Positions 1 to 64,000 of a stretch of 64,000 nucleotides of DNA are shown one piece after another (the first letter of the stretch is position 1; the number at the start of each line of letters is the position of its first letter). The notes beneath the pieces are model-generated. The model searched no databases and was not told where the DNA came from. It saw nothing but the letters and a program-made list of their open reading frames with translations. The position numbers were made by a program, and so were the translations under genes. Origin of the DNA: Paraflavitalea pollutisoli (lineage in GTDB: Bacteria > Bacteroidota > Bacteroidia > Chitinophagales > Chitinophagaceae); NCBI RefSeq assembly GCF_029360705.1, contig NZ_JARKMX010000008.1, positions 3,913,479-3,977,478 on the forward strand, given 5' to 3'.

Positions 1-1
1 T

Positions 2-2614
2 GGTTTGGAAAGGTTGAACCCGTCAGACATTGAAAGTATGTCTATCCTGAAAGATGCTGCCGCTGCTATCTACGGATCGCGCGGGGGTAATGGTGTGATC
101 CTGATCACCACCAAACGTGGTAAAACGGGCAAACCGCTGCTCTCGTACGACTTCAACCAGGGTTGGTCACAGGCTACCCGTCTTCCTAAAATGTCGGATG
201 CCGTTGAATATACTACCATCATCAATGAGCTGCTGTTATTCGATGCCGGCCTGCCCTCCAATCTCTGGAAAGATGCCTGGACAGCGCTGAAAACAACGGG
301 TTCCTACACCAAACCCGATGGCAGCAAGCTCACCGCTACCTACCAACCCGATGTGATTCAGAAGCATGCTGATGGATCGGATATCTGGCGTTATCCCAAT
401 ACCGACTGGTTTGGTACTACACTCAAGAACTGGTCGCCCCAATCACGGCACAACCTGCAGATATCCGGTGGTTCTGAAACGGTGAAATACCTGGCCTCGC
501 TCGGGTACAACAACCAGGATGGCTACTACAAGAATTCGGCTACCGGTTACAAGCAATTCGATATGCGGCTCAACCTCGATGCCAAGGTCAACAAGTATAT
601 CTCGACCAGCATTGGATTGACAGCCCGCGAGGAATCACGCTTCTTCCCCACCAAGGGAGCACAGCCCATTTTCCGGATGCTGATGCGCGGCAAGCCCATC
701 GAACCGGAAGTATGGCCCAATGGCTTGCCCGGACCTGATATCGAGAATGGAGAGAACCCCATCGTGATCACCACCAACGCTACCGGATACGATAAAGACA
801 AACGCGATTACATTCAAACCAATGGCCGCGTGGAGATATTGATACCCGGTGTGCAGGGCCTGAAACTGACCGGTTTCGCTTCCCTGGATAAATACACCCG
901 CCGTACCAAGCGTTGGGAAACGCCCTGGTACCTGTACAACTGGGATAAGAAATCGTACGAGGCGGATGGTGTCACTCCTAAACTGGACAAATACCTGCGT
1001 TCTACCTTTACTGATCCACGCCTGACCGAGTCGCAGGAAGATCAGCTCAACATCACACTGAACGCCTTCCTCAACTACGACCGCACGTTTGGCGATCACA
1101 CCATCAACCTGCTGGCCGCCATCACGCGCGAGACGATCGAGAACCAGAACTTCAATGCGTTCCGTCGCAACTACATCTCTCCTTCAATCGACCAGTTGTT
1201 TGCCGGTGGTGATGATGCACAAAAGAACAACAATGGTGGCGCCTTCGAACGTGCCCGTTTGAGTTATTTTGGCCGCGTCAACTACAACTACCAGGAGAAA
1301 TACATTGCAGAATTCCTCTGGCGTTATGATGGTTCTTATATGTTCCCCAAAGCCGACCGCTGGGGTTTCTTCCCGGGTATCCTCGTAGGCTGGCGCCTGT
1401 CGGAAGAGGGTTTCATGAAGCCCCTCACTTTTGTCGACAACCTAAAACTGCGGGCTTCCTGGGGTCAGATGGGTAATGACAATATCCTGTTCAACGGCGT
1501 ATTACAGGAATACCGTTTCCTGTCCTTGTATGACTTCGGTTCGTACGTAGCCGGCAACAGCGTATTGAAGACATTGCGTGAAAGCAGTGTACCCAACCCC
1601 TTGTATACCTGGGAGGTGGCCAACAATGCCAACGTAGGATTAGAAGCCGGATTCCTGCAAAACAAACTGAACCTCGAGTTTGATTATTTCTTAAACGTGC
1701 GTTCCAATATCCTGATGGCCAACGAGGCCCAGGTACCTGCTTCTGCCGGTATGGAGTTGCCGCCGCAAAATCTGGGCAAGGTCAAGAACAAGGGTTTTGA
1801 ATTTCAACTCAGCTATAGCGACCGTATTGGCAAAGACTTCAAATACACCGTGAGCGTAAACGGTGGTTATGCCAAGAACGAGGTGGTCAAGTTACCCGAA
1901 ACACCGGGCCTCAAGCCACACCAGCTATCGACAGGTCATACCTTCGGTACCAATGGCGTTGCTTACCTCGTGTATGAGTACGATGGCGTATTCGTAGATC
2001 AGGCAGACATCGACAAGAACACGATCGACTACAAAGCTGCCACCAACAAACTGCGTCCTGGCGACATGAAATTCCGCGACGTAGATGGCAATGGTGAGAT
2101 CAATGGTGACGACCGGGTACGTCTCGACAAGAACCGCGATCCCTTGTTCACCGGCGGCCTCAACATCAGCCTGGGTTACAAAGGTTTCGATGCCACGATC
2201 CTCTTCCAGGGAGCTACCGGCGGTTTGTTGTTCTTCGGTACCGAGTCGGGTACGATCGGCAACTTCCTGCAATACTCTTACGATCATCGCTGGTCGGTGG
2301 AAAATCCCAGCAATGTGGATCCACGCCTGGCCAACCGGGGCAACACCTACTATTCGAGTGGTACTTTTGGCAACAACACGTACTGGCTGCGCAGCAGCAA
2401 TTACCTCCGCCTGAAGAACTTTGAAGTAGGTTATAACCTTTCCGGCAAGGTCATGCAAAAGATAGGCATGAGCAATTTCCGGGTTTATGTCAACGGCATC
2501 AACCTGCTCACCTTCGACAAGATGAAGATCTGGGATCCTGAATCCACCAGTGGCAACGGACAATACTATCCGCAGGCGAGGATCCTCAACGTAGGCGCAA
2601 GAGTAACCTTTTAA
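2..2614 (+). CDS. SusC/RagA-type TonB-dependent outer-membrane transporter, 5' end missing
   Basis: Outer-membrane beta-barrel that imports glycans or other nutrients with a SusD partner, powered by TonB. The frame is open from the left edge of the window, so the N-terminus (signal peptide, carboxypeptidase-like domain and the start of the plug) lies outside; the TTG at position 5 is not a real start. The visible protein opens in the plug with the SusC signature [19 protein letters not shown], then [11 protein letters not shown], and continues through a barrel of about 830 residues ending in a typical aromatic-rich strand ([12 protein letters not shown]). The SusD gene follows 11 bases later. 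The substrate cannot be told from the sequence. The following VCBS and haloperoxidase-like genes are frequent companions of SusCD pairs in this group, from general knowledge. Confidence 0.95.
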
Positions 2615-2625
2615 AACTGTACACG

Positions 2626-4515
2626 ATGAAGAAATTGCTTAAATACATAACACTCCCGGTAGTCGCTAGCATGCTCTTAACAGGTTGCAAACAAGAGTTT
2701 CTCGATACCAAACCGCTCGATAAAGTATCTTCTGCAGACGCCTGGAAAGACGCAGCACTGGCCGAAGCTTTCATTACCGGTATTTACGCTGGCCTCGGCC
2801 AGGGTGGTTTCGACGAACAGATGCTTTCCTCACTCAGTGATGAAACGATCTTTACCCATGCCGGTCGTAACATCAATGTGATCAACGAAGGTATTCTCAA
2901 CCCCTCCAACGTAGGATGGGAAAACGTGAATTACCGTTGGGGAAAAGACGCCAGCAAAAATGATATGTATGCCAGGATCAGGCATACCAACCTGGCGCTC
3001 GAGAACCTGCGTACCGCTACTTTCGAAGATGTCAACGGATTGAAAAAAAGGTTGCAGGGGGAAACCCACTTCCTGCGCGCCTTTTACTATCACCAGCTGG
3101 TACGGTATTACGGTGCAGTACCTATCATCGATAAGTCGTATGGGCTGAATGACGACTTCTCTATTGCGCGCAATACCTGGGAAGAGTGCGTAAACTTTAT
3201 CATCAAAGATTGCGATAGCGCCATTACCGAACTGAAGGACATTACCATGCCCGATGGTAAGGCCAATGAGCTGGCCGCCATGGCCCTCAAATCACGCATG
3301 CTGGTGTATGCCGCCAGTGACCTGCACGATATACCTACAGCCAAAGCCAAGTCTGCTATCATTGCAGCTTTCGCCAAGCCAGAATTACTCGGCTATCCCA
3401 GTGGCAGCCGCGTTACCCGCTGGCAGGCTGCGAAGAATGCCGCCAAGGCCATCATGGACAAGGTGCCTGGCAAGGGTTACAAACTCGACCTGGTGACACC
3501 TGTATCGATCGAAGATGCCAAGAAGAACTATATCTCCCTCGCTATGGGCGGTGCCAGCAAGGCGCCCGGCATCGATGCAGAAGCCAAGAAGGAAATCCTC
3601 TTCGGACGTTTCTTTACGATGGCTCGCGAAGAAGGCGGCATGCAAATGGGTCTGTACAACGGTCCCAATGGTTACCACAACTGGGCCGGTAATACACCGA
3701 TACAAGCCCTGGTGGATGATTATGAAATGATGGATGGAACCCGCTTCGATTGGAACAATACTGCGCAGAAAGAGTTTCCTTACAAGAACCGTGACCCCCG
3801 CATGTATGCTTCCGTCATGTTTGACGGTGCCGATTGGAAGCCACGGGACAAAGCTTCCGGCAATGTAGACCCTGCCAGCCAGATCCAGACCGGTCGTTAT
3901 GATATGGGGGGCGGTGTGTTACAATCGGGCCTCGACACGCGCGCCAGCACCATTGAAGACTGGAACGGTTCCTGGACGGGTTATTACATGCGCAAGTTCA
4001 TCGATCCCGATCCTGCGATCGTCGACAACAACACCCGCCAGGTCATTCCCTGGCCCTTCTTCCGGTATACGGAAGTGGTGTTCAATTACATCGAAGCCTG
4101 TATAGCTCTTGGAGAAGAAGGGGAAGCAAAAACCTGGCTCAACAGGATTCGCGCCCGTGCCGGTATGCCTGCCGTGAACGAATCAGGCGCCGCGCTGGTG
4201 GCACGCTACCAGAATGAGCGCCGGGTAGAAATGGTGTTCGAAGACCAGCGCTACCACGATGCCCGACGCTGGATGATCGCACCTGCTACCCTAGGCCGCA
4301 AAACCGTGTACATGGATGTGGTGGCCATGCTGAAACCAGGCGCTACCGCTCCCAAACCTTACAAGTACGATGAAACCAAGTATAACTATACCTACAAACC
4401 CACAGAGGTCAACTCGCTGGAAAACCGGCGTTGGGACGACAAGATGTACTTCCGGCCGATCAGCATTACAGAAATGAATACCAATACCAAACTGGTACAG
4501 AATCCGGGATATTGA
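2626..4515 (+). CDS. SusD/RagB family outer-membrane lipoprotein
   Basis: Surface lipoprotein that caps the SusC barrel and binds the substrate. The N-terminus has a lysine-rich start, a hydrophobic stretch and a lipobox ending LLTGC (Cys 21), then the typical SusD opening EFLDTKPLDKVSS. Helical TPR-like segments in the middle (for example HFLRAFYYHQLVRYYGAVPII) and a C-terminal RagB region with the family motif NERRVEMVFEDQRYHDARRW are clear. It ends with LVQNPGY, a usual SusD terminus. At 629 residues it is on the long side. It is co-transcribed with the SusC gene 11 bases upstream, and hairpins downstream probably end that operon. Confidence 0.95.
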   Translation: MKKLLKYITLPVVASMLLTGCKQEFLDTKPLDKVSSADAWKDAALAEAFITGIYAGLGQGGFDEQMLSSLSDETIFTHAGRNINVINEGILNPSNVGWENVNYRWGKDASKNDMYARIRHTNLALENLRTATFEDVNGLKKRLQGETHFLRAFYYHQLVRYYGAVPIIDKSYGLNDDFSIARNTWEECVNFIIKDCDSAITELKDITMPDGKANELAAMALKSRMLVYAASDLHDIPTAKAKSAIIAAFAKPELLGYPSGSRVTRWQAAKNAAKAIMDKVPGKGYKLDLVTPVSIEDAKKNYISLAMGGASKAPGIDAEAKKEILFGRFFTMAREEGGMQMGLYNGPNGYHNWAGNTPIQALVDDYEMMDGTRFDWNNTAQKEFPYKNRDPRMYASVMFDGADWKPRDKASGNVDPASQIQTGRYDMGGGVLQSGLDTRASTIEDWNGSWTGYYMRKFIDPDPAIVDNNTRQVIPWPFFRYTEVVFNYIEACIALGEEGEAKTWLNRIRARAGMPAVNESGAALVARYQNERRVEMVFEDQRYHDARRWMIAPATLGRKTVYMDVVAMLKPGATAPKPYKYDETKYNYTYKPTEVNSLENRRWDDKMYFRPISITEMNTNTKLVQNPGY

Positions 4516-4522
4516 TAACACA

Positions 4523-4545
4523 GGGGCCTGCCGTCAACAGGCCCC
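4523..4545 (+). terminator. GC-rich hairpin just after the susD gene
   Basis: GGGGCCTG pairs perfectly with CAGGCCCC across a 7-base loop, eight bases after the susD stop. No T run follows, so it may protect the 3' end of the susCD message or act together with the terminator at 4644-4675. Confidence 0.4.
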
Positions 4546-4643
4546 ACCCTGTGATACCAACCTATCAGGCCGACAAGGCCGCCATTAAACCCACCTATCC
4601 ATAAACCAGATCTTCGTTTGGTGTTTTTGTTATCGTTTACCAC

Positions 4644-4675
4644 GTCAGGTCGCTTAAAAGGCGGCCTGACTTATT
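4644..4675 (+). terminator. Intrinsic terminator of the susC-susD operon
   Basis: GTCAGGTCGC pairs over ten positions (one G-U) with GCGGCCTGAC across a 7-base loop and is followed by TTATTTT. It lies inside the longest open frame of the next gene, which argues that the real start of that gene is further downstream. Confidence 0.6.
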
Positions 4676-4716
4676 TTAAAGAATTCAGTACATTCAAGTA
4701 CCAAAACCTGCTAACA

Positions 4717-7700
4717 TTGCTCCTGAACAATAACAGCCTTCGCCTGCTTGCCATCGTAGCGATACTGGCAACCAGCTGCACCAGCAACGATGCCGCCAAA
4801 GAAAATGCGACTACTTCAGCTGCACCGCCACGATTTACTCTGCTGCCGCCAGAACAAACGCATGTACAATTTTCCAACAACCTCACGGAAGCACTCAATA
4901 CCAATATTCTGATGTACGAGTACTTCTACAATGGTGGGGGCGTTGCTGCCGGCGATCTCAACGGTGATGGTTTGGCAGATCTGTATTTCACTGGCAACAT
5001 GACCAGCAACCAACTATACCTGAACAAAGGACAGTTTGCCTTTGATGACATTACCCTCGCCGCCGGTGTAGCCGGCCGTCCCGGCCCCTGGAAAACGGGC
5101 ATTACGATGGCCGATGTAAATGGCGACGGAAAGCTGGATCTGTATCTGTGTTATTCCGGCAAAGTTCGACCTGAAAAGAGAAAGAATGAGCTCTATATCA
5201 ACCAGGGCAACAATGCACAGGGCGTCCCTACCTTTCTGGAGCAGGGAGCGCAATACGGCCTGGCCGACACAGGCTTCAGCACCCAAGGTTATTTCTTCGA
5301 CTTTGACCGTGACCATGACCTCGATCTCTTCCTGCTCAACCACAACCCCGATAACCTGCCCGTGCTCGACGAAGCCAGAACAGCTGTCGTGCTCGCCAAA
5401 GAAGATGCTGCCTGTGGTGTACGCCTGTTTCGCAATGACAACAATCATTTCACCGACATTACCCGGCAGGCAGGTATCAGCAGTTCTGCGCTGACTTATG
5501 GACTGGGTGCCGGCATTGCCGATCTCAATGGTGATGGATGGCCCGATATCTATGTCTCAAACGATTATGCCGTGCCCGACTATCTCTACATCAACAACGG
5601 CAATGGCACTTTCACCGATCAGCTTGCCCAAAGCATTGGCCACAGCAGTCAATTCTCGATGGGTAATGATATTGCCGATGTCAACAACGACGGCCTGCCC
5701 GATATCTTCACCCTCGACATGCTACCCGAAGACAACCACCGACAGAAATTACTTTTTGCGCCCGACAACTATGAGAAGTTTGACCTGAACCTACGGTCAG
5801 GGTTTCACTACCAGTACATGCGCAATATGCTACAGCTGAACAATGGCACTACGCCAGGTACCCATCTGCAAAGCGGTAACAAAAGATCCATCAGCTTCCG
5901 TGAAACAGCGCAGCAGGCCGGCGTGTCCAACACCGACTGGAGCTGGGCACCCTTGTTGGCCGACTACGACAACGATGGCTGGAAGGACCTCTTCGTCACC
6001 AATGGCTACCTGCGCGATTTCACCAATATGGATTTCATCAAGTACATGAATGATTACCTGCAAGGCAAAGGCAGGTTGCAGCGGGAAGACGTGCTTGACC
6101 TCGTACACCAGATCCCCTCCTCCAACCTTACCAACTATGTATTTGCCAACAACGGTGATGGAAACTTCACCAATAAAACGCAGGCCTGGGGCATCACCAA
6201 AAGCTCCAACAGCAATGGCGCAGCGTATGCAGACCTCGACAACGACGGTGACCTCGACCTCGTGATCAACAACATCAATGAGCCTGCCTTCCTGTACCGC
6301 AATGAAACCAATGGCACCCAACACTACCTGCAGGTAAAACTCAAAGGCGCCGGAGGCAACACGCAGGGTCTGGGGGCCAGGCTCACGCTCTACCACCAGG
6401 GACAGCAACAATTGCTGGAACAAATGCCCACCCGGGGATACCTGTCGACGGTATCAACCGTTCTACATGCTGGTCTCGGCAAGACGAACTCGATCGACTC
6501 GCTGCGCATCACCTGGCTCGGTGGCCAGGAGCAGGTGCTGAGGCAGGTTAAAGCCGACCAGGTTGTGCCCCTTGACGAAAAAGACTCCCGGCCTGCAACA
6601 CGACAAGCGCCTATACCAGCTCCCTTCTTCCGGGAAACGACCTCCCCTGTTCAGCAATCGTATGCCACTAATACCATCAACGATTTCAAGCGCCAACCCC
6701 TGTTGGTGAATCCACAATCCTTCAATACTCCCTGCCTGGTAAAAGGCGATGTAAATGGCGACGGCCTGGAAGATATATACGCGGGTGCCAGTGGTGGACA
6801 AGCTGCCAGGCTGTACCTGCAGCAACCAGGTGGCCGGTTTACCCGTAGCCAGCAATCCGCCTTCGACGCCGACAAAAACCATGAAGATGCCGATGCCGTA
6901 TTCTTCGATGCCAATGGCGATGGCCATATCGATCTGTATGTGGCCAGTGGCGGTTATCACCACTTCCTGCCCGACGATGGCATCCTGCAGGACCGCCTCT
7001 ACCTCAACAATGGCAAAGGGCAGTTCACCAAAAGCAATGACGCATTGCCCCTCCTGCATGTCAGCAAAAGTTGCGTACGGGTGCAAGACATCAATGGAGA
7101 TGGCGCCGCCGACCTGTTTGTAGGGGGGCGTGTAGTACCGGGCCGATATCCCGAAACGCCCGAAAGCTTCCTGTTGATCAATGATGGCAAAGGCCATTTT
7201 TCCAACCAGGTGGCCACCATCGCACCAGCTCTGCAAAAGGCGGGTATGATCACCGATGCTGCCTGGATCGATATGAATGGCGACAAACAGCCCGACCTTG
7301 TGATCGCCGGCGAATGGATGCCCATACAGGTTTTCATGGCAGGCAACAAACAACTGCAACCAGCTACCACCCAATACTTCGAAAAACCCTACAGTGGCTG
7401 GTGGAATAAACTGCTGATCGCCGACTTCAACAAAGACGGTCGTCCCGATATCATCGCCGGCAACAACGGTCTCAATACACAATGCCGGGTGAGCGACCAG
7501 GAGCCTGCTACCCTGTATTACAAAGATTTCGACGATAATGGCGCCATCGACCCCATCTGTTGTTTTTACATTCAAGGGAAAGAATATCCTTATGTAACCC
7601 GCGATGAACTGCTCGATCAGATGAGTATCATGCGTACGCGTTTTGTCGATTATAAAAGTTATGCAGATGCCACGATGGAAACCATCTTCACCAAAGAAGA

Positions 7701-8088
7701 ACTGAACGGCGTCAACAAGCTGCAGGCCAATTACCTGGCCACTGCTTACTTTGCCAGCGGCACCGATGGCAAACTACACCTGCAGGCATTACCGGCAACT
7801 GTACAATCTTCGCCCATCTATACGATCACCCGGCTCGACTACGACAAGGATGGTGTAGAAGATCTTTTGTTATGCGGCAATGTCAACCGGGCCAGGCTGC
7901 GCTTTGGCAAGTCCGACGCCAACTTCGGCGTGTTGTTGCGTGGTGATGGCAAAGGACAGTTTAACTATATACCACAGCAACAATCGGGCTTTCACCTCAC
8001 CGGCGATGTACGCAGCGTGCTGGCGCTGGACAAGCTGCTCCTGTTTGGCATCAATCAACAATCCCTTAAAGCTTATACAACCCGATAA
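4717..8088 (+). CDS. VCBS/FG-GAP repeat lipoprotein with ASPIC/UnbV domain
   Basis: Large secreted protein of calcium-binding propeller repeats. At least ten blades carry the D-x-N/D-x-D-G signature (DLNGDGLADLYF, DVNGDGKLDLYL, DLNGDGWPDIYV, DYDNDGWKDLFV, DLDNDGDLDLVI and others). Between the two repeat blocks lies an ASPIC/UnbV segment (GLGARLTLYHQGQQQ ... LRITWLGGQEQVL). The N-terminus LRLLAIVAILATSC is a lipobox, so an outer-membrane lipoprotein is likely. No ATG precedes it: the frame is open from 4618, but 4644-4675 is a terminator hairpin, so I chose the TTG at 4717 (about 1,123 residues). The next gene starts two bases after the stop. Proteins of this type accompany SusCD pairs; their role is unclear and may be polymer binding or surface adhesion. 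Confidence 0.85.
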   Translation: MLLNNNSLRLLAIVAILATSCTSNDAAKENATTSAAPPRFTLLPPEQTHVQFSNNLTEALNTNILMYEYFYNGGGVAAGDLNGDGLADLYFTGNMTSNQLYLNKGQFAFDDITLAAGVAGRPGPWKTGITMADVNGDGKLDLYLCYSGKVRPEKRKNELYINQGNNAQGVPTFLEQGAQYGLADTGFSTQGYFFDFDRDHDLDLFLLNHNPDNLPVLDEARTAVVLAKEDAACGVRLFRNDNNHFTDITRQAGISSSALTYGLGAGIADLNGDGWPDIYVSNDYAVPDYLYINNGNGTFTDQLAQSIGHSSQFSMGNDIADVNNDGLPDIFTLDMLPEDNHRQKLLFAPDNYEKFDLNLRSGFHYQYMRNMLQLNNGTTPGTHLQSGNKRSISFRETAQQAGVSNTDWSWAPLLADYDNDGWKDLFVTNGYLRDFTNMDFIKYMNDYLQGKGRLQREDVLDLVHQIPSSNLTNYVFANNGDGNFTNKTQAWGITKSSNSNGAAYADLDNDGDLDLVINNINEPAFLYRNETNGTQHYLQVKLKGAGGNTQGLGARLTLYHQGQQQLLEQMPTRGYLSTVSTVLHAGLGKTNSIDSLRITWLGGQEQVLRQVKADQVVPLDEKDSRPATRQAPIPAPFFRETTSPVQQSYATNTINDFKRQPLLVNPQSFNTPCLVKGDVNGDGLEDIYAGASGGQAARLYLQQPGGRFTRSQQSAFDADKNHEDADAVFFDANGDGHIDLYVASGGYHHFLPDDGILQDRLYLNNGKGQFTKSNDALPLLHVSKSCVRVQDINGDGAADLFVGGRVVPGRYPETPESFLLINDGKGHFSNQVATIAPALQKAGMITDAAWIDMNGDKQPDLVIAGEWMPIQVFMAGNKQLQPATTQYFEKPYSGWWNKLLIADFNKDGRPDIIAGNNGLNTQCRVSDQEPATLYYKDFDDNGAIDPICCFYIQGKEYPYVTRDELLDQMSIMRTRFVDYKSYADATMETIFTKEELNGVNKLQANYLATAYFASGTDGKLHLQALPATVQSSPIYTITRLDYDKDGVEDLLLCGNVNRARLRFGKSDANFGVLLRGDGKGQFNYIPQQQSGFHLTGDVRSVLALDKLLLFGINQQSLKAYTTR

Positions 8089-8090
8089 CC

Positions 8091-9410
8091 ATGCTTACCC
8101 GTTTCATCCTCCTGCTGAGCATCACGCTGGGATTGGCCAGCTGCCAGCCGGCCACTACGAAGACCAGCTTTGCTTCAACGCATATCAGCCAGGTGATTAC
8201 CCGCATGACGGACGTCATGATACACGACATTACCAATCCGCCGCTCGCAGCCCGCTTTTTCTCCTACGCCTGCCTCGCAGGGTATGAAGTGCTGGCGCAA
8301 AACGATAGTACGATATCTCCCTTACCTCTTATCATCAATGGATATCCAACCCTGGTGAAGCCCGATTCGCTGGCAGGCTATCATACGGAGCTGTCGGCAT
8401 TGCTGGCCATGCTGGAGACCGCCAAAAAGATGCAGCCGTCAGGTAAAATGATCGGCGCCTACGAACAACAGCTATTGGATTCTTGCCGCGCCATCGGGAT
8501 GTCGGAAGAAGAATTGGAAAGATCACAGCAGTATGCCGGCTGGATCAGCAAACAGGTATTGGCCTACGCCAAAGGAGATCGTTACAGCCGGATCAGCAAT
8601 TTTCCACGTTACACACCGCTGAACGAACCAGGCTATTGGTTTCCTACAGCCCCTGCCTATATGCCAGCTGTAGAACCCTACTTCAATACGGTGCGTCCAT
8701 TCATGCTCGACTCCGCCAGTCAGTTTATACCGCCCAGGCCCATCCCTTTCTCCACCAGCAAGCAATCTGACTTCTATGCACTGATGATGCGCAACTATAC
8801 AGTCACGAAAGATATGCCGCAGGAATACCGTGTCATCGCCGCTTTCTGGGATTGCAATCCCTTTGCCGTACAGGATGGCGGCCACCTGGTGACGGGCCTG
8901 AAAAAAATATCACCCGGCGCGCATTGGCTGGGCATCACCGGTATTGCCTGCCTGCAAGAGAAAAAGAGCTTTTCTGAAAGCCTTCAGATCTACACGATGG
9001 TTTCCATGGGATTAATGGATGCCTTTATTACCTGTTGGGATGAAAAGTTTCGCAGTAACCGCATACGACCGGAATCTGCCATCCGTCAGCTGGTGGATCC
9101 GCAATGGCAGCCACTCCTGCAAACGCCTCCCTTTCCGGAATACCTGAGCGGCCACTCCGTGATCTCCTCCGCGTCGGCGACCATTCTCAGTCATTACTTT
9201 GGTAACCATTTTGGATACAAGGATAGCGTGGAAGTCAGCTATGGTTTGCCAGCGCGGTCCTTCACCTCCTTCCGGCAGGCCGCTGATGAAGCTGCCGTCA
9301 GCCGTTTTTATGGGGGTATACACTTTATGGATGCGATCGACAACGGCGTACTGCAAGGTAACAAGGTAGGCGATCAATTATTGTCGCGGGTGGCTCGTGG
9401 AAAGCAATGA
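8091..9410 (+). CDS. PAP2/vanadium-dependent haloperoxidase-like lipoprotein
   Basis: A 439-residue exported protein of the PAP2 phosphatase/vanadium haloperoxidase superfamily. The three active-site motifs are visible: K319-x6-R326-P327 (KFRSNRIRP), the S353-G354-H355 motif in EYLSGHS, and S404-R405-x5-H411 in SRFYGGIHFMD. These residues hold vanadate in haloperoxidases or phosphate in acid phosphatases. The N-terminus is a lipoprotein signal (LGLASC, Cys 18). It starts two bases after the VCBS gene, so the two are co-expressed and probably sit together in the envelope. Haloperoxidase and phosphatase activity cannot be told apart by reading; the distance between motifs and the long helical N-terminal part fit the haloperoxidase-like branch better. 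Confidence 0.88.
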   Translation: MLTRFILLLSITLGLASCQPATTKTSFASTHISQVITRMTDVMIHDITNPPLAARFFSYACLAGYEVLAQNDSTISPLPLIINGYPTLVKPDSLAGYHTELSALLAMLETAKKMQPSGKMIGAYEQQLLDSCRAIGMSEEELERSQQYAGWISKQVLAYAKGDRYSRISNFPRYTPLNEPGYWFPTAPAYMPAVEPYFNTVRPFMLDSASQFIPPRPIPFSTSKQSDFYALMMRNYTVTKDMPQEYRVIAAFWDCNPFAVQDGGHLVTGLKKISPGAHWLGITGIACLQEKKSFSESLQIYTMVSMGLMDAFITCWDEKFRSNRIRPESAIRQLVDPQWQPLLQTPPFPEYLSGHSVISSASATILSHYFGNHFGYKDSVEVSYGLPARSFTSFRQAADEAAVSRFYGGIHFMDAIDNGVLQGNKVGDQLLSRVARGKQ

Positions 9411-9421
9411 ACCGTAATGCA

Positions 9422-9448
9422 GCAGCCCCGGCCATAGGCCAGGGCTGC
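9422..9448. terminator. Bidirectional hairpin between convergent genes
   Basis: GCAGCCC and GGGCTGC enclose a second stem GGCC-ATA-GGCC, giving a very stable hairpin between the stops of the haloperoxidase-like gene (+) and the FAD oxidoreductase gene (-). There is no strong T run on either side. Confidence 0.55.
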
Positions 9449-9478
9449 GATATGAAAGGTTGACCACTTCACTGGATT

Positions 9479-11458
9479 TTATCGCGGGACGAACAACACG
9501 GCATCGGCCACAGTAGTGCCGGCGGTGCCCCCTGACTGCAACTGCACGGAAGCTTTGCTGCCGGCAGGCAGCTTATACGTACCGATCTTCACCCATTCAC
9601 CGGAAGTTTGTCCGGCCACCTGGATAGCAGAAGGCTGAATGTTGGCTGAATGTTTCTTCGTGCCGTCAAAAATCTCCAGGGGAATGTTCTCCGTCGGTGT
9701 CTTGACTTTGGGCAAGTAAACATACAGCTCGTAATTACCCGCTTTTTGAATAGTTGGTTTGAAGGTAATGGAAGCCACCGCTTCCTGCGTCACCAGCATG
9801 GAGGCGCCATAACCATTGTGTTCCTTTTTCCAGGTGCCACTGGTTGTTACCTGGGCAGCGTCGTCATTGTCGACAACGATCTCTGGCGTGGAACCATTGA
9901 CCAGGGGATCGCGTTGCAAACGTGCTTGTAACCGGGTGATGTCGATGTCCTGGATCGATTGCTTGCCATCGATCGCCATCGTAGCTGCCAGCGCCGCACT
10001 TTGTCCCAGCACCATAAATACCGGTTCCATACGAATAGAACCATAAGCGATGTGCGTGGCCGACAAACATACCGGCACAAGCAGGTTCTTACATTCCTCG
10101 GGCTTTGGCACAATGGAGCGATAAGCAATAGGGTACGGACCAAAACCTCCTATCTGCACATCGCCTTCATTCTTCACCATACCATTTACGACCAGGCGCT
10201 GTGTATTGTGTGAATCCATCGTATAAGCAGCCATGCCCACACCATCCTTCACCACTTCTTTGCCCACGCAATTGGCTTGTGTCATCACATACTGACCAAT
10301 CATGCGGCGTGCTTCGCGGATGTACAGCTGGGGCGACCAATGTCCCGTTTTCACATACTCATCTTTCGGATATCCCCACTTCAGCATCATATTGCGCAGG
10401 TGCTCGGGCATCCTGGGGTCGTGCCCGATGAAATACAACAATCCTTTATTATAGGCTTCATGGTCGCTGATGATCTTGCGGCGGGCTGCATAGTCGGCCT
10501 CCGCATAGTCATAGTTCATGCCGATCATGTCGGTAGAAAAAGCATTGTTGTTGTTGATGTCCGTTTTGTGGTTGGGCATCAGGTCAAACTTGAGAAAGCC
10601 CCACAGGTCACCCACTGGTTTCTTGGCCAACAAGCGCAACAGCAGTTCATATTTGGAAGCATCATATCCTTCCGGCTGCGTGATGGGCACCATATTCTGT
10701 GGATCATTGCTCAGGCAGATTCGGTAATTATAAGCCTGTAGTTTTTTATCGCCCGAGCCACGCTCAGCCAGCGTACCATTGCTGATACCCCACAACAATC
10801 CACTTTCGGGTTTACCGGGTTCTTTGTAAGGGTCGATACCATCCGGGAACTGGTGATGCTCCAACAGCTGTACCCCGTTGTAGGTTTCGTTATACATACT
10901 GTTGGCTTCACGACCTACAAAGTACTTGACCCCGGCTTTCGCCATCAGGTCACCTTCGTACGTACAGTCGATAAACATCTTCGCTTTGACCGTTCTACGC
11001 TTTTGCGGTGCGGGCGCCAGCGGATCATTGACCTCGATCTCGCGAATCTCGCCGCCTTCTTTTTTTACGTTGTACAAAGCGCTATTGTAGATCACCGGCA
11101 CTTTACCTTCTTTAATATACTGTTGAAAAGTTTGTTCTGCCACGGAAGGTTCAAAGATCCAGGACTCGAACTTACCGTAATGACGACCAATGCGGCGATA
11201 GAAATCCAGGGCAAGGCCAGTCACCGCATATTTATTACCTATATCAGTAAACCCGAGGCCGCCGGAGCTAAGCCCGCCCAGTCGTTCGCCGGGCTCGACG
11301 ATCACGACAGACTTACCTGCTCTCTTAGCGGTATACGCCGCAATGACGCCAGCGGAGTTACCCCCGTAGACACAAATATCTACGGATTGTGTGGTTTGCG
11401 CGAAGGAACTGAAGACAACACTGAAGCAGCAAAAAAAGGAGAAACGTTTAATGGACAT
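9479..11458 (-). CDS. Secreted FAD-dependent oxidoreductase with golvesin-like C-terminal domain
   Basis: A 659-residue protein with a Sec signal peptide (SFFCCFSVVFSSFAQ). The FAD-binding Rossmann motif follows directly (VDICVYGGNSAGVIAAYTA, Gly 32 to 36), then ERLGGLSSGGLGF, typical of the FAD_oxidored family often annotated as xanthan lyase. The body includes MFIDCTYEGDLMAKAGV and DVQIGGFGPYPIAYRSI. From about residue 525 a beta-sandwich of the golvesin C-terminal type begins (EIVVDNDD ... GTWKKEHNGYG ... AGNYELYVYLPK ... VADAVLFVPR), which probably binds carbohydrate. A TTG 12 bases upstream is in frame, but the ATG gives the better signal peptide. It is the last gene of the sigma/FecR/SusC/SusD locus and probably oxidises or processes the imported substrate. 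Confidence 0.9.
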   Translation of the reverse strand: MSIKRFSFFCCFSVVFSSFAQTTQSVDICVYGGNSAGVIAAYTAKRAGKSVVIVEPGERLGGLSSGGLGFTDIGNKYAVTGLALDFYRRIGRHYGKFESWIFEPSVAEQTFQQYIKEGKVPVIYNSALYNVKKEGGEIREIEVNDPLAPAPQKRRTVKAKMFIDCTYEGDLMAKAGVKYFVGREANSMYNETYNGVQLLEHHQFPDGIDPYKEPGKPESGLLWGISNGTLAERGSGDKKLQAYNYRICLSNDPQNMVPITQPEGYDASKYELLLRLLAKKPVGDLWGFLKFDLMPNHKTDINNNNAFSTDMIGMNYDYAEADYAARRKIISDHEAYNKGLLYFIGHDPRMPEHLRNMMLKWGYPKDEYVKTGHWSPQLYIREARRMIGQYVMTQANCVGKEVVKDGVGMAAYTMDSHNTQRLVVNGMVKNEGDVQIGGFGPYPIAYRSIVPKPEECKNLLVPVCLSATHIAYGSIRMEPVFMVLGQSAALAATMAIDGKQSIQDIDITRLQARLQRDPLVNGSTPEIVVDNDDAAQVTTSGTWKKEHNGYGASMLVTQEAVASITFKPTIQKAGNYELYVYLPKVKTPTENIPLEIFDGTKKHSANIQPSAIQVAGQTSGEWVKIGTYKLPAGSKASVQLQSGGTAGTTVADAVLFVPR

Positions 11459-11501
11459 ACAGCAATACAATTTTAGTAGATAGCAATACTTTTTTGACTT
11501 C

Positions 11502-12956
11502 TTAGTAGCCAGGATTCTGATCTTTTATCGGATCGATGGCATGATTGTAATTTAATTCATTCACTGGAATTGGCCACAAAAGATGTTTATCGGCAACCGT
11601 TTTTCCCTTGGCAGCGAATACCACCTGCTTTACAATGCCCAACCTCTTCAGATCGAGCCAACGCTTGCCTTCATAACAGGTTTCGTATAATCGCTCCCGT
11701 ACTACGAGGTCGAGAAAAGAGGACATGGAATTATAATCAGACAACTTAAAATCGACAGCCGCATTTGCCACTGAAGGATTTGCGCCATAGGCCCGGCGAC
11801 GGATCATGTTGAGCTTTTCCATCGCATCGGCAGTGGGGCCGTTGGCAGCCCGGTTGGCAGCCTCTGCGTAGATCAGCAACAGGTCGGCATAACGATACAA
11901 AGGATAGTCGTTGCCGGCATTGCTTTGGCCGGTAGCCTTGAGGTCGCGGAACTTGCGGTTGAGGATGGTGGTATTACCGAGACCGAACGTTTTGGGATAC
12001 CAATTATAGACATAGCGCAGATCAGCACGATCCCAGTTCTTCATCACGGGTATCACGTCCGAATCGCTGTAGTTGGTATAGAAACCACCAGGCGGAAAAT
12101 AACCGGAACCGGGATAATGTGCATACATCACATAGTGAAAACCCATATTGTTACCGAGGCGTGAGAACTTGAGGTAAAAGATCTCCTCGGGCGTGGTAAC
12201 CACATCGGCACCAAAGATGCGTTCAAAATCATCGGCCACCGTAACATTCACTAGAGAGTGCTTGCCCGACAAAATAACTTCATTCGCTTTATCCCGCGCC
12301 TCGACCCACTTGCCCAGGTTGAGGTATACATCGGCCAGCAGGGTCTTGGCCGACCATTTGGAAGGAGCACCCACAAGGCGAGCAACGTCTGGCAGGTTGG
12401 TTTCCGCATCCAGCAAATCAGCTACAATGAAGGCATACACCTCCTCGATCGTGTTGCGCTTCAGATCAACGTCCAGCATATTCTTTTCCGTACGCAAGGG
12501 CACACCACCCCAGTTGCGCACCATGTGAAAATAATTGAGCGCCCGCATGAACTTCGCCTCTCCCACAAACTTTGCCACATCGGCCGGAGAGATCTTGGTT
12601 CCTTCGGGGGCGCGTTTGATGATGATGTTGGCATTCCTTATTGACTGGTAAAAAGCCTTCCACATATCCCCTACCCGCGTCACGTTGGTATTATCCAGCC
12701 CGGCATAGTCATTCAAAGGCGCATGGCTTCCGCGGCCATACATATAGTCGGCATAACATTCCAGCTGGATGGTATACAGTCCACCCAGGCTACTCACGCC
12801 TTTCAAAGGGTTGTACATGGCATTGGCGCCTGCCGCCACTTCTGCGGGCGTATTATAAAATGTTTCTTCTGCGATAGAATAGGGATCTTCCTGCAGGGTC
12901 TTGGAGCAGGACCCCAGGCAGAGTGATAAAGCAATCAGTTGAACAAACCGTTTCAT
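11502..12956 (-). CDS. SusD/RagB family outer-membrane lipoprotein
   Basis: Substrate-binding partner of the SusC transporter encoded 31 bases upstream. The start used here is the ATG giving MKRFVQLIALSLCLGSCSKT, a clear lipoprotein signal with Cys 17; the frame is open 54 bases further upstream but that extension is not signal-like. SusD features are FMRALNYFHMVRNWGGVPL in the N-terminal helical part, YPLYRYADLLLIYAEAANRA, and the RagB motif VVRERLYETCYEGKRWLDLKRLG. It ends in the usual DPIKDQNPGY. The length of 484 residues is normal for the family. The FAD oxidoreductase gene starts 43 bases downstream. Confidence 0.95.
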   Translation of the reverse strand: MKRFVQLIALSLCLGSCSKTLQEDPYSIAEETFYNTPAEVAAGANAMYNPLKGVSSLGGLYTIQLECYADYMYGRGSHAPLNDYAGLDNTNVTRVGDMWKAFYQSIRNANIIIKRAPEGTKISPADVAKFVGEAKFMRALNYFHMVRNWGGVPLRTEKNMLDVDLKRNTIEEVYAFIVADLLDAETNLPDVARLVGAPSKWSAKTLLADVYLNLGKWVEARDKANEVILSGKHSLVNVTVADDFERIFGADVVTTPEEIFYLKFSRLGNNMGFHYVMYAHYPGSGYFPPGGFYTNYSDSDVIPVMKNWDRADLRYVYNWYPKTFGLGNTTILNRKFRDLKATGQSNAGNDYPLYRYADLLLIYAEAANRAANGPTADAMEKLNMIRRRAYGANPSVANAAVDFKLSDYNSMSSFLDLVVRERLYETCYEGKRWLDLKRLGIVKQVVFAAKGKTVADKHLLWPIPVNELNYNHAIDPIKDQNPGY

Positions 12957-12987
12957 ATAAAGAGTTGAAATCGTTAAAAGTATTAGA

Positions 12988-15900
12988 TCAGAAACCACAG
13001 CGAATGCCAAACGTCAGGGACTTGGCGGTAGGATAGGAAAAATAATCTATCCCCTGGGTGATCGAATTGCCACTACCATATACGTTCATCTCAGGATCGA
13101 GCCAGGAATAATTGGTAATCGTGATCATGTTCTGTGCACTCACATACAATTGGATATTACGTAACCATTTGGCCCGGATGCTGGTACCGGTGATGTTATA
13201 GGCCAATTGAATGTTCTTGAACCGGAGGTAAGAACCATCCTCTACAAAACGGCTGGTAATATTGCCCGGCAAGGTGCGCGTCAGCTTGGGATACTTCGCA
13301 TTGGTGTTGGTGGGCGTCCAGTGGTTCGTCCACACTTCAGCAGGCATATTGAGGCCCATGCCCTGATCGAGTGTTACAGCCTTATTGAGGTTGTACACAT
13401 CATTGCCCTGTGATCCCTGAATAAACAGCGACAATTCAAATCCTTTGTACCCGACGGTGGAGTTGAAGCCATAAATAAAATCAGGATTGGGGTTACCGAT
13501 ATATACTTTATCAGCGGCACTGATGCTGCCATTCTTGTCTACGTCATCAAACACGGGCATCCCTTTGTCATTGTAACCAATCTCCCGATAACCGTAGAAA
13601 ATACCCATGGGCTGACCTTCGCGGAGGAGGTTGATCACATCGTTGATATTGCCCGTGTACAGGCTGGTGCCGAATATATCCTGTCCGCCATACAGCTTCA
13701 ACACCTTGTTGCGGGTACGGGAGAAGTTGGCAGACACGTTCCACTGCACAGGTCCTTCCAGGATATTGGCATCTACGCCTACCTCAAAGCCTTTGTTCTC
13801 CACCTGTCCTACATTGCGCAGTACTGCATCGTAGCCCAGCGAAGCCGGTAATTGTACGCGATTGAGCAGGTCACTGGTTTCTTTACGGTAGTAATCGAAG
13901 GTGATCTTGATCCTGTTGTCGAGGATCCCGGCATCAAAACCAATATCCAGTTGCTTGGTCGACTCCCATTTCAAATTGCCGGGCAGGTTGGTACCGGGTG
14001 CCAGGGCGTTGTACAAGGCATCACCAAAGATGGTTTTGGAACCGAACAATTGGTTGAGTGTAGCATATGGGTTGATGGAAGGATTTCCCACTGAGCCGTA
14101 GCTAACACGCAATTTCAGGTCGGATACAAACTTCACCGGCTGGAAGAAGGCTTCGTCCGATACACGCCAGGCCAGGGCAGCGGACGGGAAATAACCCCAC
14201 TTGTCGGTGAAGCGGGAAGAACCATCACCTCTGAAACTTACGGTCAACAGGTATTTGTCCAACAGCGAATAATTAACCCGGCCGAGGTACGACAACATGG
14301 CCCATTTCTCATAATAAGAGCTGGGAATGCCCGGTGTCTCTGCCAGGCCGAGGTTGTAAGACTGTGTGACGTCACTGATAAAACCGGTACCATCACCGCC
14401 AAGTGTCGTATATACATTGTCCTGGTAGGTAAAGCCGGCGGTGGCCGTGATACCGTGAATACCAAATTTAGTGGTATAGGTAGCTACGTTCTCGCTCAAC
14501 AAACTGGTACGCTGATTGGAATTAGCCCGGGCATAGCCGGCATAGTTGGTGGTGGTATCGATGCGTGCGTAGTAGTCTTCCCGGTCGGTAGAACGTTCGA
14601 TGCCCCCGGATATCTTAACGCTGAGCCCTTTAAAAGGCTTGATGGTAAAGGCTACATTACCCAGGATGCGGTCTGCATCGATCTTATCGGTCACATTGTC
14701 TATCGTCGTCAACGGATTATTGATGGCGTTCGATATAAAAGGGTAAGCAGTGTTCAAGCGGCGGTACGCTCCGGTCTCGGTGTAAGGAGACAAGGTGGGC
14801 GGTGCGCCGAGCATAGCGGAGATGAGGTCACTACCGCGGTTGCCACGGCCCGAGTTCTGCCGGTTGCTTTTGATCTTGACCAACGACAGGTTGGACGATA
14901 CACTGAAGATCTTACTGATCTCATGGTTGATATTGGTACGCACCGAATAGCGATCGAAATCGCTGTTGCGGATAATACCGTCCTGTAGATAAGCGCCGGT
15001 AGACAGGGAGAATTGGGTTTTATCATTGCCACCGCTTACATTAAGGTTAGTAGAATAGATGGGCGCATTGCGCATGATCAGGTCCTGCCAGTTGGTGCCA
15101 GGTGCCTTCCCAAAATCAGCGATCTGCTGATCGGTGAAGTAAGGTGTTTGATTGTCGTTGCGCATCTGCTCATTGTAAAACAGCGCATATTGCTGCGCAT
15201 TCATCAATTTGAGTTTATTGATCGGCTGCTGGTGCGTATAGGCAGCTTCATAATCTACGTACGTTCTGCCACCTTTCTTACCACTGCGCGTAGTGATCAT
15301 CACCACACCGTTGGCACCGCGGGCACCGTAGATCGCAATGGAGGAAGCATCTTTCAACACGTCGATCGATTCGATATCGGCATTCTGCAGAAAGGTAGGA
15401 TTGCCCGATACCGGGAAACCATCTACCACATACAGTGGTTCATTACCGCCGAGGATCGAATTGGTTCCCCGGATACGGACGCTAACGCTTCCGCCCGGAG
15501 AACCGTTATTCTGCAATACCTGCACACCGGTGGCGCGGCCCTGCATGGCCTGCATCACATTGGTGGTAGGAAAGGTATTTACTTCTTTGCCGCTGACCTG
15601 GGCTACCGACCCTGTAAGATCTCGTTTACGTACCGTACCATAACCCACCACTACCACTTCGTTCAGGTTACGCACTTCTTCCTGCAGGGTGATGGACAAC
15701 GAGGTCCTTTTGTTGACAGCTTCTTCCAGCGGCCGGAAGCCGATATAACTGAACACCAATACAGCCGATTCATTGGATATCCGTATCGAGAAGGAGCCAT
15801 CTGCCTTGGTACTCACGCCATGGTCGGTGCCTTTTTCTACGATGGTGACACCGGCAAGGGGTTGTTTTTTAGCGTCGGTCACAATACCGTTTACGGTCAG

Positions 15901-16371
15901 GTCTTGTTTGGGTGTCTCGGTGTCCTGCCGCCAGTTGATCTTTACCGGAACATCATCGGCAGTCAATTCATCGGGCAACTTTTCCATGACGATAATGGTA
16001 TTGTTGCGTACGGCGTATTCCAATAAGGTGTTGTCGAATAAGATTTCGAGGGTGGTCAGCAACGAGCGTGAGCGCATCGGCATCGTTACCTTTTTATAGG
16101 GAGCGATCTGCGACTCTACAAAGGCGAACCGGAAAGAGGTTTGCTTTTCGATTTGGGCAAAAGCATTTTTGAGCGACTCATCGCGCAAGCCAACAGCCAC
16201 CTTGGTATCCTTGAGGATTTGCGCATTGCCCGGACTGGCCACCAATAGATTGGCGGTACTCAGCAGGGTGGCAATGATGAGGCAGTTAAGTTTCATAATG
16301 AACAGCCATTTTTGTGAAACGGTCAGTCGGTAACGGGCACAAAAACGCCCATTCCTGGCAAGAAATCTCAT
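12988..16371 (-). CDS. SusC/RagA TonB-dependent transporter with N-terminal STN signalling domain
   Basis: A 1,127-residue outer-membrane transporter. After a long basic leader with the signal peptide at about 26-50 comes an STN domain (about 55-125: VGLRDESLKNAFAQIEKQTSFRF to YAVRNNTIIVME), the part that contacts an anti-sigma factor across the periplasm. A carboxypeptidase-regulatory-like domain follows (VNGIVTDAKKQPLAGVTIVE to FSYIGFRPLEE), then NEVVVVGYGTVRKRDLTGSV, the plug (IESIDVLKDASSIAIYGARG) and the barrel. With the ECF sigma factor and FecR protein encoded upstream it forms a substrate-sensing loop: substrate binding signals through STN to FecR and frees the sigma factor. The long N-terminus before the signal peptide is common in this subgroup. 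Confidence 0.95.
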   Translation of the reverse strand: MRFLARNGRFCARYRLTVSQKWLFIMKLNCLIIATLLSTANLLVASPGNAQILKDTKVAVGLRDESLKNAFAQIEKQTSFRFAFVESQIAPYKKVTMPMRSRSLLTTLEILFDNTLLEYAVRNNTIIVMEKLPDELTADDVPVKINWRQDTETPKQDLTVNGIVTDAKKQPLAGVTIVEKGTDHGVSTKADGSFSIRISNESAVLVFSYIGFRPLEEAVNKRTSLSITLQEEVRNLNEVVVVGYGTVRKRDLTGSVAQVSGKEVNTFPTTNVMQAMQGRATGVQVLQNNGSPGGSVSVRIRGTNSILGGNEPLYVVDGFPVSGNPTFLQNADIESIDVLKDASSIAIYGARGANGVVMITTRSGKKGGRTYVDYEAAYTHQQPINKLKLMNAQQYALFYNEQMRNDNQTPYFTDQQIADFGKAPGTNWQDLIMRNAPIYSTNLNVSGGNDKTQFSLSTGAYLQDGIIRNSDFDRYSVRTNINHEISKIFSVSSNLSLVKIKSNRQNSGRGNRGSDLISAMLGAPPTLSPYTETGAYRRLNTAYPFISNAINNPLTTIDNVTDKIDADRILGNVAFTIKPFKGLSVKISGGIERSTDREDYYARIDTTTNYAGYARANSNQRTSLLSENVATYTTKFGIHGITATAGFTYQDNVYTTLGGDGTGFISDVTQSYNLGLAETPGIPSSYYEKWAMLSYLGRVNYSLLDKYLLTVSFRGDGSSRFTDKWGYFPSAALAWRVSDEAFFQPVKFVSDLKLRVSYGSVGNPSINPYATLNQLFGSKTIFGDALYNALAPGTNLPGNLKWESTKQLDIGFDAGILDNRIKITFDYYRKETSDLLNRVQLPASLGYDAVLRNVGQVENKGFEVGVDANILEGPVQWNVSANFSRTRNKVLKLYGGQDIFGTSLYTGNINDVINLLREGQPMGIFYGYREIGYNDKGMPVFDDVDKNGSISAADKVYIGNPNPDFIYGFNSTVGYKGFELSLFIQGSQGNDVYNLNKAVTLDQGMGLNMPAEVWTNHWTPTNTNAKYPKLTRTLPGNITSRFVEDGSYLRFKNIQLAYNITGTSIRAKWLRNIQLYVSAQNMITITNYSWLDPEMNVYGSGNSITQGIDYFSYPTAKSLTFGIRCGF

Positions 16372-16413
16372 ACCTTTAGAAAGTTTTAAATGTTAGGCAA
16401 TATTTAAGACCCA

Positions 16414-16442
16414 GGCTGCTCTAACTTCTACTTAGGGCAGCC
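16414..16442 (-). terminator. Hairpin between fecR-like and susC genes
   Basis: GGCTGC/GCAGCC and CTAA/TTAG form an interrupted stem around a 7-base loop in the 97-base gap. It may separate transcription of the sigma/anti-sigma pair from that of susCD. No T run follows. Confidence 0.4.
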
Positions 16443-16468
16443 ACTTTTATCATACAGTGGTGTATTTC

Positions 16469-17488
16469 TTAATTTTTACATCCTTCTCCTTCCAGCCTGA
16501 TCGTATGCTCATCAAGCTGTATCCATTTCGACCTGGTCAACTGCGTAAGAATATCGAGCATTTCATCCAGCTCTTTCCCGGTCACATCTACCGTAAACCG
16601 GCAGTTGCGCAGGGCTTCCTGGTCAAACAGCAAGGTGATATTGAACTGACGGTTGATGATCGCAGCCGCTTCTTCAAACCGTAGGTCATCAAATACCAGG
16701 TCACTGGTTTTCCATTGGGTCACCATCTTCACATCCGCTTTGGCCATATGCGGTGCAGTCGTTTTTTTATCGATCACCAATTGGTCACCGGCAGTCAATA
16801 CACTGAGCGCTTTCTCTTCTCCCGATCGTTGCACCTGCACTTTTCCGCGCTCTACCGTGATGGCAACAAGGCTGTCCCGGTCGTACGCCCGGATATTGAA
16901 GGCAGTACCCAATACGCGGGTTACATAAGCGCCGCTATGTACTATGAAAGGTTTGGAAGGATTGTGTTGAATATCGAAAAAAGCTTCTCCCGTGAGGTAT
17001 ACTTCCCGTACAGAATCGCTGAATGCAGACGGGTAGTCGAGATGACTCTTCTTGTTGAGTACAACGACTGAACCATCGGGCAACGTGATGGTGCGGCGTT
17101 GATTGTCGGCCAGCAGACCAGGTTCAGAAGCAGGTCGTTGACGGGTGCCGCTGAAATACCACCAGCCAAGGGCCACACACAATAGCAGGGAGGCGGCCAC
17201 CAGGGCATAGCGGATCGTGGTACGCATGCGGCGAACGGGCGGCTGGTAACTGGTTTCGTAAGGCGCTGCGCGTTGTTGTACGCGGGCAAAAACGCGGTCG
17301 AGTTCTTCCTGGGCGGGTGACGGCAGTTCTTCTTCCTGGTGCCATAGCGCCTGCAGTTCCTGGTGTACCAGGTCATTTTCAGACAGCTCGGACATGAGTT
17401 GCCAGAACTCTTCCAGTTCTTCGCGGGAACAATTGTTGGCGAGGTATTTATGAAACAGGTATTTTAAGCGAATGGGATTGGACGACAT
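16469..17488 (-). CDS. FecR-family anti-sigma factor
   Basis: A 339-residue inner-membrane protein that holds the ECF sigma factor inactive until an STN-type transporter signals. The cytoplasmic N-terminal part (1-90) carries the sigma-binding segment (HKYLANNCSREELEEFWQLM). One membrane helix lies at about 92-110 (YALVAASLLLCVALGWWYF). The periplasmic FecR domain follows (TITLPDGSVVVLNKKSHLDYP ... GEAFFDIQHNPSKPFIV ... VLGTAFNIRAY), then a DUF4974 C-terminal domain (FDDLRFEEAAAIINRQFNI). It is encoded between the sigma factor gene, 96 bases upstream, and the STN-SusC gene, the usual order in Bacteroidota. Confidence 0.94.
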   Translation of the reverse strand: MSSNPIRLKYLFHKYLANNCSREELEEFWQLMSELSENDLVHQELQALWHQEEELPSPAQEELDRVFARVQQRAAPYETSYQPPVRRMRTTIRYALVAASLLLCVALGWWYFSGTRQRPASEPGLLADNQRRTITLPDGSVVVLNKKSHLDYPSAFSDSVREVYLTGEAFFDIQHNPSKPFIVHSGAYVTRVLGTAFNIRAYDRDSLVAITVERGKVQVQRSGEEKALSVLTAGDQLVIDKKTTAPHMAKADVKMVTQWKTSDLVFDDLRFEEAAAIINRQFNITLLFDQEALRNCRFTVDVTGKELDEMLDILTQLTRSKWIQLDEHTIRLEGEGCKN

Positions 17489-17584
17489 ATGGCATCGTTG
17501 TTAACCATATAAGACGACGCCCGAAAGGGGGTAGTACTATTGGAGGTCCGGATATTTTTTCCGGCGCCGGTGAGTAGATACTAT

Positions 17585-18166
17585 TTACAGTTGCATCAGG
17601 AGGCCCAGCACAATAACACCCGATACATCGTGGTGCTGGAGGAACTGGCGGATGGACTTGAGAGATTCGGCAATCGTGTTGCGGACAGTATTGCGGGACA
17701 GTTGCAGCCGCTGGGCGATCTCGTCATGGGTAAGCCCCTCTACCCGGCTCATGGAGAACACCATTTTGCGTTGGGGCGAAAGCTGGTCGATGGCCTGGTG
17801 AATGAGGTGCTGGTATTCGCTGTCGAGGAGTTTGTGATCGGCTTCCTGTTCGCGGCTGGCTTCCATTTCTTTGCGAACGAGTTTATGGAGGCGGGCGTCG
17901 CGGGCGGCCACTTTGAAAAAGTCGAGTGCTTTGTTATGGGCTACTTTTTGCAGAAATGCGTCGAGGTGGCGGATATCCTGGATGAGTTCGCGCCCTACCC
18001 ACAATTTGACGAAGATATCGATGGCGATCTCTTCGGCGATCTCGCGGGCTTTGGTAACCCGGAGCAGGTAATTGAACAGCTTGCCGTAATGCTGGTCAAA
18101 AAGCAGTTTGAAGGCCTGCTCATCGCCAGCAGCAACGGCCTGTAGTAGTTGGGTAGTGTCGCTCAT
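17585..18166 (-). CDS. ECF RNA polymerase sigma-70 factor
   Basis: A 193-residue sigma factor of the Bacteroidota ECF group. Region 2 is at about 10-85 (FKLLFDQHYGKLFNYLLRVT, EIAEEIAIDIFVKLW, FLQKVAHNKALDFFK) and region 4 at about 125-175 with a helix-turn-helix (LTHDEIAQRLQLSRNTVRNTI). The ATG gives MSDTTQLLQAV; a TTG two codons upstream is in frame but less likely. It should direct polymerase to the downstream SusC/SusD locus once released by the FecR protein. The C-terminus after region 4 is hydrophobic (VSGVIVLGLLMQL), a tail seen in several FecR-paired sigma factors. Confidence 0.94.
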   Translation of the reverse strand: MSDTTQLLQAVAAGDEQAFKLLFDQHYGKLFNYLLRVTKAREIAEEIAIDIFVKLWVGRELIQDIRHLDAFLQKVAHNKALDFFKVAARDARLHKLVRKEMEASREQEADHKLLDSEYQHLIHQAIDQLSPQRKMVFSMSRVEGLTHDEIAQRLQLSRNTVRNTIAESLKSIRQFLQHHDVSGVIVLGLLMQL

Positions 18167-18440
18167 GTGCAATCGTTTCGTCGTTCAGGTATCGGCAATG
18201 AAATTAGCGAAGAATTTCCATGATTACCAAATCCGCCTTTGTACGGCTTGCGCCAGATCGTTTACAAGGCCCCGGCGCAGAGCTGACATTCAAGCTATTA
18301 CCCTAGCACTCGCTAGAGTCAATGCTGTCTCCCTGGCGGTGGGATGCGGGCTGCGGCGGTCAATCGAAGGCAGGTTTTGGACATGCTACCACCTCTATCC
18401 TGATCGTCTGGCAGCGATTATCTTTCTTTTTCTATTTTTA
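18167..18440. other. Non-coding gap upstream of the sigma factor gene
   Basis: I see no gene here, and no TAnnTTTG box pointing at the sigma factor gene. The tRNA promoter begins at its right edge. Confidence 0.5.
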
Positions 18441-18472
18441 TTTGGAAGCAAATAACCAGGCAGTTATCTTTG
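18441..18472 (+). promoter_or_regulatory. Bacteroidota-type promoter of tRNA-Ala
   Basis: TTTG at 18441-18444, a 20-base spacer and TATCTTTG at 18465-18472 match the Bacteroidota housekeeping consensus exactly. Transcription should start near 18479, about 38 bases ahead of the tRNA. Confidence 0.75.
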
Positions 18473-18516
18473 CCGTCCGAAATCAAAACAGCTACTGATT
18501 TGATTTTGTGTGAGAT

Positions 18517-18591
<75 letters not shown>

Positions 18592-18597
18592 AGCTTT

Positions 18598-18628
18598 AAA
18601 AGCTCCGCAGCGATGTGGGGCTTTTTTT
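18598..18628 (+). terminator. Intrinsic terminator after tRNA-Ala
   Basis: AAAGCTCCGCA pairs with TGTGGGGCTTT (two wobble pairs) around a GCGA tetraloop and is followed by a T run. Confidence 0.8.
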
Positions 18629-19118
18629 GTTGCCCAGCGGTCAGCGGCTAACTGCGAAGACTGATCAACTCCTATAAAAAGAAAAGGCTACACAAAAATG
18701 TGAAGACTTCCATTATATTCTCTTTTTAGAACTAGTAGTCACGAAGCCACCAATCGTCTTGAGTACACTTCTTCTTTGCATGTTTCCTGGTATTAAGCCG
18801 CAAAGGAAATGCATAGGCGTTTCGACTCATTACCCAAATAGTATCATATTGTTAACTTCCACGCGCCCTGTACCAATCGACCATCGGATGCAACCGTAGC
18901 AAATGGTTTCGGTTTTACACCGTTTCAAAATAGGTGTATTGACCCTTTTACAAAATCGGCCACCAGTCTACATTTAATCTTTCAATGGCAGTGACACTCC
19001 CACCGTCCGACGCCAACTAAAAGGGCATCCAATGAAACAACAGCATGGTCAAGAATATGTCTTACTGCCAGTGAACAGGTACGCACTTATTTATTAACAA
19101 CCTAATGCTTGTTTCTAT
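18629..19118. other. 490-base gap without a recognisable gene
   Basis: No start codon with a coding-like frame, no tRNA-like fold and no promoter of the TAnnTTTG type is visible. The promoter of the following membrane protein gene should be in the right part but I cannot point to it. Confidence 0.5.
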
Positions 19119-20387
19119 ATGGGAAATGACACTACCCCTGCTACTCCCTCTGCCGATTCCTGGACAGCAGAACAATGGCTGAAACGCCTTACCTACATTC
19201 TACTTAGCATAATACTTGTCTACGTAGTCCTGCACCTTATCCACAACAAAGGACAGGAATATTTCAAGTTGAATGCAAAACAAGTACAGCGCATAAGCAG
19301 CCTATTGCTATCTGCCGACACGACTAAAAAAGACGCGCTGTCTAAAAAAACAACCGAAGACCACAAAGGCAAAAAGCCCCAAAAAACATCCCCCGATAAT
19401 AAGAATGGTGATTCGGCGACAGCTGATACTGGGGTAATAGTAAGACCGCCTATAAAAACCGACACTACCCCAAAGGGCAGCGAGACCCGAAAACCTATAG
19501 AAGAGGAGATTTGCGACTCTGAGAATCCCGTTATCAGTTTTCTACGCATAGAAATAGGGGCATTAGCCGCTACCCAGGAGAGAGACATAAAAAATTACAT
19601 CTGCCAGTTCCGCAATGAACCGCGTGAGATCGTCGCATTCCTGACAGATACCCGCTACAAAGTCGATGCATTCTTCTATCTCGCGGGACCGCTCGTTTAT
19701 CTCGAGGTGATCTTCTGGTCACTGTTCGGGGTGCTGGCCAGCTTACTGTACTATGTGAGCGATGCCGAAAGAAAAAAAGATGAAGAATTTGACCCAGCCC
19801 AAATCCCGTATCAGAAGGCTAAAATGTTCTACGCGCCGCTGGCGACACTGGTGCTTGTGTTGGGTTACAGCATGATTGCCGGGGAAAACCTGGTAGACAT
19901 CGATGCCGGTAAAGGCATGATCGTATTTGCTTTCCTGGCCGGCTTCTATTCTGGCCGTACCATGAACTTCCTCGACCGGCTGAAAGAGTTTTTACTACCG
20001 GGCATTGAATCTGAGAGCAAAATTTCCACAAAATCCGGTAAGGGTTCCAAGGTCGCAGCAGTCGGCGTCAATCTCTTGCTCGATCCCACCGGCCTCACAG
20101 ATCAGCAGCAAAAGGATATTGCCCAGGCAGGTTTTAAACAGGCAACGATCACGTTGACGCCGAAGGCAGGCGGCAATGATATCACACTGGTTGCGCCGAC
20201 CGACGATAAGGGCCACAACTTTACCGGAAAAGATATTCCGTTCGGCACATATACGATGAAAACTGCTTTCACTGTCAAAGACGATGCTGGCGTTGTGCTG
20301 CAATTCAATGCGACGCAGGAAGTAGACATAAAACAGCCGCAGCATACATTCGAGATAAAGATCCGGAAAAGCGAAGATCAAGGGTAG
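19119..20387 (+). CDS. Unrecognised membrane protein with C-terminal beta-sandwich-like domain
   Basis: I do not recognise this 422-residue protein. The order is: a short polar N-terminus; a membrane helix at about 27-42 (LTYILLSIILVYVVLHLI); a charged, Lys/Thr/Pro-rich linker (about 65-130) probably outside the membrane; a second helix (FYLAGPLVYLEVIFWSLFGVLASLLYY, about 186-212); a charged loop; and two more helices (FYAPLATLVLVLGYSMIAG and MIVFAFLAGFYSGRTM). The last 100 residues (ATITLTPKAGGNDITLVAPT ... HTFEIKIRKS) look like a carboxypeptidase-regulatory or Ig-like fold. It stands alone between the tRNA and aconitase genes and ends in a large palindromic terminator. No function can be assigned. 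Confidence 0.8.
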   Translation: MGNDTTPATPSADSWTAEQWLKRLTYILLSIILVYVVLHLIHNKGQEYFKLNAKQVQRISSLLLSADTTKKDALSKKTTEDHKGKKPQKTSPDNKNGDSATADTGVIVRPPIKTDTTPKGSETRKPIEEEICDSENPVISFLRIEIGALAATQERDIKNYICQFRNEPREIVAFLTDTRYKVDAFFYLAGPLVYLEVIFWSLFGVLASLLYYVSDAERKKDEEFDPAQIPYQKAKMFYAPLATLVLVLGYSMIAGENLVDIDAGKGMIVFAFLAGFYSGRTMNFLDRLKEFLLPGIESESKISTKSGKGSKVAAVGVNLLLDPTGLTDQQQKDIAQAGFKQATITLTPKAGGNDITLVAPTDDKGHNFTGKDIPFGTYTMKTAFTVKDDAGVVLQFNATQEVDIKQPQHTFEIKIRKSEDQG

Positions 20388-20420
20388 GTAGCCCACATCG
20401 CACGGTCACCCAACATCATA

Positions 20421-20464
20421 TAAATAGTAATGGCTTCGCCGATCGGCGAAGCCATTGCTATTTA
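20421..20464. terminator. 44-base near-perfect palindrome between convergent genes
   Basis: The central 28 bases (20429-20456) are a perfect palindrome; with a T-G pair it extends to TAAATAG/CTATTTA at the ends. It sits between the stops of the membrane protein gene (+) and acnB (-) and should terminate both. Confidence 0.7.
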
Positions 20465-20479
20465 CGCTAAATAAAACTT

Positions 20480-23275
20480 CTAGTAAGAAACATTATCCTT
20501 CCGCGCTGTAGTCAGGTTCTTTAGCGGAGGCGCAAACTTGGTCAGGTTGATACCTTCAACCGCATCCTTGTATTCAGTCATATTAGGAATTCTTCCCAGG
20601 ATGGCGGACAGCACCACTACTGGTGTTGAGGCCAACAGAGATTCTCCTTTTTTACGATCAGAATCTTCTACCACCCTACCCTGAAACAAACGGGTGGAAG
20701 TAGCCAGTACGGTATCACCTTTTGCAGCCTTCTCCTGGTTACCCATACAGAGGTTACAACCGGGGCGCTCGAGGTACATCATATTCTCGTATTGCGTACG
20801 TGCAGCAGACTTCGGAGCCGCATCATCAAATTCAAAACCGGAATACTTCTGCAGAATTTCCCAGTCACCTTCCGCTTTCAGCTCATCGATGATATTGTAA
20901 GTTGGCGCTGCCACTACCAGCGGTGCGTGGAACTCTACTTTACCCTGCTGTTTTTCCAGGTTACGGAGCATTTGTGATACAATCTTCAAATCGCCCTTGT
21001 GTACCATACAGGAGCCAACAAAACCAAGGTCTACTTTCTTCTCGTCGCCGTAGTAAGAAAGCGTCCGAATGGTATCGTGGGTATATCGTTTGGAAACATC
21101 TTCATTGTTGACATCAGGATCTGCGATCATGGGCTCCTCGATCACATCCAGGTCGATCACTACTTCAGCATAGTACTTCGCATTCGCATCTGGCGTCAAG
21201 GCGGGCTTTTCACCAGATTTGATCTCAGCGATCCGCTTGTCGGCCCTGTTGATCAACCCCTGCAGTACCTGCTTGTGGTTATCCATGCCCTTGTCGATCA
21301 TGATCTGAATCCTGCCTTTCGCAATTTCCAGCGATTCGATCAGGGTATCATCTTCAGAGATATTGATGGAAGCCTTGGCTTTCATTTCAGCCGTCCAGTC
21401 AGTAAACGTGAAAGCCTGGTCGGCGGGAAGCGTACCAATGTGCACTTCGATCACCCTACCCTGGAAAACATTCTCGCCACCGAATTTCTGTAGCATCTGT
21501 GCCTGGGTAGCATGTACTACATCCCGGAAATCCATGTGATCCTTCATAGAACCTTTGAAGGTCACTTTCACCGATTCAGGGATCGGCATAGAAGCTTCAC
21601 CGGTGGCAAGTGCCAACGCAACGGTACCAGAATCCGCACCAAACGCAACACCTTTCGACATCCGGGTATGCGAGTCACCACCAATGATGATGGCCCACTC
21701 ATCTACCGTAATATCGTTGAGTACCTTGTGAATCACGTCGGTCATGGAATGATATTCACCCAGCGGGTCACGGGCAGTGATCAGACCAAACTCGTTCATG
21801 AATTTCATGAGCTTGGGAATATTCGCCTGCGCCTTTTTGTCCCATACAGAAGCGGTGTGACAACCAGATTGGTAGGCACCGTCCACAATGGGAGAAATGA
21901 CGGTAGCAGCCATCGACTCCAGCTCCTGGGCAGTCATCAGGCCGGTAGTATCCTGAGATCCTACAATATTTACTTCAACACGCACATCCGAACCGGCATG
22001 TAATACCTTACCGGGTGTAGCGCCAACAGCATTTTTGTTAAATATCTTCTCGACAGCAGTAAGCCCCTGTCCTTCATTTGAAATCTCTTTCGAAGGCGCA
22101 AATACCGGAGCAGGCTCGATGTTGAGCACCTTGGCAGCGATCGTCTGGATCTTTTTACCAAATACGATCGCATAAGATCCACCAGCTCTGATGAATTCTT
22201 TTTTCTGCGGCGTAAGTGCCTTAGAAATATCGATCAACTCCTTGTCACCATGATAAAGTTTCTTCGTCTTGGTATTGATCGTAAGCACTGTGCCAGTAGC
22301 TACGGAATACACTTCCTCAAGAATGGGCTCACCACTTTCGTTGCGGATCACCTTGCCATTTTCATCCACCTTCTTCACCCAGTTCTTCAGGTCGATACCG
22401 ATACCACCGGTAACATCGACAGTAGTCAGAAAAATGGGGGAAATACCATTGGTACCACCTACGATAGGCGCAATGTTGACGAAGGGAATATAGGGGCTGG
22501 CCTGTTTACCTGTCCACAGCGCCACATTGTTGACACCAGACATCCGGGAAGAACCTACGCCCATGGTACCCTTCTCGGCAATCAGCATCACGCTCTTATC
22601 AGGATGCTGCGCCTGCAAAGCCCTGATCTCGGCTTGTGCCTGAGGCGTGATCATACATTTACCATGCAGCTCACGGTCAGACCTGGAGTGCGCCTGATTA
22701 CCCGGAGAAAGCAAATCAGTAGAGATATCGCCTTCGCCGGCGATAAACGTAACGATCTTTATTTCTTCTGGCAGGTCGGGAAGTTTCGTAAAAAACTCAG
22801 CCTGCGCGTAACTTTCAAATATTTCCCTGGCGATTACATTGTCGTTCTTGAAAGCTTCTTTCAAACGATCGGTGTCTGCATCATACAGGAACACCTGTGT
22901 TTTCAGTACTTCTGCGGCTTGCTGCGCAATCACCGCGTCATTACCCAGCGCCAGATCCAGCAGTACGCCAATCGACGGACCACCCTTCATATGCGACAAC
23001 AGTTCAAAAGCAAAAGCTGGCGTGATTTCCGCCACGACAGCCGTACCCTGGATAATTTCCTTTAAAAAAGTAGCTTTCACGCCGGCAGCAGGGGTAGTAC
23101 CTGGCAACACATTGTAAATGAAGAAATGAAGGGATTCCTTCCTGTCTATATGCTTGACATCTTTGATCTGTGCGATGATTTCGCTAAGCAATTCGGCACC
23201 GTCGATCGGCTTTGGATGAAGGTCCTGAACTCTTCTTTCTTCGATTTCCTTAAGATATTCGTTGTAAAGACTCAT
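20480..23275 (-). CDS. acnB: Aconitate hydratase B (aconitase, TCA cycle)
   Basis: Converts citrate to isocitrate through cis-aconitate; AcnB proteins can also act on 2-methylisocitrate. The protein has 931 residues from the ATG giving MSLYNEYLKEIEERR; the ten residues of open frame upstream are not conserved-looking. The AcnB arrangement is visible: N-terminal HEAT-like helical domain (about 1-160), swivel domain, then the catalytic domains. Iron-sulfur cluster cysteines lie in GSCMVHKGDLK and ERPGCNLCMGNQ; catalytic loops include GGDSHTRMSKGVAFGADSGT. It is longer than E. coli AcnB (about 865). It is monocistronic, with a TACATTTG box 28 bases upstream of the ATG. The citrate synthase gene is 25 kb away. 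Confidence 0.97.
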   Translation of the reverse strand: MSLYNEYLKEIEERRVQDLHPKPIDGAELLSEIIAQIKDVKHIDRKESLHFFIYNVLPGTTPAAGVKATFLKEIIQGTAVVAEITPAFAFELLSHMKGGPSIGVLLDLALGNDAVIAQQAAEVLKTQVFLYDADTDRLKEAFKNDNVIAREIFESYAQAEFFTKLPDLPEEIKIVTFIAGEGDISTDLLSPGNQAHSRSDRELHGKCMITPQAQAEIRALQAQHPDKSVMLIAEKGTMGVGSSRMSGVNNVALWTGKQASPYIPFVNIAPIVGGTNGISPIFLTTVDVTGGIGIDLKNWVKKVDENGKVIRNESGEPILEEVYSVATGTVLTINTKTKKLYHGDKELIDISKALTPQKKEFIRAGGSYAIVFGKKIQTIAAKVLNIEPAPVFAPSKEISNEGQGLTAVEKIFNKNAVGATPGKVLHAGSDVRVEVNIVGSQDTTGLMTAQELESMAATVISPIVDGAYQSGCHTASVWDKKAQANIPKLMKFMNEFGLITARDPLGEYHSMTDVIHKVLNDITVDEWAIIIGGDSHTRMSKGVAFGADSGTVALALATGEASMPIPESVKVTFKGSMKDHMDFRDVVHATQAQMLQKFGGENVFQGRVIEVHIGTLPADQAFTFTDWTAEMKAKASINISEDDTLIESLEIAKGRIQIMIDKGMDNHKQVLQGLINRADKRIAEIKSGEKPALTPDANAKYYAEVVIDLDVIEEPMIADPDVNNEDVSKRYTHDTIRTLSYYGDEKKVDLGFVGSCMVHKGDLKIVSQMLRNLEKQQGKVEFHAPLVVAAPTYNIIDELKAEGDWEILQKYSGFEFDDAAPKSAARTQYENMMYLERPGCNLCMGNQEKAAKGDTVLATSTRLFQGRVVEDSDRKKGESLLASTPVVVLSAILGRIPNMTEYKDAVEGINLTKFAPPLKNLTTARKDNVSY

Positions 23276-23302
23276 ACAATGTTCGTTTTGAATGCTAAGC
23301 TG

Positions 23303-23310
23303 CAAATGTA
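23303..23310 (-). promoter_or_regulatory. -7 box of acnB
   Basis: TACATTTG on the minus strand, 27 bases before the acnB ATG. No TTTG is found at the expected -33 position. The same octamer precedes three other genes in the window. Confidence 0.45.
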
Positions 23311-23642
23311 ATTCAAGTACATAATATTACATAGGGCTCAAAATAAGATTCCAGGCAGCGCTAAACTGGAGATTAGAGAAGAATAAATGTCATATCAGGA
23401 TTAAATCGCATTACATCCCGGGCGGTATTTTGCTAATAATAGTGGCTCCTACTTGATCTTCCGGCTGCCATTTCGGCGCTGACATCCATATAACAACATA
23501 TGAGCGGGAATTGATTGAAAGCCAGGGCATTTAACAGATAATTAACCCCGCCGCTCAAGTCAAACTACTGGCAACTAAGCACTTACACGAGAAATACCCT
23601 GTACACCAATTGGCCAGTACCTCAGCTGATCAAACCGCACAC
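23311..23642. other. Non-coding gap upstream of acnB
   Basis: Apart from the acnB promoter at its left edge I see nothing here: no coding frame and no repeat. Confidence 0.5.
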
Positions 23643-23670
23643 AAAAAAGCCAGGCTTGCACCTGGCTTTT
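23643..23670 (-). terminator. Terminator of the barrel/DUF3857 operon
   Basis: AAAAGCCAGG pairs with CCTGGCTTTT around CTTGCA; on the minus strand it is followed by a T run. It lies 22 bases after the stop of the barrel protein gene. Confidence 0.8.
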
Positions 23671-23691
23671 CTATCAAAAGTTCATCTTGTA

Positions 23692-24357
23692 CTAGTCATC
23701 GCTGGATATCCTGAAGCGCACACCCGCCGATACATAGGGATGGCTTGTATACATGTGATAAGCCTTCTGGGCATAGTCACCATCGGTGGCAATATTGCCC
23801 TGTAAATTATATCCGGCAGCCAGGTTGAGACCAAACCAGGAGCTAAGATTAAATACCGCTCCGGCACCACCGCCTATACCTACACCAAACGACCGTTCGG
23901 AAATATAAGGATCGGTGTTGGTATAATAATCATCCCATTCCTTAACGCCACCGCTGATCACAAAATTGAAACCAGCAGTCAGGTATGGCTGGATCCTGGG
24001 CGTCTCTCCTTCTCCCTTGATCAGGTGATAACCCCAGTTGTATCCATAGATAAACTGAGCCCTGGACTTTCCCCGAATCGTGCGCACAGCCTTATCTTCA
24101 TCCAAAACGTTCTTGGAGAATTTAAACCCCGGAATGTATTGCAAATCCCAATTGGTAAACAAACGTTTGCCATCCTGGTCACGGCCAAAAGAAATGTAAA
24201 ATCCTATGGGGCCGCCTTTGCCGTCACCCAGCGCATTCAGTCGGGAACCCAGGGCATACGTACGGCCTGCCTTCTCGAAGAAACTGGCCTTCTTGTACTG
24301 CGCAAATGTGCCCGCATACAACGTGAACAGTAATAGGGTGAATGAAAACTTTTTCAT
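23692..24357 (-). CDS. Outer-membrane beta-barrel protein
   Basis: A 221-residue exported protein. The signal peptide is MKKFSFTLLLFTLYAGTFAQ. The rest alternates aromatic/glycine strands (AQFIYGYNWGYHL, PYLTAGFNFVISGG, FGVGIGGGAGAVFNL, FGLNLAAGYNLQG, HPYVSAGVRFRIS) and ends in an Arg-Phe-Arg-Ile strand, as expected for a small eight-stranded barrel. It is the third gene of an operon with the two DUF3857-type genes, nine bases after the second. The substrate or partner is unknown; by context it may anchor or assist the two transglutaminase-like proteins. Confidence 0.8.
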   Translation of the reverse strand: MKKFSFTLLLFTLYAGTFAQYKKASFFEKAGRTYALGSRLNALGDGKGGPIGFYISFGRDQDGKRLFTNWDLQYIPGFKFSKNVLDEDKAVRTIRGKSRAQFIYGYNWGYHLIKGEGETPRIQPYLTAGFNFVISGGVKEWDDYYTNTDPYISERSFGVGIGGGAGAVFNLSSWFGLNLAAGYNLQGNIATDGDYAQKAYHMYTSHPYVSAGVRFRISSDD

Positions 24358-24366
24358 GAAGAGCTA

Positions 24367-26592
24367 TTATTGTTTAGGGGTTAACAGGATATACTTGTAC
24401 GTATTGTTGTAAGCCGCATCGATAAAGGCAAGCATATCACTCCACTTGGCAGCGGAAAAACCTTTTAGTTTGTAGACCTTCTGAATATCGATCAGCACCA
24501 TCCCATTTTCCTCCTTGGCGATTAACTTGAAGGCGCCAGTTTCATTGTCGACCATCTTGTTCAGCTCAGTCAAGCCCTCGGCCTTGTATCCATCTGGTAT
24601 TTTGAACTGAATGCTCCAGGTAAACGTGCGGGGATAACGATTGTCGATATCATTTTTACGTTCTCGTTCTTCCTTCTTGATCTGCAATTGTGATCCCACC
24701 AGGCCAGTCAGGTTGACCAGGTATTTTTTTCCCGCCTTCCGGACAAAATCAGGCAGTTCAAACTCTTCGCGGAAGCTCAACACATTTTTCTTTTGCGTAC
24801 GACCATCGGTCACCAGCGTAAATTTGACATTGTTCACAGGCTGCTCAAACTCCGACTCCAACCTGTCTTTTACATACTCCGGCTTCTGCTTTTTGAACTC
24901 ATCGGTCAGCGAACGCACAGACTTATCATACTCCTCCGACTCCCGCGCCTTCATTTTATCCGTAGGGTTGTTACCGCCATAGTTTTTATAATCGTCGAGC
25001 ATAAAAGTTGTATACCGCAAGGCATTCACCGTATTCTTCGCCTTTTGAATCCCTTTATAATGGGAGGTCCTGCTCACCTTCAACCCTTTCATATCAGGCG
25101 TCAGCTCGGTAGTGTACTGGTACAATGAACTGTTATCAAGCGCTACTGTACCCGGCAGGGTAAACGGCTTGATCTCCTGCGCGCCTCCTTTTTTTGCCGG
25201 TGCGTAAATGATATAGGCCTCATTGTCGATCAGGCTTTCATCCAGCTCTCCCGGATTTGAATAGTCGGTCACATTGAAATACAATTTATCGCCAATCTTG
25301 ATGATATACCTGATCTCTTCTTCAAACAGGATATCCTTCAAACGCCCGATATTGTTCGATGCTGTAATGATTATCTCCGATTTGATATCGCGCTGGTAGA
25401 GCAGCGAACCGAAAATATGGGCAAACTTCTTATCACTTAAATACCCCTGCTGAAAAAGGATCTTATTACGTACCAGGTAGTAAGCCTTATTGATATACTC
25501 CTGCTCATTCCAGCTCTTGGCACCCAGTTTCACCAGTTCGGAATAGCAACCATCGATAAATTGCTGTACCGTAAAGAACTGCGATCCGGCAAAAGGAGCA
25601 CTACTCACCTGCTCATAATCCTCCCAGGCCTTGCGGGCCAGCTCTTCTTTGCTAAAACTGCTTTTCAGTTCTCCCTTCTCCCCGATCAATGCCCCCTTGG
25701 CCTGGTCATTGTTGGAATAGATAACCTGAAACTTCACAATGGGGTATTGAATAAAAGGACTGATGAAATTGATATCCTTTTCCGTATCCCGGTTCTTGTC
25801 GACAAATACATACCGGAAAAAACCGTCAGATGCCGGTTCTTTTTTAAAGATGGGTGCACCGTTCAGCGAAAGCGATTTAAAGAACGATTTATCGTCCGTC
25901 TCTATCGCAATCTCATTGTGCAGGACAGGATAATGTTTACTGCAAACCTCATAAATAGGACTGAACTCAACATACCCGGAACGCGTAACATCCAGTTTGC
26001 TTTTGGTGGTCGTAACATACTCCAGGATATCGCCCGGTTCCAGGTCGCTCACGGGCACTTTGTAATATTGGTAACCCGCACCGGCAACCTGATCGAAAAA
26101 ACTATTAAAAAGGTCTGGAATATCAGTCCCCCGCTCCACCGCCACCGCACTCTTCAGATCGATATTGATGGCCGTATCCCCGGGCTTGATGATGCGGGCA
26201 ATAAATCCGTCTTCCTTGGAGCCGTACCGGAAATAGATCTCCGAAAAAGCCTTCACCGCGTTGTTGTCATTGAGCTTTACCCGCATGCGGCTCTTCTCGA
26301 AAAAGTAAAGGCTCCGTTCGCGGCGGGTGAAGAAACCACCACTGCTTTTCCGGTCAAATACCACATTGCGCGACACACCAATCAGCACGGCTGACTCCTT
26401 ATCCCATTTAGCAGGTGTATTGGTTTCCTTGAAAGCCGCAGGCACGTCCTGCAACATAAAACGAGCATTCTTTTCGAGGATCTCGATAAAATCTTCATCG
26501 ATATAGCTTTGCGCCTGCAGGTTCGTAGCCATGCAGGAAAACAACAAAACCAGCGTAGCAGTAAAATATAGTCGAAGTAGTTGGGTCGTCAT
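24367..26592 (-). CDS. DUF3857-type exported protein with degenerate transglutaminase core
   Basis: A 741-residue protein with a signal peptide (about 1-28, ending LQAQ). It resembles the protein encoded just upstream in layout: an N-terminal beta-rich region containing LEPGDILEYVTT (about 184-195), a central helical core, and a C-terminal beta region. Where the upstream protein has the catalytic Cys in NKYGDCKGM, this one reads DKKFAHIFGSLL (about 387-398), without a Cys. The His segment is replaced by EIRYIIKIGDKLYFNVTDY. It therefore looks like a non-catalytic relative that keeps the fold. It lies eight bases after one gene and nine before the next, so the three are co-transcribed and may form one envelope complex. 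Confidence 0.75.
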   Translation of the reverse strand: MTTQLLRLYFTATLVLLFSCMATNLQAQSYIDEDFIEILEKNARFMLQDVPAAFKETNTPAKWDKESAVLIGVSRNVVFDRKSSGGFFTRRERSLYFFEKSRMRVKLNDNNAVKAFSEIYFRYGSKEDGFIARIIKPGDTAINIDLKSAVAVERGTDIPDLFNSFFDQVAGAGYQYYKVPVSDLEPGDILEYVTTTKSKLDVTRSGYVEFSPIYEVCSKHYPVLHNEIAIETDDKSFFKSLSLNGAPIFKKEPASDGFFRYVFVDKNRDTEKDINFISPFIQYPIVKFQVIYSNNDQAKGALIGEKGELKSSFSKEELARKAWEDYEQVSSAPFAGSQFFTVQQFIDGCYSELVKLGAKSWNEQEYINKAYYLVRNKILFQQGYLSDKKFAHIFGSLLYQRDIKSEIIITASNNIGRLKDILFEEEIRYIIKIGDKLYFNVTDYSNPGELDESLIDNEAYIIYAPAKKGGAQEIKPFTLPGTVALDNSSLYQYTTELTPDMKGLKVSRTSHYKGIQKAKNTVNALRYTTFMLDDYKNYGGNNPTDKMKARESEEYDKSVRSLTDEFKKQKPEYVKDRLESEFEQPVNNVKFTLVTDGRTQKKNVLSFREEFELPDFVRKAGKKYLVNLTGLVGSQLQIKKEERERKNDIDNRYPRTFTWSIQFKIPDGYKAEGLTELNKMVDNETGAFKLIAKEENGMVLIDIQKVYKLKGFSAAKWSDMLAFIDAAYNNTYKYILLTPKQ

Positions 26593-26600
26593 GGTGCGGG

Positions 26601-28598
26601 TTATTTAGAAGTGATGCTGAAGAAATAGCTGCTGAAAGATTTGATGGACTCCAGGAACTTCTTCCAGTTCGCAAAATCAGACTGGGGGATCGTACTATTC
26701 TTCAACACCAGGTATTTCTTCAGAACGATCTTATTACCGGTTACAACGTATTGCCCCCGGAATTCATAACCGTCGAACTTTAGCTCCAGCTTTTCCGGAA
26801 TATCCGCAAACTTGCCCGATGGGATGGTCAGCGAAAACTCATCTTCAAAGCTCAATACATAATCGAAGTCATACCCACTCTTCCTTTTTTCATCCGGCAT
26901 GTACCGACTGAGCGTCTTGGGGAAGAAATCGAGGTTTACATATTTATCGCCAGCAATCACCTGTACATAGTTGGCCAATTCCACATTACCCGATATTTGG
27001 ATCGGAATATCCCGGTTATTGAGATCGCTGGTCTTCACATTGGAAGCCTGTACGTTGTCATTATCAAACTCCAGGTAGCCATTTAAGAACTTCTCCCGGC
27101 TTGTATTGGGCAGATCCTGGTACATCTGGTGAAAATCCTTCCGCTCATTGCCGGTCAGCGTTACCTGAATTTTTCCGCTCAACAAGTCGTTGGCCAGTGA
27201 AAAATCAGCCTTGGTAAATATCTTATGCTCGTCACCCGTGGTCATCGGCACTTTCTTGATATCAAACTTATCGCCATTTGCCACCATTGCCTCTTTACCC
27301 TGAATACGGTAAGCATTCTCGCCAAACGGCACATATTTCTCGGTTGCATCGAGGAAGTACTCCTTGCCTTTATAGTAGAGCGTCGTGATAGCGTGGTTAT
27401 TGACGCACAAAGCCGGCAGTGACTGTGAATAAGGCAGTGCCCGGGTGCCGATCCAGGTAAAATGCGCATCGAAACCAGCCAGCTTCAAAAATTCCGTCAG
27501 CAAGTTGGCCATACCCTTACAATCACCATACTTATTCGTCAATACATCCTGGGCAGAAGAGGGGATATAACCAGAATAGCCATCTTCATAAGCAATGTAC
27601 CGCACCTTATCCTGTACCCAATAATAAATGGCTTTGATCTTATCCACTTCCGTGGGAGCGTTGGCCGTGATCCTGGCAAGGGTAGCTTTCAATTTGGCAG
27701 GATCATTTTCAGCCATCTTGTACAAGCGGTTGTTCCAGTTGTACACGTCCGCCGTCTGGTCAAAACCTTTCAGTACATCGCCTTTGCTTTCGAAAGACTT
27801 TACCTGGATAACGATGTGCGGCTCCGTGTAGGCCTTACCCATTTGTTTGTACTCGCCTTTACTGGCCGGGATGTCTTTCAGGATAAATACATAGTTGGTA
27901 TAGCCACCCTTTTTTGTTTCCTTCCTTTCCACCTTACTACCCTCAAAATTGAAGGTCTTAAAATCAATCGTTAGCCAGGTTGGTACGCGAAACTCAAACA
28001 CCTGTTCAGAAACGGGGTAAGGCGCCGAAAAGAAAAGGCGGGTAAGGTATTTGGCATCGGTATACTCTTTTTTCACCGTTACGCGGGCGATATTGCCTTT
28101 ATCCGAAAACCGGATCGGATAATATTGCACGCGACTATCATCGAAAAAGATGTTCTCGTCAGTAACAGCCCGGTCAATGCCCGACCGCTCGGAGGTAATA
28201 AACTTGGTGTTTACCTTTACCGCCTTCTTAAAGGTTTTCAGCCGGATGAATCTATTGTAGAACTCCGGGTAGGTAATACCCGCAAACTTTTTCAAAGCCA
28301 TAAACTCCAACTCTGCATCCTCCTGCACCACCACGACCTTGTCATTCAGGGCATTGACTCCCTTATCGAAGGTGTAGTAATGGTAAGACGACTTGCAGAT
28401 CACATTGTCGTCCTTATACAATTTGGCCAGCCGGTCGGCATCGGCCGCATCATCGACCGCTATCTGCTGCGCTTGCAACCATACTGTCGTACAACACAAC
28501 AATACAGTCATTAGCATAAAACGGGCAGCTTGAAGAGGAGGCGAAAGGAAACGCCCAGGCACGCAGGGCCTGTCGGCGGAAAGAGCGGGCATGATCAT
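26601..28598 (-). CDS. DUF3857 and transglutaminase-like domain exported protein
   Basis: A 665-residue protein with an N-terminal DUF3857-like beta domain (about 50-280) and a transglutaminase/protease-like core. The triad is visible: Cys 360 in NKYGDCKGMANLL, His 402 in CVNNHAITTLYY and Asp 417 in EYFLDATEKYVPFG. The hydrophobic stretch at 28-44 ending LQAQ is the signal sequence. The first ATG gives an unusually long basic leader, so Met 28 (at 28517) is an alternative start. Such enzymes cleave or cross-link peptide or amide bonds in the envelope; the substrate is unknown. It leads a three-gene operon. Confidence 0.85.
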   Translation of the reverse strand: MIMPALSADRPCVPGRFLSPPLQAARFMLMTVLLCCTTVWLQAQQIAVDDAADADRLAKLYKDDNVICKSSYHYYTFDKGVNALNDKVVVVQEDAELEFMALKKFAGITYPEFYNRFIRLKTFKKAVKVNTKFITSERSGIDRAVTDENIFFDDSRVQYYPIRFSDKGNIARVTVKKEYTDAKYLTRLFFSAPYPVSEQVFEFRVPTWLTIDFKTFNFEGSKVERKETKKGGYTNYVFILKDIPASKGEYKQMGKAYTEPHIVIQVKSFESKGDVLKGFDQTADVYNWNNRLYKMAENDPAKLKATLARITANAPTEVDKIKAIYYWVQDKVRYIAYEDGYSGYIPSSAQDVLTNKYGDCKGMANLLTEFLKLAGFDAHFTWIGTRALPYSQSLPALCVNNHAITTLYYKGKEYFLDATEKYVPFGENAYRIQGKEAMVANGDKFDIKKVPMTTGDEHKIFTKADFSLANDLLSGKIQVTLTGNERKDFHQMYQDLPNTSREKFLNGYLEFDNDNVQASNVKTSDLNNRDIPIQISGNVELANYVQVIAGDKYVNLDFFPKTLSRYMPDEKRKSGYDFDYVLSFEDEFSLTIPSGKFADIPEKLELKFDGYEFRGQYVVTGNKIVLKKYLVLKNSTIPQSDFANWKKFLESIKSFSSYFFSITSK

Positions 28599-29041
28599 TA
28601 GTTCGGGTTTAGAGCGTTGCTATAATATTTGACGGAAATGGTTATCCATCGCGTTAAAAACGTATCCTTGATTTTGTTTATTGTAAAAAAACCCGGCTAC
28701 TTCGCATATACTTTAAAGGAAGATGCCTGTATTTCAAAACCAGTATCACCCACACAATATCCCCCAATACTTCCCTGATCATCATCACATTACAAATATA
28801 CCAGCCTGGAAGTCTTCCATTACAATTTTTAATAACGGGTCTACCGGCCGCAAAGAAATAATACAAACCTTTTCCGCATCGGGCAAACCGATATTCGTGC
28901 AGTTTTGAGCGAAAACTGTGTCGATTTGGCGGGTAACTGTGCACGACGACCAATGTTAGAATTCTCTTAAAACGTTTGATATCTGCGATTTGCAAGCTAT
29001 TTTCGGGCGCAAACCCGCTGCGCAACAAAACGTCCGAACCT
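28599..29041. other. Divergent promoter region of the DUF3857 operon and the AsmA-like gene
   Basis: A 443-base gap. A possible minus-strand promoter is listed separately. An open frame on the minus strand (28678-29130) overlaps the AsmA start and does not look coding. No box is obvious for the AsmA-like gene. Confidence 0.45.
28793..28825 (-). promoter_or_regulatory. Possible promoter of the DUF3857 operon
   Basis: On the minus strand TTG, a 22-base spacer and TATATTTG. The spacer is one or two bases long and the leader would be about 190 bases, so confidence is modest. Confidence 0.35.
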
Positions 29042-32000
29042 ATGACCAGGAAAACACGCAAAAGACTCATCCGCCTCCTCTTGCTTTTCCCAATAGCCCT
29101 GATCGTATTGGTACTGATCGCCGTCGCCATACTCTATAACCAGCAACAGCGCCTCGTCAGGATGGCACTGGAACAGCTAAACAAAGAATTACCCGGGGAA
29201 CTGGTCATTGGCAGCAGCGATATTGCCGCCTTCGAAAACTTCCCCTACATCTCCATACGCCTCAACGACGTTCAGCTATACACGAGTAAAAGAAAAACGA
29301 CACCGGCAGCGTACGAAGCAGAACGCATGCTGGTAGGATTCACGCTGACAGACATCCTCAAACAACAATACCGGGCAAAGATCATTGTGCTGAAGAATGG
29401 ACATGCCGACATCGTGCAAGACACGGTTGGCCGCATCAACGTCGTAGAGGCGCTGACCATGAAAGCCGACACCAGTACCGTCGATACCACCTCGGCACCC
29501 CCGCTGGACCTCGACCTGAAAAAAGTAGTACTGCGCAACATGCGCGTGTCCTACCTCGACCAGGCCAGCCAGCAACACATTGTTGCCCGGATAGACAGGA
29601 TCCAATCGGCCATAAAAGCCGACAGTGTGCTACTCAAAGCACACCTGTCCGGCAAAGCAGTACTCGATTATACCCGGCCGGGGGATACCACACTCTTCCG
29701 TAACAAACACCTGGAAACGGAGATCGATGCCACCTACAACAAGCTGACACAGGTACTCGATCTGCCAGTAGCCAAACTGAAACTCGAGGCCGCTCAGTTC
29801 AACATCGCCGGCACGATCGATCGGCTCAACGGAAATATGATCGACCTCAAGATCACCGGCGACCGCCCCGACTTCAACCAACTTTTCTCCTTTGACCCGG
29901 ATGGTATCAAAAAAGACCTGAAGCATTTCAACTACGATGGCCGGCTTAGTTTCGATGGTACCGTAAAGGGGAAATTACAGGCAGGACAATTACCCTTTAT
30001 AGAGCTCAATTTCTCCTGCGCCGATGCCTGGGTACACAATACAGAAGCCGATAAGAAGCTCGACTCCCTGGCCTTTAAGGGATACTTTACCAACGGTGCC
30101 GGACATAACCTCAAGACGGCTGAGTTGCGCCTGCTCAACGTGCACGCACGTCCGGGCACTGGCATCTTCCAGGCTAATTTCGTATTGCGCGATTTTACCG
30201 ATCCGCATATCCTGATGCAAGTCGACTCCGACCTCGAACTGGAGTTCATCGGCAAGTTCCTCGGCATAAAAGACCTTCAACGCATTACCGGACAGGTGCG
30301 CCTCAAAATGGATTTTAAAGAACTGGTAGACATGAGTGAACCCGAACAATCGATCGGGAAACTCACTAAAGGCATTCAGAGCGAACTGTCGGTGCGCGAC
30401 CTGACCTTCCGCATCCCCAACTATCCCCACCATGTGGAAGACCTGAACCTGCACGCAAGTATGAAGAATGGGTTCGTCACCCTCGATTCACTCGCCTTCC
30501 ATATTGCCAACTCCGATTTCTTTGCTAAAGGCTCCCTGAGCGATCTGCCGGCCTTGTTTCACCACCAGGATAAACCTGTGCAGCTTACCTTCAGCGCCCA
30601 CAGTAATAAGATGGTGATGAAAGAATTGCTGGCCTTCGATACGGCCAAAAGCAACAAGGCCAAAGAAGAGATCAATCATTTCAACATAGCGCTGGCACTG
30701 GAAACCTCGGTACAGGAACTGAGGCACCCCCAACCATTGCCCAAAGGCAAGTTCAACATCAAAGAATTGTACGCGTCGTTCAAACACTATCCACACGCCT
30801 TCCAGGACTTTGGTGCAGAACTCACCATCAACGACACCGCACTGTTGCTCCGCAATTTTAACGGCAAGATCGACAGCAGTGACCTGCGCTTCAGTGGTCG
30901 CGTCAACAATTACGCGCTATGGTTCAATAAGGTGAAACGAGGTAAAACAGTGATTGCTTTCGACCTGAAGTCGACCCGGCTGGCCATGCGCGACCTGTTG
31001 GGCCGCTACAGCCGCGAATACGTCCCCAAAGGCTATCATGAAGAAGTAGCCAACAACCTTTGGCTGCGCTCCAAAACCGAACTCAAATACGACTCCACCT
31101 TCCGCTTTGCCAATATCAGGATTGCCAATATATCCGGAGAGCTCACCAAACATCCGTTCCGTATCGATAGCCTGAGCGGCAACATCAAAATGGGCGCCGA
31201 CCATTTTGTACGCATCGACACCCTGCGCGGCAAGATCGGTCGCAGCGATTTCGACATCAGCATGCGTCTGTATACCGGCAAAGATTCGGCCCGTAAAGCC
31301 AAAGAGAATTACCTGCAGTTCCATTCCCGCTTTCTCGATGTAGACCAATTGTCCAACTACAAGTTCACCGATGCGGATGCTCCCCTACCGGATAGCTTGC
31401 TGGTAGCGCAGGCACCCGTGAAGGCCACTACCGTATCCAATACGTCGCACGCGGCCAATTTCAACATCTTCAACATACCCTTCATCAATTTCCGCGCAAC
31501 CGTAGCAATCGACAAGATCAAATACCAACGTCTTTGGATCAAGAACCTGTTCACCAATGCCCGCATGCAGGAAAACCAGCAGCTGTACCTCGACACCCTG
31601 CGCATGGACATGGCAGAAGGTAATATTGCCGCCCGGGCACATTTCAACGGAAGCAACGCAGAAAAGATCAACCTGCGCAGCCGGATTACAGTAAGGGATG
31701 TGAACCTCGAAAAAATGCTCCTGAAGCTCGACTACCTCGGCCAGGACTATGTGATCAATAAAAACATCCGCGGTAAACTCACCGGACAGATCCGGAGTTA
31801 CGTACAATTGCATCCCGATCTTACCCCGGTACTGGAACACACGGAAGCCCATCTCGATGTAGACATTCACGATGGAGTACTTGTCAACTTCGCTCCTATG
31901 CAGGCCATGTCTTCTTATTTCAAAGACAAAAACCTGAACCTCGTTCGGTTCGACACCCTGCGCAATAAGCTCACCTTCAAAGACGGTGCGCTGACCATTC

Positions 32001-32278
32001 CTTCCATGAACATCAATTCGTCGCTCGGCTTCCTGGAAATATCCGGCAAGCAGTCGCTGAACATGAACATGGAATACTTCGTGCGCATTCCGCTGAAAAT
32101 GGTCACCCAGGTAGGCTGGCGTATGTTGTTTGGAAAAAAACAGGAAGAAGTAGATACCGACCAGGTCGACGCCATCGAATACCGCGATAAAGACAAGAAA
32201 GTACGTTTCCTCAATGTTGCCATTAGTGGTACACCAGAAGAATATAAAGTAAAGCTGGGTAAGGCAAAGAAAAGCTAG
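29042..32278 (+). CDS. AsmA-like envelope protein
   Basis: A 1,078-residue protein with a short basic N-terminus (MTRKTRKRLIR), one membrane helix (LLLLFPIALIVLVLIAVAILY, about 12-32) and a very long, strand-rich periplasmic part. AsmA features are the opening ELPGELVIGSSDIAAFENFPYIS with ISIRLNDVQL, repeated short strands throughout, and a C-terminal segment GALTIPSMNINSSLGFLEISGKQ. The family bridges the inner and outer membranes and is linked to lipid transport or outer-membrane homeostasis. The ATG used here is preferred over a TTG 66 bases upstream. The stop codon overlaps the stop of the convergent monooxygenase gene. The protein probably acts in the periplasm; the specific lipid is unknown. 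Confidence 0.85.
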   Translation: MTRKTRKRLIRLLLLFPIALIVLVLIAVAILYNQQQRLVRMALEQLNKELPGELVIGSSDIAAFENFPYISIRLNDVQLYTSKRKTTPAAYEAERMLVGFTLTDILKQQYRAKIIVLKNGHADIVQDTVGRINVVEALTMKADTSTVDTTSAPPLDLDLKKVVLRNMRVSYLDQASQQHIVARIDRIQSAIKADSVLLKAHLSGKAVLDYTRPGDTTLFRNKHLETEIDATYNKLTQVLDLPVAKLKLEAAQFNIAGTIDRLNGNMIDLKITGDRPDFNQLFSFDPDGIKKDLKHFNYDGRLSFDGTVKGKLQAGQLPFIELNFSCADAWVHNTEADKKLDSLAFKGYFTNGAGHNLKTAELRLLNVHARPGTGIFQANFVLRDFTDPHILMQVDSDLELEFIGKFLGIKDLQRITGQVRLKMDFKELVDMSEPEQSIGKLTKGIQSELSVRDLTFRIPNYPHHVEDLNLHASMKNGFVTLDSLAFHIANSDFFAKGSLSDLPALFHHQDKPVQLTFSAHSNKMVMKELLAFDTAKSNKAKEEINHFNIALALETSVQELRHPQPLPKGKFNIKELYASFKHYPHAFQDFGAELTINDTALLLRNFNGKIDSSDLRFSGRVNNYALWFNKVKRGKTVIAFDLKSTRLAMRDLLGRYSREYVPKGYHEEVANNLWLRSKTELKYDSTFRFANIRIANISGELTKHPFRIDSLSGNIKMGADHFVRIDTLRGKIGRSDFDISMRLYTGKDSARKAKENYLQFHSRFLDVDQLSNYKFTDADAPLPDSLLVAQAPVKATTVSNTSHAANFNIFNIPFINFRATVAIDKIKYQRLWIKNLFTNARMQENQQLYLDTLRMDMAEGNIAARAHFNGSNAEKINLRSRITVRDVNLEKMLLKLDYLGQDYVINKNIRGKLTGQIRSYVQLHPDLTPVLEHTEAHLDVDIHDGVLVNFAPMQAMSSYFKDKNLNLVRFDTLRNKLTFKDGALTIPSMNINSSLGFLEISGKQSLNMNMEYFVRIPLKMVTQVGWRMLFGKKQEEVDTDQVDAIEYRDKDKKVRFLNVAISGTPEEYKVKLGKAKKS

Positions 32279-33429
32279 CCTTCCAGTGTTACGCCAAACA
32301 TGTATTTCAGCTGCCGCTCCATCATACGCTCCGGCACGCTGCGCATCAACCCATTCCGCAAACTGGTCAGCAAGCGGCCTTTCCAGTTGGTCAGTTGGCC
32401 GAGTTGCCAGGATACATCCACTATCTTTTGCGCCCGCTTGATGCGTACCTGTTGATAGCGCTCAAAAGCGGAGCTGTAGTTTTCAGTGATCGCAAGGCTA
32501 TGTGCCAGCACCCAGGCATCTTCGATCGCCTGCCCTGCCCCCTGCCCGATATTCGGCGTGGTAGCATGCGCCGCATCGCCCACCAAAACAACACGCCCCC
32601 GATACCAGCTCCGTAAGGGAGCAAGGTCATGCAGATCGCCATGGATCAAATATTCTGGCCTTAACGCTTCCAAAACCTGCGGCATATAATCGTGGAAGTC
32701 ACGGAGTTGCTCCCGGATAAAAGCCAACGCTTGATCGGGTACCCATTGAGAACCTTCGGGCCGGCCAACGGTCATCCACCAATATACCTGCTTAGGCCCT
32801 ACCTGCATATACATGGCCCGCAAACCGCCCCCTTTATTGCTCCACACTTCGGAGGCGGTCACCAATTCCTTCGCCGGCAAATCGATCGGCACGATCGCCC
32901 GCCAGCAGGTTTGCCCCGAATACCGGTAACGCCCCGTTTCGATATGCGATTCCCGTACAGCCGAGCGGATACCATCCGCCCCAATGACGATATTAGCCTT
33001 GGCTTCACTGCCATCACTGAAATGCACCGCAACATGATCAGTTCCCTCAATAATAGACAAACAACGCTTACCCCATTGCACGGGCTGGTCAACATGATCC
33101 AATAGAATCTGCTGCAAGGTTGCCCGGTGGATGCCGTAAGTACCCGTTCCGTAATGCCCTTCCATCGCAGCATTGCGAATGCTTTGCAACACCGTACCGG
33201 AATTTGTACAGATGTTGAGGTAGGTGGGCAACATCGCCACTTGTTGGATGGCTGTCGCTACGCCCAACCTTTCATATACCCGCATCGCATTCACCCCTAG
33301 TGTAATACCAGCTCCCAATGGACGGTTACCCGGCGCCCCATCATATATTTCGTAAGCAATACCCCGTAATTGCAGGGCAATAGCAGTCGTCAGACCGCCG
33401 ATGCCGGCGCCTACAATGATGACTTTCAT
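32275..33429 (-). CDS. FAD-dependent monooxygenase (PHBH/kynurenine monooxygenase-like)
   Basis: A 384-residue flavoprotein hydroxylase. The Rossmann motif is VIIVGAGIGGLTTAIAL (about 4-20), the second NAD(P)H/FAD motif is VIGADGIRSAVRE, and the third is VLVGDAAHATTPNIGQGAGQ followed by AIEDAWVLA. These three define group A aromatic hydroxylase-like enzymes, which add one oxygen to an aromatic or heterocyclic substrate using NAD(P)H; the same fold includes tetracycline-modifying enzymes. The substrate cannot be read. It is divergent from a TetR regulator gene, with two operators between them covering its promoter, so it is probably induced by a small molecule, perhaps a toxic one. The last codon overlaps the AsmA gene stop. 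Confidence 0.93.
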   Translation of the reverse strand: MKVIIVGAGIGGLTTAIALQLRGIAYEIYDGAPGNRPLGAGITLGVNAMRVYERLGVATAIQQVAMLPTYLNICTNSGTVLQSIRNAAMEGHYGTGTYGIHRATLQQILLDHVDQPVQWGKRCLSIIEGTDHVAVHFSDGSEAKANIVIGADGIRSAVRESHIETGRYRYSGQTCWRAIVPIDLPAKELVTASEVWSNKGGGLRAMYMQVGPKQVYWWMTVGRPEGSQWVPDQALAFIREQLRDFHDYMPQVLEALRPEYLIHGDLHDLAPLRSWYRGRVVLVGDAAHATTPNIGQGAGQAIEDAWVLAHSLAITENYSSAFERYQQVRIKRAQKIVDVSWQLGQLTNWKGRLLTSLRNGLMRSVPERMMERQLKYMFGVTLEG

Positions 33430-33444
33430 AAAATTGTCGTAATT

Positions 33445-33462
33445 TTAGGTCAAATGTACTAA
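33445..33462. promoter_or_regulatory. TetR operator 2 (imperfect palindrome)
   Basis: TTAGGTCA-AA-TGTACTAA; six of eight arm positions are symmetric. It has the same 18-base architecture as operator 1 and covers the -7 box of the monooxygenase gene. Confidence 0.6.
33451..33458 (-). promoter_or_regulatory. -7 box of the monooxygenase gene
   Basis: TACATTTG on the minus strand, 22 bases from the ATG, inside operator 2. The expected -33 position falls inside operator 1. Confidence 0.5.
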
Positions 33463-33473
33463 TCATTTCGATA

Positions 33474-33491
33474 TTAGGCCACATGGCCTAA
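33474..33491. promoter_or_regulatory. TetR operator 1 (perfect palindrome)
   Basis: TTAGGCCA-CA-TGGCCTAA, a perfect 8-2-8 inverted repeat ending 11 bases before the TetR ATG and 29 bases from operator 2. The position suits repression of both divergent genes. Confidence 0.7.
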
Positions 33492-33501
33492 ATATTATTT
33501 T

Positions 33502-34119
33502 ATGTCTGCTACCAAGGAAAAGATACTGGATACTGCCCTCGAATTGTTCAACGAACAGGGAATCAACGCCATCACGGTGCGCCACATCGCCCAGTCGATG
33601 GGCATCAGCCATGGCAACCTGCAATATCACTACGCCAATACCGACCTGATCATACAGGCCCTGTACGATCGCCTCGCTGCCCGCTTCGATGAGTTGCTGC
33701 AAGCCGCACCGGCACAACTATCGGATGAATTGGAGGCCTTCAGAAAAGGCGTGGAAGCCAGCTATCAATTGATCTACTCCTTCCGTTTTATCTTTTTATA
33801 TTTTGTGGAGATCGGCCGACGCCTGCCAGCGATCACCAAACACTATAAAGACAACCTGAAAAAAAGAAAGCCGCAGTTCATGCAGCTCTTTACCATCATG
33901 CAACAAAAGGGCATCTTTCGGAAAGATATACCGGAAGAAGTACTGGAACTCTTCATCCACCAGGTATTCATCGTATCCGACTTCTGGTTATCCAGCAATG
34001 AGATCACGCTGCAACTCAGCGGAAAAAAAGCCCTCGATTATTACAACAAGATCTTCTGGAATATGTTTTACCCCTACCTAACCGCAAAGGGGCTGAAACA
34101 GCTACAGGACAGCCAATAG
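33502..34119 (+). CDS. TetR/AcrR family transcriptional regulator
   Basis: A 205-residue repressor-type protein. The N-terminal DNA-binding domain (about 1-55) is typical: TKEKILDTALELFNEQGINAITVRHIAQ, then the helix-turn-helix SMGISHGNLQYHYANTDLIIQAL. The C-terminal ligand-binding part is helical and aromatic-rich (FRFIFLYFVEIGRRLPAI). It starts 72 bases from the divergent monooxygenase gene, and two related 18-base palindromes lie in that gap. I infer that it represses the monooxygenase and itself until an inducer, perhaps the enzyme substrate, binds. Confidence 0.93.
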   Translation: MSATKEKILDTALELFNEQGINAITVRHIAQSMGISHGNLQYHYANTDLIIQALYDRLAARFDELLQAAPAQLSDELEAFRKGVEASYQLIYSFRFIFLYFVEIGRRLPAITKHYKDNLKKRKPQFMQLFTIMQQKGIFRKDIPEEVLELFIHQVFIVSDFWLSSNEITLQLSGKKALDYYNKIFWNMFYPYLTAKGLKQLQDSQ

Positions 34120-34296
34120 ATTGCTGACATTTTCAAGCAGGTTGCAAAAAGAAAAATGCCGCTCTCGTAGGAAATGGCCTGGCCGGCATCGTACATTGTA
34201 GGTTGGTCTCGTGCCTTAATTGAGCTGTTATTTGGATTCTCACCACTCATACTCCACATTTTCGGTCTTTCCGCAAACTTTCGCTCCATGCATTTC
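34120..34296. other. Non-coding stretch before the 11-base repeats
   Basis: No gene or clear signal. With the repeat array and the bases after it, this makes a 360-base gap between the tetR stop and the lysR stop. Confidence 0.4.
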
Positions 34297-34369
34297 GCAC
34301 CCTTATCGAGACCTTATAGAGACCTTACAGGGACCTTATAGAGACCTTATAGAGACCTTATAGAGACCC
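34297..34369. repeat. Tandem array of an 11-base repeat
   Basis: Five consecutive copies of GAGACCTTATA or one- to two-base variants at 34308-34362, flanked by a degenerate copy on the left and a partial copy (GAGACCC) on the right. The period is close to one turn of DNA. It lies between the convergent tetR and lysR genes and encodes nothing. Confidence 0.9.
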
Positions 34370-34479
34370 GGCCGCTTATCGGCTCCTGATCGGGTAGTAT
34401 CCCGACTATGGTCTGTCTCCTGCCGGGCACCAGGGATCAGGGAAAGTGGAAAGTCAATACATGTCCCGCCCTCTTCGAT

Positions 34480-35379
34480 TTATACCATTTGCTCTTCAAA
34501 GATCTCCTTCACCTTACTGATCTCCTTTTCATACATCGTTTTCTTACGTGTACCAAAATATAGGGTGTTCTCGATGCAGGGACTGCCCTCCCATACCAAC
34601 TTCAGCTTACCTGAACTGATCTCCTCCCGGCACAAAAAATCGGGAATGACCGAAAACCCATGATTGCCACTCAGGCACCGTACAATGGAACTGATATTGG
34701 GTACAATGTAATTGGGCTTGAAGTCGATATTGTGCTTAAAGTTCATTTGCCAAAACCGCTTCAGATGATCCATATCGGCAGCCGTACTGTACCACAATTG
34801 TTCCTTCAACAAAGCTTCCGCCTCGGGCATCTTCTTTTTCTCCAGCAAAGAAGCCAGTCCTTTGACATTGGTCTTGGAGCCACAAACCAGTACGATCTTT
34901 TCCTTCGAAAAAGCCTTGAACTCAAGATTTTTATATTCCTCTTTATAGGGAGTGATGATCAGGTCCAGCACACCTTTGTCCAGGTCTTGCGTGGTTTGGG
35001 GATGATGACCAAACTTGATGATCACATTGAAGGGCAACGACGATATATACTTCTCCAGCGTAAACTGAAAGGTTTCGAAACAAAGCCCGATGCTGATGGT
35101 AGGGCGGTCAGCCTTGGTACTCTTGTGAAAAAGCTGCTCAGCCGTTTCCAGCTTACTGATCGGCTCCAACACAAAATTGTACAGGACCTTTCCCCGTTCG
35201 GTCGGCACCATTTTCTTGGCCGAGCGGTCAAATAATTTATACCCCGTATAGGCCTCCAGCGAATTAAGGTGTAGACTCACTCCCGGTTGCGAAATATACA
35301 ATGCTTGCGCGGCGCCCGTTAAGGTTTCGTGCTCATAGATCGCTTTGAAGGTGCGCAGCCATTCCAGGTTAAGTATCAT
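34480..35379 (-). CDS. LysR family transcriptional regulator
   Basis: A 299-residue regulator from the ATG giving MILNLEWLRTFK. The N-terminal winged helix-turn-helix is canonical (FKAIYEHETLTGAAQALYISQPGVSLHLNSLEAYTGYKLFDR, about 10-52), followed by a linker helix and a periplasmic-binding-like effector domain (about 90-295). It is divergent from an MFS exporter gene, and a 15-base palindrome with the LysR T-N11-A pattern lies between them. It should control the exporter and itself in response to an unknown ligand. Confidence 0.93.
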   Translation of the reverse strand: MILNLEWLRTFKAIYEHETLTGAAQALYISQPGVSLHLNSLEAYTGYKLFDRSAKKMVPTERGKVLYNFVLEPISKLETAEQLFHKSTKADRPTISIGLCFETFQFTLEKYISSLPFNVIIKFGHHPQTTQDLDKGVLDLIITPYKEEYKNLEFKAFSKEKIVLVCGSKTNVKGLASLLEKKKMPEAEALLKEQLWYSTAADMDHLKRFWQMNFKHNIDFKPNYIVPNISSIVRCLSGNHGFSVIPDFLCREEISSGKLKLVWEGSPCIENTLYFGTRKKTMYEKEISKVKEIFEEQMV

Positions 35380-35399
35380 ATTCAATCATTTTTCTGATG

Positions 35400-35407
35400 C
35401 AAATGTA
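35400..35407 (-). promoter_or_regulatory. -7 box of the lysR-type gene
   Basis: TACATTTG on the minus strand, 21 bases before the ATG. Confidence 0.5.
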
Positions 35408-35416
35408 TAATTTAAG

Positions 35417-35431
35417 CTATTATGATAATAG
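35417..35431. promoter_or_regulatory. LysR-type operator
   Basis: CTATTAT-G-ATAATAG, a perfect palindrome containing T-N11-A, located where the -33 elements of both divergent promoters would be. GACATTTG at 35444-35451 is the likely -7 box of the exporter gene. Confidence 0.6.
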
Positions 35432-35513
35432 TTATTTTCTTTGGACATTTGCTATCCTATTAACCGCTAGCGCCCACGATTGCCGCCATCTCACACTGGA
35501 AAAAACATAAAAC

Positions 35514-36740
35514 ATGGACATTAGTACCAACACGATAGCCGTGCCGGCACCAGCCGCAGCACCCGTTACCGGCAGCAAACGGCTGCCAGCCGCTCTTTGG
35601 GCCCTCACGATCAGCGCCTTTGGCATCGGCACTACCGAGTTTGTGATCGTAGGCCTGTTGCCCACCATGGCGCAGGACCTTAACATATCCCTGCCCTCCG
35701 CCGGCCTGCTCGTCAGCCTCTACGCCATAGGCGTGGCCATCGGCGCGCCCATCCTGACTGCACTTACCAGTCGCGTACCCCGCAAGCGATTGCTGATCCT
35801 GCTCATGGTTTTATTTACTGTTGGAAACGGGTTGGCATCCCTTGCGCCTGGGTTTGCGTCGCTGGTGATCGCGCGCATCGTGACCGGATTTGCCCATGGC
35901 GTGTTCTTCTCCATTGGCGCAACCATCGCAGCAGCCCTGGTGCCTGCCGAAAAACGAGCTACCGCCATCGCCATCATGTTTTCCGGACTAACAGTCGCCA
36001 TCGTTACCGGAGTTCCTTTCGGTACTTATATTGGCCAGCAATTCGGCTGGCGGGCCACCTTCATCGGTGTAGCTGTACTCGGCATCATATCACTCGTCGC
36101 CAGCTGGATATTGCTACCAGGCCAGCTGGCCAATGAAAAGGCAGCTTCCTTCAAAACTCAATTGAAGGTCATCACCAACAAACGCCTGTTGCTGGCCTTC
36201 GCCATGACAGCACTGGGTTATGGAGGTACGTTTGTAGCCTTCACCTACCTGTCGCCGATCCTGCAACAGATCACCGGTTTATCGGAGTCGATTGTCAATA
36301 TGGTCTTGCTCTTATATGGAGTAGCCATCGCTATCGGCAATATCGCAGGTGGTAAGGCCGCCAATAAACAACCGTTGAAAGCCTTGCTCTGGATGTTTGT
36401 GTTGCAGGCCGCCGTGCTGTTCCTGTTTACTTTCACCGTGCATTACACCATACCCGCATTAATCACCTTGTTTGTGCTGGGCGCCCTCTCGTTCATGAAC
36501 GTACCGGGTCTACAGTTGTACGTAGTACAAACTGCCACTAAAGAATTGCCTGGCACCGCCGATGTAGCTTCTGCCTTCAACATAGCCTCTTTCAATATCG
36601 GTATCGCCATCGGTGCTTATGCCGGTGGGCTGATCGTTGCCTCGCCACTCGGCCTGGGAGCCACGCCCTGGGTCGGCGCCCTGCTCGTTGTAGCCGCCAT
36701 TGGCGTTACGGCGTGGAGCGCCCGGTTGGCAAAGCAATAA
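35514..36740 (+). CDS. MFS efflux transporter (AraJ/DHA1 type)
   Basis: A 408-residue inner-membrane exporter with twelve predicted helices. Family signs are FGIGTTEFVIVGLLPTMAQDL near the start, the motif A loop TSRVPRKRLLI, and motif C-like FSGLTVAIVTGVPFGTYIGQ in helix 5. A proline/alanine-rich tail of about 22 residues precedes the first helix. DHA1 antiporters of this group export sugars, drugs or metabolites in exchange for protons. The substrate is unknown; the divergent LysR gene is its probable regulator. A terminator follows 41 bases downstream. Confidence 0.93.
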   Translation: MDISTNTIAVPAPAAAPVTGSKRLPAALWALTISAFGIGTTEFVIVGLLPTMAQDLNISLPSAGLLVSLYAIGVAIGAPILTALTSRVPRKRLLILLMVLFTVGNGLASLAPGFASLVIARIVTGFAHGVFFSIGATIAAALVPAEKRATAIAIMFSGLTVAIVTGVPFGTYIGQQFGWRATFIGVAVLGIISLVASWILLPGQLANEKAASFKTQLKVITNKRLLLAFAMTALGYGGTFVAFTYLSPILQQITGLSESIVNMVLLLYGVAIAIGNIAGGKAANKQPLKALLWMFVLQAAVLFLFTFTVHYTIPALITLFVLGALSFMNVPGLQLYVVQTATKELPGTADVASAFNIASFNIGIAIGAYAGGLIVASPLGLGATPWVGALLVVAAIGVTAWSARLAKQ

Positions 36741-36781
36741 CAACACCCATACTCCCTTCTCAATACAATACAAGCCATCGG

Positions 36782-36804
36782 CAGCCATGCCGGTGGCTGT
36801 TTTT
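36782..36804 (+). terminator. Terminator of the MFS gene
   Basis: CAGCCA pairs with TGGCTG around TGCCGG and is followed by five T. Confidence 0.75.
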
Positions 36805-36902
36805 ATGGGCGATTTAATGTCGCAACAATACCGCTCCCGGTCCTTTTTACCACACTGCCAAGTCTGACTTCCATAGTACCTTCATAGCCTAAAACAAACG
36901 CA

Positions 36903-37997
36903 TTGAACAGGGCTACCCAACTTAAATGCAAGCAACTGGCTGTTGTCACCATCGCGTGGATGCTGATGGGATTGTTCATGAGCGTATACGACCTGCTGGT
37001 GTTGCTGACCGACAATACCACCGGCTTGTCGGATAAATATTCTTTTCTCGTATCCGCAGCCCGCAACGTAGGGGCTGGCTTTTTCGGGGCCATCACCGGT
37101 GGCGCGTTGTTGATCTTTTATGTCAACGTTAAATACCAGGATAAACCGTATGGCTATACCATCCTCATTGTTTGCGTCACTTTATTACTGATCGTTGCAT
37201 TCCTTTCGGTACTGATGGGCATCATCATCATCCCCATGCGAACCGGCAAGCCACTCTCCGATCCCGTCAGTTGGGCTGCTTTCAAAACTTTCCTGAAAGA
37301 CAGCTCCCACATCAAGGCCACCATCTTCTGGGGTTTTGTAGTCGGCATCACGCAACTACTACTACAGGTAAACAGGAAATTTGGTCAGGGCGATTTCTGG
37401 AACATCATCATGGGGCGGTACAATACGCCACGCGAACAAAACAGGATCTTCATGTTCCTCGACATCAACTCCTCCACCACCATCGCCGAGCAATTGGGTG
37501 ATGAAACCTACCATGCCCTGCTCAAAGATTTCTTTGCCGATATCACCACACCTATTCTCGAAAACAAAGGAAGTATTTACCAGTATGTAGGCGATGAAGT
37601 GGTCATCGCCTGGAATTATGAAGATGGGAAGGAAAACCTGCAATGCCTGCGCTGCTTCTTCGACATGAAATTGTACATCCAGCGTTTGCAGGAAAAATAC
37701 CTGCATCGCTACGGCCTCGTACCTACCTTTAAAGCAGGCATACATTGTGGCCGGGTCATTGCCGGCGAAGTAGGCATCATCAAAAGGGATATTACTTATT
37801 CGGGCGATGTGCTCAACACCACCTCGCGCATTTTGCAGAAATGCGGTGAATTACAGGAGGAAGTGATTGCCTCCTCCGATCTGCTCTCGGAACTCTATTC
37901 CGTGCGGAATTACATAACCCGTTCGCTGGGGGCTATACGGTTGAAAGGAAAAGAAAAAGAAGTGATGCTGGTGGCCGTGAAGCCGGTGCCCGGCTAG
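36903..37997 (+). CDS. Membrane-bound class III adenylate/guanylate cyclase
   Basis: A 364-residue protein with four membrane helices (about 12-32, 56-75, 86-110 and 138-155) and a C-terminal cyclase catalytic domain (about 180-360). Metal-binding Asp 187 (FMFLDINSSTT) and Asp 231 (YVGDEVVIAW) are present, as are GIHCGRVIAGEVG and the transition-state region DVLNTTSRIL. It should make cAMP or cGMP from the nucleotide triphosphate; the base specificity is not certain from reading. The start is a TTG, the first possible start after an in-frame TAG at 36885; the first ATG lies inside helix 1. The helices may sense a membrane or ion signal. It stands alone. Confidence 0.88.
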   Translation: MNRATQLKCKQLAVVTIAWMLMGLFMSVYDLLVLLTDNTTGLSDKYSFLVSAARNVGAGFFGAITGGALLIFYVNVKYQDKPYGYTILIVCVTLLLIVAFLSVLMGIIIIPMRTGKPLSDPVSWAAFKTFLKDSSHIKATIFWGFVVGITQLLLQVNRKFGQGDFWNIIMGRYNTPREQNRIFMFLDINSSTTIAEQLGDETYHALLKDFFADITTPILENKGSIYQYVGDEVVIAWNYEDGKENLQCLRCFFDMKLYIQRLQEKYLHRYGLVPTFKAGIHCGRVIAGEVGIIKRDITYSGDVLNTTSRILQKCGELQEEVIASSDLLSELYSVRNYITRSLGAIRLKGKEKEVMLVAVKPVPG

Positions 37998-38044
37998 CAG
38001 TTACCAACCGGGACCTGGAACTAGTTATGCGTAGCAGCGGCAGC

Positions 38045-39025
38045 CTAAGCCACCACTGCTTCTTTATTGTACTTGTTCTTGTAATCGATGGGCGAAAGAC
38101 CCGTGATCTTTTTAAACACCGTTCTGAAAGCCTTGGTATCGCTGTAGCCCACTTCGTACATCACCTCATTCACATTCTTGCGACTGTTTTCCAGGTGCTT
38201 TTTGGCAGCCTCGATCTTTACCCGTTGAATATACTCCACCGGTGTATTATTGGTAGCCTTCTTAAAACGTCTTTCGAAATGACGCCGGCCGATCGCAAAA
38301 CGTACCGCCAACTCTTCCACCGAGATCTTTTCCGTAACATTCTTCTCGATAAATTCCTGCGCCGCCCGGATCGATTCATCTTCATGTTTCTTCTGTCCGT
38401 TGAACATGATAAAGGGCGACTGACTCTTCCGATCAATCTCGATGGCAAAGAACTTCGACACCAGGATCGCCATTTCACGACCTACATATTTCTCGACGAG
38501 GTAAATCAGCAGGTTCCAATACGAATTGGCACCACCACTGGAATACAATCCCTCTTCCTCCGTGATGATCCGGTCATCGACCAGGGTAATGGAAGGGAAC
38601 ATATCCCTGAACTCATTGGCATAGATCCAGTGGGTAGAACAGCGCTTACCGTCCAGCAACCCCGTAGCCGCCAGCAGGAAGGCGCCGATACACAGGCTCG
38701 CGACTTCCGCCCCCTTGGCATGTTGCGTCACAATCCAGGGAATGAAGTCTTTGTTCTTCTCCAAGGCTTTGGAAAGATCACCACTGATAGCCGGCACCAG
38801 TATCAGGTCGGTCCTGGGCACGTCTTTGACCAGGGTATCGACGTGCACGGAAAAACAGCCCTGGTAAAGCTGCACTTCTTTACTTAGCCCTACCAGTTCC
38901 ACTTTGAACAAGGGGGCCTTACCCGCCCTTTGCAGAAAATCATTGACAGCGGCAAACATCATCCGGGGATCTGAAATGCTGGTCATTACCGCTTCTTCCG
39001 GAACAAGGATCGATACGTGTTTCAT
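38045..39025 (-). CDS. GlxA-like AraC regulator with DJ-1/PfpI domain
   Basis: A 326-residue regulator with two domains. Residues 1-190 form a DJ-1/PfpI (class I glutamine amidotransferase-like) sensor, with the nucleophile-elbow region VASLCIGAFLLAATGLLDGKRCSTHW. Residues 215-320 form an AraC-type double helix-turn-helix (ISVEELAVRFAIGRRHFERRFKKATNNTPVEYIQ and VNEVMYEVGYSDTKAFRTVFKKITGLSP). It is divergent from the reductase gene, and a GTCGCAA site is found upstream of both promoters at equal spacing. Such regulators usually activate; the effector is unknown. Confidence 0.93.
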   Translation of the reverse strand: MKHVSILVPEEAVMTSISDPRMMFAAVNDFLQRAGKAPLFKVELVGLSKEVQLYQGCFSVHVDTLVKDVPRTDLILVPAISGDLSKALEKNKDFIPWIVTQHAKGAEVASLCIGAFLLAATGLLDGKRCSTHWIYANEFRDMFPSITLVDDRIITEEEGLYSSGGANSYWNLLIYLVEKYVGREMAILVSKFFAIEIDRKSQSPFIMFNGQKKHEDESIRAAQEFIEKNVTEKISVEELAVRFAIGRRHFERRFKKATNNTPVEYIQRVKIEAAKKHLENSRKNVNEVMYEVGYSDTKAFRTVFKKITGLSPIDYKNKYNKEAVVA

Positions 39026-39048
39026 CCGTAAATAATCGTTTAGTTAGC

Positions 39049-39072
39049 CGGATATATTTTATGATACATCCG
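39049..39072. promoter_or_regulatory. Inverted repeat in the leader of the GlxA-like gene
   Basis: CGGATATAT and ATACATCCG match at eight of nine positions around six bases. With the promoter at 39161-39192 it would be transcribed, so it may be an mRNA hairpin or an operator. Confidence 0.35.
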
Positions 39073-39160
39073 AATAAAATTCATCCAATACCTGGATGCA
39101 GGCAGTGTTCAGATTGCCGTTTGGAAAATAAAAAGGGGAGTAATTTGTCGTTCGTACTAC

Positions 39161-39192
39161 CAAATTTAGCACATTACCCGGATAGATTCAAA
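39161..39192 (-). promoter_or_regulatory. Promoter of the GlxA-like regulator gene
   Basis: On the minus strand TTTG, a 20-base spacer and TAAATTTG: a full match to the Bacteroidota consensus. The leader is about 130 bases. A GTCGCAA site ends five bases before the TTTG. Confidence 0.7.
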
Positions 39193-39197
39193 CCCTT

Positions 39198-39367
39198 TTT
39201 GCGACAGACGGGTAGTAAATTAATACAGAAACGAGTATTCTTCAAAGCTATCCCTTTGGATATCAATATATGTCGCAACATCAACCTATCCCTAATGCAG
39301 CACCCGCCTGCAACTAACGTATAACCAACCAGTCACAAGTCGCAACAACCCCGTATTTAGTCGCAAC
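39198..39367. promoter_or_regulatory. Four GTCGCAA sites between divergent genes
   Basis: GTCGCAAC occurs on the plus strand at 39272, 39339 and 39360, the last two 21 bases apart; GTCGCAAA occurs on the minus strand at 39205-39198. Direct repeats 21 bases apart are the usual layout of AraC-family sites, so the GlxA-like regulator is the likely binder. Confidence 0.55.
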
Positions 39368-39396
39368 CACACAGGTCCCCACATACCCGTGCAGAC

Positions 39397-39404
39397 TAGA
39401 TTTG
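39397..39404 (+). promoter_or_regulatory. -7 box of the reductase-recDCB unit
   Basis: TAGATTTG, 19 bases before the ATG. No TTTG at the -33 position (39373-39376), consistent with an activated promoter. Confidence 0.55.
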
Positions 39405-39423
39405 TAGCTGTAATACTTTGCAG

Positions 39424-40053
39424 ATGCGTAAGCTGATCGTCTCAATCAATGTGACACTCGATGGATTCATGGCCGGCCCTGCCGGCGAACTCGACTGGCA
39501 TTTCCCCCACTGGAACGAGGAAATGGCCAACTTCGCTTATGAACAGCTTTGCATGATGGACAGTATCCTGCTGGGCCGGGTCACTTACCAGGCCATGGCC
39601 AGTTATTGGCCTTACGAAGCCAACAATACAGCACACGGGCTGAAGGAGGGCAACTATGCCAGCATGATGAACAATTATGCCAAGATCGTTTTCTCCCGCA
39701 CCCTGCGTACCGTCGAATGGCGCAATGCCCGCCTCGTTAAAAAAGACATCGGTAAGGAGGTCCTGGCCCTGAAACAACAACCAGGCCACAACATGATCGT
39801 ATTCGGCAGCGGCAGCATCGTATCCAAACTCACGCAACTGGACCTCGTCGACGAATATGTTTTATGGGTACACCCCATCACACTGGGAAGGGGCGTACCT
39901 CTCTTCCAGAATATCCGCCACATGCCCGCCCTGCAACTGCTCCGCACGAAAGCCTTCAGCTCGGGCGTCGTCATCCTGTACTACGGCAAAGCCCCCCGCA
40001 CCGTCAACCGCCCCGCCCAGCGCAAACACGCGCTTGTTCGTCCAATACGTTAA
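39424..40053 (+). CDS. RibD C-terminal/dihydrofolate-reductase-fold protein
   Basis: A 209-residue protein of the RibD_C/DHFR-like fold, starting MRKLIVSINVTLDGFMAGP, the normal opening of the family. Other conserved pieces are DSILLGRVTYQAMASYWP, KIVFSRTL, MIVFGSGSIVSKLTQLDLVDEYVLWVHPITLGRGVPLF. It should use NAD(P)H to reduce an unknown substrate; stand-alone members are not proven to act in riboflavin or folate synthesis. The C-terminus (APRTVNRPAQRKHALVRPIR) is an unusual basic tail. Its stop is nine bases before recD, so it is co-transcribed with recDCB. Confidence 0.88.
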   Translation: MRKLIVSINVTLDGFMAGPAGELDWHFPHWNEEMANFAYEQLCMMDSILLGRVTYQAMASYWPYEANNTAHGLKEGNYASMMNNYAKIVFSRTLRTVEWRNARLVKKDIGKEVLALKQQPGHNMIVFGSGSIVSKLTQLDLVDEYVLWVHPITLGRGVPLFQNIRHMPALQLLRTKAFSSGVVILYYGKAPRTVNRPAQRKHALVRPIR

Positions 40054-40062
40054 CTTGCGCCA

Positions 40063-41868
40063 ATGCATGCGCTCAATGATGTTCACCAGCAATTTGCCGA
40101 GTATTTTGGTATACCGGCATTGAAACCTTACGCATGGCTGCTCTCCAAAAAGCTCAGCGAAGGCCATATATGCCTGCACCTCGACCAGCTGCCGGCCAGT
40201 GCAGCCGAATTACCTCCTGCCTACTTCATTACACCAGGCAGCAGGCAACTCGAACACATTCCATTGGTGGGCAAAGATGGTAACGATCAACACCCCTTCG
40301 TGCTTTTCCAGAACAGGCTTTACCTGCAACGCTATTTCCGGTACGAGACAGCCTTCCTCGATCGCATCCGGCAATTCCTGGCCTCGGAAACTACGACCCT
40401 GCCTCACCGCCTGCAGTTGCTGGAACAACACCGTCCTTTTATCACCCGGCTTTTTGCCCAGGCGGCACCGGTAGCTGCCGACACGCAAGACGACCTGGCC
40501 GACTGGCCACTCGCAGCTGCCATCACCGGGCTGCTCAACAATTTTACGATCATCACAGGGGGACCCGGTACCGGAAAGACCACTACCGTAGCAAAAATAT
40601 TATCGATCCTCTACGCCACCAATCCGGCATTGAAAGTGGCCCTGGCAGCCCCTACCGGCAAAGCGGCAGCGCGCATGGCCGAAAGTTTGCGCACCACCAA
40701 ACTGCCGCTGGAAGCCGAGATCCTAGAAAAATTCCAAACCCTGCAGCCAGCAACCCTGCACCGTTTGTTGAAACCCATACCCGGTACACCTTATTTCAGG
40801 CACAACGGGCAAAACCCACTCAACTACGACGTGGTGATCGTCGACGAATGCTCGATGATCGATGTCGCCCTGTTTGCCAAATTACTCGACGCCATTACAC
40901 CGGGCACACGACTGATCATGCTGGGTGATAAAGACCAGCTCGCTTCGGTAGAAGCAGGTAGTTTGTTTGGCGATCTTTGCCTGGCACAAAACTCCCTCAA
41001 CGGGTTTACCCCCGAACGGCTCGACCTCATCAACGCCTTTATAGCAGACCCACTGACACGCCTGCCGCAACAACAGGCCACTGAAAACGATAGCCATCCC
41101 CTATTCCAGCACCTCGTAGAGCTCCGGCGTAGCCACCGGTTCACCGGGTCTGGCGGCATCGGCTCCTTCAGCAAAGCGGTGATCAAAAACGATACGCCGG
41201 TACTGGAACGTTTCCTGCAAACCAATACAGACGAGCAGGTACATATCGATACCGCGTACGACCAGCAGCTGTTTGAACAGTTCATCGGCGGTTACACCGC
41301 CTTCATTGCAGAGAAAGATATACGCACCGCCCTGAAGAAGATGAACAACCTGCGGGTACTTTGCGCCATCCGGGAAGGCGACCAGGGGCTGAAGGCGTTG
41401 AATATGCGCATCGAAAAATACCTGGATAGCAAAAGGCTCATACAACAGGCACACCCTTTTTATGAGAACCGCCCCATCATCCTTACCCGCAACTATTACG
41501 AACACGGTCTCTTCAATGGCGACACCGGCCTCATCCGCGCCAATGAACAAGGCATACTGATGGCCTGGTTCGAAGACAGCAGCGGTACCCTCAAATCCAT
41601 CATGCCTGGCTACCTCAGCGAAGCCGAAACCGTATTCGCCATGACCATCCACAAAAGCCAGGGATCGGAATTTGATGAAGTATTGGTGGTGTTGCCAGCC
41701 ATGGCCGACTCACCCCTGCTCACCCGGGAGTTGCTGTACACAGGGGTAACCAGGGCCAAAAAGAAAGTATACCTGCAGGGTGCAGCCGACACCATCCTGC
41801 TGGCCACCCAGCGCGTCGTGGAAAGAGCGTCCGGCATCGCCACCCGTTTTCAATCGGGTGCACAATAA
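40063..41868 (+). CDS. recD: Exodeoxyribonuclease V subunit RecD
   Basis: A 601-residue 5'-to-3' helicase subunit of the RecBCD enzyme, which processes double-strand breaks. Walker A is GGPGTGKT (166-173), Walker B is VVIVDECSMID, and the C-terminal motifs are MTIHKSQGSEFDEVLVVLP and LLYTGVTRAKKKVYL. The N-terminal domain (1-145) contacts the partner subunits. Length and order agree with E. coli RecD. It is the second gene of a unit that starts with the reductase and continues with recC 25 bases downstream. Confidence 0.96.
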   Translation: MHALNDVHQQFAEYFGIPALKPYAWLLSKKLSEGHICLHLDQLPASAAELPPAYFITPGSRQLEHIPLVGKDGNDQHPFVLFQNRLYLQRYFRYETAFLDRIRQFLASETTTLPHRLQLLEQHRPFITRLFAQAAPVAADTQDDLADWPLAAAITGLLNNFTIITGGPGTGKTTTVAKILSILYATNPALKVALAAPTGKAAARMAESLRTTKLPLEAEILEKFQTLQPATLHRLLKPIPGTPYFRHNGQNPLNYDVVIVDECSMIDVALFAKLLDAITPGTRLIMLGDKDQLASVEAGSLFGDLCLAQNSLNGFTPERLDLINAFIADPLTRLPQQQATENDSHPLFQHLVELRRSHRFTGSGGIGSFSKAVIKNDTPVLERFLQTNTDEQVHIDTAYDQQLFEQFIGGYTAFIAEKDIRTALKKMNNLRVLCAIREGDQGLKALNMRIEKYLDSKRLIQQAHPFYENRPIILTRNYYEHGLFNGDTGLIRANEQGILMAWFEDSSGTLKSIMPGYLSEAETVFAMTIHKSQGSEFDEVLVVLPAMADSPLLTRELLYTGVTRAKKKVYLQGAADTILLATQRVVERASGIATRFQSGAQ

Positions 41869-41893
41869 ACAACAATAACTACCAGGTATCTAC

Positions 41894-44800
41894 ATGGCAT
41901 TATATCTAAAGGTCTCCAATTCACTCGATAGCCTTGCTGCAGAGATGGTCCAAAACCTCGCCGCAGCAAGCGCTGGCGTATTCGACCCACATCATATCGT
42001 TACCCAGACCGAGGGTATGAACAACTGGCTCAAGCTACAGATTGCCCACCAGCAGGGTATCATGGCCAACTGTCGGTTCCTCAAGCCCAACGACTTTATT
42101 CACCACCTGTATTTTCTGTTGGGTGGTCCTTTTGCAGAGATGCTATCGGCCTCCAACCTCAGCTGGTTGCTCTTCAAACTACTGGGTGAAAAAGAGTTCA
42201 TCCACCGTTTTCCCGCCATTGCCGATTATTACCGCAACGCGGGAGAGGAAGCCGACACTCGCCGCATGGCCCTCGCCGAAAAAGTGGCGTATCTCTTTGA
42301 CCAATACCAGGTGTACCGGGCCGACATGATCAAGCGCTGGAATGAAGGCGACAACACCGGCGATGCCGACCATACCTGGCAACAACACCTGTGGATAAAA
42401 GCCAAGCAGGCGGCCGGCGATAAACTCCCCGACAAGACGATGGTGGGCACCTGGATTCTCGACAAACTGAAAGATCCTGCCAGCCAATTGCTGTTACAGC
42501 GTCGGCTACCCCGAATTCAATTGTTTGGATTGTCGATCATCACGGCCTGGCATGTAGAAATACTGCACAAGCTATCCGCCATCATCGATGTCAGTTTTTA
42601 TTTCATCAACCCCGCCCCGCTGGTGTATTGGTTCGATGACCGCAGCGAAAAACAACTGGCCAGCTGGCGCCAGAAAGGATACCAAAATACCGAAGGCAAT
42701 GCAGCCGGCAATCCCCTCCTCACCAACTGGGGACGCGTTGTGCAAGACTCCTTCGCGCTCTTCTTCAAGCAGGATGAATTCCTCAATGCCTATGAGGACG
42801 TAGGCATCAAAACTCCCCGGGCCGATAACCTGCTCCACAAATTGCAGCACGATATTTTCCACGCAGCCACCGACAGCCGCAACAAGGTCACCGCGGGCGA
42901 CCTGCAAGATGGCTCGCTCCAGATCAATGCCTGCTACACCATCGCCCGCGAAGTGGAAGTATTGTACAACTACCTCGTACACCTCGTCGATCAGCGACAG
43001 GCACAGCTGTCGCCGCGTGATATTGTCGTCATGGTCAGCGATATCGATAGCTATGCACCTTATATAAAAGCAGTATTCAACAATGCACCGTACAAATTCA
43101 GGTTTGTCATTGCTGATGAAAGCTTCAACGAAACCGACAACATCTTCACCGCCCTGCAATCTATCCTGCAATTGAATGAGGAGAACTTCAAGGCAGAGAC
43201 TGTACTACAGTTACTCGACTCGTCGCTCATCCGCAATCGCTTCGCCCTCACCGATGTGGTGCGCATCCGACAGATCGTCGACGCCGCCAATATCCGCTTT
43301 GGCCTGTCTGGCAGAAAGGACGACGACACCCACCTGGTAAGCTGGGAATACGGTATCAAGCGCATTATGTATGGCATTTGCATGAGTGGCGAAATGGACT
43401 ATGATGACGGTGAAGACCGGTTCATCCCCCTCGATCTGCTGGAAGGCAGCGAAACCCAGGAACTCATTCGCTTTTGCCATTTCGCCCAATTGCTGATCGA
43501 CGCAGTCAGGCAACGGAAAGCACCGCGCCCGGTAGCCGGCTGGGTACAATACATCGAATACCTCCTGCACAATCTCGTACTGGAGCCCGACGAAGACACC
43601 AACGAAGACTACCATGCATTAATGGAATTTCTGGCCGACTACAATTTGCTGCAGGAATACATGACCGACGAGGTAGGCTTTGAAGTCTTCTCACACAACT
43701 TTTTGCAGATATTGGAAAACACGACCCGAGCCGGTCTATTTGCCAATGGTGGCATTACCTTTTGCTCCATGGTGCCCATGCGCAGCATCCCTTTTAAAGT
43801 GGTGGCGCTCCTGGGGCTTGATTATGACAAGTTTCCCCGGCGCGAGCAACCGGCCAGCTTCAACCTGCTTACGCGTCAGCGCCAGGTGGGTGACCGGAAT
43901 ATCAAAGACAACGATAAGCACCTGTTTCTCGAAACCATTTTGTCTGCCCGCGATTACCTCTACATCAGTTACCGCGGCATGAATGCCCGGGACAATACAA
44001 CATTGCCGCCGTCGGCACTGGTAGATGAATTACTGGACTATATAGAAGCAGGCGCCAATATACCCGTCCGTGAGCAATTGGTGACGCACCATCCCCTGCA
44101 AAGCTTCAGTCATCAATACAACAGCGGAAAGCCGGGACTCTACAATTACCTCGATCATCATACAGCGCCGGTACGTTCGGTGATATTGAACAACAAACCC
44201 ATCGAATCGCCCGACCTGGAAGAGATCAACCTGGAAGACCTGGTCCGGTTCTTCAAGAATCCCTTCAAGGTCTATTACAATAAAGTGTTGGGAATTTATT
44301 ACGAAGACGAACCAGTACTGCTCAACGATACCGAACTATTCAGCCTCGATAACCTGCAACAGTGGAGCCTGCGCAACCGCTTGTTATTGGAACAACCCAA
44401 CCAGGAGCTGCAGCAAAAACTGGTCATGACGGGCGAGTTGCCACTCAAGAACATGGCGCCGGTCACCCTGGAATTGGCTGCCAAAGAGGTAAGCCCCGTC
44501 AGGGCTTTGTATGAGACTTGCACCAAACAGGCCACGCCGACTACAGCCTCCATTGTATTGCCCCTGGGAAACAGCCTGCTGAAGGGCACCCTTCAAAACA
44601 TCTTCGATCAGCAACTGATCTATGTATCCTGGTCAAAGCATGAAACCAAATACCTGGTAGAAACCTATATCCGTTACCTCGCCGGGGTAGCAGTCGGCGT
44701 ATTGACGGGTGCCACTTTCATCTCGGGCATCAAGAAAGAGCAATACTATCCAGCCACACGCATCACGCAGGATGCCGCCATACAGCAATTGACAGCTTTG

Positions 44801-45067
44801 GTGACCATCTATGCAGCCGGACTTAAAAAGCTACTGCCCTTCTATCCCGACTTCGACATCAAGCCGAAACAGATCGGCGAGCTGACGTTTGAGAAGTTTA
44901 CCCGGCAGGTCAAGGAGAAACTGGATATGACATCCGATCCTTATATCCAACCGGAATACGGGAAAGGCATTTTCGATACGGAAGAAGCGATGGCCCAATA
45001 CAAATCGGTTGCCAACACGGTGATCGTTCCACTGGAACAATTATTTCCCGGCTATTACAACGACTAG
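41894..45067 (+). CDS. recC: Exodeoxyribonuclease V subunit RecC
   Basis: A 1,057-residue scaffold subunit of RecBCD. It has the RecC start (TEGMNNWLKLQIAHQQGIMANCRF) and the segments IQLFGLSIITAWHVEILHKLS, VPMRSIPFKVVALLGLDYDKFPR and FLETILSARDYLYISYRGMNARDN. In known structures RecC holds the split DNA strands and reads the Chi sequence with an inactive helicase fold; whether Chi is used here cannot be seen. It lies 25 bases after recD and six before recB. Confidence 0.95.
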   Translation: MALYLKVSNSLDSLAAEMVQNLAAASAGVFDPHHIVTQTEGMNNWLKLQIAHQQGIMANCRFLKPNDFIHHLYFLLGGPFAEMLSASNLSWLLFKLLGEKEFIHRFPAIADYYRNAGEEADTRRMALAEKVAYLFDQYQVYRADMIKRWNEGDNTGDADHTWQQHLWIKAKQAAGDKLPDKTMVGTWILDKLKDPASQLLLQRRLPRIQLFGLSIITAWHVEILHKLSAIIDVSFYFINPAPLVYWFDDRSEKQLASWRQKGYQNTEGNAAGNPLLTNWGRVVQDSFALFFKQDEFLNAYEDVGIKTPRADNLLHKLQHDIFHAATDSRNKVTAGDLQDGSLQINACYTIAREVEVLYNYLVHLVDQRQAQLSPRDIVVMVSDIDSYAPYIKAVFNNAPYKFRFVIADESFNETDNIFTALQSILQLNEENFKAETVLQLLDSSLIRNRFALTDVVRIRQIVDAANIRFGLSGRKDDDTHLVSWEYGIKRIMYGICMSGEMDYDDGEDRFIPLDLLEGSETQELIRFCHFAQLLIDAVRQRKAPRPVAGWVQYIEYLLHNLVLEPDEDTNEDYHALMEFLADYNLLQEYMTDEVGFEVFSHNFLQILENTTRAGLFANGGITFCSMVPMRSIPFKVVALLGLDYDKFPRREQPASFNLLTRQRQVGDRNIKDNDKHLFLETILSARDYLYISYRGMNARDNTTLPPSALVDELLDYIEAGANIPVREQLVTHHPLQSFSHQYNSGKPGLYNYLDHHTAPVRSVILNNKPIESPDLEEINLEDLVRFFKNPFKVYYNKVLGIYYEDEPVLLNDTELFSLDNLQQWSLRNRLLLEQPNQELQQKLVMTGELPLKNMAPVTLELAAKEVSPVRALYETCTKQATPTTASIVLPLGNSLLKGTLQNIFDQQLIYVSWSKHETKYLVETYIRYLAGVAVGVLTGATFISGIKKEQYYPATRITQDAAIQQLTALVTIYAAGLKKLLPFYPDFDIKPKQIGELTFEKFTRQVKEKLDMTSDPYIQPEYGKGIFDTEEAMAQYKSVANTVIVPLEQLFPGYYND

Positions 45068-45073
45068 CAATAC

Positions 45074-48000
45074 ATGAGTACGACCAACCCATATAGTGAT
45101 TTCAACGCGACAACGGTGCCGCTGCAGGATAGCAACCTGATCGAAGCCAGTGCGGGAACCGGCAAAACCTATTCCATTGCCATCCTGGTATTGCGATTGG
45201 TGCTGGAACAAAAGATCTCGGTAAAGGAAATACTCATGGTAACCTTTACGAAAGCGGCGGTCGCAGAACTGGAAGAGCGCGTACGGCTCTTTATCCGTAC
45301 GGCGCATAAATTCGCCGAAGGACAGGAGATTACTGATACCAACATTGCCGCCCTGGTACAACAGGCAGTCGATACCAACGGCCATGAAGCCGTGTTGCAA
45401 CAACTCAAGGATGCCGTGCTCTTCCTCGATGAAACGGCCGTGTTGACCATCCATAGCTTTTGTCAGCTGGCACTGAACGAATTTGCCTTCGAGACCTTCC
45501 AGCTTTTCGGGGCAGAAATGTTGCCCGACTTTACACCAGTCATAGAAGAAGAGATCAATAAGTTCTGGCGTCGATACATCACCACCTTACCCACCCCTTT
45601 ACTGCAGTTGATCTGGCATAAAGAACTCAAGGATTCTATTACGGAAATACTGGCCAACCACCAGGCGGGTAAACGTTATCCCGGCTACCAGCCCCACGAG
45701 CGCTATAGCCTTACCCCCGGTTTACAGGAAGAGTGGCTGCATGACCTCACTGTTGTGCAGGCAAGGTTGGAGAAGATCAACAACGATCTGCAGGAACACA
45801 TTGCCCAACGGCAGGGCGAATTGCGCAACCTGTGCGAAAGCAATGCCAATGCAAAGAAGAGTCTGTTGCCCAGCCTCAGCAATCCAGTAGCCTTTATAGA
45901 AGCAGTATGCAGTAAAAAAGACACCCAGTATGTGGTGAAATTATTCCCGGACCTCGTGGAATTGATCAACCAGCGCGAAGCCGTTAAAGAAGGACAGGCC
46001 ACGGCCCTGCAGGCGATCTACCGGCACATCAGCTACGTGGCCATACAGGAAGTCAGCAAGGGTATAGCAGCTTACAAAGAGCGCAACAATATACTGGGCT
46101 ACGACGACCTGATCGGCAACCTGCACCAGGCGCTCGTAGTCCGCGACAACCAGCAGCTCGTAGAGGTGTTGCGCAAGAAATACAAGGCCGTCTTCATCGA
46201 CGAGTTTCAGGATACGGATCGTCAGCAGTTCGAGATCTTCGACAAAGCTTTTGGTACCGGTACCATCTTATTCTATATCGGAGATCCCAAGCAAAGCATC
46301 TATGCCTGGCGCAAGGCCGACATCTTTACCTATTTCAAAGCAAGGGATGCAGTAAGCCATCTCTATGGCATGAACCATAACTATCGCTCCTCGCGCCGCA
46401 TGATAGAAGGCATGAACCAGTTCTTTTTACCCCGGGACGGGTTCGATACCTTTTACTTTGGTGAGCAGGAGAACGTCATCGACTATATTCCCGTCGAAAG
46501 TCCTGAGCACAACAGCAAGGGCAGCCTGATGCGACAAGGGGAAGAAGCACCTGCAGTAACCATCTATGCCTACCCCAAAAGCGCTTTGCTATTGGAAGGG
46601 GTAGCCCAACAGGTAGCACAACTATTACACACGGACCAATACACCATCGATAAAAAAGGGGAAGGCCGCAAGATCGTGCCGGCAGATATTGGTATCCTCG
46701 TACGTACCGGCGCCCAGGGCAGGGATGTAAAAGCACAACTCGCCCGCCTGGGCATACCAGCCGTTACGATCGATGATGCCAAAGTATTGCAGTCGGAGGA
46801 GGCCAGCTATTTGCTGTACCTCCTGGAAGCCATTGCACGCCCCGACCGTTCTTCGATCAACCGGGCCTTGTTATCACCCTTTACAGGCTTTGATACGGCG
46901 CAGGTACTGCAACTCGACGACGGCGTGGTGCTGGAATTGTTTACCGGCTATAAAAACCGCTGGCAACAGGATGGTATTTACACGGCGCTCATGCATTTTG
47001 TACATGACTTCCGGGTGCAGCAGGTATTATTAGCGGCACCGGCGGGAGATGGCGAACGGATCATTACCAACCTGTTTCAGTTGATCGAGCTGGTACACCA
47101 GGCAGAGAGCCGCAAGAACCTGTCTGTACCAGAATTGCTATCCTGGCTCAAGCGGGGTATCGATGGCATGACGGCCGAGGGAGATGAATACCTGCAACGC
47201 ATGGAAAGCGATGAAGCGGCCGTACGCATTGTAACAATACACAAAAGCAAGGGACTGGAGTACAACATCGTGTTGGCCCCCTTCCTGGACTTTGTAGACA
47301 GCAAGCGACAGGAGTTTGTCAGCTTCCGCGACGCAGATACCGGCGATTACATAGGTGCAGAGAGAAACCGCCTCACCGAGCGACAACAGTTGTGGTTTGC
47401 ACAACAGTCCGAACAGGAGAACCGGCGGCTATTGTATGTTGCCATTACAAGGGCCGTATACACTTGCTTTATATTTAGAAACCTCTATTACAAGAACTCT
47501 ACACTGGCCACCTTTGTACAGGCACTCACGCAGGCCGATCCCAGGCTGGTGGCCATGAAGGAAGAAGAGGGCGAAGCACCGGCTGCTGTGCGTAGCCGGA
47601 AGGCAGTGGAAACACAACCCACCAAAGCACCTGCCCCCATCAACTTTGTCCTACAGGAAGAACATTGGCGCAAGCTGAGTTATACGATGCTGGCAGCACA
47701 ACAGGAACATGTGTCGCCGCCGAGGTCCTTCCCTTCTACGGAAGCTTACGACAACTTCATCTTCCAGGAGTTGCGTCGTGGTGCCAAGACCGGTAATTTC
47801 TTGCACTTCATCTTCGAGAATGTTCCGTTTGAGGATGACAGCCGTTGGGAGAAGTGGCTCGACGAAGCCATCAGGCGCTTTGCGCCCGGTCAGCAAGAAA
47901 CGTACAAGCCTATGTTGGAACAAATGCTGAAGCAGGTATTGTACACCAATATCGGGGGGGAGGCTACTTCATTCTCCTTGTCAGAGACGGCCTGGCAGAA

Positions 48001-48472
48001 GAAGATGACGGAGTTTGAATTCGACTTCCCGGTACCGGGCTTTGCGCCGGAAGCACTACATGCGTTGGGAGATGAACAAACGACTATATTGATTAGAAGC
48101 CTATATGGATTGCCGGGCAATGTACTGGAAGGGATGATGAATGGTAAGATCGACCTATTCTTCGAGCATGAGGGGCGATACTATATCCTTGACTGGAAAT
48201 CGAACTACCTGGGGGGTAGTGTATCCGATTACTCGCAGGCATCGATTGCCCGGGCCATGAATGAACACAACTACCATTTGCAATACCTGATCTACACGGT
48301 GGCCGTCAAGAAATACCTGGAGAGTCGCCTACCCTCCTTCGACTATGACACGCAGTTCGGAGGTGTGATCTATTTGTTTGTGCGGGGTGTCCGCACCAAC
48401 AGCCATACCGGCATCTTCACCCACAAACCACCTATTGAAAAAATACAGGCATTGGAACGAATACTAAGTTAA
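45074..48472 (+). CDS. recB: Exodeoxyribonuclease V subunit RecB (helicase-nuclease)
   Basis: A 1,132-residue 3'-to-5' helicase and nuclease. Walker A is ASAGTGKT (25-32); other UvrD-type motifs are MVTFTKAAVAELEERV, VFIDEFQDTDRQQFEIF, YIGDPKQSIYAWRKADI, IVTIHKSKGLEYNIVLAP and LLYVAITRAVY. The C-terminal nuclease domain has GKIDLFFEHEGRYYILDWKSN, with the D-x-K metal site. It begins six bases after recC. The order recD-recC-recB differs from the E. coli recC-ptr-recB-recD order. Confidence 0.96.
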   Translation: MSTTNPYSDFNATTVPLQDSNLIEASAGTGKTYSIAILVLRLVLEQKISVKEILMVTFTKAAVAELEERVRLFIRTAHKFAEGQEITDTNIAALVQQAVDTNGHEAVLQQLKDAVLFLDETAVLTIHSFCQLALNEFAFETFQLFGAEMLPDFTPVIEEEINKFWRRYITTLPTPLLQLIWHKELKDSITEILANHQAGKRYPGYQPHERYSLTPGLQEEWLHDLTVVQARLEKINNDLQEHIAQRQGELRNLCESNANAKKSLLPSLSNPVAFIEAVCSKKDTQYVVKLFPDLVELINQREAVKEGQATALQAIYRHISYVAIQEVSKGIAAYKERNNILGYDDLIGNLHQALVVRDNQQLVEVLRKKYKAVFIDEFQDTDRQQFEIFDKAFGTGTILFYIGDPKQSIYAWRKADIFTYFKARDAVSHLYGMNHNYRSSRRMIEGMNQFFLPRDGFDTFYFGEQENVIDYIPVESPEHNSKGSLMRQGEEAPAVTIYAYPKSALLLEGVAQQVAQLLHTDQYTIDKKGEGRKIVPADIGILVRTGAQGRDVKAQLARLGIPAVTIDDAKVLQSEEASYLLYLLEAIARPDRSSINRALLSPFTGFDTAQVLQLDDGVVLELFTGYKNRWQQDGIYTALMHFVHDFRVQQVLLAAPAGDGERIITNLFQLIELVHQAESRKNLSVPELLSWLKRGIDGMTAEGDEYLQRMESDEAAVRIVTIHKSKGLEYNIVLAPFLDFVDSKRQEFVSFRDADTGDYIGAERNRLTERQQLWFAQQSEQENRRLLYVAITRAVYTCFIFRNLYYKNSTLATFVQALTQADPRLVAMKEEEGEAPAAVRSRKAVETQPTKAPAPINFVLQEEHWRKLSYTMLAAQQEHVSPPRSFPSTEAYDNFIFQELRRGAKTGNFLHFIFENVPFEDDSRWEKWLDEAIRRFAPGQQETYKPMLEQMLKQVLYTNIGGEATSFSLSETAWQKKMTEFEFDFPVPGFAPEALHALGDEQTTILIRSLYGLPGNVLEGMMNGKIDLFFEHEGRYYILDWKSNYLGGSVSDYSQASIARAMNEHNYHLQYLIYTVAVKKYLESRLPSFDYDTQFGGVIYLFVRGVRTNSHTGIFTHKPPIEKIQALERILS

Positions 48473-48561
48473 GAGACGACACTGGCAGCTGCAGCATAAG
48501 CGTTGCCTAAATATGGGTTGAAAAACTCCCGAAAACAGCTCATTCTGCCGCTATAAGGCAC

Positions 48562-48590
48562 AAAAAAACGGCTATCCTGCGATAGCCGTT
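48562..48590 (-). terminator. Terminator of gltA
   Basis: AACGGCTATC and GATAGCCGTT pair perfectly around four bases; a run of seven A on the left becomes the T run for the minus-strand gene. It may also stop recB transcripts. Confidence 0.85.
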
Positions 48591-48612
48591 TCGATATAGT
48601 TATGGAGGTCAA

Positions 48613-49938
48613 TTATTCGCCCCAGATATTGTCTTCCCCTTTCAGCCATTTCTTCACCAACTCAGTTGTTACAGATTTGGGCCTTTCGAGCGGGAATGCC
48701 AGCGCACGGTCCCAGATGAGGCTCGCCAGTACACCGAGTGCACGGCTTACACCAAACAGTACGGTGTAAAACTCATACTCCACCATGCCGTAGTGAACCA
48801 GCAGGGCACCGCTGTGCGCATCTACGTTTGGCCAGGGGTTCTTGATCTTACCCAGTGATTGCAGGATCGGTGGCACTTCTTCATAGATGTTCCAAACCGT
48901 TTGTACCAATGGATCATTGGGCATATGCTTTTTACCAAACTCCATTTGCGCAGTGAAGCGGGGATCGGTCTTGCGCAATACAGCGTGACCATAACCAGGC
49001 ACTACTTTACCAGAGTTGAGGGTTTGTTTTACGTATTCACCGATCTCTTCGCGGGAAGGGCTTTCGTTCTTCAACTGCTCACGCATCTCAAAGATCCATT
49101 TCACCACTTCCTGGTTCGCGAGACCGTGTAAAGGACCCGCAAGACCGTTCATACCGGCAGCCAGGCTCAGGTAAGGATCGCTCAAAGCAGAACCTACCAG
49201 GTGCGTAGTATGTGCTGATACGTTACCACCTTCATGATCGGCGTGGATGGTCATGTACAAACGCATCAGTTCTTTGAAGCTTTCATCTTCAAAGCCCAGC
49301 ATATGCGCCAGGTTACCTGCCCAGTCGAGCAAGCCATTGGGTTGAATATGCTGGTTGTTCTTGTATTTCCGGCGATAGATATAGGCAGCTACACGGGGCA
49401 GGCGGGCGATGAGGTCCATCGCATCGTCGAATACCGGCTCCCAGTAATCTTTCTTGTTGATGCCTTCCGCATAACGCTTGGCGAAATTACTTTCCGTTTG
49501 CAGGGCCATGATCGCCGAAACAAACATCGTCATCGGGTGGGCAGTCACGGGCAAAGCATCGATGGCATCAAAGACATGGTTCGGCACATGAGAGCGGCGT
49601 TGCCACATAGCACTCAGGTCGGCAACATCAGCTTCAGTGGGCAATTCACCGATCAGCATCAGGTAGAAAAGACCTTCGGGCAAGGGCTCACTGCCGTTCT
49701 TGGCCTTAGGCAGTTTTTCCTGTAATTCGGGAATAGAGTAACCACGGAAACGGATACCTTCCTGGGAGTCGAGTAAAGAAGTTTCAGAAACCAGACCTGT
49801 AATACCGCGCATACCCTGGTACACCTGCGATAACTGTACTTCACCGATTACTTTTGTGCCATGCTCTTTCAGGAGATCTTTAATTTCTACTGCTGCCGTA
49901 TCTGCTTTTGCTTTGAACCTATCTTTCAGAGTACCCAT
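48613..49938 (-). CDS. gltA: Citrate synthase, mitochondrial-like type
   Basis: Joins acetyl-CoA and oxaloacetate to citrate at the entry to the TCA cycle. The 441-residue protein has all catalytic residues: His in GLAGPLHGLANQEVV, His in VPGYGHAVLRKTDPR and Asp in NPWPNVDAHSGALL. These segments and TVLFGVSRALGVLASLIW with AFPLERPKSV are close to animal mitochondrial citrate synthase as I remember it, and unlike the hexameric E. coli enzyme. It therefore belongs to the dimeric, eukaryote-like type. It is a single-gene unit with its own terminator and a candidate promoter about 90 bases upstream. Confidence 0.96.
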   Translation of the reverse strand: MGTLKDRFKAKADTAAVEIKDLLKEHGTKVIGEVQLSQVYQGMRGITGLVSETSLLDSQEGIRFRGYSIPELQEKLPKAKNGSEPLPEGLFYLMLIGELPTEADVADLSAMWQRRSHVPNHVFDAIDALPVTAHPMTMFVSAIMALQTESNFAKRYAEGINKKDYWEPVFDDAMDLIARLPRVAAYIYRRKYKNNQHIQPNGLLDWAGNLAHMLGFEDESFKELMRLYMTIHADHEGGNVSAHTTHLVGSALSDPYLSLAAGMNGLAGPLHGLANQEVVKWIFEMREQLKNESPSREEIGEYVKQTLNSGKVVPGYGHAVLRKTDPRFTAQMEFGKKHMPNDPLVQTVWNIYEEVPPILQSLGKIKNPWPNVDAHSGALLVHYGMVEYEFYTVLFGVSRALGVLASLIWDRALAFPLERPKSVTTELVKKWLKGEDNIWGE

Positions 49939-50026
49939 GATGCAACAAGATTATATATGAAAAAGGAAGAATTTACAGGTGCTTGTTTCTTGGCCGCTAA
50001 AGTTAAACCAAACTCGCCCAATAGAA

Positions 50027-50055
50027 CAAAATTAATTCAATGGAGTTGAGGCAAA
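50027..50055 (-). promoter_or_regulatory. Candidate promoter of gltA
   Basis: On the minus strand TTTG, a 17-base spacer and TAATTTTG. The spacer is a little short. The rest of the 303-base gap up to the lptG stop shows nothing else. Confidence 0.45.
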
Positions 50056-50241
50056 CACCGATAATATTGGCAAATTAATAGGCTTTTAATAAACCTCATA
50101 ATTATTTATTTTATTCTAATCCTTTCCTAATTGCTTGGCATTATCACCATCATAACAGTACAATACCACACCTGTAGGCAATAGCTTTCCAGCCTTATTT
50201 GTAAAGGACACGAGGAAGTTCATAAAAGGGATGAACAACGA

Positions 50242-51342
50242 TCATTTGGGGGCCGTACGGTATAACCAGATGGCTATCGTACCGAAGATCATATTGGGTA
50301 CCCACGCAGCCAGTAAGGGCGGGAAATTACCCTTGGTGGAGAACGTCAGCGAGAACTTATCCATCACCACGAAGATGGCCGCCGTGATGATACCGGTAGC
50401 CATGTGCAGACCACTGCCGCCCCGCGTTTTGCGCGCTGCTACCGTAGCCCCGATCAAGGTCAGGATGACAATAGAAACCGGTGTAGCATCCCGGCGATAG
50501 CGGGCCACTTTAAAATCATTCAACCCTTCCGTTCCCCGGGCTTCTTCCGCTTTAATAAAACGGACCAGCTCGGGCGTGGTCATCTTGTCTTTGAGGTATT
50601 TATCGTACTTGATCTCATTGGGTTGCACATTCAGCCGGATCGGCATGGAAGGGATGGCTTTCACCTCTTCCTTCAATCCGTCGATCTTACGCTCCACCGC
50701 ATTTTCCAGCATCCATTTCCGCTTGGCGGTATCCCACTTCACCGACTCGGCCCGCAGGTTGTACACTAGCTTGGTACCCTGCATACGATCCATAAAGAAA
50801 CCGCCATGCGCAGCCTTGGAAGACGTGTCATAATTACGTAAGCCCGCAAACGTATTGGAGTCGATACGGATATAATAGTTACGGCCTCTTTTGCTGTACT
50901 CGCCCTGCTCGTAAGAGCTCTTACTATCGATGTAGGTTGACTGAAAATTACCGTAGATAACGTTGGCCTTGGGGATCAGGTATTGCGAAGCATACCAGAA
51001 AAAGCCACCCAATAACAAAGCGCCGATCAAATAGGGACGCAGCATACGATTGAAACGTACTCCCCCCGCGAGGATCGCAATGATCTCCGACCGGCCGGCC
51101 ATTTTGGAAGTAAAAAAGATCACCGCAATGAACACCATCAACGGGAAGATCATGGAGAGGATAAAAGGCACAAACCCTATGTAGTACTTCATGATGATGT
51201 CGTAGGTCGACAACCCCGACTTCACAAAATCATCCGCCTTCTCACTCGTATCGATCACCACAGAGATCAGGGTAAAGATCAAAGCAATGAACAATGTAGT
51301 GGTAAGAAATTTCTTTAATATGTACCAGTCGAGTATTTTCAT
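50242..51342 (-). CDS. LptF/LptG family permease (lipopolysaccharide export)
   Basis: A 366-residue inner-membrane protein of the YjgP/YjgQ family, which with LptB and LptC pulls lipopolysaccharide out of the inner membrane. The opening MKILDWYILKKFLTTTLFIALIFT is typical. Helices lie at about 12-30, 55-80 and 100-118, then a periplasmic beta-jellyroll (about 130-270), then three C-terminal helices (VSIVILTLIGATVAAR, ATGIITAAIFVVMD, LAAWVPNMIFGTIAIWLY). It resembles LptG slightly more than LptF, but I leave the symbol open. A TACATTTG box precedes it. Confidence 0.9.
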   Translation of the reverse strand: MKILDWYILKKFLTTTLFIALIFTLISVVIDTSEKADDFVKSGLSTYDIIMKYYIGFVPFILSMIFPLMVFIAVIFFTSKMAGRSEIIAILAGGVRFNRMLRPYLIGALLLGGFFWYASQYLIPKANVIYGNFQSTYIDSKSSYEQGEYSKRGRNYYIRIDSNTFAGLRNYDTSSKAAHGGFFMDRMQGTKLVYNLRAESVKWDTAKRKWMLENAVERKIDGLKEEVKAIPSMPIRLNVQPNEIKYDKYLKDKMTTPELVRFIKAEEARGTEGLNDFKVARYRRDATPVSIVILTLIGATVAARKTRGGSGLHMATGIITAAIFVVMDKFSLTFSTKGNFPPLLAAWVPNMIFGTIAIWLYRTAPK

Positions 51343-51373
51343 AACTAAGCCTACCGGCCGGGCCGGGCGCTGG

Positions 51374-51381
51374 CAAATGTA
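51374..51381 (-). promoter_or_regulatory. -7 box of the lptG-like gene
   Basis: TACATTTG on the minus strand, 31 bases before the ATG. No TTTG at the -33 position. Confidence 0.45.
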
Positions 51382-51485
51382 GCGTAAAAATAGTGAGCAG
51401 GTGGCCCCCCAAGGGCTAAAAAAGGCAATCTTATCACTTAATTAAGAATGCCTCAGACTGGGGCCGGAATTTGTATCTTAGCTAC

Positions 51486-52271
51486 ATGCTAAGAACTACC
51501 TTAACCTTGCTATTGCTGTATGTAACAGCCTCTGCAATTGCCCAGGATAAAAGCCTGTATGAGAAAAAAGAGCTGATTCGCCACCAGGATACCCTGCGCT
51601 ACCGGATACTGTATCCTGAACAATACGATGCTTCCAAGAAATATCCACTGATCCTGGTGCTGCATGGCGCCGGAGAACGCGGTAGCGACAATGAAGCGCA
51701 GCTCGTGCACGGATCCTACCTGTTTCTCGACCCCGCCAACGGGCAACAATACCCAGCCATCGTCATCTTTCCGCAATGTCCTAAAAACGACTTCTGGGCC
51801 CGCATAGACCGCGATCCCAATCGCAAGGATTCGCTGAATGGCCTTTACTATCCTTCCGACCGGCCTATCGGTAAAAGCCTCGGGCTCGTCAGCGAACTAC
51901 TCGATTCCATGGCGGCTTCCGGCACCGTCAACAACCGCAAGATCTATGTAGGCGGCCTGTCGATGGGCGGCATGGGCACCTTCGAAATACTATGGCGCAA
52001 GCCCCGTTTCTTTGCGGCCGCCTTCCCCATCTGCGGCGGGGGCGATCCGGAGAAAGTAAAAGAATACGCCCGCAAATTCCCCATCTGGGTTTTCCATGGG
52101 GATAAGGACAATACCGTTGTTCCTGCCCACTCCCGCCGTATGGTAGCTGCCCTCCAGGCAGCTAAGGCAAAAGTCAAGTACACGGAATATCCTGGCGTAG
52201 GCCACAACAGCTGGGACAATGCTTTTAAAGAACCCGACCTGCTGAAATGGCTGTTCGGTCAAAAGAAATAA
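51486..52271 (+). CDS. Exported alpha/beta-hydrolase (esterase/PHB depolymerase-like)
   Basis: A 261-residue protein with a signal peptide (MLRTTLTLLLLYVTASAIAQ). The hydrolase triad is visible: Ser 159 in GGLSMGGMG, Asp 208 in FHGDKDNTV and His 240 in GVGHNSWD. The oxyanion region is VLHGAGERGSDN. The family includes esterases and peptidases of the prolyl-oligopeptidase/dienelactone hydrolase type; secreted forms often remove acetyl or feruloyl groups from polysaccharides. The ATG is preferred over a TTG 15 bases upstream. It is monocistronic, ending in a strong terminator. Confidence 0.88.
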   Translation: MLRTTLTLLLLYVTASAIAQDKSLYEKKELIRHQDTLRYRILYPEQYDASKKYPLILVLHGAGERGSDNEAQLVHGSYLFLDPANGQQYPAIVIFPQCPKNDFWARIDRDPNRKDSLNGLYYPSDRPIGKSLGLVSELLDSMAASGTVNNRKIYVGGLSMGGMGTFEILWRKPRFFAAAFPICGGGDPEKVKEYARKFPIWVFHGDKDNTVVPAHSRRMVAALQAAKAKVKYTEYPGVGHNSWDNAFKEPDLLKWLFGQKK

Positions 52272-52294
52272 ACGAAGTGCTATCCCAATAAAGA

Positions 52295-52328
52295 AAAAGT
52301 GCTGAAGGATCGCTCCATCAGCACTTTT
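52295..52328. terminator. Bidirectional terminator between hydrolase and tgt genes
   Basis: AAAAGTGCTGA pairs with TCAGCACTTTT over 11 bases; GGA/TCC extends the stem inside the loop. A and T runs on the two flanks suit both strands. Confidence 0.85.
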
Positions 52329-52371
52329 CAATTTTATTTGCTTCTAGTCAAACTTCCACTTCACAATCCTT

Positions 52372-52403
52372 GCTGCCTCGTTGCCTGGCTGCCTTGTTGC
52401 CTT
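52372..52403. repeat. Four copies of an 8-base repeat beside the tgt stop
   Basis: Four consecutive units of G(C/T)TGCCTN, ending two bases from the tgt stop codon. Alternate units differ by C or T at the second base. Confidence 0.8.
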
Positions 52404-52405
52404 TC

Positions 52406-53545
52406 CTACAACCGTTGCTGCAGTATGGGCACAAACTCATTCTTCCAGCTCAGGAAATCACCCGCCTGAATATGCTTGCGCGCTTCCTTCACCAGCCACA
52501 GATAGAAAGCAAGGTTGTGTACACTGGCAATCGTAAGACCCAGTATCTCTTTTGCCTTCATCAGGTGCCGCAGATAAGCTTTTGAGTAATAGTTGCTCAC
52601 TTCACAGTCGATGCCGTCATCCAATGGTGAAAAGTCTTTCTCCCATTTCTTGTTGTCGATATTGATCACCCCTTTAGACGTAAACAGCATGGCATTACGG
52701 CCGTTGCGCGTCGGCATCACACAGTCAAACATATCTACCCCCAGGGCAATACATTCCAGGATATTCCAGGGAGTGCCCACCCCCATCAGGTACCGGGGCT
52801 TGTGCACCGGCAGTTCATCGCAGCACAACTCGGTAAACTCATACATCATATTGTCTGGCTCACCCACACTCAAACCACCAATGGCATTGCCGGGTGCATT
52901 CTGTGCAGCCACAAACTGGCTCGATGCTTTACGCAGATCGGCAAAGGTGCTACCCTGTATAATAGGAAACAGGTTTTGCGTATAGCCGTATTTGTCGGGG
53001 GTATTGTTGAATTGTTTGAAGCAACGCTCTAGCCAGCGATGCGTAAGCTCCATCGATTTTTTAGCATAGGCGTACTCACTGGGATAAGGCGGGCATTCAT
53101 CAAAAGCCATGATGATATCGGCACCAATGGTACGTTGAATATCCATCACGTTCTCCGGGGTGAACAGGTGCCGGGAGCCATCGATATGCGATTGAAACAA
53201 CACCCCTTCTTCGGTGATCTTACGGCTCGACGCCAGCGAAAAAACCTGGTAGCCGCCACTGTCCGTCAGGATGGGGCGATCCCAGCCATTGAAACGATGC
53301 AAACCACCCGCCCCTTCCAGCACATCGAGTCCGGGACGCAGGTACAGGTGATAGGTGTTGCCCAGGATGATCTGGGCCTGTACATCCTGCTTCAGTTGCT
53401 GTTGCGATACCGCCTTCACACTACCTACCGTGCCCACCGGCATGAAGATAGGGGTCTGTATTTGCCCGTGATCGGTGGTGATGGTACCGGCCCGCGCCTT
53501 CGACCGCTGATCGGTCACTTCCAGTTCAAATTGTAAAACCGCCAT
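52406..53545 (-). CDS. tgt: tRNA-guanine transglycosylase (queuosine pathway)
   Basis: Replaces guanine 34 of GUN-anticodon tRNAs with a queuosine precursor. The 379-residue protein starts MAVLQFELEV; the frame is open 105 bases upstream but that part is not conserved-looking. Typical segments are IFMPVGTVGSVKA, LILGNTYHL-like (IILGNTYHLYLRPG), LTDSGGYQVFSL with the base Asp, FDECPPYP and GVDMFDCVMPTRNGRNA with the nucleophile Asp. The zinc site is altered: where most bacterial enzymes have C-x-C-x2-C, this one has only one Cys (DGIDCEVSNYYSKAYLRHL). The later His (SVHNLAFYL) remains. Confidence 0.95.
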   Translation of the reverse strand: MAVLQFELEVTDQRSKARAGTITTDHGQIQTPIFMPVGTVGSVKAVSQQQLKQDVQAQIILGNTYHLYLRPGLDVLEGAGGLHRFNGWDRPILTDSGGYQVFSLASSRKITEEGVLFQSHIDGSRHLFTPENVMDIQRTIGADIIMAFDECPPYPSEYAYAKKSMELTHRWLERCFKQFNNTPDKYGYTQNLFPIIQGSTFADLRKASSQFVAAQNAPGNAIGGLSVGEPDNMMYEFTELCCDELPVHKPRYLMGVGTPWNILECIALGVDMFDCVMPTRNGRNAMLFTSKGVINIDNKKWEKDFSPLDDGIDCEVSNYYSKAYLRHLMKAKEILGLTIASVHNLAFYLWLVKEARKHIQAGDFLSWKNEFVPILQQRL

Positions 53546-54018
53546 AATGGGGCGCAAGATAAACCGGTTTTGGGACAAATGGGTGCCGGCTGTACAGGTC
53601 ATACACCGGTAATGCCCGGCGATAGCACTGGGAATGCTCGGGGAAAGCACTAAATCCCTATATAGTCCTGTTATAATACCGGTACTATCCCGGAGCTATT
53701 GCGGAGTAGTCCACATACATGCCACGTACACTCCGCGTGCATTATGCCTGCTATACCTGCGCCCGCCACTTGCCAACAACGCCGTGAATTCCCCAAGGCC
53801 CTTCCGCTTCGCCCCCTACCTTTTTTATTTTGACCGGTAACAGGCATCCGAAATTAATCAATCCGGCCCCACAGCCCCGTTCAACGGCCCGCAACTCACT
53901 TACTATCAAACCACTGCATCCGCGCCCAGATGTAACCAGCCCATCTTTTCCATATTATTAAAATACGTAATTAACAGCCTGTGAAATGATTATGTCCGGT
54001 TCTTACCAGTTAGTGCTG
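53546..54018. other. Gap upstream of tgt and the glycosyltransferase gene
   Basis: No coding frame is convincing. It contains the degenerate 11-base repeats at 53658-53712 and no TAnnTTTG box pointing at tgt. Confidence 0.5.
53658..53712. repeat. Degenerate 10- to 12-base repeats
   Basis: Five successive units, for example GGTACTATCCC, GGAGCTATTGC and GGAGTAGTCC, share a GG-N2-CTAT-like core with a period near 11 bases. Confidence 0.5.
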
Positions 54019-54026
54019 TATTTTTG
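54019..54026 (+). promoter_or_regulatory. -7 box of the glycosyltransferase gene
   Basis: TATTTTTG, 33 bases before the ATG. No TTTG at the -33 position. Confidence 0.4.
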
Positions 54027-54059
54027 TACTTTGTTCGCGTTTGACCCTAAATTGTATGT

Positions 54060-55190
54060 ATGGCCTTTTTGTCATTGGTTAACTGGTGGCATGTAGTATT
54101 TGCTGTCTTTTGCCTCGTAGCCTTAATTCAACTGCTCTATTATTGGATCGTCTTTCAACGATTGGCCTGGTACAAGCCAGGTGAAAAGGCGACTTCCCAA
54201 ACACATGCGGTCAGCGTCATCATTTGCGCCCGCGATGAAGCCGCCAATCTCGCCAAGAACCTGCCAGGTGTACTGGTCCAAAAATACCCCACCACCCATG
54301 AAGTGATCGTGGTGAACCACAACAGCCAGGATGAAACCCGATACCTGCTCGAAGAGTTCAGGAAGACTTTCAAGAACCTGCACATTGTGAACCTGGAACA
54401 AGAAGCCAAAGGCATTCCCGGCAAAAAATACCCCCTCTCCATCGGTATTAAGGAAGCACACCATGAGATCCTGCTGCTAACCGATGCCGACTGTGTACCT
54501 GCCTCCGAAAACTGGATGCAGAAAATGCAACACGCCTACAGCAATGGTACAGAGGTCGTATTAGGTTATGGCGCCTACCATAAAACCCCAGGCCTGCTCA
54601 ATAAGCTTATCCGCTTCGAAACCTTCCAGGCTGCCCTGCAATACCTGTCCTTCACGCTGGCAGGCATGCCCTACATGGGCGTGGGCCGCAACCTGTCGTA
54701 TAAAAAAGGCTTGTTTTTCGCCAATAAAGGCTTCTCATCCATCAACCATGTAAAGAGCGGCGATGACGACCTGTTCATCAACCGGGTCGCCAACAAGCAC
54801 AATACCGCCATCATGATCGATGAAGATGCGATCACCCTCTCTACCCCCAAGAAAACATTTGCCGACTGGTGGCGCCAGAAAAACCGCCATTTCACGACCG
54901 GTAAGTATTATAAACCCGTCCACCGTTTCCTGCTGGGATTGTACGCATTCACCCATTTCCTGTTCTATCCCCTGCTGGTCCTCAGCGCCATCTTCTTCGA
55001 CTGGCGCATCGCCCTCGGCATCTTCCTGATCCGCAGTATTACACAGGCTATTATCTATAAAAAGGCCATGGAAAAGCTCAACGAAAAGGATCTTTTTGCC
55101 TGGTGGTGGCTACTGGATATCTGGATGTTCATTTATTATTGCATCTTTGCGCCGGCATTATGGAAAAAGCCCAAGAAAAACTGGAACTGA
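54060..55190 (+). CDS. Membrane glycosyltransferase family 2
   Basis: A 376-residue GT2 enzyme that adds a sugar from a nucleotide donor. An N-terminal helix (about 8-30) anchors it. The GT-A domain has VSVIICARDEAANLAKNLP, the D-x-D region LLLTDADCVPAS, the acceptor-site GDDDLFINRVAN and a Q/R-x-x-R-type motif in WWRQKNRHFTTG. Two helices near the C-terminus (about 300-325 and 350-368) follow. Donor and acceptor are unknown. The last 31 bases overlap rsmG. Confidence 0.9.
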   Translation: MAFLSLVNWWHVVFAVFCLVALIQLLYYWIVFQRLAWYKPGEKATSQTHAVSVIICARDEAANLAKNLPGVLVQKYPTTHEVIVVNHNSQDETRYLLEEFRKTFKNLHIVNLEQEAKGIPGKKYPLSIGIKEAHHEILLLTDADCVPASENWMQKMQHAYSNGTEVVLGYGAYHKTPGLLNKLIRFETFQAALQYLSFTLAGMPYMGVGRNLSYKKGLFFANKGFSSINHVKSGDDDLFINRVANKHNTAIMIDEDAITLSTPKKTFADWWRQKNRHFTTGKYYKPVHRFLLGLYAFTHFLFYPLLVLSAIFFDWRIALGIFLIRSITQAIIYKKAMEKLNEKDLFAWWWLLDIWMFIYYCIFAPALWKKPKKNWN

Positions 55191-55810
55191 TCACCAAGTA
55201 CTTTGGTGACTTCTCACCTGCCCAACTGCAACAGTTTGGAGCACTGGACGCGCTGTACAATGAATGGAACAGCAAGATCAATGTGATCTCGCGCAAAGAC
55301 ATGGACAGCCTCTACGAAAAACACGTATTACATAGCCTCAGCATAGCCGCCGCCTTCGAATGGGCGCCAGGCCTGGAAGTAGTGGACCTCGGTACCGGTG
55401 GTGGATTTCCCGGTATTCCCCTGGCCATCTATTATCCCGAAGTACGTTTTCACCTCGTCGATAGCATTGGCAAAAAGATCAAGGTAGTGGAAGCCGTTAG
55501 TGAAGCACTTGGCCTCAAGAATGTAACGACACAACATAGCCGCATTGAAGACATCAAGAACCGCAAGTTCGACTATGTCATATCAAGAGCTGTGGCGCCG
55601 CTGCAAAGCCTCTGGCAATGGGGCAAACCCCTGCTCAAAAAACCATCAGCTACAGCACACCGTAATCCTGGGCTGATCTGTTTGAAAGGTGGCGACCTCG
55701 CCGCAGAGATAGCTGAAAGCGGTTGCAAACCAACCGTTTTAGAGATGTTCGAAATCTTCCCCGAAGAATATTTTAAAGAGAAATATCTCCTTTTCGTACC
55801 CTATAATTAA
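55160..55810 (+). CDS. rsmG: 16S rRNA (guanine 527-N7) methyltransferase RsmG
   Basis: Methylates N7 of G527 in 16S rRNA using S-adenosylmethionine. The 216-residue protein starts MEKAQEKLELITKYF. The SAM-binding motif is VVDLGTGGGFPGIPLAI (about 70-86); other RsmG features are WNSKINVISRKDMDSLYEKHVLHSL, FHLVDSIGKKIKVVEAV and VISRAVAPLQSL. It starts inside the end of the glycosyltransferase gene in another frame (31-base overlap), so the two are translationally linked. Confidence 0.95.
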   Translation: MEKAQEKLELITKYFGDFSPAQLQQFGALDALYNEWNSKINVISRKDMDSLYEKHVLHSLSIAAAFEWAPGLEVVDLGTGGGFPGIPLAIYYPEVRFHLVDSIGKKIKVVEAVSEALGLKNVTTQHSRIEDIKNRKFDYVISRAVAPLQSLWQWGKPLLKKPSATAHRNPGLICLKGGDLAAEIAESGCKPTVLEMFEIFPEEYFKEKYLLFVPYN

Positions 55811-55910
55811 CCACTCACTACAGGATTCAGGCACGTTGTGCATGATTATACACATTTAGGTATATTTATGCAATGGGTCGGGTATAACTCCATTGTATAA
55901 GGGAGTATAA

Positions 55911-55931
55911 AAACTACCACAAAGTGGTATT
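55911..55931. promoter_or_regulatory. Palindrome copy 1, upstream of the NarL-type regulator
   Basis: AAACTACCAC-AAA-GTGGTAT: arms TACCAC/GTGGTA around three bases. It ends about 33 bases before the regulator ATG. GAACTTTG at 55952-55959 could be a weak -7 box; it would give a nearly leaderless mRNA. Confidence 0.65.
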
Positions 55932-55963
55932 CCCCGATTCCTTAAAACCCAGAACTTTGTGCC

Positions 55964-56614
55964 ATGGATATTAGTATTTGCATAGTTGACGACAATAAGG
56001 ATATCCGCTCGGCCCTGGAACAGATTGTTCTGATGTCGGACGGGTACCAGTTATTGGGAAGTTTTGGTTCTGCGGAAGAAGCCATGCAACAGATACCTTT
56101 GCTGAAGCCCGAAATAGTGCTGATGGACATCAACCTGGGTGAAGGAGAAAGTGGTATAGATTGTGTGCGACACCTGAAAGCTGAATACCCCGAAATTCTT
56201 TTCATGATGTGTACCGTGTATGAAGATGACGAAAAGATCTTCGAGGCATTGACAGCAGGCGCCAGCGGTTATATTCTGAAGAAAACAGCTCCCCATAAAT
56301 TGCTGGAAGCCATTCGCGAATTACAGGAAGGCGGTGCTCCCATGAGCAGCCAGATCGCCCGTAAAGTAGTGAGCGCTTTTCAACACAATAAACCAGCCGG
56401 GAAAGAAGCAACTGTAGAAAATGCTTCCCTGAGCGTTCTTTCCAACCGCGAAAAAGAGATCCTCGAGCTGCTGGCCAAAGGCATGCTGTACAAAGAGATT
56501 GCTGCCAGCCTCTTCATCAGCCAGGAAACCGTTCGCAAACACGTATACCACATATACGAAAAACTCCACGTCAATAACCGCGTGGAAGCCATCAACAAAT
56601 TCTTTGGACGTTAA
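55964..56614 (+). CDS. Orphan NarL/FixJ-type response regulator
   Basis: A 216-residue regulator. The receiver domain (1-120) has the acidic pair in CIVDDNKD, phosphorylation Asp 55 (IVLMDINLGE), a switch Thr in MMCTVYEDD and Lys 106 (GYILKKTAP). The LuxR-type helix-turn-helix is at about 150-212 (LSNREKEILELLAKGMLYKEIAASLFISQETVRKHVYHIYEKLHV). No histidine kinase gene is next to it; the nearest is 3.7 kb away and is paired with a LytTR regulator. Palindromes of one sequence flank the gene, so it probably binds them and regulates itself. Confidence 0.94.
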   Translation: MDISICIVDDNKDIRSALEQIVLMSDGYQLLGSFGSAEEAMQQIPLLKPEIVLMDINLGEGESGIDCVRHLKAEYPEILFMMCTVYEDDEKIFEALTAGASGYILKKTAPHKLLEAIRELQEGGAPMSSQIARKVVSAFQHNKPAGKEATVENASLSVLSNREKEILELLAKGMLYKEIAASLFISQETVRKHVYHIYEKLHVNNRVEAINKFFGR

Positions 56615-56625
56615 CAGATCATACT

Positions 56626-56676
56626 AAAACGGCCCTGGTGATCAGTGTATAGCCATGATTACCAGGGTCGTTTTAA
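56626..56676 (+). terminator. Terminator of the response regulator gene
   Basis: A 19-base stem (AAAACGGCCCTGGTGATCA with its complement, two G-U pairs) around an 11-base loop, ending in CGTTTT. Confidence 0.85.
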
Positions 56677-56737
56677 TCTTTACACCACGTCTTAGTCCCG
56701 TGCTGCACCAGATCCACCTCGCCGGAACAGATAGCGA

Positions 56738-56758
56738 AAACTACCACTTTGTGGTATT
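56738..56758. promoter_or_regulatory. Palindrome copy 2, upstream of a small RNA promoter
   Basis: AAAACTACCAC-TTT-GTGGTATT: the same arms and flanks as copy 1, with TTT in place of AAA. It directly abuts the -33 element at 56756-56759. Confidence 0.7.
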
Positions 56759-56787
56759 GGCCAGTGTGGCCTTCATTTTTACCTTTG
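56756..56787 (+). promoter_or_regulatory. Promoter of the candidate small RNA
   Basis: ATTG, a 20-base spacer and TACCTTTG, the same spacing as the tRNA promoter in this window. The palindrome centre is about 45 bases before the expected start site, a typical activator position. Confidence 0.6.
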
Positions 56788-56793
56788 CTCCGG

Positions 56794-56938
56794 ATCGCAT
56801 TATCTGATAACATTCGCCATTAAACCTAATCTTTTTACCTTTTTACTGTTACACGGAGCCAGTAGTAACAGACATTAACCACCTTATCGCATTCATAGTA
56901 AAAAGCCGTCCAACTTGATACCCAAGGGACGGCTTTTT
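56794..56938 (+). ncRNA. Candidate small non-coding RNA of about 145 bases
   Basis: The interval from the predicted start site to the T run has no ATG or GTG on the plus strand. It contains one perfect stem, CTGTTAC (56846-56852) with GTAACAG (56865-56871), and ends in the terminator at 56901-56938. With its own promoter and an operator shared with the response regulator, this looks like a regulated small RNA. I do not recognise a known RNA family. Alternatively the terminator serves only the convergent gene and the promoter is fortuitous. Confidence 0.5.
56901..56938. terminator. Bidirectional terminator
   Basis: AAAAGCCGTCC pairs with GGACGGCTTTT; an inner CTTG/CAAG stem closes the loop. 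There is a five-base T run on each strand. It serves the 732-residue protein gene (-) and the small RNA (+). Confidence 0.85.
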
Positions 56939-56971
56939 GTATTGCGCCTTTCCAATTCTTATCGTTTACTC

Positions 56972-59170
56972 CTATGCATCCGGCTCGATCGCAAACGCAG
57001 CCGTATCACTCGAATCAAACTGCCATACACGCTCACTGCCATTCGTGTGATAAGCCGTCACATAGATATTCTCCGCAAATGCCGCCTGTGTGCAAGATCC
57101 CAACAGGTTGGGTACGGTGCGCGACAATTGGTAATTGGTCAGCGCTCCATTCACCAGTATATTGTGCGAAGGTTCCGGCACCTGGCCACTCACATTCGCT
57201 GCCGCACCCGGTGTACTATTACCCTTGGTGACATTGAAGCCATACTTCGCATAGTTGCGTGGCTGATGAGCATCGAAGCGGAACAATACCTGACCCGGCG
57301 ACAAATGATTGTAGGTAGCAAAACCACAGATCGTATCCGTTGTAGTACCCGCACCCGAGTCACTGCGTACCACCGCATCGAAGATCTCACAAGTAGTAGC
57401 TTCATTATCGACACGCAGCAGGAAGCGGAAACCAGTAACATTCCCTACCCCATTGCGTACCAGGTAATCAGAATCGACACCACCCGCCGGCGTAGACAAT
57501 GGATAAGGGGGAGAAGCCAGCAAAGAATCTACCTGGAATACCGTATCACTCACGACCTGTGTATTACCGGCATTGTCGCACAACTCCAGCACAAACTCAT
57601 AGACACCACCTGCCATACCAGCAGCATTCACCCGGATAGAAGCCGTATCATCCGTTTCCCAACGGGCACCCGCTACACCAGTCGCTGCGACCGCATCGAC
57701 ATTCGGTATTTTGTAGATCTTACCCGAACCTACCGTTTGGTCCATCTCATACAAACCGGTATAGAACACCTCCGTACCCATAAAGTCACCGGGATAGGTA
57801 TAAGCTTTCGAGAGTGGTCCCTGTTGGTAATCAAAATCACCCAGCGGCAATGCGCCCAGATCCTGGTTGGTGATACGACGGTACTTCCAGCGATAATGCG
57901 TAACCGTTGCACCCGGGAAGCCATCGCCAAACTTCACGACAAAATCAAAAGCCTGCGTAAAGGGGCTCACATAATTATTTCCTTCCACGCCCGTATTGTT
58001 GGTCAAGCCGCGCACATCAACAAAAGGACTCGGCGTTTGTGCGGAAGCAGCATGCATCGCGATCTTGCGGATCGAAGTGCCATTACCCACCCTGCGCACA
58101 AAAACGATCTCACCTTCCAGCGGTGTGCAGGAACAGGGAGCTACCCGCGTATCGGTCAGCGTAATATTGATATCGCTGCCGCAGGCATAGTTCCACCGGG
58201 TACCGCAAGGCAAGCCCGGATCATATACTGTCACCCAGTTGCCCTCATACAACACTTCCACTTTCACATACACATCCGGTTGATCGTTGTCGAGGATCAG
58301 GTACCAGGCGTCGAACTTGCCGTTGCAATCCGACTCGACCGTAGTGATCAGCTGCCTGGTATAGAACCAATGATGGTACAGCGGATACAGGCAGAAATAC
58401 GGATACAGTATCTTGTAGTTGGCCGCAATGGTTTGCTGTACCACGTCCAGCGCATCAGACTGCAGGCCTGCCTGTAATTCTTCGGAGAGTGCCGGCAGCG
58501 CCTTTAACTTCAGCTCATTGGTCAACTTCTGATCAGGTTTCAGCAAGCGCAGCGGTAAGCTATCTTTCACCCGCGGTGCCGTTGCCCGTACGATGGGCCG
58601 GGCAGGTATCGGGGGAATAATATCGAGTTGTACTTTTTCCCGCAAAGTCTTCCGGAACCAATCGCGGATATCCACTACCACATATTCAGGAATATCGGGC
58701 AGTACAAAATGAAACCGGTCTACTTCGTAAATGCTCACGCGGGCATGACACACGGGATGCTTTTTGTTCTGACCATCGATATTGAAGTATTTGCTGAGGT
58801 GGCCGGTAATATGACAGAAACGGAAAGGAAAGAAATCGAGGTCGAGACCAGAAGGCAGTCGCTGCAGGTCGACTATATTTTCCCGGTTGAATTTAAGGCC
58901 CACCTCAAAAGCTTTGCTCTTGAGCAGGTGCCGCTCGGTCAGTTGACGGATACCCGCCTCTTTCGAAAAGGAAGCACCCACATACAGTTTACCTCCTGAA
59001 TGAAGGACCTGCTTCGAAGTATTGAGGAAAGCTTCATTGCCTTTAAAAGGAGCTTCTTCAATCACCTGACCATTGGTGTCGACAACATATACCCGGAGTT
59101 TTTCGGGATAGGCAATACCGGCCTCTTTCGACAAGCGCACCCGTACCGGTACATTCGTTCTCTTATCCAT
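56972..59170 (-). CDS. Large unrecognised protein, beta-sandwich-like, no signal peptide
   Basis: I do not recognise this 732-residue protein. The N-terminus (MDKRTNVPVRVRLSKEAG) has no signal peptide or membrane helix. Residues about 1-100 look like a small beta domain (VRVRLSKEAGIAYPEKLRVYVVDT). A carboxypeptidase-regulatory-like segment may follow (FCHITGHLSKYF ... KHPVCHARVSIYEVDRFHF), then a long helical part and, from about 270, strand-rich regions with cysteines (LPCGTRWNYACGSD, VAPCSCTPLEGEI). Near the C-terminus GGVYEFVLELCDNAGN resembles an Ig or fibronectin-like strand pattern. The size and beta domains suggest an extracellular or particle-bound protein, but how it would leave the cell is unclear. 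It is a single-gene unit with a long leader. Confidence 0.8.
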   Translation of the reverse strand: MDKRTNVPVRVRLSKEAGIAYPEKLRVYVVDTNGQVIEEAPFKGNEAFLNTSKQVLHSGGKLYVGASFSKEAGIRQLTERHLLKSKAFEVGLKFNRENIVDLQRLPSGLDLDFFPFRFCHITGHLSKYFNIDGQNKKHPVCHARVSIYEVDRFHFVLPDIPEYVVVDIRDWFRKTLREKVQLDIIPPIPARPIVRATAPRVKDSLPLRLLKPDQKLTNELKLKALPALSEELQAGLQSDALDVVQQTIAANYKILYPYFCLYPLYHHWFYTRQLITTVESDCNGKFDAWYLILDNDQPDVYVKVEVLYEGNWVTVYDPGLPCGTRWNYACGSDINITLTDTRVAPCSCTPLEGEIVFVRRVGNGTSIRKIAMHAASAQTPSPFVDVRGLTNNTGVEGNNYVSPFTQAFDFVVKFGDGFPGATVTHYRWKYRRITNQDLGALPLGDFDYQQGPLSKAYTYPGDFMGTEVFYTGLYEMDQTVGSGKIYKIPNVDAVAATGVAGARWETDDTASIRVNAAGMAGGVYEFVLELCDNAGNTQVVSDTVFQVDSLLASPPYPLSTPAGGVDSDYLVRNGVGNVTGFRFLLRVDNEATTCEIFDAVVRSDSGAGTTTDTICGFATYNHLSPGQVLFRFDAHQPRNYAKYGFNVTKGNSTPGAAANVSGQVPEPSHNILVNGALTNYQLSRTVPNLLGSCTQAAFAENIYVTAYHTNGSERVWQFDSSDTAAFAIEPDA

Positions 59171-59278
59171 GATAATTAATGTTAAAACGCTTACTCTTGG
59201 TTCCCCTTTTCAGCAACCGGGGGCTTACTCTGTTAAAGGATTTTCAGCAAGACTCCTGATCCGTTGATCCCATCAACA

Positions 59279-59318
59279 GCGCTATCCTACTGAAAAACCA
59301 GGTAAGCACGGATAGCGC
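59279..59318 (-). promoter_or_regulatory. Leader hairpin of the 732-residue protein gene
   Basis: GCGCTATCC and GGATAGCGC form a perfect nine-base stem around 22 bases, inside the predicted leader. Confidence 0.45.
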
Positions 59319-59332
59319 CGGATGGTCTATAC

Positions 59333-59340
59333 CAAAGCTA
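59333..59340 (-). promoter_or_regulatory. -7 box of the 732-residue protein gene
   Basis: TAGCTTTG on the minus strand, 163 bases from the ATG; no TTTG at the -33 position. Confidence 0.35.
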
Positions 59341-59441
59341 TCGGTACGGACCAGGCAGAAAGAAATATAGTGTATGGGGGAACGGAAAAAATGTATGAAG
59401 GAAAAACCTGCACAGCCTCGCGACCCATTGCGGGTGTTACT

Positions 59442-59463
59442 GATACCACTTTCCGGTAGTTTT
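59442..59463 (-). promoter_or_regulatory. Palindrome copy 3 (degenerate)
   Basis: On the minus strand AAAACTACCGG-AAA-GTGGTAT: identical to copy 1 except for GG in place of AC in the left arm. It lies about 100 bases upstream of the -7 box of the 732-residue protein gene and about 150 before the LytTR gene. Confidence 0.5.
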
Positions 59464-59610
59464 TGGGGAGAAGTACTGTTGCCGCCAAACTAGTTGGCAG
59501 ACAAGAGCCCTGAGTGTCGATTATTGCTTAACTTTAACTCCATCCTACCTTATAGTCAATCGCCTGTTACATATTTCTTACACAAACACTTAGCTGCTAT
59601 ATACCCAGAT

Positions 59611-60327
59611 ATGAAAATCCTGAATTGTGTGGTCATCGACGACAACGAAGTGGATAGAAGCCTCCTGGAAGCTTATCTGTCGAAATACCCGTTCATCCGC
59701 GTAACGGGCAGCTTTTCCAATCCTGTAGAAAGCCTCGATCATCTACAACAAGCCAATACCGAACTCCTTTTTGTGGATATAGACATGCCGGTCATCAACG
59801 GCATCGACTTCATGAAGTCCGTACAGCAACCCGCCCTCAATTGTATTTTTGTGACCGCCCACCCCGAGTATGCTGCCGATGCTTTCGATGTGCAGGCGGT
59901 AGATTATATTCTGAAGCCCATCAAAGAAGACCGCCTCGACAGGGCGGTACAGCGTACACTGGAACTGTTGGAGATCAGGTCCAAGGCCATCCAATACAGT
60001 CTTTTTATCGAGAGCGATTACCTGATGATCAAGGAAGGCACCAGCATCAGCAAGGTCAACATCGGAGATATCGAATACCTGGAAGCCTTGACCAATTATA
60101 CCAAAGTCATCACCGCCAAAAGAAAATACATTACACTCAACAACCTGAAGAACTTTCTCGATTACCTGCCCACTACCCGGTTCATCCGTATCCACCGCAG
60201 TTATGCCGTGGCCCTCGATAAGATAGAAGGCATGGACAAGAATGATCTGCTGATCGCCGGCCAGCGCCTGCCACTGGGCAAAACCTTCCGGCAGGAAGTC
60301 AAGAGGAGGTTACAGGAAAACGGCTAA
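59611..60327 (+). CDS. LytTR-family response regulator
   Basis: A 238-residue regulator from the ATG giving MKILNCVVIDDNE. The receiver domain (1-120) has Asp 10 and 11, phosphorylation Asp 56 (LLFVDIDMPVINGIDF), Thr 82 (FVTAHPEYAADAF) and Lys 102 (YILKPIKEDRLD). The LytTR DNA-binding domain is at about 135-235 (SDYLMIKEGTSISKVNIGDIEYLEALTNYTKV ... TRFIRIHRSYAVALDKI). It lies 28 bases before the kinase gene. The open frame upstream of the ATG is not conserved-looking. Confidence 0.95.
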   Translation: MKILNCVVIDDNEVDRSLLEAYLSKYPFIRVTGSFSNPVESLDHLQQANTELLFVDIDMPVINGIDFMKSVQQPALNCIFVTAHPEYAADAFDVQAVDYILKPIKEDRLDRAVQRTLELLEIRSKAIQYSLFIESDYLMIKEGTSISKVNIGDIEYLEALTNYTKVITAKRKYITLNNLKNFLDYLPTTRFIRIHRSYAVALDKIEGMDKNDLLIAGQRLPLGKTFRQEVKRRLQENG

Positions 60328-60355
60328 GCGCCGGTTGAGCCAAGGAACAAATAGG

Positions 60356-62218
60356 ATGAAGCATCCGGTACGCTATATCGTTTACAGTTTGCTGCTGATA
60401 GTAGCCTGCCTGCAACAGGTTGCTGCGCAGCGCGCTCAATGGGATACGGTATTGTATCGACAGGCCAACGAATACCGCACCAAAGGAGATTATGCCAACG
60501 CCCTCACGGCCTTTCGGGATTGTTACCAGCGGGCAGTGGCCGACAAAGATTCACTACACATGGGCAACTCGCTCATCGGCATTGGCATCGTGAACGACGA
60601 GCAGGGAAGCCTCGACTCTGCCCTGCGTTATTACTTCCACGCTCTCACCATTTATCGCAACATCCACAACCCCATCAAAACAGGAGGCACACTCAAGAAT
60701 ATTGGCAATGTATACCGTGTACTGAAGCACTATGACAAGGCCACAGAATACCTGCAACAGGCCCTGGCCACGCAGATCGCCCAAAAAGACTCTACCCGCA
60801 TCGGTAACGTGCTCAACGATATTGGTCTGGTGTACATGGATCAGGATAGTATCCTTACCGCGCGGGGCTACTTCGAACAGGTCATCAACATTTATGGCGG
60901 CAAGGTCAGTAAGGAGACCAAAGCCTATGTATACAACAACCTCGGCATTATCGCTGCCGGAGCGAATCAATACCGGCAGGCACTGGAATATTACCAGGCC
61001 GGCCTTGAGCTGATGCGTCAACTGGATAAGCAATACGGCATAGCCCTGATACTGGATAATATCGGTGATACCTGGCTCGCGCGTCGCGAATATCGTCAGG
61101 CCCGTAAATACTACGATGACAGCTATGCGATCGCCCGCTCTATCAATACCAGTGAACTGCTGCGTAGCCTCTACGATGATTTTGCGCGGTTGTACAGCCA
61201 GCAGGGAGATTACCGCAAAGCGTTCGAATACCAGGCACTTGGCGCCAGCCTAAAAGACACCATATACCAGGAAGAAAGCCAGAAAGCCTATGCCGAGATG
61301 AATACGCGCTACGAAACGGAGAAAAAGCAGGCCCAGATACAATTGCTGGAGCGCGATAACAAAATTGCCAATATCGAAGTAGAATCGCAACGCCGCGGCA
61401 AATACTTGTTTCTCATCGCAAGCGCCCTCATACTTGCCGTAGCGGTATTGGTATACCGTGGCTACCGGGCACGCAAGAAAACCAACTCACAGCTCAACCT
61501 GCTCAACCAGCAACTTACCGAGGCCAACAGTTCCAAGATAAAACTGCTCAGCATCATCAGCCACGACCTGCGCGGCCCCGTCAGCAGCCTGTTCCATTTC
61601 CTGCAACTCAAGAAGATTCGCGCCGGATATGCCAATGTGCAAGAGCAGGAAAACTTCGACAGGAAGATCAGTCACTCGGCCGAGAACCTGCTCGAAGCCA
61701 TGGAAGACCTGCTTATCTGGTCCAAATCACAAATGGAGCAGTTTGAGCCGGTGATGGAAATGCTGGATATAGCCGAGTTGTATGATGAGATCATCGAATT
61801 GCATGGCCCCGCTGCCGCCAATAAACAGATCACCCTTCAACGGCAGGGCAATCCCCTGCCGCAACTCTATACCGACCCCAATTTTGTCAAGATCATCCTA
61901 CGCAACCTGGTAGGTAATGCGATCAAATTCACCCCACCCTCTGGCACCGTTACCCTGTCGGCTACCCGCGAAGGACAGATGATCCGGCTCCTGGTGAGCG
62001 ACACCGGTCCCGGGATCAGCGTAGCCGATCAACAGAACATCTTTGAATGGAACAGCATCCGCAGTGACTCCTCAGGCCTGGGTCTGAAACTGGCGCGGGA
62101 ATTTACCGAACGACTGGCAGGACAACTATCTGTCAGCTCTGCTAATGGGCAGGGCGCCCTGTTTACGGTTAGCCTGCCGGTAAAAGCCGTCCGGAAACCT
62201 TCGGCCGTAGCCGGGTGA
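60356..62218 (+). CDS. TPR-containing membrane histidine kinase
   Basis: A 620-residue sensor kinase. The signal sequence (HPVRYIVYSLLLIVACLQQVAAQ) is followed by about seven TPR repeats in the periplasm (TLKNIGNVYRVLKHYDKATEYLQQAL and similar, about 30-310), a coiled segment, a membrane helix at about 357-375 (YLFLIASALILAVAVLVYRGY) and a HisKA/HATPase kinase. His 403 is in SIISHDLRGPVSS; the N box is LRNLVGNAIKF (about 517-527), G1 is DTGPGIS (549-555) and G2 is GLGLKLA (574-580). It is probably the partner of the LytTR regulator just upstream. Confidence 0.95.
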   Translation: MKHPVRYIVYSLLLIVACLQQVAAQRAQWDTVLYRQANEYRTKGDYANALTAFRDCYQRAVADKDSLHMGNSLIGIGIVNDEQGSLDSALRYYFHALTIYRNIHNPIKTGGTLKNIGNVYRVLKHYDKATEYLQQALATQIAQKDSTRIGNVLNDIGLVYMDQDSILTARGYFEQVINIYGGKVSKETKAYVYNNLGIIAAGANQYRQALEYYQAGLELMRQLDKQYGIALILDNIGDTWLARREYRQARKYYDDSYAIARSINTSELLRSLYDDFARLYSQQGDYRKAFEYQALGASLKDTIYQEESQKAYAEMNTRYETEKKQAQIQLLERDNKIANIEVESQRRGKYLFLIASALILAVAVLVYRGYRARKKTNSQLNLLNQQLTEANSSKIKLLSIISHDLRGPVSSLFHFLQLKKIRAGYANVQEQENFDRKISHSAENLLEAMEDLLIWSKSQMEQFEPVMEMLDIAELYDEIIELHGPAAANKQITLQRQGNPLPQLYTDPNFVKIILRNLVGNAIKFTPPSGTVTLSATREGQMIRLLVSDTGPGISVADQQNIFEWNSIRSDSSGLGLKLAREFTERLAGQLSVSSANGQGALFTVSLPVKAVRKPSAVAG

Positions 62219-62254
62219 CATTCGTGTATTATTCAGGTCTGTTCCTACATCCGT

Positions 62255-62287
62255 TTTGGCTGCCCCCTGGTGCAGGCGATAATTTTG
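62255..62287 (+). promoter_or_regulatory. Promoter of the small lipoprotein gene
   Basis: TTTG, a 21-base spacer and TAATTTTG: a full consensus match. It predicts a start site near 62294 and rules out a start codon at 62270. Confidence 0.7.
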
Positions 62288-62332
62288 TATCAGGCGGCCA
62301 GCTATTGGCATCAGCATCAAAAACAACCCAAT

Positions 62333-62743
62333 ATGTACAACAGCAACGCAAAAAGAGGATTTCGGTTACTGGCGCTTGGCGCCTTCCTGCTGGGTGCCGC
62401 CGCCTGCCAGCAAAGCCAGGAAAACAAGGAAGTACAGGTAGAATTACAGCTCTCCCTGACAGGATCGGGAGGTGGAGGAACCGGTACCGGTGGCTCATCC
62501 CGCGATACCACCCTTACCACCACCGGCAAGGTCACCGATGGGGTGCTCCGGTTGCAGGTAGCCATTCCCGCGCCACCGCCGCCCAAAGGCAGTTACCTGC
62601 TGGACATTTCACGGGAATTCAACCCCAATACGACCCGACTCGTGCGGTATGCGAAAATGTCTTCCGATACAGGAGGCTCCGATCCAGACACGCTCTTTTA
62701 CAAAGCGCCCCGGAAAGGAAAGGATGACGACGACCGTAAATAG
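62333..62743 (+). CDS. Small Gly/Pro-rich lipoprotein of unknown function
   Basis: A 136-residue protein with a lipobox (LLALGAFLLGAAAC, about Cys 25). The mature part has a Gly-rich stretch (GSGGGGTGTGGSSRD), a strand-like region (VTDGVLRLQVAIPAPPPPKGSYLLDIS) and a basic-acidic tail (KGKDDDDRK). I do not recognise it. It lies 114 bases after the kinase gene with its own promoter, so it may be independent or a target of the two-component system. The open frame upstream of the ATG overlaps the promoter. Confidence 0.75.
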   Translation: MYNSNAKRGFRLLALGAFLLGAAACQQSQENKEVQVELQLSLTGSGGGGTGTGGSSRDTTLTTTGKVTDGVLRLQVAIPAPPPPKGSYLLDISREFNPNTTRLVRYAKMSSDTGGSDPDTLFYKAPRKGKDDDDRK

Positions 62744-62751
62744 TAGCAGTA

Positions 62752-63180
62752 TTATTTGGAAGGATACAGTTTGCGCAGGTATTTGACCGACTCCCGGATC
62801 ATTTTCCGGAGTACCGTCAGGTCAACGTCCGACAGCTTTTTGACATAAATACAGCCTTTACCTGATTTGTGTTTGCCAAGCTTTTCCAGCCAGGCATCCC
62901 GCTTGTCGGGGTCCAACATCAGGTATAGGGAAATAGCATCTTTTCTGGGCGAGTATCCGGCAAGCGGCGCATCACCCTCGCGCCCGCTGTCGTACACATA
63001 ATGGTAAGTGCCAAAACCGACGATCGAAGGCCCCCACATGGTTGGAGCGAAACCCGTTTCCTCCTCCATGATCTCGGCCAGTTGAATTCCGTCGGCACGT
63101 TTGGCATCATCGGTTACTGCTTTCAGGAAAGTAGCAACAGGGTCGGAAGTGGCTGTGGTCTTGTTTTGATTTTTCGGCAT
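62752..63180 (-). CDS. DUF1801 domain protein
   Basis: A 142-residue soluble protein. DUF1801 signs are ADGIQLAEIMEEETGFAPTMWGPSIVGFGTYHYVYDSG and the closing KKLSDVDLTVLRKMIRESVKYL. The family (YdhG-like) is small and its function is not settled; a role in iron handling has been proposed for relatives. The ATG gives MPKNQNKTTATSD; five residues of open frame lie upstream. It is convergent with the lipoprotein gene, eight bases apart. Confidence 0.88.
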   Translation of the reverse strand: MPKNQNKTTATSDPVATFLKAVTDDAKRADGIQLAEIMEEETGFAPTMWGPSIVGFGTYHYVYDSGREGDAPLAGYSPRKDAISLYLMLDPDKRDAWLEKLGKHKSGKGCIYVKKLSDVDLTVLRKMIRESVKYLRKLYPSK

Positions 63181-63282
63181 GGCAAGAAATTTCAATAAGC
63201 TACAACTAATCCGTCAGCCTGGCAAATATCAAACTATCAGACAAATACAGGAACAGGTGGAAATCACCAAGAGCAAATGGTC

Positions 63283-63331
63283 GATGCGCGGCAACGCATC
63301 CCGGGCCGGTCTTTCCAGAGCGGCCCTTTTT
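63283..63331 (+). other. Two adjacent hairpins ending in a T run
   Basis: GATGCG/CGCATC around six bases, then GGGCCG/CGGCCC around twelve bases followed by five T. It is a terminator-like 3' end on the plus strand, with no plus-strand gene upstream. It may end a small RNA or be unused. Confidence 0.35.
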
Positions 63332-63350
63332 GGCTTTACCCTTAAAGCAA

Positions 63351-63376
63351 AGGGGCTAACCAACTGGTTAGCCCCT
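63351..63376 (-). terminator. Terminator of the M1 peptidase gene
   Basis: AGGGGCTAACC and GGTTAGCCCCT form a perfect 11-base stem around four bases, about 30 bases after the stop. Confidence 0.7.
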
Positions 63377-63405
63377 CATTTATATCTACGATGCTACCGT
63401 TTGCA

Positions 63406-64000
63406 TTACGGCAACTCCAGTTTATTGTTCAACCGTTCCACATCTGCCATTCGCTGCGACGGATCGATCTCCATCAGCTTCAGGTCGGCCAGTTTGCGGT
63501 TTACTTCGAATACATACGTGGGGTGCGTCCATCTCCAAGGCTCCCGGGTAGAGAAAGGAATAGTAGGATCTTCTGCTTTCTTCGCACCAAACATGAAGTA
63601 CTGGGGAATGTTTACGATCTCTTTGCTACCGTCCTTGTAGCCGAGCAGGATATCCACAGGCATCGGGAACTTACCGATGCGCTTGATGCGGATCTTCGTC
63701 TTGCCCGCTTCTTCCCACAGGCTATCGATACCATAATCGATCGTCTTGGTCGTATTCACAAAATACTCGCGGTACCAATCCAGTTGCATACCACTTACTT
63801 TCTGCGCAATCACGACCAGGTCATTGACATTGGGATGTTTGAATCTCCACTGGCGGTAGTACTCGAGCAGGATCCTATCGCGCACATCGGCACCCACGAT
63901 ATAACCCAGTTGCTCCATGAATATCTCCCCTTTTGAATAAGCGGCAATGCTGTATCCAAAGTTAGTTTCGAAGTGATCGGCATGCGTAGTCAGCGGCTCT
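63406..64000 (-). CDS. M1 family metallopeptidase, C-terminal part only
   Basis: The frame continues off the right edge; the ATG at 63918 is internal. The visible 198 residues start EPLTTHADHFETNFGYS and continue with AAYSKGEIFMEQLGYIVG, the helical segment after the active site in Bacteroidota M1 aminopeptidases. It then has VVIAQKVSGMQLDWYREYFVNTTKTIDY and a C-terminal beta part. The zinc motif HEXXH must lie outside the window. The product is probably an exported aminopeptidase. Confidence 0.85.
   Translation of the reverse strand, partial: EPLTTHADHFETNFGYSIAAYSKGEIFMEQLGYIVGADVRDRILLEYYRQWRFKHPNVNDLVVIAQKVSGMQLDWYREYFVNTTKTIDYGIDSLWEEAGKTKIRIKRIGKFPMPVDILLGYKDGSKEIVNIPQYFMFGAKKAEDPTIPFSTREPWRWTHPTYVFEVNRKLADLKLMEIDPSQRMADVERLNNKLELP

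Follow-up and report, generated by a model that had tools for sequence, protein, structure and literature searches.

The window, a stretch of 64,000 nucleotides of the Paraflavitalea pollutisoli genome, contains a gene for a NarL/LuxR-type response regulator, two copies of a palindromic box (TACCACnnnGTGGTA) that lie before and after this gene, and, between the second copy and a large convergent gene, a predicted small RNA that we refer to as sRNA1 (table 1). The regulator carries a receiver domain (Pfam PF00072, 7e-22) and a GerE domain (PF00196, 1.1e-19), and both Asp55, the phospho-acceptor, and Asp10 are invariant among 16 aligned orthologs; with a receiver that holds the phospho-acceptor Asp and a GerE helix-turn-helix, the protein fits the two-component NarL/LuxR class. 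The -7-like element of its own promoter ends 4 nt before the ATG, a spacing from which we infer that the regulator mRNA probably has no leader or almost none. Of the relatives seen, Paraflavitalea sp. CAU 1676 is the closest when judged by the identity of the regulator (95-96%).

The first-pass annotation of this DNA had described the second palindrome as abutting a promoter with a 20-nt spacer, and the sequence is exactly so: the box, which starts 128 nt past the last base of the regulator gene, runs directly into TTG, 20 nt and a Bacteroidota-type -7 element. The annotation placed the operator centre near -45, in agreement with the sequence, in which the centre precedes the presumed start by about 44 nt; since the box ends at -33, this arrangement suits a class II activator, which remains an inference, and the first base of sRNA1 (about 56793) is itself inferred from the -7 element and has not been mapped. 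It is also the case, as had been claimed, that no open frame follows: on the plus strand 56788-56938, about 145-150 nt, holds neither ATG nor GTG and a single TTG (56915) that falls within the terminator, and the listed plus-strand ORFs that touch the sRNA1 stretch are a 50-aa ORF ending at 56807 and one that begins at this TTG. The terminator said to bound a stretch of about 145 nt is likewise present in the sequence as a hairpin with a T-tail, and because it is nearly symmetric it can also serve the convergent gene, which ends at 56972. A generic sigma-70 and terminator scan of the window reported neither the sRNA1 promoter nor its terminator, as the rules of such a scan (E. coli hexamers, loops of at most 8) are unsuited to this locus, where the loop is 15. 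Rfam at gathering scores gave one tRNA only for the whole window, and Rfam matches to 56600-57000 were weak and at chance level.

Table 1. Features of the regulator-sRNA1 locus and of the second box-linked RNA
Feature	Position	Strand	Basis or remark
Box copy 1 (TACCACAAAGTGGTA)	55915-55929	.	Starts 49 nt before regulator ATG
-7-like element of regulator promoter (GAACTTTG)	55952-55959	+	Sequence; spacing conserved
NarL/LuxR-type response regulator (receiver + GerE), 216 aa	55964-56614	+	Pfam
Inverted repeat, probable terminator of regulator gene	56626-56674	+	Sequence; also in same-genus loci
Box copy 2 (TACCACTTTGTGGTA), putative operator of sRNA1	56742-56756	.	Sequence and conservation
Predicted sRNA1 promoter: TTG (-33), 20 nt, TACCTTTG (-7, 56780-56787)	56757-56787	+	Sequence, conserved spacing
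sRNA1, predicted small RNA, ends approximate	56793-56938	+	Sequence, relatives, model R1
Anti-X core of sRNA1	56796-56834	+	Predicted duplex with X -34.4 kcal/mol, z -5.1, 0/100 shuffles as good (row L023)
Stem-loop CTGTTAC/GTAACAG of sRNA1	56846-56871	+	Inverted repeat; outer pairs genus-wide, inner pairs vary
Second conserved unpaired stretch of sRNA1 (CATTAACC-ACCTTATC), second possible X-pairing site	56873-56888	+	
Terminator hairpin with T-tail, near-symmetric	56900-56938	.	Sequence; loop 15
Convergent gene, 732 aa	56972-59170	-	ORF list
sRNA2, predicted, between box and terminator upstream of recA (Pfam RecA)	L164 1501-1680 (G000:C1:123454 on)		

The 732-aa convergent gene matches no Pfam family at E 0.001 and differs from the convergent neighbour found in 7 of the 8 other-genus loci inspected, the C-terminus of which is as in window ORF 63406-63918 (no Pfam match; taken by us to be an M1-type peptidase). 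Between sRNA1 and this ORF, the window holds the 732-aa gene and a separate two-component pair (a LytTR regulator, 59494-60327, and a TPR-histidine kinase, 60335-62218), and the segment 56972-63200 is possibly an insertion in this lineage.

When up to one mismatch is tolerated, the window holds two occurrences of the palindrome versus 0.09 expected; in the 8.76-Mb genome its exact form occurs 8 times versus once for the reversed pattern, and the excess is weaker when one mismatch is allowed (39 vs 25). Orthologs of the regulator were drawn from two sets (59 relatives and, from named genomes, the best 80 among 494 relatives that were confirmed), and the 200 nt 3' of each regulator were searched for the box at 12 scored positions, with dinucleotide shuffles as control. 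A downstream box matching at 10 or more positions was found at 53/80 loci (0.65 in shuffles) and a perfect one at 38/80 (0.0 in shuffles); a threshold of 9/12, which takes in the Niastella/Longitalea form TACCCACAAAGTAGTA, gave 64/80 (3.0 in shuffles). Indeed, 63 of these 64 loci carry a TAnnTTT[GC]-like element (at least 5/6) 22-24 nt past the downstream box, versus 5.7% of shuffles. Upstream of the regulator the box (at least 10/12) is present in 60 of the 80 orthologs and is followed by TTT[GAC] at 26-27 nt in 58 of the 60, a geometry equal to the downstream one. The two boxes tend to be absent together: of the 16 loci that have no downstream box, 14 have no upstream one either (the other two have imperfect matches), whereas 6 of the 64 loci with a downstream box lack an upstream one at 10/12 or better. 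Within the genus, the box, TACCTTTG and the RNA core are retained in each of the five genomes, the box with a single mismatch in one of them. Loss of the promoter in close relatives that keep the palindrome, which the first-pass annotation had named as grounds for refuting a small RNA here, was not seen in the genus, and all but one of the 64 loci have the -7-like element.

What is conserved in sRNA1 is not the stem-loop but a stretch without pairing, the core, which reads roughly ATCAAATA...TTAATCATTTTACCTTATC. The expectation that the stem would be conserved holds for its outer pairs, which are kept within the genus, and fails for its inner pairs, which vary; the most conserved part of the RNA is this unstructured antisense core, the significance of which lay beyond the sight of the earlier annotation. 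When sRNA1 was folded by consensus within each of seven lineage groups, the result was the terminator and, for some of the groups, a local stem, with nothing common to all, and a hairpin with a T-tail was detected by script at 59 of the 64 sRNA1 loci. A sequence-only model built from 61 sRNA1 loci (R1) and run on the 59 relatives recovered a regulator-linked sRNA1 in 15 genomes (8 that had given training sequences and 7 that had not), as the best match in 13 and as the second in G031 and G033. In these two genomes, additional sRNA1-like matches distant from the regulator outscore the linked one (G033:C7:12323-12412, L359; G031:C1:1283248-1283333, L366). At E 0.01 or better the model has matches in 32 of the 59 genomes, and those listed beyond the 15 regulator-linked ones are antisense to the element described below, box-only or weak (e.g., G015, G057).

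The complement of the core, TAAGGTNNAATGG, is found 26, 16, 15, 21 and 23 times in five same-genus genomes, mostly in one exact form, versus 9, 11, 4, 13 and 10 times for its reversed form. Of 30 loci fetched from this search, 19 hold a short element of about 70 nt that lies between genes (herein X) and consists of UUUUCAUAGGAUAAGGUUUAAUGGUUAAUGGUAUUUGAUUAGUG followed by a terminator hairpin and a U-run; one is sRNA1 itself and 10 are unrelated. This genome has 18 copies of X (pattern AAGGTTTAATGGTTAAYG), and a longer pattern gives 9-13 copies in five genomes of the genus, 4-9 in six Niastella/Longitalea genomes and mostly 1-3 in the other genera sampled. We analyzed 63 distinct copies that hold AAGGTTTAATGGTTAA. 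Conservation extends beyond the search pattern, with GGAT before it in 61/63 and TTTGATTAG after it in 58/63, and a terminator-like hairpin is present in 61/63; a TAnnTTT[GAC] promoter element lies at the right distance in 34/63, a second shared promoter type is seen in 9/63 and neither strict pattern in 20/63. Of the 19 copies from the genus that were viewed, 8 (L195, L203, L204, L205, L206, L209, L212, L221) have a TAGTAC-like motif about 20 nt before a TATAAT-like motif and no TAnnTTTG, a pattern which suggests that another sigma factor may control them. Puia-type genomes have a second variant of X, AAGGTTTAATGGTTAAAACACTTTGAT or nearly so (L293, L294, L299, L301, L304). Two other ideas were dropped: that the core blocks one conserved mRNA start, as the search pattern returned a repeated element with its own terminator, and that X hides a peptide (MVNGI, MVNEFD and similar), as the reading frame changes between copies.

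The RNA core is collinear and antisense to X. To quantify this match, the first 120 nt past the -7 element of 67 sRNA1 sequences (the 64 loci and three same-genus ones) were each paired with one of two lineage-specific forms of the X consensus and compared with 100 dinucleotide shuffles. The duplex energies have a median z of -4.54 (n=67), with 48/67 sequences better than all 100 shuffles and 62/67 at rank 5 or better; reversed X, used as a control, gave a median z of 0.01, with 1/67 and 4/67, respectively. The match spans most of a 38-39-nt stretch of X and reaches -47.3 kcal/mol in two same-genus relatives (L025 and L027), and a few rows show weak pairing or none (L138, z +0.4; L147, -1.4; L090, -1.5; L154, -1.7). 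The 5' part of X hardly varies among lineages, and sRNA1 varies by wobbles and loops. The model R1, trained only on sRNA1 loci, also matches the complement strand of many X copies. The complementarity of sRNA1 to X is extended beyond chance; that X is a regulatory RNA is inferred.

X and sRNA1 also occur together. The X pattern is found in 19 of the 59 relatives (18 when a match in G034, which is unlike X, is left out of the count) and its reversed control in none, and all 15 sRNA1-bearing genomes of this set are X-positive. Three genomes (G010, G016, G026) have X with no sRNA1 among the matches listed, G010 and G016 each with one weaker match. In a second set, all of which have the regulator, X is present in 34/34 sRNA1-positive genomes (hand-picked across lineages from 64 positives) and in 0/15 sRNA1-negative ones (of 16 negatives); five matches in this set are the complement of sRNA1 and not X, and each of the genomes concerned also has a true X. 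These counts cannot be treated as independent observations: on the regulator tree the absence of sRNA1 needs two changes, so that the joint loss of X, sRNA1 and the boxes counts as two events and not 15. Across 395 genomes of the phylum, the strict X pattern matches 6, all in the Chitinophagaceae-type family (6/14 there and 0/381 elsewhere), and the reversed control has one match (in G404).

The element that the core matches resembles a known family of small RNAs. FopS (RF04319) is the best of 4227 Rfam families for three of the four X copies tried (28.6, 30.2 and 32.0 bits; E 0.011, 0.0052 and 0.0024), and for the fourth (20.4 bits, E 0.45) it stands behind the Pseudomonas rnk leader (32.6 bits, E 0.00043), an implausible match that we take for chance and that shows how little E-values of around 0.003 can decide here by themselves. 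The alignment covers model positions 1-71 of 71 in all four copies; none of the four (20.4-32.0 bits) reaches the Rfam gathering score of 56 bits, and ten X or sRNA2 loci gave no match at gathering scores. Shuffles of X align as well as X itself in 4/2000 cases to the printed FopS consensus and in 21/2000 to GibS (RF04182), a relative of FopS (PMC7366714). FopS of Bacteroides is a 14-member family of RNAs of about 65-70 nt, with an unstructured 5' part and a terminator, that block SusC mRNAs at the start codon (PMC11697453). Like FopS, X is multicopy (in the genus of the window), about 70 nt long, and built of an unstructured, conserved 5' part and a terminator hairpin; the two share the sequence UUUUCAU..G.AU.AG.UUUAA.GGUUAAU. 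A promoter pattern of the Bacteroidota primary type is matched in many X copies (34/63), though not in the rest. Unlike FopS, X hardly varies, and it is found here only in the Chitinophagaceae-type family. On these sequence resemblances, X has the architecture of FopS and a common descent of the two is probable, although X does not formally qualify as a member. SusC mRNAs, considered as targets of X, gain no clear support from pairing: for 30 of the 56 scored SusC matches in this genome (217 first-look candidates), the energies of X with heuristically assigned start regions are close to background (mean z -0.49, compared with -0.10 for X in reverse; when set against 35 window ORFs of at least 200 aa, P = 0.076).

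We hypothesize, with a probability of roughly 0.72, that the regulator activates both its own gene and sRNA1, a sponge that titrates the FopS-like RNA X, a proposal that draws on the boxes, the promoters, the core, the antisense match and the co-occurrence. The regulator would bind the TACCAC-n3/4-GTGGTA box beside the -33 element of its own promoter and that of sRNA1, activating both; the unstructured core of the ~145-nt sponge would base-pair along most of the 5' part of X, which is single-stranded; and X, once paired, would be out of action, such that mRNAs normally repressed by it would be released when the regulator is active. Transcription, phosphorylation-dependent activation, binding by the regulator, pairing in the cell, the roles of effector and antagonist and the repression of mRNAs by X are all inferred. 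The central proposal of the first-pass annotation, a small RNA under the control of the response regulator, is supported by what can be read from the DNA, with transcription and regulator binding undemonstrated. Because X is nearly invariant and sRNA1 drifts yet keeps its match to X, sRNA1 would be the antagonist and X the effector, and as X hardly varies it probably has several partners.

The direction could also be reversed, with sRNA1 as the working regulator of mRNAs and the X copies as sponges that buffer it. The pairing is itself symmetric, and the multiple copies of X (18 here, 4-9 in Niastella-type genomes) suit a titrator; however, X is mostly found in 1-3 copies in the other genera sampled, it occurs without sRNA1 among the matches listed in three genomes, its 5' part hardly varies across genera whereas sRNA1 does, and it resembles FopS, a repressor of mRNAs (PMC11697453), which together leave this reversal improbable. 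A somewhat more serious, although still unlikely, possibility is that the box is real but that the regulator represses sRNA1 and itself, or that the box serves another NarL/LuxR regulator. Regulators of this class commonly control their own genes, positively or negatively, and at least 51 proteins in the genome match this one (51 of 141 candidates scored), so that another one could use the box. Against this stand the inferred class II activator position of a box that abuts -33 and the co-absence of the two boxes (14/16 vs 6/64), which ties both to this regulator, albeit through few independent events.

There is little to recommend the idea that the pairing of sRNA1 with X merely reflects mRNA starts that both RNAs bind or mimic, the main role of sRNA1 lying elsewhere. 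An ATGAAA-like extension of sRNA1 opposite the UUUUCAU start of X (L109, L112, L116) and the second conserved unpaired stretch of sRNA1 (56873-56888) would be in keeping with it, but the match covers most of 38-39 nt of X and reaches the energy seen in L025 and L027, and sRNA-mRNA seeds usually need far less pairing than this. That there is no small RNA at all, merely a spacer with a stray box and the terminator of the convergent gene, is barely tenable: the near-symmetric terminator does lie close to the convergent gene, with 33 nt between its end and the stop codon at 56972, yet promoter and core are conserved in spite of a different convergent neighbour (7 of the 8 other-genus loci inspected), and the core is antisense to X.

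The proposed regulator-activated sponge may be part of a wider use of the box, which occurs with TT after it at three further places common to the same-genus genomes (five examined). The predicted sRNA2, which lies upstream of recA, is found in 5/5 genus genomes and G033 (59 searched; L178, L175, L181, L191 and L228 in addition to the locus of table 1), with hairpins, a terminator and a 23-nt stretch, CATCGCCTTTTCCTGAATTAGTT, identical in the six sequences. The idea that sRNA2 is a further sponge of X was discarded, as z lies between +0.2 and +0.8 in five rows and at -0.3 in one. The box with a promoter and a leader of about 370 nt with repeated CCTGCCGCC-like motifs is also found before a sigma-54 activator gene (Pfam) in 4/5 genus genomes (L174, L192, L165, L171; G000:C14:125366, minus strand), and in 5/5 the box precedes a gene whose product begins MALKKK and, at 192 aa here, matches no Pfam family (L169, L187, L170, L166, L177; G000:C1:1087388, minus strand). 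We tentatively suggest, at slightly less than even odds, a family-wide three-part circuit in which the regulator, via one box, would control itself, sRNA1 as a sponge of the Chitinophagaceae branch of FopS-like RNAs and, in the genus of the window, sRNA2 near recA. If true, activation of the regulator would lift the repression that RNA exerts on a programme of nutrient uptake, and sRNA1 would be the first known antagonist RNA of FopS-type sRNAs.

Sponges of small RNAs are known from other phyla. In Bacillus subtilis, the sponge of RoxS is RosA, which is controlled by CcpA. This sponge is reported to act on the small RNA RoxS in a bacterium that has no known RNA hub protein (PMC8216469); like the proposed sRNA1 it is a sponge of a small RNA, from a different phylum. 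Bacteroides lacks the classical sRNA chaperones of Pseudomonadota (PMC11697453). Our literature search, which mostly did not reach subscription papers, found no sponge RNA of Bacteroidota among the papers listed; the word sponge has 0 occurrences in the FopS paper (PMC11697453), and sponges appear only as a concept in the GibS paper (PMC7366714). The nearest parallel for the RNA step, by analogy, would be CrfA, an Hfq-assisted sponge of the sibling sRNAs SisA-D in the alphaproteobacterium Caulobacter (PMC12559287). In both cases a separate small RNA pairs, or is predicted to pair, with the conserved core of a sibling sRNA family and cancels, or would cancel, its members; unlike CrfA, sRNA1 lies beside a response regulator gene with which it has a box in common, and its pairing would extend over most of the 5' portion of X. 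Although sponges that act on sibling sRNAs are known, what would be new is a sponge with a promoter box common to the adjoining response regulator gene, and one acting on FopS-like RNAs in a phylum for which we found none described. If this is right, FopS-like sRNAs extend beyond Bacteroidaceae and gain an antagonist, and that antagonist is tied to a signalling protein.

For the regulatory step, the comparison is with GacA-RsmX/Y/Z of Pseudomonas, in which a NarL/LuxR regulator acts through a palindrome at very few promoters, small RNAs included. The likeness lies in a NarL/LuxR regulator with a palindrome and, here, in a second conserved box-linked RNA, sRNA2; the difference is that the Rsm RNAs bind a protein (CsrA/RsmA), whereas the predicted partner of sRNA1, X, is an RNA. 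The three-part circuit, if true, would be a Bacteroidota counterpart of both GacA-Rsm and CrfA-SisA.
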